DNA of 64,000 nucleotides from Mytilisepta virgata (taxonomy: Eukaryota; Mollusca; Bivalvia; Mytilida; Mytilidae): positions 33,866,230 to 33,930,229 of the forward strand of contig CM051516.1 in the NCBI GenBank assembly GCA_028015205.1, given 5' to 3'. Positions 1-64,000 of this stretch are shown here, piece after piece. The notes beneath the pieces were generated by a model, which saw only the letters and a program-made list of their open reading frames with translations, did no database searches and was not told where the DNA came from. The translations under genes were made by a program, and so were the position numbers. The stretch's first letter is position 1; each line of letters begins with the position of its first letter.

Positions 1-408
1 AAGAAAGTGAAAAATGTCTCTATATACACTGTATAGTTTGATGTATACTGAGTAGATATACACTCTATAACTATATTGATTTGTTGAACACATACATGTA
101 TTTTTGTAAAACAAGGAAGTTTAAAATTGTTGCAAGAATCTTGAAATAAATAAAAAGATTCATCAAGAGGAAACTGTTCATGACAGTGGTGATATATAAT
201 GGAATTTTAGTCGATAAAACTTGAATAACTGAAACACACTCTTCTGAATTCTTCAAAAGTCCCTTCAATGAACATTCAATTCTGTTGAACTTTCAATTAC
301 CCTAACTACCTTATGACTCAAAACTTTTTTTCTTTCTTCCCTTGGAGTTAATTATACATGTAAATATATATTGAGTAGGTAAGTAGAGTAGATGTTCACC
401 AGTATAGT

Positions 409-672
409 TTGATTGTTTATTTGTTTAGTTGGGGTTTTATGCCATTTTCAGCACATTTGGCTATTCTGTGCAGCCAGTTTTTATTGGTGGAGGAAGCCAG
501 AGTACCAAGAGAGAACCATGACTTTTGGTTGGAAAATTGGCAATCCTTGTCAATTAAGATGGCAGTCAAACACACCCCGCTACAGGTGAGATTCGAACTC
601 ACAACCTGAGTGTTGATAGCCTAGTTTTCATTAGTAGTCATGATGATCTACCTAGACCACTCGCCAGCCCCT
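409..672 (-). mobile_element. tRNA-derived SINE, diverged copy
   Basis: Read on the minus strand, the order is head with GTGG...GGTCTAGGTAG, box-B-like GAGTTCGAATCTCACC, then the body CCAATAAAAACTGG and the AAACAAAC-type tail. Same family as the copies at 7935-8202 and 34519-34697. The head is degraded near 650-672. Confidence 0.75.
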
Positions 673-689
673 CCCGCCCACCTCCCCCC

Positions 690-2070
690 CCCCCAAGTAT
701 ATGTTGTATATAAAGAAGATATGCAGTGCCCAAGTCAGAGGCCCCCCAGTAGAGTTTGATATACAGTAGAATCTTGATTTCTCGAACTCGAAGGGGTCTG
801 TAAAATTAGTTCGAGCCATCAAAGTCTGGAAAATTTTCGGTTACGAACCAGCAATAAATTTAAAATTTAATTTACATCCTTTTATCTATCTGATCGTTAA
901 AACAACATCCACTCATCAAATCTTGATGTTGAAATAATAAGAATAAAGCACCGATACACATCAAATGGATTATCAATGATCTGTAATTGACAATTAATCA
1001 CCTTCTTGTCAATCATGGATCTGACCTCTGGTTTTCACATGTATTAATATTTGTCAAGTACGGTAATCAAAAATGGTGTTCGAATTACTGAGAGTAAATT
1101 ACATTATGTTACTGTTTTACGGACCAGAAAATCAGTTCGAGAATTCTAGAAAATGGTGTTCGAAAAATCGAGAGTTTATTTACATAGACATTGTACAAAA
1201 AATGACCGGACTTTCGTAAAGGGTCGAGAAATCCATATATTAATGAACAATTTTAACTAATTCTTGTCCAATATGTGTACCAGAGTTCAAGCAACCAAGA
1301 TTCTACTGTATATTGAGAAGATAAGCAGTGCCCAAGGTAGAGGTCCCCAAGTAGAGTTTCAAATATATTGAGTAGATAAGCAGTGCCCAAGGCAGAGGTC
1401 CCCCAGTTGAGTTCGATATAAATTGAATAGATAAGCAGTGCTGAAGGCAGAGATCCCCGAGTAGAGTTTTAAGTTTATAGAGAAGATAAGAAAGTGCCCA
1501 AGGCAGAGGTCCACAAGTAGAGTTTGATATATATTAAAGTAGATAAGAAGAAAGTAGAGTTTAATGTTTATTGAGTAGATAAAAAGTGACAAAGGCAGAG
1601 ATCTACCAGTCGAGTTTGACATTTAATGAGTACATAAGCAGTTCCCAAGGCAGAGGTCTCCTAGAAGAGCCTGATGTATACTGATTAGTTCTTATAAGAA
1701 GTGCTCAAGGCAGAGGTCAACCTGTAGAGTTTGATGTATATTCAGTAGCTAAGCAGTCCCAAGGCAGAGGTCTCCCAGTAGAGCCTGATGTATATTGAGT
1801 AGGTAAGCCGTGCCCAAGGCAGAGGTCCCCCAGTAGAGTTTGATGTATAGTGAGTAGGGAAGCAGTGCCCAAGGCAGAGGTCCACCAGTAGAGTTTGATG
1901 TATAGTGAGTAGGGAAGCAATGCCCAAGGCAGAGGTCTCCCAGTAGAGCCTGATGTATATTGAATAGGTAAGCAGTGCCCAAGGCAAAGGTCCACCAGTA
2001 GAGTTTGAAGTATATTGAGTAGACAAGGAGTGCCAAAGGTAGAGGTCCACAAGTAGAGTTTGAAGTAAAT
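690..2070. repeat. Minisatellite, about 60-bp unit, interrupted by a MITE
   Basis: Units of the form GTAGAGTTTGATGTATATTG / AGTAGATAAGCAGTGCCCAA / GGCAGAGGTCCCCCA recur about a dozen times from 1309 to 2070. A further unit lies at 690-763 on the other side of the MITE. Another trace of the unit start is seen near 37-60. The array ends only a few bases before the exon at 2076-2183. Long open frames here are a by-product of the repeat. Confidence 0.85.
764..1308. mobile_element. MITE with pogo/Tigger-like termini, TA target duplication
   Basis: The left end CAGTAGAATCTTGATTTCTC and the right end (reverse complement CAGTAGAATCTTGGTTGCTT) are inverted repeats flanked by TA at 762-763 and 1309-1310. 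At 545 bp with no open frame, it is non-autonomous. It is inserted within a minisatellite unit. Confidence 0.75.
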
Positions 2071-2075
2071 TTTAC

Positions 2076-5000
2076 CTTTTTTATAACAGTCATATCTTCC
2101 ATCATGTAAACATTGCCATAGTCACCAAATGTTGTCAAGGTTTCACCATAAACAGGTTTATCTCTTCTGTATGAATCACTGAGCTAATATAAAAAAAAAC
2201 ATTGTGTCTTGATATAAACACATTCTTGTTAATAACAAAAAAGTCAAAATTGACAAAAGAAAATATTTTTTATAAAGCTTTAATTGAAACATGGCATTAT
2301 TTTCCAATTCAATAATGTGCTAAAAGTAATGTAGTCACATTTGAATTTTATCAACCATTTCAATTCCTGATCCCGTCCTTTACCCAACCAAATCACACAA
2401 ATTGACATTACCTTGAAGAATTTACATGTAGATGAACTAACGTGTTGTGGAAATGTGGTCATTGATAGAACTGGCATATCATAATGTCTCTTCAATGCAC
2501 AGTAGACAAATTCACCTCTTGGTTCATCAGAAAATCTGAAAAAAATTCATGAGTGATACATATTTTACATACCTCCTAACACATACATGTAGTTTATTTT
2601 CAATACTCTGAGATATATCCTACTACAGTTGTATTTCATTAATAGAGATCGTCCACTTTTTGACAAAAATTATTCAATTATGCAAACAATCATTGAAATT
2701 ATCTTTAGATTCTATATTACTTTCTACAACTTAATAAACTTTCTTTTACTCACATCAACGTAGCTTTAACCATGATATCACTGAAGGCCTTCTGACATAT
2801 ATCTTGAATTGTTTACAGATTTAATATTCCTTTTTTTATATTACATGTTGACCTTTACTATCTTTAACCTAAATTCCAACAGTGATATTTTATATTCTGC
2901 ATAAAATACAGGATATAGACCTCCTTTTGTCAAATATTCCAAATACAGTGAAAATCGGTTGTGTTGAACATGTTGAAGTGTAGGGGACTTGAAGAAATTT
3001 CAACTTATCCAGTGCTTCGGGTCATCCATAGTCAATTTAATCTATGATTAATTCACACATATAATGTTGTTACATAAATTTCCTTTTTTTAAATATGATA
3101 AAAAATGAAAAAAAAAACCCAATGAATTTGAAGCAATTGCAATGATATTTGGAAACACTAATATTTACACTTAAAATAAGCGATTTAAAAGTAAGCTATA
3201 AGTTGCATTATATGAAAGGAAAAACATATCTGTTCAATTAAGCTATCAAATTTGACTTACAAATGTTAAAATAATATAACTTTTAGACTTAGGGACTATA
3301 AAAATAGTTCGACACAAGCAACATAATCAACTGAAGCATGTTCGAATAAACAGTGTTAAATTTACTAGGAATTAATGGGCAAAAATTTGGGTCTGGTCAG
3401 CAAGTGCGACACATCCACAGACACTTTGACACAAACATGTTTATTTGTAATTTATTTGATATTGCCCATGGTGGCAAAATTTTCTTGTTATTATTTTGGA
3501 CCTCACAAAATTTTTGACACAGCCAAAACTTTCCCATACTTAGCAATACGAGACATCTGCTTTACATCTTTACATCTTTATCTCTTACATTTAACCTAAA
3601 ATGTACTCATACAATGCAGAGGAGTAGAAGTTGCCATATAAAGTAAAACGGTAGAACGTCATTTGCATCTACCAGCTATAGCATATGTAAACTCACTCTG
3701 ATGACAGGAAGTAACACCATCTTACAGCACATTTAAGTTCATCACATGGTGCCGTGGAATGTCTACCTAGACCAAAACATAAATCACTGACATCTGGTGA
3801 ACTGCCATACGGCCATTGTCCCTCTAATGTCCTATCTAGTCCTATAAAACCTTCTCTCACCTGTGTACAACATATTAACTCATCTTATACATGTTTTAAC
3901 AATATGTCTTCAATAAAAAATAACAAAATAAGAATCAAAATAGTCAATCTTTTGTAACTTTAGAAAATAGTTGGAAGTTCTAATACTTCAAATGACGGAA
4001 ATTTAATTTAAAATATTAAAAATAACATACCCATATGATTTCAAGGATCCCAAGATCTAATTATATTATAAATAATAAACATTTATAGCCAATAACTTTG
4101 GCAAAGAACAAAATGCAAAAATCACAATAAAAAAACCCATAATTTTTGGAATTTAAATAAATAAAACCTGGTTTTTTTGGAAGCTGCAGATAACCTGCAG
4201 CTTAATTATTTGGCATCATCTTTAAGCCAAAGGAATTTTCTTATTTTAGTTTGGAATTCTTGTGAAATAACAGTTTTACTTTTCTGCAGAAAAGAATATT
4301 ACGTTTCTGCAAAAAATACATACTACTTTTCTGCAATTTGCCTGGTCACTAAAGGTAAGAAAAAAAAACAATAAAATAATATGGGTGCATTACTTGTGTC
4401 ATTGAGTATAGTTTATATTTTTACTCACCTATCTTTGAACAGAACTTTGCTCACTCAGAGAGAATATGTTCTGCTTCATTATTTACAGCACAAAGTTTTT
4501 GAAAGTATACCAAATGGATTCTTTAAAATGCTTTAATTGTAAAATTGAATTAAAAACTGACCATACTTAAGCTTACCTACAGGTCCAGCTCCATGAAATC
4601 ATGCACGGCATCAGTTACTGTATATTCGGAAATTATTGCGAAAAATGCAACAGGGTTGTAATCGCAATAATTTAAACTTGCATTTTGGAATTTTTTATAT
4701 GAATGAAGCGAGATTTTCTCAATATCGCAAAAATTAAAATTGCATTTTGGTCTAAAATTAATAATAATAATAAATGCACGCGATAATTTCTAAATTTACA
4801 GTGCTACTGATTCGAATGGACTTACAATAGTAACGAATAAAAACGTTCGTAACCATGATGCAAATGAACACAAGACAGAGACACAACAGCTTCGTTCCTG
4901 TGTTTGTAAAAACTCAGGGATATTTCTCAGCATCCGTCAATGATAGAGAATGTCTTTGTAATGAAATGGTGAACATTTTTGTAAACTGGGAATGAAAAAC

Positions 5001-7494
5001 TTAATATTGTGCATAAAGTCCTACTTCCACCTCCCCGTTTGTGAGCAGGGGGCAACAGGTTAACCTGGCAAACAGAAGAGGCAAATAAATTGCAGAAGCG
5101 TAAACAATATATAAAGAAACATCACTGAAAAAAATGTGGAAAAGAAGACCATAATTTTGCAGAAAAGGAATGTTTTTTCTACAGAAACATGAAATTTCTA
5201 ATATCTTTTATTTGATATAAATCCGTAATGTGACATCAGAATTTTGTTATGTTTAAATTAAGGTAAAAATCTTACTTACCTTTGAACAAAACTTTACCAC
5301 ACAAAAACCATCACGACATCTTGCAGATTTTTCTATTGTTTCTGATGTTATTTTCTGAGGTAACACTGAAAAAGATTACAATATTTGACTTCTTCATAAA
5401 AACTGAAGAATATCTTGTCTGATCTTATGTGATTCTAAAACTGATTAATTACTAATATAAATTTTTACTGAATAACATGAACAAGTGTTTCTAAAAATGA
5501 TCTCCTTCAGACCATTGCTACAAAGTTTGAATTAAATAACCCATTTAGATCCATGAAATTTAATTCAAATATTTTAAGTTTACAGACTCTAATGCAAATA
5601 ATCTCAAAATTGCAAAAACACCTATGTAAAAAAAAGAAAGCCCCATATCTAGAGAAAAATCTCAGAAACTTTCCTCAGCCATGCATGCATTTGCTAACCA
5701 TCTTACTTGTTTTATTTGGCCTTATTTTATAGGAGATTGTTCTTAAAAAATTTTCCACTTTTAAATAATACTCAACATGTTTATTTTCATAAAATTTCAT
5801 TTCAAAATAATGAAAATCTTTTAAATTGATAGAGCTAAATAAAGTTTATAATGTTCATATACTTAGGTCATTATTGAAATGAAATCATAAAATATTTTTC
5901 TTTTATAAAATTATAAATTCATGGTTAAAATGAACAATGAGTAGCAAGTACATGTAGTTAAAGATGACAATCTACAAATTAATTTCAAGTGGCTATACTT
6001 ACAATTAGAATAATCTCTTGGACTTGGAGTAATTGGACTTTCGATTAGTTCTAACTTCTTAGATTCACTAATATTTTCCTGTGATAGTATTTCTCTAGTT
6101 ATATTTTCCTTACAGCCCTGGATGTCAAACTGATCTACTGGTAAGTCAGACTCCATAGCTCTACTGCTTGTTATACTGCTAGGGAAACCAGTATCATTAG
6201 ACATTAAACATGGTGACGGTGGAAGACATGTTGCAAAAGCTGGCGGTGATACTATATCTAATTCATCACGGTTCCTACAATATTTTTTCTGAACATGTTT
6301 TAGTGAATCATATGTTTCTGATGATGATGTACCTGTTGAAGAGTTACTTCCCTTGTCGGTGGTTTTTCCAATAAGAAGATCAAAGTTAGGAATCTGTATA
6401 GATGCATTACTATCATCACTAAAATGAATTTGTACAGATGAAGAGCTGCCTGAATGACTGTCTTTACTATCGGGGGGATTGTCAGCTGAAATGGATGACT
6501 GGCTTACATTTAAAGCACTGAGCAAAGGAATAAGGTCACAACATGGTTCCCCTTTATTTCCACAGCAACCACTTTTTACTGTTATCATATCGGATTCATT
6601 ACTACAAGGGCTCCATTGATTCTTAACATCATGACCATCAACCTGATCTACACCTTCATATTCTGATTCATCACCATGGTTAAAACTTGTATCTTGATTG
6701 AAACTGTCAGATGTTCCACTAAATACTGAGCCCTGACTTAGCTGGGACTGAACTGAGCTTTCTTTATCACTTCCAGTAAAATATCCACTTGAACGGTAAT
6801 TTTCTCTTCTCCTTTCAGCATTTTCTTGACTTTTGTTTTCATTATCTTCCTCACTGATTTCATGAGAAATGTTTGCTTCTTGAAAACTGACAGATGCTTT
6901 TTTATTTTTCTTACCCAAGCTTGTCCGCCTGAGACTAGAAATATTTTCTACTGTACTAGTAAGGGACTGCATAGGTTCAGTGGAACTACTAGACTTATTT
7001 TCCGAGGAACTGACTACATCAGGTGAATTATCCGACAAATTTTTTCTCCGTTTTACACTATCATTTCCATCTTCATTATCTTTAGGAACAATGTCTGGTA
7101 AACTTAAAGATCTGCGTATAACATTATCATCTAAATTACCAGGCCCTCTTGATTCTTTAAAACTATCTCTTTTGGCTTGTGCATTGGAATTTGAACTGCT
7201 GTCTGAAGAACCAGACACTTGCCCTGAACATTCTGACTGTCTCATAAAAACATCAGTACCAGGAGTAAACGGATCTGCCGGGCCAGGGTGCAAGGGAGGC
7301 TCAAAAACTTCATCAGTACCAGGAGTAATCAGATTTGCCAGGCCAGGGTTTGATGAAGATGGAAAAACTTCGTCAGCTTCAGATTTCTGTTTGTGATAAT
7401 CATCCTCATCTCCACTTCCAAACAAATCCTCTTCATTCACTGATGGCTGAGACAATAAAATTGGGCGACTTCTATTATTTCTCAGACCACTCAT
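2076..7494 (-). CDS. Unidentified Ser-rich protein gene, 5' part (partial, continues left)
   Basis: Read on the minus strand, coding segments are 7494-6003, 5365-5280, 3860-3697, 2535-2412 and 2183-2076. Every junction keeps frame and has GT/AG ends, giving about 658 residues before the gene leaves the last exon without a stop. The proposed start is the ATG at 7494-7492 (MSGLRNNRSR); an upstream coding exon cannot be excluded because the frame stays open for some codons above it. The first exon encodes about 497 residues of low-complexity, Ser/Asp/Glu-rich, probably disordered protein, with acidic stretches (FGSGDEDD) and a doubled PGTDEVF-type motif near 7250-7380. The later exons are different: compact, with conserved-looking Cys, Trp and aromatic residues (for example CDELKCAVRWCYFL), suggesting a folded domain. 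I do not recognise the family and assign no function. Gene structure is fairly secure; identity is open. Confidence 0.7.
2536..3696. other. Intron of left gene, nothing recognised
   Basis: AT-rich sequence between coding exons 3860-3697 and 2535-2412. No repeat family or gene identified. Confidence 0.6.
4618..4803. mobile_element. Short MITE with about 22-bp inverted termini
   Basis: Left CTGTATATTCGGAAATTATT and right (reverse complement) CTGTAAATTTAGAAATTATC pair with few mismatches. The interior is AT-rich and contains repeated CGCAAAAAT/AATTGCATTTTGG. It lies in an intron of the left gene. Confidence 0.65.
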
Positions 7495-7934
7495 TTCTTT
7501 GGCTACCAAAATTCCTTCATAGCAGGAAAATTTACAAGATAAACATGTATCTAAATTTCTTCATATCTCAAGTCACCTTAAAATATAGAATTTATAATGC
7601 ATACATTAGGGATCCCAAATTCAAATTCTCTATTCTTAATTAAAAGGCCCATTTTAATATATAAATCATGAACATCAAGCATACACAATCCAAACATAAT
7701 ACATGCCATACAAACAACATTCACACTGATGTTTAGTGATTTATTTGTATTTAAATACAAGAAAAAACAATACAAAATTGGTATACAATGGAGGAGAGAG
7801 TCTGTAGAAAGAGGGATAACTCTAATGTCTATTTGCCCATACGTCTTGAATTTATAATGTCACAGAAAACTTGAATAAGTTTGCTGAAAACACACTGTCC
7901 TCCAGCACTGATGCTACAGTGTAACATCCTACAG

Positions 7935-8202
7935 TTTGTTTGTTTGTTTAGTTGGGGTTTAATGCCATTTTCAGCACATTTGGCTATTTCGCGATGGCCA
8001 GTTTTTATTGGTGGAGGAAGCCGGAGTACCCAGAGAAAACCACCGACCTTCGGTAGGAAAATTGGCAATCCTTGTCAATTAAGCTGGGAGACAAACACAC
8101 CCCGCCACAGGTGAGATTTGAACTCGCAACCGCAGTGTTGACAGGTTATGATCTTTAGTAGTTACGACGAACTACCTAGACCACTCGGCCACCAAGGCCC
8201 CC
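7935..8202 (-). mobile_element. Full-length tRNA-derived SINE with 12-bp target duplication
   Basis: The head reads GGGGGCCTTGGTGGCCGAGT with a tRNA-Leu/Ser-like A box, and the B box is GCGAGTTCAAATCTC. The body contains CGGCTTCCTCCACCAATAAA and the tail is rich in AAAC. Direct repeats AACATCCTACAG flank it at 7923-7934 and 8203-8214. Confidence 0.88.
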
Positions 8203-8279
8203 AACATCCTACAGGGTAACAGGTATAAATTGTTACTTTTGTAAAGAGGTTTTAATTATTAATATGTTTTCCTATAGGG

Positions 8280-8945
8280 TCCAAAGCTAACTACATGTAC
8301 ATGCAAGTGGGACCCTCAGGCAGCCATCTTGGATTGCTGATTAGCACCAAAGTAATAATACTTACAATGATCATTCATGACAAGTTTCAAATGCATGGGT
8401 CAAGGAATTTCAGTGAAGAAAATCTTTGAAATTTAAACGTTTCGTAAAGGCCCTTTTGGGGCATGGAAGCCATGTTTGCAGGTAGAATGGTATATGTACA
8501 TGCAACTAAGTAATCAAATCTACCAAGTTTGATATTAATCCAACTGTATGTTCTTCAGAAGGAGAATTATAAATACATTTTTTCCATACTGGGGTCCAAT
8601 GTAAAGCCATTTATAATTTTATATCGGCACCAAAGTAACAGCACTTGTTAAGGACCTATATAGAAACATATTTGTAAAGTTCAGGTTAAATCAGGTAAGT
8701 CCTTTTCAACGTTCATTCAGTCAGAAATTGAATATGCTCTGTAGGCCATGTTTCTTGACAAATCGGCACCACTTGGGAAGGACTTTATATGAAACATCTT
8801 TTCCAAGTTTGGTTAAATACTGTTCAGTAGTTCCCAAGAATAAAATGTAAAAAAGTTAACAGATGTCAATAGCTCACATTGGCAGGCCTTTAACCCCATG
8901 AGCTAACTAGAGGCTTCCAGGAACCTGTATTGCTCACCTGGATTC
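8280..8945. repeat. Dispersed repeat-like block of unknown class
   Basis: Contains diverged internal repetition (TTTCCAAGTTTGGTTAAATA, TACCAAGTTTGATATTAATC, TGTAAAGTTCAGGTTAAATC). It ends with GAACCTGTATTGCTCACCTG, the inverse of the start of the elements at 16191 and 39259, so it is probably a relative in minus orientation. Confidence 0.5.
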
Positions 8946-10248
8946 AATTTGCTAATCAACAGCCATTAAAAGCACCTAACAAAAATAGCAGTCCAGATTA
9001 TTGTACATAATTCTGAGACTGAGAGAGGACCATCTAATAACCAGGCTGCCAAGTCTTTTTGGAAATAGTTTCGTTTCATTCACAATTCCATAGTAAGAAT
9101 AAGCTATCTTAAAACAGTTTCCAACTGTCGGTCAAACAATTTAAATCATCATAAATAATTGCCATAAAACAACCAGGGGTTCGCTTTATTTTTATTTTTT
9201 CACTTGTGGAAAAAAAGAGTTGACTCGCTATGTAAAAACAGACTCCGTCAGGTTAGGGGAAAAAGACAATCATTTTTCCATGGCCTAAGGACCATTGCGG
9301 CCAACTCTGGTTCAAACTGGTCAAATGGTTCTAGACAAGAAGATTTTTAAATGAATTTTCCAATTGGGTCCTACATGTATGTTAAACTAATTTCGGCTCT
9401 TGTGGCCATCTTGGTTGACAATCTGGGTCATTGGACATAATATAATTCTGAAATAGGACAATCTATTCAGGACCACTGTTGCCAAACAGTTCGCAAATTA
9501 TTAAACAGAAGCTTGATTCAGAGTTGACAAAATCGTAAACATAACAGATTTTAAGGATTATGTACCCTTTTGTTGTTTCAATGCTAAACATTTGGAAATT
9601 TTATAGAAAATCCTCAGCCTCTCCCCTTGTACTCTTATATTTAAAAATTCTTTACTTGATAGGGAATTACTGAATGCAGTGCTAACAATGTTTCCCTAAA
9701 ACAAGTTTTTAAATAAAGATAATAGTTAAAACAAGTACAAATATAGACCTATTCAAGTACACCTTCTAGGATGCCCTTGACTTTGATAACTCACCTTGAG
9801 GTTTTTAGGATTGTAAAGGTTGTTTAGGCTTTTTTGTAAACAATAAACACTAGCACATCATGGACAAAGAAGTGAGTAATCTATGTTTGAACTGTCACTT
9901 ATAACGAAAATTTCTGTAATAAAGTCTGTGGATTTTCTGTAAAATTCTTGGCTTGATTAGCCACAAAATCCACATTTTCTATTAAATGCAACGAAACAAT
10001 TAATATTATTGCTGTGAACGACGTTTCCCTTTGTTATATGTACAAAATGGCACCCTGTTTTATTCGGTATTTTTTTCCTGTTTTGATATTATTGTACTTT
10101 AAAAATTTATTAATACACAGGTATACAGAGGGCTCATACACCTTAATCCGTAAGCATTAATATGTAACGGGCTTCCCTCGATAAATATAGAAGTTATAGA
10201 ACCATAACAGGTTTATAACCACCCTCCATTAGCTGCGCTAGTGGAGTA

Positions 10249-10321
10249 CTCCTTTAGCTCAGTTGGTAGAGCGGTGGACTACTGAACCAAAGGTTCCGGG
10301 TTCGATCCCTGGTTGGTGCGG
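10249..10321 (+). pseudogene. tRNA-like sequence with intact Pol III A and B boxes
   Basis: TAGCTCAGTTGGTAGAGC gives a perfect D arm and A box; CCGGGTTCGATCCCTGG gives a T arm and B box. The anticodon stem has mismatches at its ends and the seven-base acceptor arms do not pair, so a working tRNA is unlikely. It may be a decayed tRNA gene or the head of a SINE whose body I cannot define. Confidence 0.6.
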
Positions 10322-11049
10322 TAAGTAATTTTGGGAGACAAATCATGCTCTACTGTTACAAATACAACAAAACACAACATTCCCCAATATTGTTATTTGT
10401 GCTCTTATTATATCATTTCTGCACAAATTTCACCTTGGTTGAAAAAAATAGGTCTGTGAATTAAATAGTTTCCCATTGACCCCTATGTAAAATTCATTGA
10501 AATCAAGGAGAAAACTTAAATTTTATAGTTTACGAGTTTACAAGTTAGTAAACGTTTACAAATTCGTATGTTTCCCGAACTGATATACTGACCGATTTCG
10601 CAACCATGGACTTGAATTTCAAGATGAAAGTCAGTTAAGACAGGCCACACATGTGGGAAGGTAACTTTGTGGTGCTTTGATATGTGCAGAGATTTGTCTT
10701 ATGGATTACACTTAATACTCACCTTTCTGCTGTCAAACACCGGCCGACCTGCTTTCAAGATTTCACGGAATCATGTCAACAATCAATTCCTGGAAATCCC
10801 CAAGCTTGAAAACGGTGCAGCGGTTTAAATGTCAACCAGTCTTTATTCCTTGTTTTAGGAGCACCACTTAGCCGTCTTACAGTATGTGATGTTTGATAGG
10901 TTTTTCAGGTTGTTAGGATGGATTTGCTTATTTCAAAGTACTTTGTCAACGAAAATAAACAACAGTCATCAATGAGGATCTCTACGTCCAGCAAAATAAA
11001 AATTGATGAATCATGATGGAAAATTATCCACTTATCTAAAATTTAAGCA

Positions 11050-11580
11050 AAATTTGGCTTTGAAAATTACCTCTCTTTAGTAAATAATTTCGATACTAGA
11101 AGATCCCTTTGTAGATTAAGAATATCTGCTCACAGATTAAAAGTTGAAGTTGGTCATTTCCCAAATATATGAAGAAATGAGAGAATTTGTAATAATTGCT
11201 CTTCTGAATCTATAGAAGATGAGACATGTTTTCCTTATTTCATGTGATAAATATAAGGATGATAGAAATATACTTTTTGATTTTGTTGGCAATACTGTTC
11301 CAAATTTTTCAACACTTGACAATGTACAACAACTAATATTTTTATTAAGCAATAAAGATAGTCAGGTCTTGAATGCCACTGGTAAATTTATTGAAGACAA
11401 TCTGGGTGAACTTGTATTATTCTTATCTTTTATTTAAAAAAATCATATTACTGCTATATGATATATTGATGTTTATGTTGTATGACTTTGTAATTGTAAC
11501 TATCTATCATTCTCCTTTCCTCTATATATGTTACCCTCATGCTGCCCCTGTGGGCCCTTGATTGGAATAAAATATGTTGA
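11050..11580 (+). pseudogene. 3' end of a degenerate non-LTR retrotransposon
   Basis: Starting near 11090 one frame reads RRSLCRLRISAHRLKVE, then after one stop NERICNNCSSESIEDE; a one-base frameshift then leads to LISCDKYKDDRNILFDF and the end at 11437. The HxL...C..C order and the ISCDKYKD motif are typical of the C-terminus of LINE polyproteins in invertebrates. The element ends with GGAATAAAATATGTTGACTG. It is broken by at least one stop and one frameshift. Confidence 0.6.
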
Positions 11581-11973
11581 CTGTAGTTTTAGTAGTACAT
11601 AACGGAAATATAACAATGCCAATATCAAATCCTGTAACAAATTTGGATCTGAGCAGAGCCACAAAAAATAGACCTATTGAACACATTGTAGCATTGGTTA
11701 TTCACATACAGAGGTATTATGCCTGTTTGATTTTTTGTTTTGTTTTTCGTAAAGTTTAACTACCCTGCATGAATTACTATCGGCTGCTCCATTGCACCGC
11801 GACCTGTTTGCATCACCTCAAAGATTAAAATTTGTAAAAGGAGCTACATTATTGTAACTAATATGAAACAATATAGAAATAACACATTATGGGACTCTGG
11901 GTTGTCGCATACACATTTACCCAACATCTGTTCTTTCATTTCTGTTATAAGGCAGCAACCGTTTGATTTTTAA

Positions 11974-11999
11974 GGGTGGGGGGGGGGGGGGGGGGGGGG
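11974..11999 (+). repeat. Poly(G) tract
   Basis: A run of more than 20 G, just before the shorter dispersed-repeat copy; a C-run lies at about 12550-12559. Lengths in such runs are assembly-sensitive. Confidence 0.8.
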
Positions 12000-12889
12000 T
12001 TAGGATAAAATTTGATTAAAAAAGCAGGATCAGGATTTTGGCAAAATGAAAAGACAGGATCACTTTAGGTGTAAAAAAAAGATGCAGGTCCTGTGTCAAT
12101 CAGGAATTTTTTGGGTTTAAGGATTATGTACCCTTTTGTTGTTGCAATGCTAAATGTATGGAAATCTTAGCCTCTCCCCTTGTACTCTTATATTTGACAA
12201 TTCTGTACTTAACACTAGCACATCATGGACAAAGAAGTGAGTAATCTATGTTTGAAAATGTCTGTAATAAAGTATGTGGATTTTCTGTAAAATTCTTGGC
12301 TTGATTAGCCACAAAATCCACATTTTCTATTAAATGCAACGAAACAATTAATATTAATGCTGTGAACGACGTTTCCCTTTGTTATATATACAAACTGGCA
12401 CCCTCTTTTATTCAGTTATTTTTTTTCTTTCGATATTATTGCACTTTAAAAATTTATTAATACACAGGTCATAAACATTAAAAAAGCGGCCAATAAAAAA
12501 CCAGGACCAAAATTTAGATGAAAAACATAGGCCGGATCAAATGTAGGCCCCCCCCCCCATAAAAATCAAATGGTTGCTCCCTTATTTAAAATAGACAAAA
12601 ATTTCAGTCACTGAGCCATGTCTTATTAACCTCAAGGGAAATTAAATATGTCACTATAGTTTTATGCAGCTGCATACAAAACATCACTGACTGATCAAAA
12701 GATGCTATTTTTTATTTGCAGAAGTGCAAAAGTTGGGAGGGAAGGAATATTTGCTGAACCTGCTTATCCACACCATATTCCCTGTGCCCGTGTCGGTATT
12801 TGCAGGTTCATTTCTGTGTTTATGTGTTCTGGAGTTTTGTTTTTATTTCTGACATTTTGAGGTTTCATTTTAATTTCCTCTTTTTTCCT

Positions 12890-12976
12890 ATAGGGCCATT
12901 AGCATCTTGTTTTGCAGATTTCCCCTCTATGTTACATAGGGCCATTAGCATATTGTTTTGTAGATTTCCCCTCTAT
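12890..12976. repeat. Short tandem duplication, about 53-bp unit
   Basis: GGCCATTAGCATCTTGTTTT-GCAGATTTCCCCTCTATG is followed by a second copy with GTAGATTTCCCCTCTATG. Non-coding, between the left gene and TTK. Confidence 0.6.
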
Positions 12977-13769
12977 GAAGGCTTTACAATAACCTCTACT
13001 GTACTTTTTTCCAATTCAGGGCTGTTGTCTCATGCACTGGTTTATATTTATCAAAGTATGATTCAATCTGGTACAGCGTTGTAAGGAGTAATCAATAAAC
13101 ATATTGATAATCGAGAGGTGAGATGGTCGATATAAGGCTAGCAGTAAGCCGAGATTTCTCAGTGCTGAAGGCATTGAAAAGCACTGTTCCTTTTTTTTTT
13201 TTTTTGTCAAGAATTAATCCAAAATATCCATATGTTGGTGTTAAAGCTGTTTATAATAAATAATGAAAACATACCATATTGTATTAAAAGAATCAAATAG
13301 TCATTTACTCATTCCATAACAGATATAATTAAAATAAAAAAAATATTACATGTGTAACTTATGTCATGACAGAATAAAGTTTGATAATTTATCAATGAAT
13401 AAACAGTAAATGAAATTGAAGGGCACAGGTATGTTGAATTGTAAAACTTCACCAATTCTGTCAAATAAGCAAGAAACAAAAAGTTGTCGGAGTGACATCA
13501 GCCTGGATTTTCCTTCGTCATAATTTTGAGATATCTGCCTTTCCACACAGCTGCCCATGCGCCATACATTGCTGAACTGATATTGAACAGATTTTATCCA
13601 TTAGAAAATGTGTTTAAAAACTTTCATCTTAATAGTAACAAGAGTGGACATACTAAATGGACACAGAATAAAGATTATCTGATACCCAACATTGCAAGTC
13701 AAAGGAGAATACTTTAAGAGAAATTGTAATGGTCAGAAAACATTTGTCTGAAAAATTTCATGCATGTAG

Positions 13770-14645
13770 TTAAAGCCTACAACTGTGTCAGGTCAGCTGA
13801 CAGGTCTCAGACTTGTATGTACCCACCAAGAACTATCAACAGGCCAAATACAGTGGGTCTAGGTATTACATTTTCTGAGAAATTTACCTAATCACGAAAT
13901 TGTAACACAAGTCATTCAACCATGAAATTGAGGTCAAGGTCAAAAGGCAGGTGTCAGACTGACATGTACCCACCAAGAACTATCTATTGACCAAATATGG
14001 TGGGTCTAGGTATTATAGTTGCTAAGAAAAGGGTTTAAGCATGAAAATGTGACATAGTAACTCAAGCATGTAATTGAGGTCAAGGTCCAGTCAAGTGTCA
14101 GACTGGCATGTGCCCACTAAGAACTATCTATTGACCAGATATGGTGAGCTTAGGTGTTACAGTTGCTTAGAATTGGACTTAACCATGAAAATATGATGCA
14201 GGTCACTCAACCCTGAAATTGAGGTCAAGGTCAAAAGGCAGGTTTCAGACTGATATGTACCCACCAAGAACTTTCTATTGACCAAATATGGTGTGTCTAG
14301 CTATTATACTTGCTGAGAAATGGACTTAACCCATAAAATGTAACAAAGTCATTCAAGCATGAAATTGAGGTCAAGGTCCCAAGCCAGGTGTCAGACTGGC
14401 ATGTATCCACTAACAACTATCTATGGACCAAATATGGTAGGTCTAAGTATTACAGTTGCTGAGAAATGGATTTAACCACTAAACTTGGACGCAGATTTTA
14501 CATTTATGTTTAAAGTCAATGAACCATGAAAACAAGGTCAGGGTCACAAGACAAGTATACTACATCAAAATTTATACGATAAGGTATCTGTGGACACAAA
14601 ATCTTAACTGTAGGTATTATGTGTGCGCAGGTGAGACAAAAAGCA
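13770..14645. repeat. Tandem units of about 145-150 bp, five copies
   Basis: Each unit holds CCACCAAGAACTATCTATTG, ACCAAATATGGTGGGTCTAG, a TTGCTGAGAAATGGACTTAA-type stretch and GAAATTGAGGTCAAGGTC. Units diverge moderately and the last is degraded. The organisation resembles bivalve pearl-type elements. Confidence 0.75.
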
Positions 14646-15914
14646 TCATGAAGCCTGCATGTGTTGTGAAAAATACTCATCAACATGTAAATAGTTAACT
14701 GATTATTTAGAGGACAAAGACAGAAAAGTCAACAAGTATAGACAAAGATAAGACAGAAAAAACCTGATTATAACAACATCAATTATATACATGACTTGTA
14801 GAAAAGACTAGATCTTAACTATATCAATTTAAAACTGAATGCAGTGGAAATGAGAACCCAGTCTGAACTGATTTTTTTTTTTGTAAATTCATACATTTGA
14901 GTAACATGTAAATGAAAACCTTAACAATAAATCAAAGTTGTATGATGTCTGTTAAATTTTTTTATCATTGATTTTTCAGATTTATTCCATTCATACTATG
15001 CATGAAAGTGTATACATATGTTTTATCAATTAATAAGTTAACATCATAAAAGTTCAATACATCTATACAGAACCCTTTGAAAACCAGAACCTGTCTACAA
15101 TGAACCCTTTGTAAACCGGAACCTGTCTAGACCACAGTATAAATCCTATGTTAAACAAAATCTTCAGATATTATATTGTTGACATTAATTAATTTACCTG
15201 TGTGAACTCAAACCCCTGTTTAATCAAAACAACACCTTCAGATTAAAAAACTTTGGATTTGACAGGTATCACTCTATGACAGCAAATATTACAGACAGTT
15301 GTCCAAAGTAATACTATCAGGTTTACAAAGGTTAACAGAAGTTACAATATACAATCTATATAACATAAATCACATTGAAATCTAGATCTCCAAACCTTGG
15401 CTCAGAAGGTCTTCCTATCTGATACAAGAAAATATATACAATTATCACAGAAAAATGACACAAAATATTTTTGTATAATGGACATTTAACATAATATTAT
15501 AAAAATTCACATCGGTCTTTTTTTAAAATGACCATAATTTCATGTGTTAAATACTGCAAAAAACGTTTATCCTTCATAATTTGTCATAGTCTTCACTTGC
15601 ATCAAGACCTATATACCATTGTAGGCCCCTTAATCATAAGAAATATGCCCTGAATCACCATAAACACAGTACTACTGACATCCACATCAGAGTTCATGTT
15701 CAGATGACCTTTAACATCCATTTACAAAATCATATAACATTTTTTTTATACAAGACTATCCAAAATATAATTTGTATCAACAGTTTGTATCAGGTAACAG
15801 CAGGCATAAAATTTATGATTTTTAAATTAGTAACGTAGCAACGTTGAAAACAATGATAATTCTATTCAAAGATTTTTATTTTCAGTACACATTTTTCCCT
15901 GTAAAATGACAAAT
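14646..15914. other. Sequence downstream of TTK, probable 3' UTR
   Basis: A possible poly(A) signal for TTK (AATAAA on minus, 15880-15875) lies about 35 bp past the stop. The rest is AT-rich and unassigned. Confidence 0.4.
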
Positions 15915-18900
15915 TTACATATTAAAATTGATATTTTCTTTTTCAGGAAAATCTTTATCTTTTGTTCCCTGAAAAATAAATATGAATTTGTTAACACAGG
16001 AAGCTGTTTAGTATGAAAAGAAAAGATAAACATTAGTACAATATTTCATTGTGCATTAAACAATTTTGAAAAATATGATTTCTTTTGACAAAAGATTGAT
16101 TAATCTTTTTGCTGAAATATCAACATGCAATATACATGTATAAAAAAACTGATAAATCTTTTAGAGGAAACATCAACATGCAATGTATAAAACAAGAGAC
16201 TCAGAGGGCTGAGCCTGTATCGCTCACCTCTGAGTCACAAACTTTTGATTTGATTTGATGGACTAGATTGATTTCTGGAAACTTTGGAAATGACCTTCCA
16301 TAGATGCTTCATACCATGTATAAGTTCATTTGGCCAAACGGTTTCAGAGGAGAAGAATTAAAAATTTGACCAATGAGAACATATAAAGGCTTCTGGTGGA
16401 CATTTTGTTTCACGGACTATGATAATTTATGCAAAGTTTGTAAAGGACCTTTCATAGATGCTCCATACCAAAATTTAGTTCATTTGGCTTTACAGTTTCA
16501 GAGGAGAAGAAGTTTTAAATTTCGACCAATCAGAAAATGTAAATCTTCATGGCGGCCATTTTGTTTCAGGGACTACGATGATTTATGCAAACTTTGTAAA
16601 GGACCTTCCATAGATGCTCCATACCAAAAATCAGTTCATTTGGCTTTACGGTTTCAGAGGAGAAGAAGTTTTTAAATTTCGACCAATCGGAACATGTACA
16701 TGGTCATGGTGGCCATTTTGTTTCACTGACCAATATGATTTATGCAAACTTAGTAAAGGACCTTCCATAGATCATCCATACAAAAAATCTGTTCATTTGG
16801 CTTTATGGTTTCAGAGGAGAAGAATTTTTAAATTTCAATCAATCAGAACATGTAAATGCTAATGGCCGCCAATTTATTTCACGGACTGAGATGATTTATG
16901 CAAACTTTGTAAAGGACCTTCCATAGATCATCCATACCAAAAATCAGTTCATTCGGCTTAATGGTTTCAGAGGAGAAGAATTTTTAAATTTCGACCAATC
17001 AGAACATGTAAATGCTCATGGCGGCCATTTTGTTTCACGGACAGGGATGATTTATGTAAAATTTGTAAAGGACCTTCAATAGAAGCTTCAGACCATAGGC
17101 CCAGGGGTTTCAGAGGAGAAGATGAAAATGTAAAAGTTTACAGACGGACGGACAGCGGACGATGGATGCCAAGTGATGCTAAAAGCTCACGTCCTTTTAG
17201 AACAGGTGAGCTAAAAAAACAAAATCAAAGTACCTTTTTGATTTCACTTCTCACGAGAGATCTCACAGTGTTAGGTGATGATGCAAACTTTTCTGACAAC
17301 TTTTTTACCAGTCTTTCTATTTGTATATCTGCTACGGATTGTTCTGAAATACATGTAACAAAAACCTCATCATTATGAAATATCTGAAATCATTAAATAC
17401 TTGTGTTTTGACTCCTGTTTAATCGAATTTGCATCAGTCTAGTTTTCTTCTATCTCAAACTAAATTTTGAGTCCCAAACTAAAAAACAAAAAATTTTATC
17501 TGTTCTGTCGAAGTCATGATCATCTGTCAAAACATCACCTTTAGGAATTGGGTAAGTTTTATTTCCAGTAATTGACAATCAGCATCTATTGATTTTTTTA
17601 TGCCATCGGGAACAATTCACTGAGAGTAGATTAATTAGTGTAAAGTTATCCACAAAGGTTTTAAATCAAGATAATGATTTTTGTGAACAAGATAATGATT
17701 TATTTGTGAACTGTCCAATCTTTTTTATCTATTGTTTTCAAGTTTCCTTCAAACTCTTTATCAATTAAAACAAATATAAAATTTTACACAAAAGACATTT
17801 TATATATATTATATAAGTACATGAACCTGAAATTCAATACATGAATTGAGGCCTTGATAGTACACATAAAATATCGCACCTTTCTTTTGATTGAACAAAT
17901 GGACTTTTAATTAAATTTTTTTTCGTGTTTTACGTGAACAAGGGCTTTAAAATCCATCTTTTTTTTGCTGTAAAAAATCAAGACAGACCTTTCTAAACAC
18001 AAAAAATTACCTGAAGTTAACTTTTCATGAGTTCATAGTATGTATTTTGTTTAATTCTTAAGACTTCAAAAAATATGAAGGTTAATGAAAACTAGAAATA
18101 ATAAATATTTACTAAAGAATGAAAATTGATATCCATGTAAATACGTGAATCTGTAGCATATAATATTTATTTCTTCTCTCCAAAATACTGTATGTAATTA
18201 TTTGGTAAAAATGGAGGTTTATAAAGCAATACTCCTGTTTAACATTGAGTTCCATATAAAATTTGTTTTAAGTATGTTATAACAATAAGCAGACACGGGA
18301 CAGTCAATGAAACTACAGGGTCCTGGGACATATACACTGCCGCTTGGTACACATGTATTTACCTTCTTTCTTTTCATTTTTTAGGTATGGATGTTGAAGT
18401 AACTCTTCGATCCCTGGACGAATCTTTGGGTCTCTTGTCAAACATTTCTAAAACATTAAAAAATCAAATACTTTTTATTATTCTATACTATCTTACATCT
18501 CAGGATAAATAAGGGGAAAGTTTGGGTACCCATAAAACCAGTTTAACCCCACCAAGTCTGTACCAAGTCAGTCTATCCTGACTCTCTATTGTGTTCATGT
18601 TTGTGTCTTGTACTCTTTTAAGTTATTTTCTGTCCGGCGTTCTGTAGTTGGGTTTTTGATTGATTGGTATGTTTTTGTTGACCTTTCCTGTTATCCATTT
18701 TGTTGTTTATTTTAAAAATTACGTAGTCGAACAATAATCATGAAAACAAATTTCTTGGCAGATATCACCAGTTCCGGCAAATAGAATATTGAGCTGTGAA
18801 AAGAATTCCAATCTATTGCCTGGTTACACATTACATAAATGAATACTAATATACTTAAAGCATGTTGTTTTGTAAGAATTAAAAGCAAACTTAGTCTTTG

Positions 18901-21900
18901 ATGAGATTTTGAACAATTAACATGAATTTTTATGTAATAGTGATCAAAGCTTGTTAGCTGAAATATTGAACCTTTTATCTTCGCTTTTAATTTTTGTTTT
19001 TATGTTTTAGTCATTTTAATGTTTGGATTATCTACCTTTGAACATTTGACAGCATACTGACCTTTTTATCAATTGCTTTTCTGAGAAAAATCTATTTTAG
19101 TACCGTAGAAGTTCGATGGCTCAAACTCCAAGGGGCCGTCGAAATCTGTTCGAGTTATCAGTAGTTCAAGTTACCAAATTTTTTTCAAGTACGAAAAATT
19201 GCCAGAACCATTAGTATACGACTTAGTATAGCTGATCATAACCATGAAATATGTCTTAATTAATATATAACAGTAATGATGACATCTTTACTACATTGAA
19301 CAGTAAATATTTACCTGTCAGACTCATCTATTTGTATTAAATTTGTCATTGTTAGAAGCATACCTGTAAGTATCAGGCTCGATAATTAAGACTGTCCATT
19401 TAATTATCGAGTTTGAGTTTTCAATGGTAAAATACACTATTTTGTAATTGTTGGGACCAAAATTTTTGTTTTACTTTCCGAGAAATCGGTATTTGAGAAT
19501 TCATGATTTTTCAACATGAAAAATAAAGGGAAAATTGACAGGACTTTCAAAATGGTTCGAGTTATTGGTGGTGTTCGAGCGATCCGAGTTCGAGCTACTG
19601 GAGTTTGACTGTAAAAGTAACAGACATCATCATACTGATTGTACTTCAAGTCACTTTAAAAGGAGGTTTATTTTGCATCAGAAATACATATACCATCTGT
19701 TAAAAAAAAATCATGCTTGGCTCTTTTCATAATTATAGTTTAAACTAATCTTGAAATTTGTATTCTTAAAATCTACAGCAAGTGGTCAAAATTCAGGTAT
19801 TCCACAAGACACAATGTAATACCAGGAAGTAAACAATAACAAACCTTCATCACATCCATAAGAAGTTTGTCTTCAACATCAGGAAACTGAATGATATAAC
19901 TATGATTTATTATAGCTTGGAGTTTAGCAAACTGTTTAACGATTTTCTGGAATGGTGTATACCCATATACCATGTTATATAAAATACAACCTAGAGACCA
20001 TACATCACTCTTTACACCAATCTGAAAATAATTTTATATTTTCTAAAGTAGATTCAAATTAACAATAGTTTCCTCATTTAACAGTAATCTGTTACAATGA
20101 TAATATCAAAGGAAATTATTGCCTTTAACTAAGGATTCAGTCGATGAAGGCGTCTATACTTTAACTTGGGATATTTTAGCTGTGGTTATATTTTGGTTTA
20201 TTTGGCACCTGTTATAAATATGCAAAAATTAAACAGACTTTAATAAAACAAGAAAAATAAATGGAATTTGTGAGCTGTCAAAAGGGGCATAAAACAACTA
20301 AAATGTATGAAATACACAAGTCGAACAAAACCAAATATAAAATCGTAAAAAAAAAGTTAAAAATACCCAACGTTTTGACCAATATGGTCTTGATCACAAG
20401 CATGTAAAAAACAAAAATAAAAAGATGCTGACTCTTTGAAACCCAGAGCAAGAGGCAGTCTTGTCTTGCTCTGGGTTTCCATTTATTTTTCTTGTTATCT
20501 ATTGTTGCATGAGCTGTTTCGCAACATACTTAGTTTTTAATAAAACAAATCTGAACTACAGCTGAGATTGTAAGATATTCTTGCACATCAAATTCAGGGT
20601 TCTCACTAAGAATTTTTCATGATGAGTCCTGGGACTCATCATTTTTCAGAATGGTGAGTCCCAGCTAATTTTGATGAGTCCCAGGACTCATCGCCACTTT
20701 TTTAACGTACACTCCTGCATGATTTTGACCATGGTAGGCCCATTGTACTGTTGTTAAAGTTTAATTAAAATCATGTGCTGCCTTAACATACTGACGAATA
20801 TAATTTGAAATTTCAAAAAAAAACAAAAAAACAAAAAAAAATTGGACTTATGCAGTGGTGCTCCCAACTTGGAAGAAAATTTCTGTTACAGATATGAGCA
20901 AAAATCTTTGCACCTTTTGACACAACTTATTTATTATTGCCATTTTATTTTGTAATATTTATTTATCTATAATCTTTACTATTATTTTTTCTTAAACATA
21001 CTCTTAAAATCCTCCAATTGACATTGTTTGAACACCTTAATAATCAATATTGACAAAATTTCCATTTGTGCATAGATAGGTCAAAATCCGCTAAATTTAT
21101 TTTTAAATGAGGTCTACATATTGTTACCGGTTGTAATAAACACTGTGGCCAATGAAAAATCACGAGAATTCCGATTGCCGGCATTTTTTAGCTTACTTTT
21201 TGTCGTTTCTTTCCCTTCCCCCCTTTGATCTCCAAGAAAACAAAAAAAATGGCGGCTCGAGGTTTTTATGAAAATAACGGTCTTCAGACGCAGCTGATTA
21301 GATCTACATGCGTCCCAGGGATGCATGAGTTTGAAGGATGACGCGTCCAGTCCAATTTTAGCACGCCCAGGACGCATGTACGCGCCTTAGCGAGAACCCT
21401 GAAATTACCATCTTTTTTTTTATGATGGGAAATTGTTTTGAGAATTTTATTTTTAATATATGATATATCCTCCTTACTATGCTTTTACCATATCATAAAT
21501 AATGAATCTACAGTAGTAAATTCTATTTCTGACATAAGGGGTCCAAACACTAAAATTTAATGGAATCACTAAAGCATGAAATGTTAACACAAACTGTCAA
21601 ATTATCCCTACACCAAAATATCACAATTAAAGGTAACCGCCAAATCAAAATATACAATCAGCAGCTAGGTCATGACATTTTCATAAAATGAGTAACAGAT
21701 TCTCAGAAAAATAGTAACTTGACAAGATTTGGTCATGCAATTATTTACAACAAATTCATTTTACTAATAGAAAATGATACATGATATTATTGCATTTCAA
21801 CACTTTTAAAGAAATAATAAATGGTAATTGAATCTGCTATTTCTACATGTATGTTTGAATTCAGAACACTTAAATTCTACAGTCACTTGTCACCATACTG

Positions 21901-24900
21901 TCATTGATTTTTTGCAAATGACTGGAAATTCATCTGAAAAATGTATAAATTGTGACTACTGTAATCAGTGATAAATTTATGATTCAGTATGTCAGTTTGA
22001 TTTGTTAGGTACATGTATATTCTCCACTTTTGCTATATGGTAGTTGTCTCCTATTTAAGGAGTTATCTGCTCTTTGGAGAAGGCGTCTTCCATAGATTTC
22101 AATGGACAAATTGTCATATTACATGTATCTTGATTGACAACGGTTGCTAGTTTTCCTGCTGAAATTCCATGGTTCTCTCCAGTAATCCAGTTTCTTCTAC
22201 TAATAAAAATGACAGCAATAAAGTTGCCCATTGTGCTGAAAGTGATGTTAAACTTGAACAAAACCATTTAAAGCAAAATAACAGAACAAGGAACAAACTA
22301 AAAATAGGCACAAAAGGGGATAGTAGAGTGTTTATGTATAAGTATACCTTGTAAACTGGTTTGTCTGTTCCTTCACATAAATCCATGATGGATTCAGGAC
22401 TCATATAGTTTAACGTTCCCACTGTTGTATCTGTCAGAACACTTGTTTTGTCGGGTTGGACTGATTTAGCAATTCCAAAGTCTATAAGTTTTAATTTTCC
22501 ACCAATAATAATAAAATTTGACGGTTTCAAATCTGAATGAATAATACCTGAAAATCACCAAGTAAATACATGTATTTTATAAATACTAGTACCTGAAAAT
22601 CACCAAGTAAATACATGTATTTTATAAATACTAGTACCTGAAAATCACCAAGTAAATACATGTATTATATAAATACTAGTACCTGAAAATCAGGGTATGA
22701 ATAGAATTAAATATACAGGAAAATTCAAGACTAAATGTGTTTGGAATAATAAAGTAATAGGCACATACTAGTCATGTGACTAATTCTTAATTTTTTGCCA
22801 TATTTAACTTCAAATTTCATTACTAAAAGACCCAGAAAAACAGTTTAAGTTATTATGTATTTCAAAAGAGAAGTAGATCTGAGGATGGGACTTTATAAAG
22901 TCAACTCTCGTTATCTCAAAATCCTTCGGAGCACAAAAAATTAGAGATTGACAAAATTTGATTCAAAAGGAGCTAACAAATTTTCACAGTTACCAAGGGG
23001 AGATAATTTACTACTTCTGGTAAATCTAAAATCTGTGCAGATGCTGGAGTAAAACAAAACTTTACAAGTACTTTCGATACCTCAATTTATTCATCCATGA
23101 TCTGATAATTATGTAATACATGTAGAATGTACTTTGTTTACATCTTTTAAGTTGATTAATTTGTTAATTATAAACATTTGTAGATAAACTGACACTAATT
23201 AAATAACTAAAGGTGAATTGTTTTTTACAAATCAAACTGAATTTACAAGAAAATCAATAGCACAAAAAACCAATAGACATCTATTGTCAATTAACGGAAA
23301 TAATCCTAACCTGTGAAGACAAAAATTATAAAAAGAACAAATAAATTTTTTGTTCTTTTTATAATTTGGACTCAAAATTTACTTTGAGATAGAAGAAAAT
23401 TTGACTAAATAGGAATCAAAATACATATATTTGCAATGATAAACATTTGAGACCACATAAAAATTCCACGCAAGCGAGTTTGAGATAACAAGAGTTGACT
23501 GTATTTGACAAATCTTTGTTGAGTAAATAAAATTCTAATGTTATTTTTCAAGTCATTAAGTTTTCTTTAGCATTCTAATACAATAAACAAGGAATATAAC
23601 AAAAAGAAACATTTAAATATAAATTTAAATCCTCATATTGCAAATGGATTGCAATATCTTCACATATGAGCAAAATGTCAGATTTTCAAGATTTTCTCCT
23701 GAATATGATATTTCTCTAGTCTTTTATTTTAATTTGTGCAATAGAGCTTACATGTTGAAAATTTAAAGGGAAAGGAAATGATGCTGATTTAAGGGTCATA
23801 ATTAATGTAAATATACTTAAGAAAGTTAAAGCAAAAAAAAATTTAACTAAAAAATACTTCTAAGTGTATATTTTCACGTTTGTTCAAATGAAACATTTTG
23901 AATTTCCCGCTTCTGTGCGCGCAGACATATTATTGATTATCGTGACGTCACACCTTCTATTCCGGTTTACCTGTCCAGCCACTGTATCAGTATTTCTCCC
24001 ATTTCCAAAATCGAAAAGAAAAAGTGAGAATTAAATTTAAACAAAATGGCAAATAATGAGAACCAGATGGGTTTAGTTGCATATAATTTTGAACCAGAAC
24101 TAACGGAGGAAGAAATCGCCGAACGAAACAGGCAAACACAGTCAAATGCGTCAGCCGAAATCCAACCTCTCGAAGAATGGTGCCAGTGTGGGAAATGTCA
24201 ACAAATGCCCGTCGAAGAATGTGTTTGTTGCCGAGACTCGGATCTTGTTTTGCCGAATTTAGAAGACCACGAGTGCATAACACTGCATGACAATTACGAT
24301 ATTTTAATATTAAATCCAGACGTGTTATCGATAGCGTACATCCAGATGATGATGTTCAAAGGACAACAAGGTCGAGCCCCCGACCAATTGAATAACAGGT
24401 TATTTTTTCCAAATGATCTTTGTTTTTTATACAAATAAACTACAACAACGTTATAGAATGTGATTCCTTCCTCAGTTCAGTTCATAACGTAGACCACTGA
24501 ACAAACATACATTTACAGATGGGGGGGGGGGGGGGGGGGGGGGGGGCAATGCACACATCTTAAAGGGTCTTAAAAAAATGCAGACATTGTAATGCTATTT
24601 TTTACTGCTTTATGTTGAATTTGGAGAGGTTGGATGAAAACATACATAATTGCGAAGTGCAGGAGCAAGTTCTATCTCTGTTTTATTTCTATTTAGGCCA
24701 AATAAAGATGTGTGTTTGGGTAAACATGTTAACATGCTGAAATAACATACAGGATATAGGAAGGCAAAACGTTCTATTTGAATATTTTTTCCTGGTTTAT
24801 ATAAGGTAGACATCTTGAAATTAATACTGCTTCATGTATTATATCTGATGGTAGGGTTAACCTAAACACAGCTATATTTTTATTCAGCCTTGTGTGTTGA

Positions 24901-27900
24901 AACAATTCAGTTGAATGAGACAACACTCACATTCTTTAAATTTGTGGTTTTCTTATTTTATATTTAAATGTGCATGTTTTTGGCTTCAAGCTGAACTGAC
25001 CAGACATGGTTTGTTGAAACTCATAAGCATGTACCGGGTAAAAATATGAATGAGGAGTAGACTTGAATCTAATGGCCAAGGAAAGTTAAAATCTTGCATT
25101 AGCTATGATTTTATATAATTTCCAGTCATTCTAGTAACTTGGGTTCCAATTGATGAATTTCAGTCGCTAACCGAGACATACATAATGTACCGAACCTTGT
25201 ATCAGTCAACAAGTTTTAATGTTGAACATAAATTAAAGGCCAAGTGAATAAGCAATTTGCTTAACAGGTACATTGTAGTTGGCCTAAGTTCTAAGTTCCA
25301 GATACTCAATTGGAAAAAATGTTTTAAATGACATGTACACCCATTCACAGAATAAATCCGATGTTACACATGCATGCACCCATAAATCAGCATATTTTAA
25401 TATATTTCCATGCATGTTTCGATACAATTGCAATCTGCTTGCAAATTGAAGTTTTTCTATGTATTGCAGGCAATCCCGTCTTGTCGCTTATAGGCAGTTT
25501 GTGTGTTGGATGTTGAGGGGTGAGAAACTTGGGAAAGGTAAAAGAGTGGTCATTCCTTCTTGTGTGGTGAAAACAATTAGAGAAGCATTTCCAGATGCAA
25601 ACAATGACTACACAGGATTTAAGCTTGCTGTAGAGAGTGCTCGTGACCTTTTTCAGTAAAATTAAAGTTGTCTGTGCACATTTTAACAAAGAAAAAAACT
25701 TTGTACGAGATATTTTTATAGAAGAAAATAGACTGGAGGACAAAAATATTGCCAATTCTATATTCTGCATCTAATAGAATGTGATCACTGTTTTACCTGG
25801 CCTTCCTTAAAGGCAAATCTAAGTCTAATTAAAGTTTACCTGTGACTTAATAAAGGTCAACAATTTTTCTGGGTACTTTTGCTTCCTCCAATTCAATAAT
25901 AAAAAAGATCCCCATGAAAAGGTTGGAATAAACCATTCAAAACAAATCAAAGGGGGCATGCTCCAACCAATTTGGTGAAAACAATTGTATCCCTAGTGAC
26001 AGTTCTGTGCAAACCATTGCTTACATGTACGAAACCTTTGAAGGGCAATGACAGACATGTACAAGCATCTTTAAATTGCAGAATAAAAATTTTAATCACA
26101 AAACATACATCCAACAAATAAAATAGTAATCACAGCAGCTTACATCAGATTGTGCATTAAATAAATCACGAAATATAAATAAACAAATTATCTATCAGAA
26201 TCAATAATAAGTAAGTTATTGATGTTTAGTGTCACCTTGACAATAATTCAGTTACTGAATACAGGTTAATTATTACTCGCTGGATGTTAAACATCAAACA
26301 ATCAATCATATTTATGGTACGAGAGACCCCGAACTGCAAATGTTCTGTTTTCATATTTATGGTACATGTATACCATATTTTAAATGTTAATACAGACTCA
26401 TTAAAAATAACCCCCCGGGGTATAGAAATAGAACCCAGCTCCTCCGGCTTTTGGTGTGGAACCCCTGGGGCGTTCGTGGTTGTGCAGGTGAAAAAAAATG
26501 CACAACCAACGTCCGTCTGAAACGAACACTTAAATGCGAGGTCCCGTGTTTGGAGAATGCCACGCTCTCTGCATAGGTGGTCCATAGGTGGCCCGTTGCA
26601 AGGCTAAAATTGTCCGACCCTATCCATTGTAACCTCTTTTTCCAGTGGCAGTCAAAATTATCTGCCCATTTGCCTATCCCATTGCCCCATATTGATGCAT
26701 TGCTTGAAAACTTGTTCACGTCCTGAATATAGCTGAAATATTGCTCACTGAATGTTAAACAATAACCAATCAATCAATCAATGTAAACTTGTTCATGTCC
26801 TGAATATAGCTGAAATATTGCTCACTGGACGTTAAACAATAACCAATAAATCAATCAAATATGGAAAGGTTAATATACAAAGTTTTAAGATAATTTAAAT
26901 CTTGAACAAAGATTCTGAATCATTTCAGCTTTCGATGGAGCAGGCACAGGTGCAATGTTTCCTTCATCTGACCTTTCTTTTACTGGTAGTGCAAAAGTAT
27001 CCTTCTGAACAAGTACATTCTCCATCATGGCAAATACCCACTGATACGATTTCTCCCTAAATATAGGCTTTGCTACCCACTGTCCAGTTGCTTTTGGACA
27101 TACTAATTTGTATGCTTTCTCTCCATCTTTGTTTATTTTTTGTCCTCGATTTTGATTTAAATTGTGATCAATCACAGCCAATGCAGTTCTTGTCCACATT
27201 TGATCGGAATCAAATTCCTGACGTTTTGGTGTATATTTCAACATCAAACTGTGAAACACTTCTAAATTGCCAGTGTGACAAAATTCGTTTAACTGACGAA
27301 TATCCTTCCTAAGTCGCTTATCAAGAATAATTTCTTTTAGTGCTTTGTGTGCCTTTGAATCTTTGATCAGCCATTTCTTTGTTTCTGCCACTTCCGGTTG
27401 TATTGGAGTATGAGCACATTGTGTAAAAACTTTACCATCAAAAGTATGCTCATTTACAATGTGATTTACTATTGATATCCAACTTTCTTCCAGAAAATTT
27501 TTATCCCCACCGCAATTACTTGCACACCACCATAAATGATTGCATACAGATTTAATCCATACATTTAAGTCCTCACAACCTTTTACTTTGGCCTTTGCTG
27601 TCAGTTTTTTCTTGACAGATTTACATAAATGCCATACATCAAACTGATGTTGCACATCTGAATACTCCTTATTCATAATACTGCGTATTTGAACATGACG
27701 ATCTGTGGCTAATATTTCGATTTTAAATCCCTCATTAAGTAAATAAGTCATACATCTTCTAAATCCTTCAACTTCCATTTTTGAAGAAGAGCCAGTTTCA
27801 GTCACCTTGACTACAACAAACATCACAATATGTTGTGTATCAATGTCAAGTAGTGAATAAGTACAATATTTAGCACTAAAACCAGGGGAATCACACCGTC

Positions 27901-30900
27901 CATCACCAGCAAGTCTTAAAGGTCTATTTTGCTCCCTTATTTTCTTTAGTTCAACATCTTGCAGTAAAGACCAAGTGTGATTTACGACGGGCATTAAACA
28001 CTGTCTTTGGATTTTGTTATAGGTTGTGTGGGAAATAAATTTTAAGTTCAAAAAATCTGCGTACTGTGATATGTGGCTGTAAGTTTGCCCACAAAAAAGA
28101 GTTGCTGCACTAACTAAAAGGTTGCCAACAGGCATCTTGCCAAGAAATGGTTGTGAACTCCATTTTATTATCAAATGGCCACTTGTACAGAAAACAGAGA
28201 TTGTAATGACCGAACCATCAGATAAGTCTTTCAAGGTGTCATCTGGATCTGCTGGACAGTCACAAATGCTACATTTTAATTTGTTTATCAAATTTGTGAT
28301 AGCGCTTTCAAAAACAATAAATTTATTTTCTTTAATATAAAGTTGTTCAGGTGTATATTGGATAGGTTCTATACAATCGTCTTCACTTTCAGTTGGATCC
28401 GATTCAACTATATAATCAGCATCTCCATTGTCATCTTCGTGTGTAAGACTTACGAAAGACTGGTCCAAATCGGATTCCGATTTCACTGGTGAACAAGTTA
28501 ATTCTGTACATTTCTCAAAATTTATCTTTTCAGGAGTAGATGTAACAAAATTTGGTGTTTTTGTGTGAACTTGTGATTCTTTCGGTATGACTGGAATTTC
28601 TTCGAAAACTTTATAGTAGCTATGATCTCTTACAGTTAAACTTTTATGTCCTTTAATCCTTTGACAAATTTCGCATGGATGACCACATGGAAGAATGTCT
28701 GATACATTTACCAAAGGTATACATGTAGGATCCTCCGGAACATCAATATTCTGAAATTATAAAAAGTACACTTCAATTATTCAAATTACATTTTTAGTAC
28801 ATTTGAACATTTGATACATGGGAAATGGGACCATGTTAAGACAACTAAAACAGCATACTATTCAAATATATCTAGAAATACATGTAGGACATGTAGGCCC
28901 ATAGAAAATTAAAGAAAAAAGTCTGATCACAAATAATTAGTTTAATTATACATGTAATGTTCACTAAAAACTTTGATTATTTAGTTAAATTTGATTAATG
29001 AATTTTAATTAAATAATTATTTATATCAAAAGGTAAGGCCAAAAAAAATATCCGTGTTTCCTCTAACCCTATTTTTTGTGCCTATGTATACCCTAAAGTT
29101 TTTTTGACATTTTGGAACAAGCACTATTAAGTCATGTTGTGTCCTCTGTATAACCTAGGTAAAAAGTTCAAAAATAAAAATTTTGCCTACCTACCTACCC
29201 TAATTTTTTTTCAGTATGTTAGTGGAAACACAGGTATTTTTTTTTGGCCTAACTTTAGAAACAAGTGAATCAACAATTAAGCTGGGAGTGTGAACAAAAA
29301 TTATCAAACTTCTTTGATATATTTATTTTAATTGACAGTACAAAGCAAACTTTTTTTTAAATCAGTTTTATACATAACCAATTTCCTGTTGAGCAAATGG
29401 ATCCAAGTTGATGAAAGTTTTGTTTGTACAACAATTCATACTTTAGTTGGGCCTAACTTACCCTAATTTTTCCAGTATGTTAGTAGAAACACATATGTTT
29501 TTATTTGTAAATGTTAATTTTTAAGTCATTCAGAAAAAATATTGTCACTGAACTTGGCTTTTCATGCATACACGTACCAACAAGGTAAACTTTTTCAAGT
29601 AAAAATAAATTGATTGATTGAATAGGGTTTTTACGCCACTTTCAACAATATTTCAGTTATATCGTGGCGACCAGTTTTAGTGGTGGAGGAAGCTGGAGTG
29701 CCCGGAGAAAACCACCGACCTTGGGTAAGCAACTGGTTAACTTTATCACATGCGGATGTGAGTCGAGTGCACCTTTTTTTGTAATTGCCCAAAGCGGGGA
29801 TCAAACTCGCACCGTATTGGTGATAGGCTACAGTGATGTATACTGGTAGATGCGACCAACTATCTAGACCACTCGGCCACCCAGGCCCCAGTAAAAATAA
29901 AATAACATTGCGCATGATGCATGTAAGTGGAAAAACATGTATTAATATTACATGTACGTATGTACATGTAGCTCGCTAGATTTCATTTAGCCCAAATAAG
30001 ACATTGTGAGAATATTTATATATATATTTGGCTTGTAGAAATTTTGGAATGGGACCCAACCTCTGATTTTACAGATCGCCACCAATATTTAGTTGATCTT
30101 TACATACAATCTATTTATTCTTACCTCACATGAATTGGAAACTTCAACTAACTGCTGAGGACTTCCAGATGCATCCGTGGTAGTTCGAAATTTCTTTGGT
30201 CTAGTTGCTTTGCTTTTGCTTTCTGAGCCTTTTCTTTTAGTGGGTACTGTCTTTGTTGTAACCTCACAATGAGATTCTTTCTCTCCTCTTACACAGGATG
30301 TCAAGCTACTTCTAAGCTGAAAAAGTAATATAATTTAAATTGAGTGTTGTTTGTGTGCTACAGTCTAAAATCAATAATCAAATATACAAATTTAAGCATG
30401 GAAATACATTTCTAAAGTACAATATAAACACTTGCTAAACAGAATTGGACAATCATACATGTAAATAAACAATTACTCTTATATACCATGATGTCGAAAA
30501 TGCAATCAGATACCCTGCATTATTCATCCTTTATCATAAGATAAGGTAAAATTCCTGAGAGACCCTACCCCTAAAATATTGAAAGCTATCTTTTTGCATT
30601 GATCGTAGGATCATGGTATAAATATACACCATTGGGCTAACGTCCTCCGGGGTATAATTATTACAATTTACATATTACATATCCACAGTTGTGCAGTTAT
30701 TCAGGATGAATATACATGTACTGACTTATTAACTAATAGATGTAGTATAATGATCCAAGTTTACATTGTCATTTAGCTACATGTAGTCTATTCAGGTTGT
30801 CTACATCAATGTGTCAAATTAAGAATGGTTTGTGGTCAAGAATGATTCATTTTTTGTGTGTATAGCAATCAATAAACAATATAAATGTATACGTAAAAAT

Positions 30901-33900
30901 TATGCGAACAAGGATTCTTCCCCTGCAAGAAGGCCTTTCCTTTCTGGATCAGTGTCAAATATGGGATAGAGCTTCATCACCACCCTCCCCCTTCCTACCA
31001 AATTATGAAATACACATGTAGGAATTGTCGGTGCATCGTGTACATGTATATTGCTGAATTTGCTGTGGGAACTATAAATTGTAAATTAACAGCGTAAATA
31101 ATATATGGTGCCTGCCCATACTTTCCATGTAACGAGCGTATTTATAATATTCATTTCAGTGACACAATCAAGAAAAAAAAGGGGGGGGGGGGTCATTGTG
31201 TAACACTGTCAAAGTCTTGAATGTTTGGTTCAGACATGTCAGATGAAGGGTTTCACATATAATAACTACCTGTGCTTTTTTCCTCTTCTCGAGTAACAGT
31301 GATGTGGATTTCCTTTCCTTAGGACGTCGATCAACTGTACCAGGACCTGGTTTAACTATTGTTGGTATCGATCCTTCCTTCAGAACTGGTTTTGTTTTGA
31401 AACCTAACGACTCTGCGATTTGATTTCTATCAAAACATGTTTCCTCGAAATGATCCTCACAGACGACTCTACTTTTGCTCCAAACAAAAGTTTCAATGTT
31501 CAGTTTATCGTTACGCAGGTGATCGATCCATAATTTACAGAGTCTCCTTTTCTCGCTAGACTTTAATGGGTCCGGAATTTCAAAAAAACTCTTCGCACAT
31601 TTCCCTCTTGTATTGGTACAATTGATTGCTTGACATGAAGGCATAATTAGGAACAAATTTCAATAACTTTCAATGAACTTCGTGTCAGGATACAAACCGG
31701 AATATAAGGTATGACGTATGATTTGATACTTTTTGTGCTCTTCACTACGAAAGAGCTCTACAATATGTCAACTCGCGGTAACTGGCGGGAAATTCAAAAT
31801 TTTAACTTTAGAACTGTGTGCGTTGGTCATATACGGGGGAAATGACAAAACATAATTTGTAAATTTTATTTTTATGAATAATACTTTTAACTGAACCCCA
31901 AAAATACGGTGGGTTTCCTTCTCCTTTAAATTCAAACATTTCAAGTATGTATATTTCTTCTTTTTTATACTATAACTGTACCTTCTTTATGTAAAGCATG
32001 AACTGCCATCAGCATTGACTCCCAGTAATATTTGATTAAATGATTTGATAGCTTGCCATCTTCTTTTATTGTATCTTTTAGCAGCTTTCCAAAATCATGA
32101 TTGCCATATTCCATTACTATAAATAGTTTCTGTTCCTCAGGTCGGTATTCACTATACATAAATATTACATATCAATTAACAAGTTTCCAAATTAACACTT
32201 ATTACCTCCCCTGATTTTGCTCTGGCTTTACCTTTATTATTGTGTATTGGGAATGCCACTATTGGCAATAAAAAACTCATTATAGGAATGGCATCTATAT
32301 TGTAAATAAGAATGTATGGATCCAACACAAATATCATGCATTACATACTGTGTTGGACTAAGTTTATTGATAGTGCTAACAAGACGTTGATGGAAAATAC
32401 TCAAGTTTTGGGCAGTAACTCCCACAAAAATTATCCGGGAGCACTCATTTTCGAACTTGATCAAGGTATCTTCAATATAGATTTGGTAAAAATCCATCAA
32501 GAACTGTAGAATTGAGCTTGCTAACAAAATCTGAATGGACGGACAAACAGACGCCGTCATTTCTACGTATGTCTCCCGCAAAACATGTTGCGGTGGGGAG
32601 CAATAAATCCTTAGTACAGTGTAACCTATCTAAACCAATCACTATTCAAAGCAAAAGCACTCTGAACCAAACACATGTATTAGAATGTGCAATGAATATT
32701 CTATAGTAAATGAACCTGTGTAAACCATGAAAACACCTGTCAACTCGTAATATGAGCATAATCTTTGTTAAAATCAGGCTTTTGTTTAGAAATATCTTAC
32801 TGTATGCGATTATTTCACTTACTAATCATAAATCTTGATAACTTTTGGACAATACTGAAGCTGTAATAATAAATTCACTTCATTTTTGTATCCATTTATA
32901 ATTTCCTCGTTGGCATCATTTAAATTAACAACCTTCATAGCTTTTGTTGGAGGTTTGGAATCATATACTTGATATACCTACAATACACAGAAGTAACTGC
33001 ATTACATGTATTAATTATTTTCATAATTATACTATTACTTATCTTTATACTGAGTTAATACTCTGAAAGTAACACCTAGTGACTTATAAATTTTTACATG
33101 TTTTCTAAAAATAAAAATTTTTTAAATGAAGAAAATATTGCAAATGTAAATGTACTTTTAAAAAGAACAACTAGAATTAATTCTCATATCAATTTAAAAC
33201 GAAAACGCTATTAATTTAATAATGGCATAACTTAATCTACCTTAATTCTTATTTAAGAAATATAAGACTATAGTTACCTTACTGGATCCCCCTTGTCCTA
33301 TCATCTCAATTATCATGTATACTACACCATTGACAGTAATAGTCTCTACATCTTTCATAACACCACTGGGTGTAAATGGTACTGATATCTGATTCGACTG
33401 AATACTAACACTAGGGGTTGCACATATTGGTACATGAGAGGAAAGATTTGACCTACAATAAGAAACAAATTAGACCTACTATCAGAAGCAAATCTGGACT
33501 GTTTGAAAAGTAAAAGTATGGATATACATGTACATGTAACATGCTTACTTAGAGCTCTATACAAATGTAACCATGGTAACAATACACATCAAAATTATAT
33601 GATTTCTAAATTACTTTTTCAGTTTAGGTTACTGAGAGGTGTAACTTATCACAAAGCTTTATAAAGGTAATTCTGGCATCGACATAAGAATACCCGTCTA
33701 TCTTGCATGTTGGTGAGGCAAAAACTGAATTATTTGGATTACCTGACACATTGCCACTGAGAATGTTCTGCTATTTCTTAGACATAGAAATGATGACATC
33801 AATGTAAAAAAAAGAAAACAGCAGTCAAATTGAATTTTCTTTCATCACTGTTTGAAGGCATCCTCTGTCCTCCCAGTAGTTATAGCAAATAATAACTGCA

Positions 33901-36900
33901 ATCTCTTTTATTACACACAATTTAATCATCTAAGTGTGTACTTACAAGACTTGTTTACTTGGTGTTGGATCAACAGATTTATTTGCTGCAATCTGTTTAT
34001 ATGGTGTAGGATTTATAGATAAATCTTTCACTGCCGTAGTTTTATTAGGTGTCGGATTTACAGATGTTTCTTTTACAGCCAGACTTTTACTAGGTGTGGG
34101 ATTCACAGATGTCTCTTTTAATGCCATATTTATACTAGATGTAGGATTTACAGACATTGGGTCTACCATTATTTTGGGTTTATCAGGTTTCAAGAAAGAC
34201 GTGCTGTCACTCTTTGGCGGCTGTTTGTCTTTTGAAGACACAATGTTAGAGATATCACATGTTTGTTTGTCTGTCTGTTTTTCTGTTTCCATGGGAATTG
34301 TTGTATCCATCATTGACTGGTACCCACTTGTCTGAGCCAATGATACAAATGCAAAAGTTGCTGAAACAATTAAAAAAAACATGTAGCATAAAACAATTAA
34401 TCACATGTATCATAAAACAATGAATCAACGCTAACAATATTCTTCATAAAATGTTTTATTTCCAGCCTCTTTCCATTTTAAATAATAAAAAGACAAATAT
34501 AAGGAAACCATGATAGATTGTTTGTTTGTTTAGTTTGGGTTTTACCCCGTTTCCAGCACAATTGGCTATTTCGCATCGGCCAGTTTTTATTGATGGAGGA
34601 AGCCGGAGTACCCGGAGAGAACCACCGACCTTCGGTAGGAAAATTGGCAATGCTTGTCAATTAACATCGGGGTCGAACACACCCCACCACAGGTGAGAAC
34701 CATGATAGATAATTTGGCTGATGTTTTGAACAATTAACAGAAGTGTACTCACATGAGGCCTGTGGATCTAGAGGTTTAAATCCACCCATGGTGTCCATTT
34801 CCTCAACATCCTCCTCCTCATCTTCAGCTGTTTCTGGGGTAAATGGTAAATTCAGCTTTTTGACTCGTTTAGGTAAACCTATGTCCTTCCTGCGGTTAAT
34901 GTTTGAAAATAAAGTTTATTAATATAATTTCCTATGTAATATATAACGAAAAATTTGATCGACCGTAAATAAGGTGGAAAAGCCATGTTTTGCTACATGT
35001 AACGCCAAAAATCAATTTGATCAGGAAAAACTTTATGTGAAGATTGTTTAACTGCACATGATATGCAGTAGATCTGTCAAGTTTTGTTCTATTCCTATTG
35101 AAACTGAAGTAGGTTTTTTGACAGAAAGGAAAGAAACTATGTCATCCCTTACATGTAGAAGGTGGGAGGGAGAAGATATACATTGTAATTACAGGGAAAT
35201 ATACAGTTCTTTCTGCTTTAAAATGCCAAATTATTTACCTCCATGAAGGCCACGTTTAAATAAAGTTCATAAACTGCTCTTTTGACTGCTTATCATCATG
35301 TCTGATAAAATTTATCTCTGAATTCTCAACTCTGAATTTAAGGGATATTAAAAAAAAAAGTTAAGTTGCTATTTTTTGTTCAATAACACACAACAGATTC
35401 TGGATATTTAACAAAAAAGATACAACAACTTCTTTCCTTACACATATAAAGTACTTGTATTTCCAAATATAGAAAGACAAACCTTTTCCACTGAGATTTT
35501 TCAATACTTCTAATTTCTGGAGTACTGCTGTATGATCTCATAGCAGGTTTACATGAATTGGATCGAGCAGAAAGAAAATGTTCTTTGTCTGAATCCAACA
35601 TTATAGGGGCTGTCTCCATTTCATCTGGTCCACATTTCTGTCTTGGAAAACTAAAATCAAGTATGAAATGTTGTTATGTTAATCAGAATATGAGACATAA
35701 ACTAGTCAGAGATTACAGAACACATTTTTCCATTCATTAACATACATGTATGTTAAAATAAAAAATTAATACAAAAAATACTTTTGAATGAATATCACAT
35801 TAATTACAGACTCATATTTTAATTTTGATAATAATTCTCTATTAATACAGGCACTGAAATCACATTTTCAGTAACTATTCTCATATCATGTTTATTTCAT
35901 AGAGAATAATACATTTTCATATTGATATATGGAGTTATTCACCAACAGTGTTCTCCCCAGGCATATATAGTACCACTGTGCTATTAATTTTGACAAATGT
36001 ATATTTTTTTTCCCTTTGATGCATTGATCTGTTCCCCCTTTCCATAGTTTATATTGGTGAAAACCAGAATAATTAAAATCCCGTAAAATTCTACACAATA
36101 ATTTATTATTTTTCATACATATAAGAAACCTTTTTCAGATTCTTAAAAATGCCTTTTACAATACTTGAAAATTTCGTTACAAACCTATGTGAATTTCTAC
36201 CACAAAGCTATTAACATTTCTGGGGAGAAGACCGTCAGATCAATAATTCATGATGGACCCCAGATTTTATGCATAAGAATTTTTACTTTCTTGTGTCACA
36301 GACTGTCATGACTTATGACAACCATGCAAATTAACATAGAAATATGACCTTGTTTTGTCTGTAAATACTGTATACTGACATCTACATGTATACACAAGTT
36401 CACTTAATACATATATTTATGTCCAAGAATCATGATATAAGAGGAATGATAAATGGACAGATAACACATGTAGATGCATAAAGGCAATTTATCTAATACA
36501 CACATTCAACATGTGGTAAAATAATAAAAAATACAATTATTTGTGGGAACAAATGATATACACTTAAGGTAAATATATATAACAGAACTAAGGTAGCTCA
36601 GAGACACACAAAAACAGTTTGAAATTTGCGAAGTTCCAAAGAATAATAAAATTTTGTGAATAGACTTAAATATGAGTTACTATGTTTTCACATACACCAT
36701 CAACTCATTTTTGGGGAAAAACTTATGTCTGTGAAATATTAACTGAACAGTGTACCTTTTTCTTCCTTTTATCCAAACCAATTTTTGTCTTTCAGAATGC
36801 TAAGATGCCTTCAAATTTTCGTGACAGCTGATTTTCCCTTTTCTGCTTACACTTTTTTGCATTAAATATGATGTACCGGATAAAAATGTACTAATATCGA

Positions 36901-39900
36901 TGTTGTTGAATTCATGTACCGTAATAACCCTAATTATTGGACGGCCTAATTATTCGACACTTTTGAAAATTCAAGGAAAATCAAATTTTTTTATCTCTAT
37001 TTTTTCGACGATTTGAAAATTGTCAAAGTTACGATCGTTGTTCTCAGGTGGTGACAGTCAGTAATTTTAACATCTTAGGTAAGTTAATTACTTTCAGTCC
37101 TCATCGAGTGTTTATTTCATCTTTCTACACCATTTAAACTATCTATCTTAATAAATTTGATTGAAACAAGATCAATTTTTATGTAAATTTTATTGAATTT
37201 TTCCTAACAGGAAGTTTATCTTTGAAAAGAAATCCAAAACGAGTTCGGAACGAAATTGCGTATTTGCGTTTCTCAGAGAAATAAATTTAAAAAATTTGAA
37301 ATGAAATGAATGTTTTTATAAAACAAATCCTCCTATCATTGTTTATAAGACATTTAAATGTAATAGTTATAATATGTTCTAAAAAGACGATAAGACTACA
37401 AACGTAACATGTGTTGTAAAAATCACATGCTCCAAATCCAGATTATAACAATAATATGCGAGATGTTCACATATTCGTCAACAACATGGCGGGTCGTTTG
37501 AAGTTTGCTACTGTTTTTGTCTTCAACATTAAATTAACTTAATTTGAAGGTACAAAAAGATAAATCATGAAAGCAAAATCAAATAACAATACCGCAAGTA
37601 TGAACCATTATTTTGAATGCCTATTCTTAAAGTACATTGACCAGGTCTATCATATGCAGTCAATAAATGACAACAATGTGGACGGAAATACGAAAACTCT
37701 ATTTTTTTTATGATTTTCCAATTTTCCTAAAAGATAGGTGTATTTTAGTGTCCAATAAATAGAGTAATTACAGTAAGTTTGAACCACGATGTTAAAGGTA
37801 TGCCTGACCCTTGTTTAGAATGTGTAACATTATACCAAAGACATGACTTTTTCATCAAGAAATTATTTCATGAAGTACATGGGACACAGATAATGGTTAA
37901 ATGAGTTTCAGAAACCAAAGTTCATTTGTAGATATAAACTTTAATCTTACGTTGCCGACAAGTTACTGGTGGTATTAACTATCTGTGCTGGTACCATGGC
38001 ATCGGTCGGACTTGGTTGAACTATATTTTTGGTGCTAGAACCTACAAAATATTTTACTTTATATTCAAGGAAAGTGACAAAAATACAAGTTGAATATACA
38101 TGTATTAAAAGATTTTTCAGAGTTCTGTGTGGTACAATTGAGTTAGAATGAGTATGGTGGATAAACTTGACATTTAAATTATACACACAGAGATATGTCT
38201 CACCTTCCTGCAGCACAGTGGAAAGATGAAAAATAATTTCAGTCAATTCATCACATAAAAGTGGGCAGGGCTAAAGTTTAAGCACAAATTCAACTGCATA
38301 CCATATATTTCTGATTCATCATAACAGGATCTAGTTACAACTGACCTAAAAATTTCATACTCCAACTTAAAGCTCAAGACAGTCTCTAGCAATGGTTTTA
38401 TCAAAATTTTTTGTTGGATCTTAATTCTTTCAATATGATTTTACTGTCAACATATCCTTTTTCTGTCAGAAAATATATTTCACCGCTTTAAATTATGTAG
38501 AGAGAAGTTCTGCTACATATATACCAAGATATTTTCTACAATTTTATCATCCTTCATTTACTAAACACTGGATTTTTTTTTTTTTTGGTGTTAACGAGTT
38601 TCACAATGCAGAAAATAAATAAAAACTCTTGAAAATTAACTTGATCAACTGTGAAGAGATTTAATTTTTTAGATTTCCAGAGAAATTTACATTTTGATTG
38701 GATAACATTTAATATTAGTGTAGTGGTTGGTAGGTGTCACCTATTGTGTATAAGATATATATCTTACTGTATTTTCTGTGTCTTGGTGACATCAATAATG
38801 TTTCACCAGCTTCCAATTTCTTCAATGCTTCTGTTAACAATTCTCCAGGTTCTGCTTTGAATAACTTAGCTTTCTCCAAAATTTTCTTTGCTTTGGATAT
38901 ATTGCCTAAAAAATAGATAAAAAATATTGTATTATATCTAAAATATAAAATACTTCAGTCAAGAGAAAAGAAAATCTGACATTCCGAAAGAATGTTAATT
39001 ACATTTATTTAGTCTTGTTGTGCCTGTACTTGCACTCAAAACCCTTGAGAATCTCAAACTTTTTAAGGTTCTTTCAAAGAATTTCCTATTCGTTAGAACT
39101 TTGATTACTTGAAATAGCATATATGGCTCAAACTGTTTTTGTCAGTCCCTAGGTGTTCTAGGGACTAACCTATTCATGCTTCAGGGATGAAAATTATTAG
39201 CATCACCCAGTCATCCCTGGTGACTAAAAATTCACCTTGACAAGAAAAAAATATAACAAGGGGCTCAGGAGAATTGAGCCTGTATAGCTCACCTGACAGT
39301 CCTACCATAAATCCATTTTATTTCAAGTGAAAATTGTAATGAACCTTCCATAAATGTTTCATACCAAGTATCAGTTAATTTGGCTACATAGTTTCAGAGG
39401 AGAAGATTGTTGAAATTTTGACCAATCAGAAATAAGATTTCATCATGGAGGCCAAATAAGTTCTTTGACAGGAACAAAATATGCAAAATGTATGAAGGTC
39501 CTTCCATGGATGCTTCATACCAACTTTAGGCACATTTGGCTTAGGGATTTCAAATTTGTCCAATCAGAAATAAGAATTGATCATGGTGGCCATTTTGTTG
39601 TCCGACCTGAACGAAATATTCAAACTTTATAAACATGATAAAGGTCATTCCATAGATGCTTCATAATAAGTTACAGTTCAGTTGGCTTTGCCGTTACAGA
39701 GGAGAAGATTTTTAAAATTTGACCAATCAGAAATAAGAATTCCTCATGGAGGCCATATAATTTGTCCGACCGCAACAAAATATGCAAACTTTATAGAGGT
39801 CCTTCCATAGATGCTTCACACCAAGTTTCGGTTCATTTGGCCAAGGGGTTTCAGAGGAGAAAATCAAATGTAAATTCATACACATTTATTTCTTAACATA

Positions 39901-42900
39901 CTCGTACAGGCCCAAGACTGCAATTAGTGCACACTTTTTGTTGTCCACAAATATAATCCCTTATATAAATTCACTGTATTTCTTTCATTTTTATTTTCTA
40001 CCCCTTATTAAAGTATTTTTAAATGTTTTTTTTTATAAACATATAGTACAATGTTCAAAGCTGATCTTTTAAAATGTTTGAATGAGCTGTCACAATTAAA
40101 AGTGGTGTTTTGGTCAGATGGAAAAGGGTCAATATTTAGGTGTCATCTGCTGTCTTCAAATATTCTGCTACCCTAGGAGACATTTTTGCCAATATTTTGA
40201 GTTAGCACTGATGAATTTTTTTAAAATTTTGATACGACAGGAAGTAAGTATACTTTCTACATGAGAAAGATTTTCAAGATTGTGCAGGTGCGATTTTTTT
40301 AATTCAATTTTATTTTAATATGAAAATGCACTATGAATTAATTGTGGTCCCGGACCTACATGCAAATAAACTGTTCATACCTTCCTTGATTTCCATCTCT
40401 GCAGAGGCCACATGAACAATGGCAAATTTTCTAACGATATTCCGAGCTTCTGTTAGCAGATGAATTGCTTCCTCAGGTAAAAGTGTACTGAAAGCAAATT
40501 TCTCATAGAAAAACCATGCAAATTTTTCATAATATCATGAGGATTCATTAGATGTTTGTTTTAGTATTTTGTTGGATATTAATTTTTGTGGTTAATTAGG
40601 GTACTATTAAGAAACACAAATTTATACATAGGATGAAATAAATATATCATTATGTGCTTTTACTACCAAGGAATTTGGTATCCTCAAAACAATATCATTA
40701 CAGATAGAAAACTAATATCCACAAAAATAAATCAGTTTAATGTACTTATTGTATTCGTTCCAATCCTCTGTCAATATCTGCTTGATCTATTACTCTATTC
40801 TATAAAAGAGCTCTAGGGAGCCCATGTAATAGTCAGACAGTAGGTGATGTAGGCCCTCAAGATATTAAAAAGCAAACTGACAGAATTTACTGATTAAGAA
40901 CTGATAGAATAAAACATATCTTATACAGAAGTACACAACAAAAGGTCATTGAGCTGTTGAAATGGTTATAGGTAAATGAACACCTTTGAGCAGATTTTGA
41001 ACACAAGTTTTCTCGTGCTTGTTATAAAGCCTAATTTAATGTCTGAGGCTTTATCTTTATCTTTTACCTTTCATTTTGTTTTTATTTTTTGGTTATTTTT
41101 ATGTTTTATGGCTTATTTACCTTCTGTCGATTTGACAGCCTACTGACACTTTGTTTATTTGGTATAGGAGCTATTTTGCACCATTTTTATTTTTTGTCTT
41201 TTAAAAGAAGCTTTGACAGACAATTATTTTACATATTTCTCAAATCAAACATTTTCTCTTGACAAGCACCAAATGAAACCAACAATTTTTTGTAATTGTT
41301 CTTCTTTTTTCTCTAAAGGATTGGCATATTAGGAGACTACACCTATACCAGATGTACAATGCTCAACATTGTATGCCTTTGAAATGCTAGGGAATATTCG
41401 GTAAGAAGTATAAACTGAATTCTAATATGATTTGTTGCAATCGCTTTTCGAACAAAGCCATCCTCCAATTACAATAATTATGGGAATCACAGCTGAAATT
41501 GCAAATTCACAATCCAAGGTATAATGTCATACATTCAAATGACACCATCTAAAACAGTAGATTGTAAGTTGAACGGGACGTAGAAAACATGCATTTGCAT
41601 TAAATTCTCACAAAAATGTCAGTCTGATTTTATTTTGTTTGTTTTAAAACATTTTATATTTTTCTGTGAAATTTAAGGATACAATTCACTGTTGCTTGGT
41701 GAAAAATGTAAACAAATATATAATACCAACAAATGTTAAAATAAGCATGGTTTCAATGAATTATTTCTTAATTCTTTATACAGCATCATGTTTGTTTACT
41801 AAAAAGATTCACTCCAGCTTTAAAAGTTAACAGTTTCTTTTGAAAGTACAATGTATGATACACATTTCCTGTACATAGATTTATAAAGATGACAGATGTC
41901 AGCCAAAATACAATGTTTTTCTTACCTTTGCACCTCAGCAAAGTCTATAAATAAATGTGCAAAGGCCTCATTCTGCTTATTCTCCTTAGCATCAATAGCC
42001 TGAAAAATAATTTCACAACATAATGAATATACACAAAGTATATGAAAATCTAAAGATTTGGGGTAAGTATCAATAAGACAAAATCCCACATGATTAAAGG
42101 ACATGATTACGTCTAGGGGTTTCACTTTGGTTTCTAACAATCAGTTACAACCCAATCACGAAGACAAGCATTAAATGGCCCCTTAATGAATAGTATTGAA
42201 AAGAATCATCAAAAGTAACTATATAAAATAAATACAGTATTTTCTATACTAATCAGACTTATTCCATAATTTATATAAATTAAAGACAATAAAATCATGC
42301 TTATTGTCAGGGAACTTTCTGAGATACAACAAAAAAGTCAAAGAATCCAAGAACCTTGGTTGCATGGTGACTGTAAAGTATTAGAATTAGTCACTACAAA
42401 GATGGTACCAGATCCAATACTTAAAACCAAATATAATACAAATAGCAGTAGTGACTTATTGTATTCTACCTATTGTTTAGCTTTATTGAGGTTTTAACAC
42501 CACTTTCCTTTACAACTTAAATCTGATTAGACATTTGCTAGGCACCTGTGATGCATCACGGGGGATCAACCCATAGAGCTGTCTAGCGCATCCCCAGGTG
42601 ACGGATAGAGCCTCTCATTGGGAGGTTGTCAGGTCATAATAGGGAAAGTCTGACCGCGGACCATAGTGGGTAAGTTTTTGGAGAATGCCACACTCTCTGC
42701 ACGTTAAAGACCCCTTCTGTAGTTTTTCTAAAAAGAGTAGGCTGATGGCTGCTACAGAAGGTTAAATTATCTGACCCTACCCAATTATCCTCCTTTTACA
42801 GTGGCAGTCAAAATTGGTTCCCCTTTGTGTCCCATCCCACCCCTAGTTGAATTGTTTGATAAATTGAACTTGTTCTCGTCCTGAAGAAGCATGAAATATT

Positions 42901-45900
42901 TGCCACTGGAAGTTAAGTAACAATCAATCAATCAATCAATCATAACACATTTGTTCAACAGTTCTCATTTTAAAGTGTTTTTCATGGTCTGGACTTTCAG
43001 AACTACATAGATGTTTGCACTGACACAATATTATCCTTCTGTGACTTGTAATTGCATTATAGAATACTTAACAGGAATGATGAGCTAAAAAAAACCCCAA
43101 AATAATCTTTATCCAACTCTGTTTGGCCACATGATAACAAAAATTACAAATATGCCAAAGCTCAGTTCGTAAAATTCCTTCCTTAAAATATTACCCATAA
43201 GACTGTGTAGAATCTGATAACATATGAAGTTAAATGTAATTTATAACCTTCCTTCAAGATTAATTTACATGTATTACTCCCCTTGGAAGATTTTCTAATG
43301 TCTGCACAAGACAGTATAATAAGAATAACCCTCTAGATTCAACATGGAATTTTTCAGCTCATATGATACTATTCTTCTTGCCTAAATATATAAAACATTT
43401 TAACATGGTGTTTTTGAAATATTTACCCTAAAAGCTTTTTCATATAGATCTGATAAGAAATTGTGAGCCTGAATTCTGTCATTGAATTGAATATTCTGTC
43501 TCATATAATTTGTGTAGTCCAACCAGTCTTCTGGCCTGTTTCCACAGTCTGTGATCTTCTTCATCCAGGTTCTGTAATCTGTAAATAATAAACTATACTA
43601 CTTTATGAAAATTTTGATGAATCTGGTAAATTTCATTTCAAATTTCATAGCTACATATATAACAAAATGTTATCAACGGAATTTTCAAGTAAAATTTATT
43701 TATTGGTAGCTGGTCAGACAAAATATAACAGCCTTTACTTTAACATAAAGTCCATTATTGTGACATATTGACTTTAGAAACTCTTTAATTACAAAATTAG
43801 GCCCTTTAATGTTTAATAAAAAGATCTTTTTTTACCATTGTGAATTATATCACCTGATGCCGATCTACCTGTAACTCTATCCCATGTGGTTCTATCCAGT
43901 TCGATCATATTTGTATCTCAAGAAATTCCTTCCATAGATAAGTTGAATCATTAAAATAAATTTATCATTGATTTACAGATTAACACCTCCTGGAGACATC
44001 TTCTCATAAAAGTGAATTTTATTCAGTGATTTAAATTTTATTTTGAAAAAGAATATTTGATAGGCATCACATATACAATATCCCATGGAATTGGACACAG
44101 GAAATATTGTGTAGGCATTAGTTAGACAATATCTGATAAGATTAGACTTGGAAAAGATTGATATATTATACAATTACTGCCCTCTGGGAGGGAGATATCC
44201 AAAATGGTCAACCTTGTTGAAGGGTCATTTCCCCGAGGGCTTTAGCATGAGTATCCAAGAACATGCTGTAAAAACGCCATTGTTCAATGTTGTCTCGGAT
44301 AGGTACATCAAAACTCTGTGGTTTCAAAGTCCTGTGGTTTCAAAGTTAATCTAAATTAAAAATATTTAAATTCGTGGTTTACTGGGACATACGAAAACCA
44401 CAAAAATTGGTATACTTCGAATAAAATTGAATTCACAGTATATTTACAAGATAGATCAATCTTCCTGTGTCTAATCCTATGGATATTGCCTGACTGATGC
44501 CTTTCCACAGGTTCCCACATAACTGGGAAAACAGGAAAAATCCAGGAATTTACTTTCATGCCTTCCCTGTCCTTGAAATTAAAAAAAGATGGCATAAACT
44601 GGGATAAACCCTTAAAATTTGTTGAATTGAAGTCTTTGGATAAAATTCATTACTTCCCTTTGATCATCGTTTTTTTCATCCCTACACAGCCTCAGACCGG
44701 CAAGTTGTGCAGTGAGTTTATAGTTTGCACATTATTTTGTGATGAATGTTTATGGGGCAAAACTATTCATTGTAAAAGCATTTGTTAGTATGTAGAATTA
44801 ATACTTCGTCTCTGTCCATGTAAAAAATAAGTAAAATTATTTTAATTATCACCCTTGAAAATCAGAAAAAATCCATTAAAAAACCCTGGAATTTATTGTT
44901 CAGAAAGTGTGGAAAGCCTGTTTAGATATATCAATCTTCGTGAGTCTAATTATTGGATATTGTATAACTGATGTGAACCCAACATGGCTAATCCTGTATC
45001 AGATCCTATTGGATATTGTATAACTGATGTCAACCCAACATGGCTAATCCTATTGGATATTGTTTATAATACAAGATATATTAATCTGCTTCAGTCTAAT
45101 CCTATGGGATGTGGCCTATAATACAATTTATTATACCTTACAGTATAATTAAATAAATCTATTGGTTAAAAAATGATCGCATGACATAGAATAATTCAGA
45201 TATTTCATTATAATCGGTGGTGCCGGGGAATAACCTCGACAAAATTCATTTGTCCGTTGAATAACCCTATTATTCCCCGCAGGTTAATAACCCATCATCA
45301 AATCATGAATCATCAGTATCCAAGGGTAAAACATTATTAGTCAGAAAAGGGTTATTTTTTGTGTATGTTACACAAACATATTTGTTCGGTATAATAAAAC
45401 AGTTATGGCCCTATGAGTCGGGGAGATATCCAAAATGGTCAACCTTGTTGAAGGGTCATTTCCCCGAGGGCTTTATCGGACAAATGAATTTTGTCGAGGT
45501 TATTCCCCGGCACCACCGATTATAATGAAATATCTGAATTATTCTATGTCATGCGATCAATATCCAATAATTAGACTCACGAAGATTGATATATCTAAAC
45601 AGGCTTTCCACACTTTCTGAACAATAAATTCCAGGGTTTTTTAATGGATTTTTTCTGATTTTCATGGGTGATAATTAAAATAATTTTACTTATTTTTTAC
45701 ATGGACAGAGACGAAGTATTAATTCTACATACTAACAAATGCTTTTACGATGAATAGTTTTGCCCCATAAACATTCATCACAAAATAATGTGCAAACTAT
45801 AAACTCACTGTACAACTTGCCGGTCTGAGGCTGTGTAGGGATGAAAAAAAACGATGATCAAAGGGAAGTAATGAATTTTATCCAAAGACTTCAATTCAAC

Positions 45901-46872
45901 AAATTTTAAGGGTTTATCCCAGTTTATGCCATCTTTTTTTAATTTCAAGGACAGGGAAGGCATGAAAGTAAATTCCTGGGTTTTTCCTGTTTTCCCAGTT
46001 ATGTGGGAACCTGTGGAAAGGCATCAGTCAGGCAATATCCATAGGATTAGACACAGGAAGATTGATCTATCTTGTAAATATACTGTGAATTCAATTTTAT
46101 TCAAAGTATACCAATTTTTGTGGTTTTCGTATGTCCCAGTAAACCACGAATTTAAATATTTTTAATTTAGCTTAATTTTGAAACCACAGGACTTTGAAAC
46201 CACAGAGTTTTGATGTACCTATCCGAGACAACATTGAATAATGGCGTTTTTACAGCATGTTCTTGGATACTGACATATGATAAGTCAGCCAAAGGATACA
46301 GTGTTTTGTGTTATTTTGTCTTTGGAAACATAAACTCTCAAACAATTTTCTTTAAATATACCTTGACTGTGTAAATTGTCATTGAAACACTACTGTGTTG
46401 TGTTGAAGCATTAATCAAACATTCAAGAAAAATATTAATCCTAAGTAGGCCTAAAAAAGACAGACTTTCTCATAAATTACAGTAAAAACATCTTGTAAAA
46501 AGATAATGAAGCAGACATTATAGATAGTAATCGCATTAAAGATATGTATGTGTATGCCCCTACACATTCCTGGTTTGAAAATTTCATCGCCGGGATAAAT
46601 TTATTATACAGTCAGTTACAGGGAGATACAGGAATATATGGAGTGCAGGAAAGAATTTTGTATCGTGTCCCGATACAAAATTTTTTCTTGCACTTCATAT
46701 ATTCCTGTATACCCCCCCCCCCTTGTAATGGACTGTATAACTAATAATATCCCACAGGATTAAGACTCAGAAAAAGGTGGATATATCCTATATTACCTGT
46801 AACTTCATTGGTATCTTCTTTTTTTAGTTTATGCAGTTTACTCTTTAATGTACTCATAGATAGGGATGTCAT
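15915..46872 (-). CDS. TTK: Dual-specificity protein kinase TTK (Mps1), complete, 17 coding exons
   Basis: Mitotic checkpoint kinase; known family members act at unattached kinetochores and phosphorylate KNL1. Coding exons (minus strand): 46872-46797, 43578-43427, 41999-41926, 40487-40381, 38905-38768, 38041-37951, 35650-35483, 34889-34753, 34360-33946, 33452-33278, 32977-32823, 32151-31982, 22547-22348, 20021-19845, 18447-18363, 17343-17234, 15968-15915. They sum to 2,484 nt (827 aa; human TTK is 857). Residues about 30-190 form the TPR-like N-terminal module ([24 protein letters not shown]). A Ser/Thr-rich linker follows. The kinase domain has glycine loop GQGGSS (505-510), Lys526, Glu544, catalytic HSDLKP (Asp625), DFG (642-644), activation loop [14 protein letters not shown] (669-671) and DVWSLG (692-697). 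HSD instead of HRD is normal for Mps1. The C-terminal tail ends at the stop at 15915-15917. The ATG lies 6 nt inside an exon beginning at 46878, so a further 5' non-coding exon is expected. Confidence 0.93.
16191..17213 (+). mobile_element. Tandem-unit element next to TTK exon 16
   Basis: Starts AACAAGAGACTCAGAGGGCT and ends in an AGGTGAGCTAAAA segment after CAGACGGACGGACAGCGGAC. In between are five units of about 135-150 bp with AAGGACCTTCCATAGATGCT, CAGTTCATTTGGCTTTACGG and GTTTCAGAGGAGAAGAA. Some units stay open in one frame, but this is repeat-derived. The start (GCTCACC) and end (GGTGAGC) are complementary. Confidence 0.75.
19103..19611. mobile_element. MITE with pogo-like termini, TA flanks (509 bp)
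   Basis: The termini CCGTAGAAGTTCGATGGCTC and CAGTCAAACTCCAGTAGCTC (reverse complement) are flanked by TA at 19101-19102 and 19612-19613. The interior word AAAATACACTATTTTGTAAT is shared with the copy at 59615-60120. TTK intron 14. Confidence 0.8.
20438..20479. repeat. Perfect 16-bp stem hairpin
   Basis: GAAACCCAGAGCAAGA (20438-20453) is the exact reverse complement of 20464-20479, with a 10-nt loop. TTK intron 13. The origin is unknown; possibly an element end. Confidence 0.8.
20595..21401. mobile_element. Non-autonomous DNA element with CAGGGTTCTC termini (807 bp)
   Basis: The inverted ends CAGGGTTCTCACTAAG and CAGGGTTCTCGCTAAG (reverse complement) are flanked by AAATT at 20590-20594 and 21402-21406. 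Near the left end GATGAGTCC/GGACTCATC repeats form small palindromes. A related truncated piece lies at about 50470-50582. TTK intron 13. Confidence 0.75.
22546..22695. repeat. 45-bp tandem repeat spanning the TTK exon 13 splice acceptor
   Basis: Three units start at 22546, 22591 and 22636, with a partial fourth at 22681, period exactly 45 bp. Read on the minus strand each unit contains GGTGATTTTCAGGT (the partial one CTGATTTTCAGGT), that is, a full 3' splice-site motif. The innermost copy is the acceptor of the exon carrying HSDLKP and DFG. Confidence 0.9.
22898..23501. mobile_element. MITE with GTCAACTCT termini (604 bp)
   Basis: Left AAGTCAACTCTCGTTATCTC and right (reverse complement) CAGTCAACTCTTGTTATCTC, with TA at 22896-22897 and 23502-23503. 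A perfect 19-bp inverted pair (23323-23341 with 23349-23367) forms an internal hairpin. It lies in TTK intron 12, about 260 bp from the Kolobok-like element. Confidence 0.8.
23767..23968. repeat. Left terminal/subterminal inverted repeat of Kolobok-like element
   Basis: Contains the outer 14-bp terminus, the 16-bp ATTTTGAATTTCCCGC block (23895-23910) and the block ending ATTCCGGTTT (23945-23968). The inner block includes TGACGTCA, a perfect CRE-type palindrome. It lies 77 bp upstream of the ATG of the P2X7-C-like gene, so the terminus probably also serves as its promoter. Confidence 0.7.
24046..25659 (+). CDS. P2X7 C-terminal ('ballast') domain-like Cys-rich protein, transposon-borne
   Basis: Two coding exons, 24046-24398 and 25470-25659, join in frame through AACAG|GT and TTGCAG|G to give 180 aa. 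The protein resembles the cytoplasmic ballast domain of vertebrate P2X7, which binds zinc through clustered cysteines. WCQCGKC (Cys46, 48, 51), ECVCC (Cys59, 61, 62), Cys77, then AYRQFVCW (residues 124-131) and VVIPSC (Cys149) with IREAFP and YTGF follow the family order. No membrane segment or P2X channel ectodomain is present, so this is a stand-alone soluble domain. The N-terminal 40 residues are acidic and probably flexible. A possible poly(A) signal AATAAA lies at 25849-25854. The gene sits inside the Kolobok-like element, convergent with its transposase. Whether it helps transposition or is captured cargo is unknown. Confidence 0.85.
24399..25469 (+). other. Intron of the P2X7-C-like gene with poly(G) tract
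   Basis: GT...AG intron of 1,071 bp. It contains an uninterrupted G run at about 24520-24546 followed by ordinary AT-rich sequence. No other gene or element was recognised. Confidence 0.7.
26400..26870 (+). mobile_element. SINE-like element with duplicated tail, inside Kolobok-like element
   Basis: The body (TAACCTCTTTTTCCAGTGGC and onward) resembles the element at 42542-42942. The tail unit CTGAATATAGCTGAAATATT...ACAATAACCAATCAATCAAT occurs twice in tandem (about 26701-26785 and 26790-26865). It lies just 3' of the transposase stop. Confidence 0.65.
26885..31644 (-). CDS. THAP-domain transposase of Kolobok-like element, intact, 3 exons
   Basis: Coding exons 31644-31270, 30316-30125 and 28750-26885 are all phase 0 and give 810 aa; the stop is at 26887-26885. 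Residues 1-97 form a THAP zinc finger: Cys4, Cys9, Trp39, Cys62, His65 and the closing SIPTIV box. Exon 2 is basic ([16 protein letters not shown]), suggesting a nuclear signal. Exon 3 has a CGHPCEIC motif, then a probable RNase H-like DDE core: [10 protein letters not shown] (Asp472, Asp476), ATDRH (Asp539), HQFDVWH, and CHTGNLE (Glu686) followed by KYTPKR. The choice of the third acid is inference. The Met at 31644 is preferred over 31656 because MPSC is the usual THAP start. The gene runs with TTK, inside its intron 12. No stop or frameshift was found. Confidence 0.85.
29610..29889 (-). mobile_element. tRNA-derived SINE inside transposase intron 2
   Basis: The head GGGGCCTGGGTGGCCGAGTG, B box GCGAGTTTGATCCC, body CTTCCTCCACCACTAAAACT and CAATCAATCAATT tail are all present. 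A 12-bp duplication AGTAAAAATAAA lies at 29598-29609 and 29890-29901. It is nested within the Kolobok-like element. Confidence 0.88.
31694..31925. repeat. Right terminal/subterminal inverted repeat of Kolobok-like element
   Basis: Mirror of the left end: outer terminus at 31912-31925, 16-bp block at 31785-31800, CCGGAAT/TGACGT block at 31694-31717. It lies 49 bp upstream of the THAP transposase ATG (31644), so it probably carries that gene's promoter. Confidence 0.7.
31926..31929. repeat. TTAA target-site duplication, right end of Kolobok-like element
   Basis: TTAA directly follows the terminal CCTTCTCCT and matches the TTAA at 23763-23766 on the other side. The site lies 52 bp beyond the donor edge of TTK coding exon 12. 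Confidence 0.75.
32152..32822. other. TTK intron 11, diverged repeat traces
   Basis: Contains CATGTTGCGGTGGGGAG and a GACGGACAAACAGACGCC stretch like the ends of the tandem-unit elements, suggesting a degraded copy. Not resolvable further. Confidence 0.4.
34519..34697 (-). mobile_element. 5'-truncated SINE with 13-bp target duplication
   Basis: Same body as the 7935-8202 copy, but the tRNA head is missing upstream of the B box. AACCATGATAGAT flanks it at 34506-34518 and 34698-34710, the expected outcome of incomplete target-primed reverse transcription. It lies in the TTK intron between exons 34889-34753 and 34360-33946. Confidence 0.88.
36919..37773. mobile_element. MITE-like element, CAGTAATTAC-type termini (855 bp)
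   Basis: Left CCGTAATAACCCTAATTATT-GGAC and right (reverse complement) CTGTAATTACTCTATTTATT-GGAC, flanked by TA (36917-36918, 37774-37775). No open frame. TTK intron between exons 38041-37951 and 35650-35483. Confidence 0.75.
39255..39870 (+). mobile_element. Second copy of the 'CCTTCCATAGATGCTTCA' tandem-unit element
   Basis: Begins AACAAGGGGCTCAGGAGAAT and GAGCCTGTATAGCTCACCTG, with four diverged units carrying CTTCCATAGATGCTTCA and GTTTCAGAGGAGAAGA. It lacks the terminal ACGGACGGAC/GGTGAGC part. It lies in the TTK intron between exons 38905-38768 and 40487-40381. Confidence 0.7.
40488..41925. other. TTK intron 3, nothing recognised
   Basis: AT-rich intronic sequence between exons 41999-41926 and 40487-40381. 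No gene or clear element. Confidence 0.6.
42542..42942 (+). mobile_element. SINE-like element with CAAT tail, TTK intron
   Basis: Shares body and tail words with the element at 26400-26870: AGTGGCAGTCAAAATTGGTT, CCTGAAGAAGCATGAAATAT and a terminal CAATCAATCAATCAAT. The head near 42542 is not clearly tRNA-like. Confidence 0.65.
44190..46270. repeat. Foldback structure: long inverted repeat with flanking direct repeat
   Basis: The right arm 45477-46270 (794 bp) is inverted relative to 44251-44962 (712 bp) plus 45174-45256 (83 bp). The left arm is split by a 211-bp insert holding two ATTGGATATTGTATAACTGA units. The loop is 220 bp (45257-45476). A 55-bp sequence starting GGGAGATATCCAAAATGG occurs in direct orientation at 44190-44244 and 45421-45475. 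Arms look nearly identical by eye. Open frames seen here are mirror images, not genes. TTK intron 1 region, between exons 43578 and 46797. Confidence 0.88.
46605..46739. repeat. Near-perfect hairpin of about 135 bp
   Basis: TATACAGTC at the left pairs with GACTGTATA at the right. Internally TACAGGAATATATG pairs with CATATATTCCTGTA, and TTTTGTATCG with CGATACAAAA around a 5-nt centre (46666-46670). A C-run of about 11 sits in the right arm. It is probably a hairpin MITE or a cruciform-prone palindrome. Confidence 0.8.
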
Positions 46873-47840
46873 CTTTATCTACAATATAAATACACTTACA
46901 TTAAGATAATAAACCAAAAACATTAACAAGCATAAGTGAAAAAAACTGCATAAGTAATTTTAAGTTTAGAATCTAATCTGCTATTTTTAGTATGGTTGAT
47001 TCCTCAGATTTTTGCATGAGCCAATAAAATGTATGACTTTGAACAAACACAGGTTTTGTTTCTGGTTCAGAGCATTTATAACATAATGTTTCCCTAGATT
47101 ACAGGTAAATGCATGTTATTCAAATCCACTAAAAATGTCCCATTTTCATGCCTTTTCTCTAAAACTGATAACAATTTAGTGTTGCAGGATAAACAAAATA
47201 TAAGTGCATTGTCGGAGAATATAAAGTTTATTTGTACTTGCTGCGAAACAGCTAAGAAATGCTTCGTAAACCTCACATTTTTTCCATTTCTAAGGGTCGT
47301 ACCAATAAAATTCATATTTTCTGACAATGCACATACATTGTATATCTAAGACCTAGGCTATGTTTACTTTTATGACATACCTATTTCAATATGGAAGTGT
47401 CACGGAAGTGAAACATTTTATCAGAATACCTTTGGCATCAAGTGTGTTAAAGAACAGAGAACACTTGAGGTACTGATAAGGCCAAATAAAAATATATATG
47501 TGTTTCCGATGACCCTATTTCTTTGCGGCTGTTTTGTCAACCTAAACATTCATGGCAGCCCACCTGCTAGCGGCCAGCGGTTTACTGGCATGTCGCTATG
47601 GCCAATGCCAACACATACATACAAAAAATGTGTTTGTTGCCATGTCTATACATATTTATAAGAGGATAAATGACAAAGGTCGTCACATATAGAGCAGGAT
47701 CTGCTATTAAACCATTCCAGAGTATCTAAGATCACCCTTGGTTTTTGTTGGGGTTCATGTTGCTATCAGACCACCACACATCCTTTAAATGGAATGGAAA
47801 CTATACTTGTATGTCAAATTTACATATTAATGGAATGATG

Positions 47841-48705
47841 CTACAACATCAGATATATATGAATACGAAGACCCATTGGTAGCCTTGAGCTGTTTTCTGC
47901 TCTTTGGTCAGGTTGTTGTCTCTTTGACGCATTCCCCGTTACATACCTTGTCATTGGTAGAGATAAATCATACTTTGTTAAAAACCACTTTAAATCTAAC
48001 AAAAAATATACAGAGGACGAAATTGTCCGGATGATTGAATTTTTGATTGACAACATATTTGTTCAATTTGGTGGACGTGTTTTCCAACAGACAATTGGCA
48101 TTCCTATGGGTACTAATTGTGCGCCACTACAGGCCGACTTGTTCCTTTACTCATATGAGGCAGATTTCCTTGACGGGCTTCTTAAGGAAAAACAGAAGAA
48201 GTTAGCCTGTACCTTTAATTTCAGCTTCCGCTACATAGATGATGTTTTATCACTCAACAATTCACATTTTGGGAATTTCTTACATCTCATTTATCCCAAT
48301 CAGCTCGAAATTAAGGATACCATAGACACTGCCAAGTCTGCATCTTATCTTGACCTTCACCTCGAAATTGACACAAGAGGAAGGTTGAATACAAAACTTT
48401 ACGACAAACGGGATGACTTTGACTTTCCAATCGTCAACTTTCCATTTTTGAGCAGCAATATTCCAGAAGCGCCGGCGTATGGAGTATATATTTCACAACT
48501 CATACATGTACGTTATTCCAGAGCTTGTGACATATACACTGACTTCCTGGACAGAGCCTGGCTCCTGACAGAAAAGTTGCTCAGACAGGGGTACGTTACT
48601 CCTAAGCTGAAGTCATCCTTATTAAACTTTTATGGGCTTCATCATAACTTGGTTGACAGGTATGAAAAAACTGTTTCCCAAATGAAAATGGACCTGTTCC
48701 ATTGA
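47841..48705 (+). pseudogene. Reverse-transcriptase fragment of a retroelement
   Basis: An open frame continuous from about 47925 (VTYLVIGRDKSYFVKNHFKS) to 48705 includes GIPMGTNCAPLQADLFLYSY (finger/palm), the FRYIDDVLSL catalytic box with the DD pair, YLDLHLEID and TKLYDKRDD. This is the C-terminal half of an RT common in bivalve and other animal genomes, possibly Penelope-like; class not settled. It is 5'-truncated. It contains an unusual IHVRYSRAC stretch, where CATGTACGT seems inserted. The flanks carry repeat words also seen at 47700-47760 and 48790-48840 (GGGGTTCATGTTG, GGGGTCCATGTTG). Not a host gene. Confidence 0.75.
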
Positions 48706-49254
48706 TATTATCCCTTCCTTATACCACATTTGACATGGGCAGCATGGCGGGTGTCCTGCACGAAGCAGAGACTGCTTACTCTTCCAGAGCACCTGAGTCT
48801 ACCCCCGGTTTTTTGGTGGGGTCCATGTTGTTCATACATGTACGTTTCTAGTTTTTAATTGTAGTGCATGTATTGTTTTGGTCTTGTCTTCGTTGTTCTC
48901 CGGAGTTATTAAGTTGTTACGATTTTTCTCTCCTTCGAATATACTTTTGGTATTTCTTGACTTTATTCGTTCTCTATCCTTTAGGTTTACAAATATTACA
49001 GATACACATCAAAATCAGATATCAAGCAAAGATAAATATAACCCACTCAGTCACAGTCGAAATCTATTTACCGCCGCTCCCAAAAAAAAGTCTACCTACA
49101 TACCCTATATTGAAAACTGATGTAATAGCAAACACACATATTTTTGTTTTTGCGGGGGGGGGAGGGGCCTAATGAGCTCTGAAATGAATATGTAAATTGG
49201 TGGAATTTTATACAAATTTTTCACTTCCGGTCAGGGTAAACATACAGTCATCAG

Positions 49255-49345
49255 AAATCTGACCAATGGGATTGGTGGTAAGCAAGGGCTAAAAGGTAGG
49301 CTGAGGCGAGATAGAAAATATTTATGATTATTTGAAATTTGGCGC
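49255..49345 (-). promoter_or_regulatory. Candidate cell-cycle promoter motifs upstream of TTK
   Basis: Two CCAAT-type sites (CCAAT in GACCAATGGG 49261-49270; ATTGGTGG 49271-49278), an E2F-type TTTGGCGC (49338-49345), a CHR-like TTTGAA (49331-49336) and CTTCCGG nearby (about 49222) cluster within about 130 bp. This combination is known for G2/M genes such as TTK. Position fits a non-coding first exon below 49.25 kb. Purely motif-based. Confidence 0.3.
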
Positions 49346-49749
49346 TCTCGGAACTGATAGACAGGGCAGCCGAAGTCTCGAAAAGTGGTTAAATACCGCA
49401 AAGTATATGAATTTGAGTCCCTGTGGACAGAGTGTACGAAGCCTGGAATTGGCAAAACTGCAAGTGCAAAGAGAAAACGTGCATTATTTTTCTTTTTTAC
49501 TAGTAAAATACAGCTACCATGGATCCTCGCAACGTATCTAGATGCATTCTTTATACATATTTTTTAGTCTGGACGCATCAGTTTTACTTCAGATGAGTCC
49601 CTGTACGCATCTATGCAGGCGGATTCTGATCATGTCTGGTCTGCTTCCAATAGGATACTAACTTTTGTAAACAAGGTAAATGGTGGCAACGAAAATTAAC
49701 CTGTGATAAACCAGGTTAATTTTCTTTAAACACATTTATTTCATTGGCT

Positions 49750-50290
49750 TGAGTGATTAACTAGAAATTGTGTCAGTAGGACACAGATGCCCTGCCTAAA
49801 ATGTAGGTCATCATGTATGAATGCTATGTACTATCCAAGGCACATCCACTGATGAAGTTTCATTGATACACTATTCTTAGTTCCAAAGAAATTAACCTAA
49901 ACGCAAAACTTAACCAGAGTCACTCAAGCATAAAATGTAGGTCATAATGACCCAATCATTGTATGACTGCTCAGTACTACCCAAGGCACATCAACAGATG
50001 AATTTTTATTGATACACTATGCTTAGTTCCAAAGAAATGAACCTAAATGCAAAACTTAACCAGAGTTGCTCAAGCATAAAATGTAGGTCACAATGACTCA
50101 ATTATCATATGACTGTTCAATACTACCCAAGGCCAAGGCACATCCACTGATGAAGTTTCATTGATACACTATGCTTAGTTCCAAAGAAATGAACCTTAAC
50201 TTAAAACTTAACCACATAGTTTAGACTATGGACGGACAAGGGTAACTGTATATGCCCCATCCACATTCATGGGCGGGGCATAAAAATATT
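49750..50290 (+). mobile_element. Tandem-unit element ending in a GGGGCATA hairpin
   Basis: Three units of about 146 bp share AAAATGTAGGTCATAATGAC, CCAAGGCACATCCACTGATG and ATACACTATGCTTAGTTCCA. After GGACGGACAAGG comes TATGCCCC (50251-50258) paired with GGGGCATA (50275-50282), then AAAAAT. A terminal hairpin of this kind fits a rolling-circle (Helentron-type) non-autonomous element. Confidence 0.65.
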
Positions 50291-50624
50291 TGAAAAATTC
50301 TACAATTCAAAAAATACATGTATAAGATGAAAAAGTCATAAATGGCTTTGAATAAATAATAATAATTAGTTAACAAGGTTCAAGCATATATTGGGAGTAA
50401 CATGATTCAAAATTTTGGAAACAAAACTTGTGAACATTCAACAACAACACACTGTACATGGTGACGTCATATATTCTGGACTCACAGAAATAATTTGGGA
50501 CTCGTGAAAATTTTGTGGAACTCACCAATTTTAAAAGTGATGAGTTCAGAATTCACCAAGAAAAAATCCTATGGGGAACCCTGCAGCTACCTCAGCTGTG
50601 TATAACTTTGACCTAACAAGCATA

Positions 50625-50692
50625 TTTGTTTTGTACTGTAACACTATGCCCTCCATGCCCATGGAGGCTAATAAAATCTTCTTCTTCTATAG
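50625..50692 (+). mobile_element. LINE-like 3' tail fragment
   Basis: GCCTCCATGGGCATGGAGGG forms a short hairpin in the opposite sense and is followed by CTAATAAAATCTTCTTCTTC. This combination of stem, AATAAA and short tandem tail is usual for truncated LINE ends. No coding part remains. Confidence 0.45.
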
Positions 50693-51074
50693 ATGTACTT
50701 AAGGGGGTGACATATCGAACTCTTGCCACTGCCTAGTCCTTCACTAGCCCGAAAGACTAGTGGCAACAAACATTTTAGTGTGGACTATATGATAATATTT
50801 AGGCATGCCTTCAAAACTGGGTTTGAGCCAAGTTGAGAAATTTGATAATAAATCAGGGTTTTATATAAAGAAGTAGATGTGTCACATATTAACTATAGAA
50901 TGGGATCTACTCATTTCATATCAAGTTAGTTACTCTTATTGTATCAGCTTATGGATTTAATATTTGTGTTTCATATTTCCCTGTCTTTTTCAGAGAACTG
51001 TCCTTTGTTTTCATTAGCCGACAGCATTCGTTAAACGAAATACTATTGGTTAAAAATCCCAAAGTTCCATAACT

Positions 51075-51110
51075 CTGAACAGGAAGTGATTTTTGACCGG
51101 ATGTTGTTTT
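51075..51110. promoter_or_regulatory. ETS-type motifs upstream of ARHGAP1
   Basis: AGGAAGTG (51081-51088) and CCGGATGT (51098-51105) lie 200 bp before the ARHGAP1 ATG, a usual distance for a TATA-less housekeeping promoter. Weak evidence on its own. Confidence 0.3.
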
Positions 51111-51300
51111 CTGTCTTCTGTCACAGTTTGACAAAATCGTAAAATCAATGAAATTTACGAATCAGTTTATTGTATCATTTTACAGAGACGACCACCTCGA
51201 ATTTTGAATAATCATATATACTAAAAATTTAAGATAGAGTAAGAAAAATGCTGCTGAATTGATCTGTATGCCCGTTTGACCTACAGTGCAGTATCTCAAA

Positions 51301-54300
51301 ATGAGTGAATCAGATGATCAAAATCCCAAGGTTCAGACAAAAGCAGAAAATGAAGCTTTGGAGGACATATCGCAGGATTTAATTGCAGGTTTATATATAT
51401 TCTTGTTTAATTTTCTGATTGGAGCTGTTTTATGAAACAGGGTCACAGTACTTGTAGCTGCATATCCATGTGCCAGTTGACCGTTGTGGTATGGCCTATG
51501 CTGGCTATGGGTTTTCGTCCTATTAATATTATCGGATTTGACTTCTTATTGTGTACAAAGCTTATCTTTCAAGTTAACACCTACATGATGTATGTATGTG
51601 TATTTCTGTTGATTTCCTGAATTTTAGTGCAATCTGATTAAATATGTGTTTTTTCTATTTACAAAATTAGATCTGCTTTTTAAGGTCTGTAAATAACATC
51701 ATATGTTTTGATCCTAAATAAGAAATTGACTGTAATTCGCTTTGTGTACGAATGTAAATTCAGTTTAATATTCATATTTTGTATTAACCCTTTCGTCGAT
51801 GAGTCCTAGTTTACCAGGATTCCCAAGTCAACTCGCTAACAACAAGTCCCAGTTTACCAGGATTGTCACATAGGTTTTATTTTCCCTGCTCTTTGAGCGA
51901 ACATCAAGAGTTATCTTTCTTATATTTGATACCCGGATAAAGATAAAAACTGGAGTGTATCTTTTCACAAAAAATTGTGAAAAAAGACCAAAATTAGAGT
52001 ATTTTATGGGATTTTAAAGTTAGCCAAATGAATTTAAGAAAGTTTTTGGCAAGGTTGGATGCCAGCTGGAAATAATGTATTTCATATCAAACGTGCCAAA
52101 TTTGTCCAAAATTGATTGGAAAGGACATCGATGATTGGACCTTTATTTCTTGAAATAATTTTTATCATATTTAATGAAAAAAGTGCATAATTAGCCTGAT
52201 TTTGACGATTTTGAAGAATTATAAAATATCCCCTGTTTGCTGCTGAATCTAAGCATTTTCATTGAAAAAACAAAAAAGGTAGCGAAGAGAACATATTTTA
52301 TGAACATTTATATTCAAATAAAGAATAAATGGCCCAAAATTAATGCTCTAAAACATTAACAAAGAAACAGTCATTCAAGTCTGCCATCTTGTAAGGGAAT
52401 CCATTGTGCAATGGTTACTTCCTGCGGGAACTTCGATCCATTGGTGAAAGGGTTAATATTTTGTAAATATTGTTTAAGAAATTGATTCTTTGTATTGACC
52501 AACTGAAAAGTGGCTTTAAAAAAGTAAAAGTTTCAAAAGTCTTCCATTTCTGTGTTAAAACAACTAAATCATTTGTTTTAAATCAATTTATTTCCATTTA
52601 AACATATAACTACAATTTTGTTTGAATGTCTAAAAAAGACTCAAGCCCTGTATTTAATTTTCAATGAAAAAGAGCAAGTTAATAACTATTAAAAGTTAAT
52701 AATATTGGTGTGATATGGTTTCTGATGTAAAAATCACGTAGAATTCTAGAAGAAACACCAGACTTTGTAACGGCAAAAATAGCTATTTATAACACTTCTA
52801 ACCATATTATAATCAAATGACTAACAAATATCATGCTTCAGTTTTACTTTTGAACTGATATGAAATACATACATTGTGTAATACACCATAAAATAAGAAG
52901 ATTGCGCTTTATGTGCTTTCAAATAAAAACTTGTTAGATAAAACATGCTAATACATGTAAAGGTTTATCATATCTTATTAATTAATGCATATTTTACGTT
53001 TTTGTATACAATGTTATTATAATTAATATTTGTGAAATGGATTTCTCATTACCATATTGTATATTTTTATAGAATACCATGAAGCTAATAAGGATAATGA
53101 ATTGTTTGCTAGTACTGAGGATCCTGAATATGAATTGGATGAAAGTGGACTACAGTTAGCATCAAAAGAAGGTATCTTTAATATATGCTTTCATAAAAAA
53201 GCAAGATCAAACTAGAAATCTGGACTGTCAGAATCGACAGTGATCCCCGCACTCCCTGTAAGTAGTTGGGCCACTTACCTATAGTCAAACTATAATACCT
53301 TATTCCCATCCAAAAATGGTATTAAAAAATTAAATCAATTAACCTAATGAAAAATGAAAAACCTTAGTTCTCAAGCTTAAACCAACAATTTTTGAAATTT
53401 GGCCTGTGTGAGCCCCTGATCAAATGGATAATCCAAATCCTTATTGTGCAACTAAATATAGCGTAGGAAAATAATATATATAAGCAAACTGAAAGAAAAG
53501 TTAAGCTCACAAGCTTTAATTAAAAATTCAAATTTTGACCTATGTGGACTCAAATTTTAAAAAATTAAAATTCTAAAACCTCATTGCACTCCTGCATATG
53601 GTGTTTGGCAATGCTGTATAGAAATAAAATGCATAAATTGAAAAACAAAAGACCAGTTTATGTCACAAGCTTAATTTGATAATTTTTCAAAATTCGTCCC
53701 CTGTGGGCCCTAATTTTAGAAAATCAAAATTCTAAAACATTATTGCACACCTGCATATGGTGCATGACAATACTGTAAACAAATAAAATGCATAAATTGT
53801 AAAATGAAAGAGGAGTTAAGGTCACAAGCTTAAGTTGACAGTTTTTTGAAATTCGACCCCTGTGGGCCCCAATTTTGGAAAATCAAAATTCTAAAACTTT
53901 ATTGCATATCTGCATTCGGTGCTTGACAATACAGTATAGAAATAAAATGCATAAATTGTAAAATGAAAGACGTGTTCAGGTCACAAGCTTGAATTCAAAA
54001 TTTTCAAAGTTCAACCCATGTTGGCCCCTTGTTTAGAAAATTCTAAAACCTTATTGCGCATCTACAGGTGGTATGCAACCATTCTATATAGAAATTAAAT
54101 TCCTAAACCCAGAAGTGAAGGAGGAGTTGATGTCACAAGAAAGTGTGAAGAATGGACGGAGACCATTGCTATATCACCGAACTTTCTTCAAAAGTGCAGG
54201 GATAAAAATTACAGAGGTTGAACAAAACCATATACAAAATCACAAAAATTGGGCTGTTTTCACAAAATACTTTATTTATAAAGTCAGTAATACCTGTTTA

Positions 54301-57300
54301 CAGTTAACCCCCCATTATTGTTCACTTTAATTTAATTTACAACCACTAGTAAATGATGTTTTTGTAAACTCATGAAAAAAGATGCAATTTAGTTAACAAT
54401 TTAATTTACCTTAATAAAACCTCCAGAATGTTTTTAAAATGTTTTTGTAATTTTACAGCATAAAACGCAGGAATTTTTAACCATTTTCCCAAAAATTCTT
54501 ATTTATTATTCCATAAAATAATCTTACAAATTGTATATTGAACATAATGTGCAGGAATTGTGTATTAACCACTTCGGTGGATAAAAATAAAACGGATAAC
54601 TTTACAGTTGCTTAAAATTTATGCATCTAATTCTCCTTTTATGAATAGCTTTATTTATACAAGAAACTGATATCTCCAATAGTCTATGACCCTGAACTAT
54701 TACTTTTAATGAAACACACTTCACTGATATAAATTTTGAATAATGTTATTCTTTTGCATCAGCTGAGTTAGACCTTGAAGCAGAGTTAGAAGGTAAACTA
54801 TTGATGTTGTGAAACTTTTTCTTTGAAATTTCCTGTTGTGATGGGTTAAATAATTAGATACGTACATTGTATAGATGTGAACATTTGGCTTTGCATGAAG
54901 TTTTCTGCATGAAATATTTTTGGTTAGTAAGTGAGAAACTTCAAATATTATGTGTTTATTAATAAAAAGAATATTTTTTACATGATTATCATTAGTTTTT
55001 GTGTCATCCTTTTCAGCTGATGTTTTATGTTACTTTACTGTACTGCATAACATAAAACTGAAATATGAGAGTCAGGAAATTATCCATAGTCTGATACCAT
55101 TTAGCAACAATCTAACATATGACTTTTGTCTCATATATTTAAATGCCTACAGAGTTGTTTGATGTCCCATTCAGCTACCTAATTTGAAATTTCTGTAGAC
55201 ATGTAACCTTGCTTTATCTCTGGGTTCCATGCTGCACTCTGAAGCCTTTTTTAAATGGGATTTGGGGATGCTTTTAATATATGCTAAAATTCCATAAATT
55301 GAACTCTTTTTTGGGGCCACAATGATATAAATTAAGTGCACTTATCAAAATTGTATTTCACTATCATAATTGGAAGAATAAAAGGGCGTGACCCAGGCTT
55401 CCGTAGACTGGAAAATTGTCTCCATCTTGTGACACAGTGCTTCACAACAAGCTTTATCAGGGTCATAACTCCTGTTAATTGTTGAGTCTCCATTCTAATT
55501 TAGTTGTGTGTCAGATAATCTTTACTAAATGAGGTTTTAGAAGCCTAGGGGACATCATATTTACTGATTTAAATATAAAATAAGGTAACATTGCAGTGAA
55601 AATACTGCTAGAAGCTTAAGTATGAAAAGAAAAGAAAAAATTATTGTTTCCAGTGCAAACCATTTGTATTTCTGTAGAAAATATTTAATTTGCAAATAAA
55701 TGTTTTCCTATTAAAATATAAAAATGTTTAATGATTATTTGAAGGGATAAATGAGGATTACAATATACCTATTTCATCGTGGGATGACGGTAAGACAGGA
55801 ATGTTATTATGTGTAGTGAAGTAATTATGTATTTCATTCAGAAAAAAGATCTTGGACATTTAAGTGATCATAAATTACACAAAATTGTATGAAATATAAT
55901 TTATAGTATATAGGAATATACAGGTAGTTAAAAGATATATAGCATGAAACAGTTTGGAAATTATTGGCACATAAATGCATCAGTCATCAAGTTCTCTGTT
56001 TCAAGCAGCTGAACAAATTAGTGATGGATTGAACTTATTTGTCCATGGTCTTTCTTCAGAAAGATTGTTATGCTAACACAACTATTGTACAATGTATGTT
56101 GTTTTTTATACCTTTAAAGTTAATCAAGTTCTTTGTTATGCAAATTAAATGACATGGCTACTGACTGTATAAAACATATCTATTGCTGTTTACTTCTTTT
56201 TAAGAAAATATACATGTATATATTTTATTGCATGTGTTAAACTATCTTTGAGACTGAATTTTAAAATGTATTAAAAAAAAAAATGTAAGATTTCGAAAAA
56301 TGAATTTGAAATAAAATTGTCTAACCTTTATAAATTTTGTAATGGCATTGTCATGGGTTTTTTGGTTATTGTATGTTCATTATAATTCTGTGGTGGTGTA
56401 AACGCATTGTAGGGTAATTGTAGATAAATGTTTAATATTTTCACATTTGTAGAAAATTTTGTTAATGCATCTGATTTGATTCCAAAATTTAAGTCAGTTT
56501 TTAGAAAAGTTACTTCCCTTAAGGCTTAAAATTATTGTACACTGTCATGTTGTTCAAGGAGTAGAGTTCATTTTTCTTAGAAATTAGTAGTTGTAAATAT
56601 AAGAATTCTGAAGTTTGTAATAGTCAAGTTAGAATTCTGTTGAGCTTTAACATTAATAATTGATATGCATAAGGAATAAGTTAACAAATCAGTTGCACTT
56701 CTGGAAACAACTGTTTGTAAACAAAAGTTCATGGAATGGGTTTTTGGTATTTTAAAAGCCTAAATCAGTAAATGCTAGAATTATAAGACGGTATTTTGTT
56801 GGTGAATTAAAACATAAAATTTTTACCATTGTCTGTAAAGGTTATTTTTTTATACCACAAATAAGATTTTGAGTGGAGGATTTGCAAAAGAAATCTAAAA
56901 AGGTTTTAAAACTTTGAAATGACCAGCAGAGTTCTGTCCATATATGTGTAAAATGGTTATTTAAAATATTTTTCATGCTCTTTATGCATATTTAGTCCAA
57001 CCAAGTACTACTTAATTTAATGAACCTCACATGGAAGAGTTATCAAGCCATGGAAAACAATGAATTCATAGTGCATTTAAAATTTAAATAACTTTACCAG
57101 CTCAAACTTGAAAATCTTTCTCATGTGCAAAGTATACTTACTTTCTGTCATAATATCAAAATTTAAAATAAAAAAATCATCAGTGCTAACTCAAAATATT
57201 GGCAAAAATAACCCTTAGGGTAGCAGAATTCTTGCAGACAGCAAATGATAACCTGAATATCGACACTTTTCCATCTGATGACCAAATCACCACTTTTACT

Positions 57301-60300
57301 TATGACAAACTTTTTAAAACATCAACTTTAAATATTCTGCTATAAATTTAGAACAAACAAGTATATATATGTGTCCAATGGACACTACATGCCAGCCAAT
57401 GATGTAAGTATTTAGTAAATGGAACTACATTTGTATATTGTTGACTTTGAATTCCCTAACATATGGTAGATGAAATACTATCTCTCAGTACTTTATGAAA
57501 AACAACCTTCAACCTGAACCTTAAACTGAATTATAACATTGGAATTCCATAAAGAAATTCAAAGTCGATTACTTATGACCTCTAGGTCACAGCATCCATT
57601 TTGCATCAAAATGCTGCTGTTTGTATCACAAGCTATCTATGTACAAAGTTTCAGGATGATACATGTACCATAACTCCTTCATGAAAAACTACCTTAAACC
57701 TGAACCTTAATCTTGACTCTATATTGAAATTCTACAAAGAAATTAAAAGTCGATGACCCATGACCTCAAGGTCACAGCATTCGTTTTGCATCAAAATGCT
57801 GCTGTTCATATCACAAGCTGTCCATGTACAAAGTTTCATGATGATAACACTCCTTCATGAAAAACTATGCTAAACCTGAACCTTAACGTCATACGGACGG
57901 ACGCACAGACCGAAGAACTATTATGACCGGCCTGCCATACAGACGGGGCATAAAAACCATTCATAAAAGACATGATTGAGCAAGATCAGGTAAGTTCAGT
58001 TGTTATGGTTAGGAATAAAACAAGGTGATTAAAATTGATTTAGGTTCTAAAATTATGAAAAATCTGTTTGTTGGACAGACAGTAGTCTGTTTAGATTGAG
58101 GGGAGATAACTTCAATAAAAATGACTAGAATCAAATCAGAATATGGAATTCCTATATTGACAATTTTATTCCCTAATATATTCCTTTATTATAAATAATA
58201 GTTTTGCATGCCATGAATCCATAGAAATAAGAAAATCCATTGTTAATAAAATTTTCTGACTTTGACCAAACTTAGCTTATTTTCAGTTAATTTGTAGCTT
58301 TTTCTTAGCACGGAATAGAAATTCAAATTTTTGTGTTTGAACAAGTTGTATTACTTGTTCATGTCTTTAGTAGAAACCAACTTGCTAAACATAAGCTGAA
58401 AAGTTTATAACATTAAACGACTCTGTATGAGTTGATGTATTTATGACACAAAAAAATTAAAAAAAATAAATACTGTTTATTTCTATACATTTTATTGTAT
58501 AAAATGCATGCAATAATATTCTATTAACAGTTTATATCACATCTTATTTCTTAATATATACATGTAGTATGTATTCATTTAATCAAAATAAATTTTTTAG
58601 AATGTTTAGTGAGAAAGTTCATTTATAAACCTCAAAAACAGTTTAGAATTAGAAAAAGAGAATTCCAGTGATTTTATATTCCTTTAGCAAAAAATTAAAA
58701 AAATAAATATCGATTTGTGTATGTTATTTTTAGAGCACTGGTGTTTGCATAATATGTATTCGTAACTATTAGCCTAAGGATGGAGGATAAATTTCCTTGT
58801 CAATTTTTATTGTATAGTCTGGGTCATGATTCTACCTGAAGGCCACATGACGACCTGTTGTTAACCCTTGATATGTTGATCATATAATTAATGGTGTAAG
58901 TGGTTTCATTGCCTCACACTTTTAATTTGTGGCAAGAATTTGTTGACTCGGGCTTTGCGATTGTATCAAATTATAACTACTTAGACTGGTGTCAAGATAG
59001 CTTTAAAATTAAAGGATATGTGTAAATTCATATATTTTATATATATTTATTATTGTGAATCTTTTTTTTTAACAAACATTAATGCATGATTAATTAATAC
59101 AATAAATACAGTTTTTATAGCAAAATATATTTAGAAAAAATAATGATGCAAGTATCCAAGTTGCAACTTTTGTTGCACTTGGCTATAGTTTGATGAAGGC
59201 TGGGCAGGTGTGCATCCAAAATTGGTTTCTTGATAATAAATTTAGTTTGCCATAGCCTATTCAAACCAAATTTGGAAATGTTGTTAGACTATATGAGACT
59301 CAGAAAAAAAACGTCACTATGTCATTAACCAATGTGAGACTTGAAGCCTTATTTGATTTGGCTGAATTCCAGTCATTGCTATTCCAATTTTGGTAAATAT
59401 CCTGGAAGACTCTCAGAAATTTAAGTACCTGGAAACTAATCAACTATTAAAAAGCACTTTCTGGAATAATTCAATTTCATACATAGAAATTCAATTGTTG
59501 GTAAATATCCTGGAAGACTCTCAGACCTTTATTTTAGGAAAAATACCTTACAATCATATAATAAAGTAACAAGCTGTAAAATATTAAGTGCTAAGATTAC
59601 TTAGATTTCAAATACAGTAGAACTTTGATGGCTTGAACTCCAAGGGACCCTCAAATTCTGTTCGAGTTATCGGTAGTTCGAGTAACTGAAATTTTTTCAG
59701 GTAAGAAAAATTGCCAGAACCATCAGATTACGAGTTGGCATAACTAATTATTTCTAAATTAAAATTTAACAGGTTAATCACACAGTTATCATGACAACTT
59801 TATTACGTTGAACAGTAAATATATTTACCTGTCAGATTCATCTATTTGTATTAAACTTGTGATTGTTAGATGCATATCTGTAAGTATCAGGCAACAAGAT
59901 TGTCCATTTAATGATCGAGTTCGACTTTTCATTGGTAAAATACACTATTTTGTAATTGTTAGGACCAACATTTTTGTTCGACTTATCGAGAAATTGGTGT
60001 TCGATAAACCGGGTCTTCTTCAACATGAAAATAATGGGAAAAGTTGACGCGACTTTCAAAACGGTTTGAGCCATCGATGGTATTCACACGATCCGAGTTC
60101 GAGCTACCGAATTTCGACTGTACTGCAATTCCGTCATTGGTAAATATCCTCTCTTTAATTTTGGGGAAGTACTAAGCAACCAAATATGTATATTAAAATA
60201 ATCAACTTTGAAAAAGCAATTGCTTGGAACAGTTGAATTTATAACATTGTAATTCCATCTTTGGTAAGACTATCAGACCTTTAAATTATGGGAAAATTAC

Positions 60301-63300
60301 CTTGCAACCATGTATAAATTTCTGAATTTACACCACATTATTCTTGAAAAATATCTTATTATTCATTGCAAAGAAATAGAAGTAAAATATATTTTATAAT
60401 GTTTAATTTATATACATCCCTAAAAATTTGGTACTGATTAATCTTTAAGCAATTCATGTAAAAGAATGACAATATTGTGTGAAGTAATGCTCGCATGTGA
60501 TCTTTCCATATAAACTAGTGAAAGACAAAGTTGCTATTTTTGAGAGTGATAGAAAAATCAACTTTTGAAGAAAAAAAAACTATGCAGATCTCAGATAAAT
60601 TGATTTTCAGTGACTATGTTTTTTTTAAAGTTTTTTTTTCATTTAAGATGCATAAATGTAAAGATATGGAGTTTATTTTGTTGCAGATTTAGCCAGAGAA
60701 CAAGCTGGAGAGATAGCTTTCAGAAGTGGTGCTATAACACCTGAGGGGTTGATAGAAGATGACTTTGAAAAAGAATTAGGAACTCCTTCAGTTAGTATAT
60801 AAGTTTTATTTACCCAGTAATCACCTTGGTCTCCAGCATTTGTTATTTTCAATATGTTATGTCTATCACTATGTCCTGACATGAATATGACATGATACAA
60901 AGTTGATCTATTGTGACATAATTTGACCTAACATTGACCTGAATACGTCATTTCCACATTGAAAAGCAATCTATTTGAATAAGTCTTGTTTGTAAACAAT
61001 TCCATTTAAATTCATTACAATGATTCCTTCAGCAGATTGTCAATCCAAGATATTTCTTAGGCAGATTCCAGGTTGACAAGCAATTCTTGTAGTAACAAAA
61101 GACTTTGTTGCACTTTCAAATATTTGGTAAACTGATTAGTGATTAAGGATGTTTGCTGGTCATGTTTTTTAATTTCTATCAGATTTTCATAAACATCCGG
61201 TTTTATCCATTTGAATGCCATAAATTATTTTTCCCACTAACAACCATTTTTCTTTTCATAAATCTTTTGCATGCAGAATAATAAGCCATTTGTAAATATC
61301 TTATAAAATCCTTGTAATTATTTAATGGTTTTTGAGAAATAAAACTTTTCAATGATAAAGCTATGTAAAATCAAGAGAACATATTTTTCCCGCCAAATTT
61401 TCAATGGCTTATATCTTGAAAACAAGCACACGGACCTATAATTTTTTTTTTCGCTCATTTAGTTCCTTTATTAATCCACTATCAATATTTACCAGTGTTA
61501 TGAAAAGCTGGTTATCTTGAAACTTGGTAGCAAACATCCTTAACACAACATGTTATGGTATTTCTTTGAAAGTACAAAATTCCAGCTTAATTGATATCTT
61601 GCATATAAACATTTGTGATTTTGTGAAAGCATATTTAGATAACAAATAAAGTGAAAAATACATGATGGAGCTAAATCATGCAAAACTGAATCATTTCTGT
61701 ATCATTTTGATTGCTGAGCTTTATCTTCAAAGTCACTGAAGCTTTTTCCACAGTAAACAATCATAGATTTAATAATTTAGAAAATAACTGCACATTAATT
61801 ATACCCCCACTCTACGGAGTGGGTGGTATACTGGATTCACCTTGTCCGTCCGTCCGTCTGTTCAAACTGAAATTTTTCGTCACACTTATCTCTGCTTTTG
61901 TGCAATGGAATGTTTTGATATTTGGCCTGTAGCTTTATGACCATGAGTTGTATCATCTCTCCTATTTTCAGGTCTGTCAAGGAACCACTTCCTGTTTGAC
62001 GATACTTACAAATTTTACTATACCTTATGTTTACATGAAATTTTTCATCAAACTTTTCAAGACTGTTTTCCCAATTTTCAAAACTGAAAAAGAGTGAGGG
62101 TATACTTTGCACGATAACACATACAACCTCATGTTTTGATTTTAGGACACAGAAGACAATGATGAATCAGAATTCAGAGATGTAGCACAGTACAGAGTAA
62201 TTGAAGTAGCAGGTTCAGTAACAAACATATTTATTGACTGTAAAACTAACATGTCTTAGAAATTTTGGAATGTGATTAGTCACGTCCCTCAAGGTATTGT
62301 CAACAAAATTTTCAAAGAGAAAAAAATCAATTCCTAGTTAAGCGATGTATAGCTTGGCAGGCTGTTTTTTTTTTTTTTATGATAACTGATATCTCATTCA
62401 TAATGACATACTATTTTCATCTATTTATTAGTTCCCTTGATATGAGCCACTAAATATGTAGGTGACCTGACATTTCCTTGGCTGTCAGCCTGTGTTAAGT
62501 TTTTCACATTTCTGAGGACTTCATTTAAGAATTTTAACCTCGTGCAAACACTTTTATAGCTTTGTTAAAAAAAAAGAGCAAGTTGCTCTCTTCACCTAAT
62601 TTTGAATGGGCAGCATCATTTTTATTGTAATATTTTTTAGGAAGGTATTTAATGTCAACATCTCTGCGATCTATGTTGTTAGCATTTTTGGAACTATTTA
62701 GACAAAAATATATAGAATTTGAAAGACATTTAATGGTTTTATTTTTCAGGTGATGATACTTATGGTAGGAAAGTGATAGTATTCTCAGCCTGTAGAATGC
62801 CTCCTAGTGCACAGTTAAATCATCAGAGATTACTAGAGTTAGTATAAAATTTGTAAAATTTTTGTAACAATCAGGCAATAATCAAGAATACATTGTAAAT
62901 ATGAAAAACAATTTTAATAAACTAAAATTGAATATTAAGATTTACTTTCTATTTTTATCAATGTAATATGAATTGATATTTTTAATTAGAATAAAAATGT
63001 AATGGGGAAACTTAAATCTACATTTAATATTCTAGAGTTAGCTCCCCTAATATTTCATTTGAGAAAATGAAATCTACACCCATATTTGGCTTAATAAAAA
63101 AAAGCAAACAAATTGATATTAGATACATGTATAACCTATCATCTGATTAGTTAACTTTTTGGTTTTTGTCCATAGACTGGAATATCTCTGGTGTAGGTCC
63201 TGGGGATTTAATTATAAGGATTGACTGTAATTTTGTTTTCTGTCTTTTCCAAATAATCTCAATGCACACCTAACAATAACTAATTACCCAGGAGCCTTTT

Positions 63301-63964
63301 CACAAAAAATTGACACAGCTACGATTCTCATAACTGTGAAACCATTGCCAAACATTCTGTTTACACTAAATTAGACATATGATTACGGTAATCGTGGTTG
63401 TGGTATATTTGTGAAACAGGGACCACTAGGTTATTAAGTGTGCATATGAAATAGATTTTACAGTTGATCCTGAAATAATTTTTGTGATTTGACTCTGTAT
63501 TTTACAGATTCCTGATCCAAGGGAGAATATAAGAAGAAAATAATAAGTGAGCATAGAGGAATGTGCATACTTGCCTCTTTGCCATTTGTCGTTACTACAT
63601 TTTTGGGTTATTGATTCAGCTTTGCATATTTGAGGCATTGTTTTACAATTTTGTCAAATTATTCTGCATATGCATTTAGATTTACAGTATGTTAAGGAAT
63701 GCTTAGTTGAAAGCGTTTTTAATGAAAAAAAAAGAAACTGTATCTAAGCCCGCAGACATGCTACCATTCTTTTCTACTGTTTCACATAATAATAAGACTG
63801 AGTAGATTATATTTTACTGGTTTATATTGTAGATACTGTAGATACACCTTAGACCAGTATGTAGAGAATGATTATGTAATTGTCTACTTCCATTATGGTC
63901 TGACCAGTAAAAATAAACCTAAGTTGGGTTGGTTACTGCAGATTTACCGAGACCTTGACAGGAA
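51301..63964 (+). CDS. ARHGAP1: Rho GTPase-activating protein 1-like (p50RhoGAP), N-terminal part (partial, continues right)
   Basis: Coding exons: 51301-51388, 53073-53171, 54763-54792, 55745-55789, 60687-60790, 62146-62212, 62750-62837 and 63833-63964. All junctions have GT/AG ends and keep frame, giving about 217 residues. The start is the ATG of [10 protein letters not shown], preceded closely by a stop-containing leader. Residues 1-130 are acidic, including two tiny exons (30 and 45 nt). The last exons encode [15 protein letters not shown] and then [21 protein letters not shown] and [12 protein letters not shown], the start of the Sec14/CRAL-TRIO (BCH-like) lipid-binding domain, very close to vertebrate ARHGAP1. 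In the family a Cdc42/Rho GAP domain with an arginine finger follows; here it must lie beyond the window. ARHGAP8 and ARHGAP1 are not separable from this fragment, but a single invertebrate ancestor-type gene is likely. Confidence 0.9.
53225..54115 (+). repeat. Tandem units of about 150-160 bp in ARHGAP1 intron 2
   Basis: Five diverged units with AAAATCAAAATTCTAAAAC, TATTGCACACCTGCATATGG, AAATAAAATGCATAAATTG and GTCACAAGCTTAA. No coding role was seen. The type is similar to the other tandem-unit elements here but the sequence is different. Confidence 0.75.
57385..57957 (+). mobile_element. Tandem-unit element ending GGGGCATAAAAA, ARHGAP1 intron 4
   Basis: Two units of about 200 bp contain GACCTCAAGGTCACAGCAT, TTTTGCATCAAAATGCTGCT and CATGTACAAAGTTTCATGAT. 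They are followed by ACGGACGGACGCACAGAC and GACGGGGCATAAAAACC, the same end as the 49750-50290 element. Confidence 0.65.
59615..60120. mobile_element. MITE of the same family as 19103-19611 (506 bp)
   Basis: TA at 59613-59614 and 60121-60122; termini CAGTAGAACTTTGATGGCTT and CAGTCGAAATTCGGTAGCTC. The interior is co-linear with the 19103 copy, with mostly point differences. ARHGAP1 intron 4. Confidence 0.82.
60791..63832. other. ARHGAP1 introns 5-7
   Basis: Introns 60791-62145, 62213-62749 and 62838-63832. Around 61800-62110 lies CCCCCACTCTACGGAGTGGG followed by CCGTCCGTCCGTC, a truncated dispersed repeat of a type common in molluscs. Otherwise unassigned. Confidence 0.5.
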
Positions 63965-64000
63965 GTAAGTCATTTGTTAATGGAAGTGATAAATACCATT

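What the first reader, a model, noticed from the sequence alone, without database searches (positions are those of the whole stretch)
23763..31929. Autonomous Kolobok-type transposon carrying an intact P2X7 ballast-domain gene
The sequence shows TTAA on both sides, matching inverted termini, symmetrical subterminal blocks, a full THAP transposase (810 aa) and a second intact spliced gene (180 aa) with the Cys pattern of the P2X7 intracellular domain. Kolobok is known for TTAA duplications and THAP transposases. Stand-alone P2X7-C-like proteins occur in invertebrates. The inference is that some are transposon passengers or cofactors, which would suggest a transposon route for the spread of this domain and perhaps for its fusion to a P2X channel in vertebrates.
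Basis: partly seen in the sequence, partly recalled or inferred. Interest (0 to 1): 0.88.

Follow-up and report, generated by a model that had tools for sequence, protein, structure and literature searches.

The report
Recently active Kolobok transposon carrying P2X7-ballast
This is a jumping gene of the Kolobok family, present as nine almost identical copies in this animal's genome, and besides its transposase it carries an intact gene for the ballast domain known from the human immune receptor P2X7, a protein that likely helps the element to move and that vertebrates, as already proposed in print, probably borrowed from such elements.

Summary
Window 23763-31929 is an 8.2-kb Kolobok DNA transposon: TTAA on both sides, short inverted ends, an 810-aa THAP/DDE transposase (3 exons) and a 180-aa P2X7-ballast protein (2 exons), the genes tail-to-tail. 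The unnamed 1.03-Gb genome holds nine copies. Their 34 substitutions are all singletons; the ballast frame is open in 9 of 9 copies and the transposase in 8 of 9. Probes of either end find these nine elements only, so the burst looks very recent. A Pfam census gave 22 ballast loci: 18 have a Kolobok transposase or THAP piece tail-to-tail, and 20 belong to Kolobok repeat families. The type nearest rat P2X7 also lies beside a decayed Kolobok transposase. The central idea is already published: Kojima & Bao 2022 named this protein KolX, gave it the P2X7 ballast fold and derived P2X7 from it. So this is a new member of a known kind, unusually intact and recent. Most likely KolX is a dedicated transposition cofactor; its exact role (guanine-nucleotide or DNA-phosphate binding) is my inference and untested.

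The parts
23763..31929 (.). whole element with both TTAA (8167 bp)
   Evidence: 9 places in the genome, 8 of 8 other copies bounded by TTAA
23763..23766 (.). left TTAA
31926..31929 (.). right TTAA
23767..23778 (+). left terminal inverted repeat AGGGAAAGGAAA
   Evidence: 10 of 12 bases match the right end
31914..31925 (-). right terminal inverted repeat AGGAGAAGGAAA
23882..23936 (+). left subterminal block 1
   Evidence: 71% to right block 1, E 3e-5
23945..23968 (+). left subterminal block 2
   Evidence: 22 of 24 bases to right block 2, E 3e-5
31757..31814 (-). right subterminal block 1
31694..31717 (-). right subterminal block 2
24046..24398 (+). KolX (P2X7 ballast) exon 1
   Evidence: PF20478 8e-8; splice model; frame open in 9 of 9 copies
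25470..25659 (+). KolX exon 2 with stop
   Evidence: PF20478 2e-10
31270..31644 (-). transposase exon 1 (THAP domain)
   Evidence: PF05485 4e-12
30125..30316 (-). transposase exon 2
   Evidence: splice model
26885..28750 (-). transposase exon 3 (RNase H/DDE core) with stop
   Evidence: PF20700 2e-9; conserved D, D, DxxH, E in 18 relatives; model

Best explanation
This is a Kolobok DNA transposon, present as nine nearly identical copies bounded by TTAA, whose second gene (KolX, a P2X7-ballast protein) likely works as a zinc-stabilised partner of the THAP/DDE transposase in what is predicted to be cut-and-paste movement. Shown: the ends, the TTAA pairs, two open spliced gene models, the star-like near-identity of the copies, and the repeated tail-to-tail pairing of KolX with Kolobok transposase in the host genome. 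Inferred: THAP binds sites near the ends, the RNase H core cuts and joins, the mirrored ends drive both genes together, and KolX joins the transpososome. For that last step my preferred guess is that its two conserved arginines (equivalents of rat P2X7 R546 and R578) hold a guanine nucleotide or a DNA phosphate, comparable to the GTP used by P-element transposase.
Against: No test of movement or of KolX function exists here. Changes in the coding regions since the burst look neutral (KolX 0 synonymous, 1 nonsynonymous; transposase 2 and 10, as random change would give), so selection on KolX is argued only from wide conservation. Three of the five rat GDP contacts are not kept in this KolX (H547 in 15 of 64, R574 and K583 in 0 of 64). 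Two of 22 ballast loci show no Kolobok link, and several transposase loci were not read for KolX. P-element transposase ranks below retroviral integrases in the fold list.
Confidence: 0.72

Rival explanations
1. KolX is a passenger: a host gene once caught by the element and carried along without a role in movement.
For: No direct evidence of a role; neutral-looking changes since the burst. Kojima & Bao report other Kolobok lineages with other accessory genes or with the transposase only (passages).
Against: The pairing recurs in divergent groups of this genome (KolX 34-49% and transposase 34-40% identical to this element in L049) in the same tail-to-tail layout, and cysteines and arginines are kept across phyla.
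Confidence: 0.15
2. KolX serves expression or protection of the element (for example as a regulator of its own promoters or against host silencing) rather than the reaction itself.
For: Both genes start 284 and 286 bases from their ends, behind shared subterminal blocks, so a common regulator is conceivable. Rump 2020 quotes a suggested transcription role for the relative Nanor (passage).
Confidence: 0.12
3. Chance neighbours or a host gene beside a transposon, not one mobile unit.
For: None found.
Against: The whole unit is repeated in nine places with TTAA at its edges.
Confidence: 0.01

Closest known systems
Kolobok, Kol0 lineage with KolX (Kolobok-1_XT; Kojima & Bao 2022, PMC9587614)
   Same: TTAA, RR/YY ends, DDE transposase, separate KolX gene with ballast fold and seven cysteines.
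   Different: New family in an unnamed, probably bivalve, host; near-identical copies; not compared with Repbase sequences, which were not on hand.
Xenopus Kolobok transposons / T2-MITE (Hikosaka & Konishi 2018, PMC6004289)
   Same: TTAA, AGGRR-type ends, THAP plus DDE transposase. A Xenopus A2 end listed in that paper begins AGGAGAAGGAAA like the right end here.
   Different: The term P2X does not occur in that paper, and no MITE of the present family was found.
P2X7 receptor ballast domain, Nanor and invertebrate 'P2X purinoceptor 7-like' proteins
   Same: Same fold, cysteines and two arginines.
   Different: P2X7 fuses it to an ion channel; here it is a separate transposon gene.
P-element transposase
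   Different: P has a built-in GTP-binding domain and makes 8-bp target duplications (passages). Whether Kolobok uses GTP is unknown.
piggyBac
   Same: TTAA target; a few families encode a KolX-like C-terminus (Kojima & Bao passage).
   Different: Different transposase family and ends.

Membership tests
Kolobok superfamily | TTAA target-site duplication | tested here: met
   9 of 9 copies flanked by TTAA; single TTAA in two related empty sites
Kolobok superfamily | 5'-RR and YY-3' ends | tested here: met
   5'-AG ... CT-3' inside the TTAA
Kolobok superfamily | DDE transposase with C/DxxH motif | tested here: met
   D271, D338, D359-V-W-H362 and E485 of the exon-3 ORF invariant or at least 90% in 18 relatives; RNase H fold. 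Which residues are catalytic is assigned by motif, not by experiment
Kolobok superfamily | THAP domain in the transposase | tested here: met
   PF05485 4e-12
Kolobok superfamily | H2CH putative zinc finger (named in PMC6004289) | not tested
   not examined
Kolobok Kol0 lineage | KolX gene with P2X7 ballast fold | tested here: met
Kolobok Kol0 lineage | transposase placed in the Kol0 clade | not tested
   no Repbase or Kol0 reference sequences on hand; no transposase tree built
KolobokP | long terminal direct repeats of about 450 or 660 bp | tested here: not met
   only a 77-nt internal repeat family found at 60 nt or more
Autonomous, active element | intact genes and near-identical copies | tested here: met
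   transposase open in 8 of 9, KolX in 9 of 9, 34 singleton substitutions
Autonomous, active element | observed mobility | not testable with these tools
   needs an assay or population data

The most novel reading that the evidence does not exclude
The P2X7 ballast is a domesticated transposition cofactor: KolX gives the Kolobok transpososome a guanine-nucleotide (or phosphate) binding module in trans, as P-element transposase has one built in. Vertebrates took it from the KolX group that joins rat P2X7 in the tree, a type that in this genome lies beside a decayed Kolobok transposase. P2X7's unexplained guanine-nucleotide site would then be a relic of transposition.
Probability: 0.15. Interest if true: 0.85.

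Novelty: new member of a known kind. Interest (0 to 1): 0.48.

Why it matters
The ballast domain of P2X7 holds zinc and guanine nucleotide for reasons that are not known (abstract seen in the listing, PMC9859053). A transposon family with intact KolX and transposase and almost identical copies is a natural test bed: a transposition assay could show what this fold was for. In this genome at least, ballast genes are overwhelmingly transposon genes, which matters for anyone counting 'P2X purinoceptor 7-like' genes or reading conserved neighbourhoods of them.

Full report
What is there. Window 23763-31929 is one transposon, 8167 bp with both TTAA. Inside the TTAA the left end reads AGGGAAAGGAAA and the right end, read inwards, AGGAGAAGGAAA; further in, two blocks are shared by the ends in mirror orientation. 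KolX (180 aa, 2 exons, + strand) starts at base 284 from the left end and the transposase (810 aa, 3 exons, - strand) at base 286 from the right end, so the genes face each other and each starts behind the same kind of end.

Copies. A 638-base left-end probe finds 9 places in the 1.03-Gb genome. I read the other 8 with about 800 bp of flank: 8 of 8 run from TTAA to TTAA in different surroundings. Across the 9 copies there are 34 substitution columns, 34 of 34 singletons, and pairwise differences of 0.012-0.18%, the pattern of one recent burst. No date is given because no mutation rate was measured. KolX is open in 9 of 9. In L012 one of two deletions (147 bp by the alignment) starts within a few bases of the KolX splice donor, so splicing there may suffer; the other (89 bp) is in a transposase intron. 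The transposase is open in 8 of 9; L016 has a 5-bp deletion that shifts the frame. KolX has 0 synonymous and 1 nonsynonymous change. The transposase has 2 and 10; one further change, in L016, was left out because of its frameshift. Random change would give 80% and 79% nonsynonymous, so no selection is visible since insertion. Probes of 140 bases from each end find the same 9 elements and no other place, with the caveat that the tool skips very common words. A second copy lies 174 kb from the window's on the same contig.

Genome census. PF20478 gives 32 exon matches, which I group into 22 loci (150 of 184 candidates scored, so a lower bound). Nine are this element (K1). Of the other 13, C6:11275521 has a nearly complete transposase tail-to-tail. 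C16:91339 and C14:59814686 have convergent transposase pieces, the latter 7 kb away. C12:52728582, C8:47028612, C26:3422109, C13:54341121 and C10:30916275 have a convergent THAP piece within about 1.5 kb, partly decayed (E 8e-6, 2e-7, 4e-4, 1e-4, 7e-4). C11:79954733 has pieces of a transposase C-terminus in order, E 4e-5 and 1e-3. That makes 18 of 22. C14:68208576 (20 kb read) and C9:175797 (3.2 kb read) show no convergent transposase; C9:175797 has one same-strand match at E 0.002 that I take for noise. Both are DNA relatives of the K2 (91-92%) and K3 (74-88%) families, making 20 of 22. The last two (C34:864932, C6:41249884) are 95% alike over 3.2 kb, with no transposase within the 1.5 kb read on each side. 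Control: 0 clusters at E < 1e-3 in 105 kb of reversed sequence, in 44 kb of the window (20-40 kb left out) and in four neighbouring 10-kb loci. One transposase locus absent from the PF20478 list (C6:6.27 Mb) was read: it has a ballast exon (E 2e-14) on the opposite strand about 120 bases beyond the transposase end (L056; 'K4'). Other transposase loci without a listed ballast gene (such as C3:44.57, C6:42.77, C6:4.19, C6:50.27 Mb) were not read, so 'every transposase has KolX' is not claimed.

Relation to P2X7. In a tree of 65 rows (62 KolX, this KolX, K2, rat P2X7 471-595) this KolX sits with Mytilus (100/96). Rat P2X7, on a long branch, joins three unnamed KolX (99/94) and then Magallana P0203 and Patiria P0224 (95/97). 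The host's C11 gene is most like that group by BLAST (it was not in the tree) and lies beside transposase remnants. So the ballast type nearest P2X7 seems transposon-borne here too. The root is unknown, the bootstrap had not settled and the P2X7 branch is long: a lead, not a proof.

What is known. Kojima & Bao 2022 (PMC9587614; part 1 of 6 of the text and passages) report that Kol0 Kolobok elements encode KolX, that KolX has the P2X7 ballast fold, that a few piggyBac families encode something similar, and that P2X7 and Nanor likely stem from KolX. Rump 2020 (PMC7016195; passages and one section) traces the domain across animals, holds no word beginning 'transpos' in its main text, and reports two marker genes linked to it from sponge to mollusc; these may be the transposase, which I could not check because the names are in a figure. 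In the held library 'KolX' occurs in 1 paper, and 'Kolobok' with 'P2X7' in 2, the other a review seen only in the listing.

Mechanism. I take KolX for a dedicated transposition cofactor. Shown: pairing, conservation, fold of a close homologue. Inferred: joint expression from mirrored ends, presence in the transpososome, nucleotide or phosphate binding. The P-element comparison rests on passages of PMC7776569, in which GTP positions the transposon end; that Kolobok needs GTP is my guess.

Verdict. Observation and interpretation hold, and the central idea is in print.

Noticed in passing
window 22147-22530 and 31965-32159, - strand: The element sits between two exons of a TTK/MPS1-type protein kinase gene on the - strand, so probably in its intron: the joined pieces match TTK at E 2e-26, Pfam Pkinase 5e-10 and, below its cut-off, 2e-5.
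   Followed up: partly
G000 C9:33707498-33715676 and C9:33889992 (window copy): Two of the nine copies lie about 174 kb apart on one contig in opposite orientation, as in local hopping.
   Followed up: no
window 26705-26858: A 77-nt unit repeated twice in tandem, with a third weaker copy at 26237-26313; it resembles the SINE-like tail into whose TTAA the L014 copy is inserted.
   Followed up: partly
window about 29625-29890, - strand: By eye, a tRNA-derived SINE-like repeat inside the transposase intron; not tested with a tool.
   Followed up: no
window 48031-48705, + strand: 224-aa ORF that looks like a reverse-transcriptase fragment by eye; no Pfam match at E 0.1.
   Followed up: partly
window 10248-10320, + strand: tRNA-like sequence above the Rfam gathering score, 38 bits.
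   Followed up: no
G000 C34:864932 and C6:41249884 (L028, L029): Two ballast loci 95% alike over 3.2 kb including flanks with no transposase within 1.5 kb: another repeat family or a duplicated stand-alone ballast gene.
   Followed up: partly
PMC7016195 Figure 6: The two marker genes reported as ancestrally linked to ballast genes from sponge to mollusc might be the Kolobok transposase itself; gene names are only in the figure.
   Followed up: no
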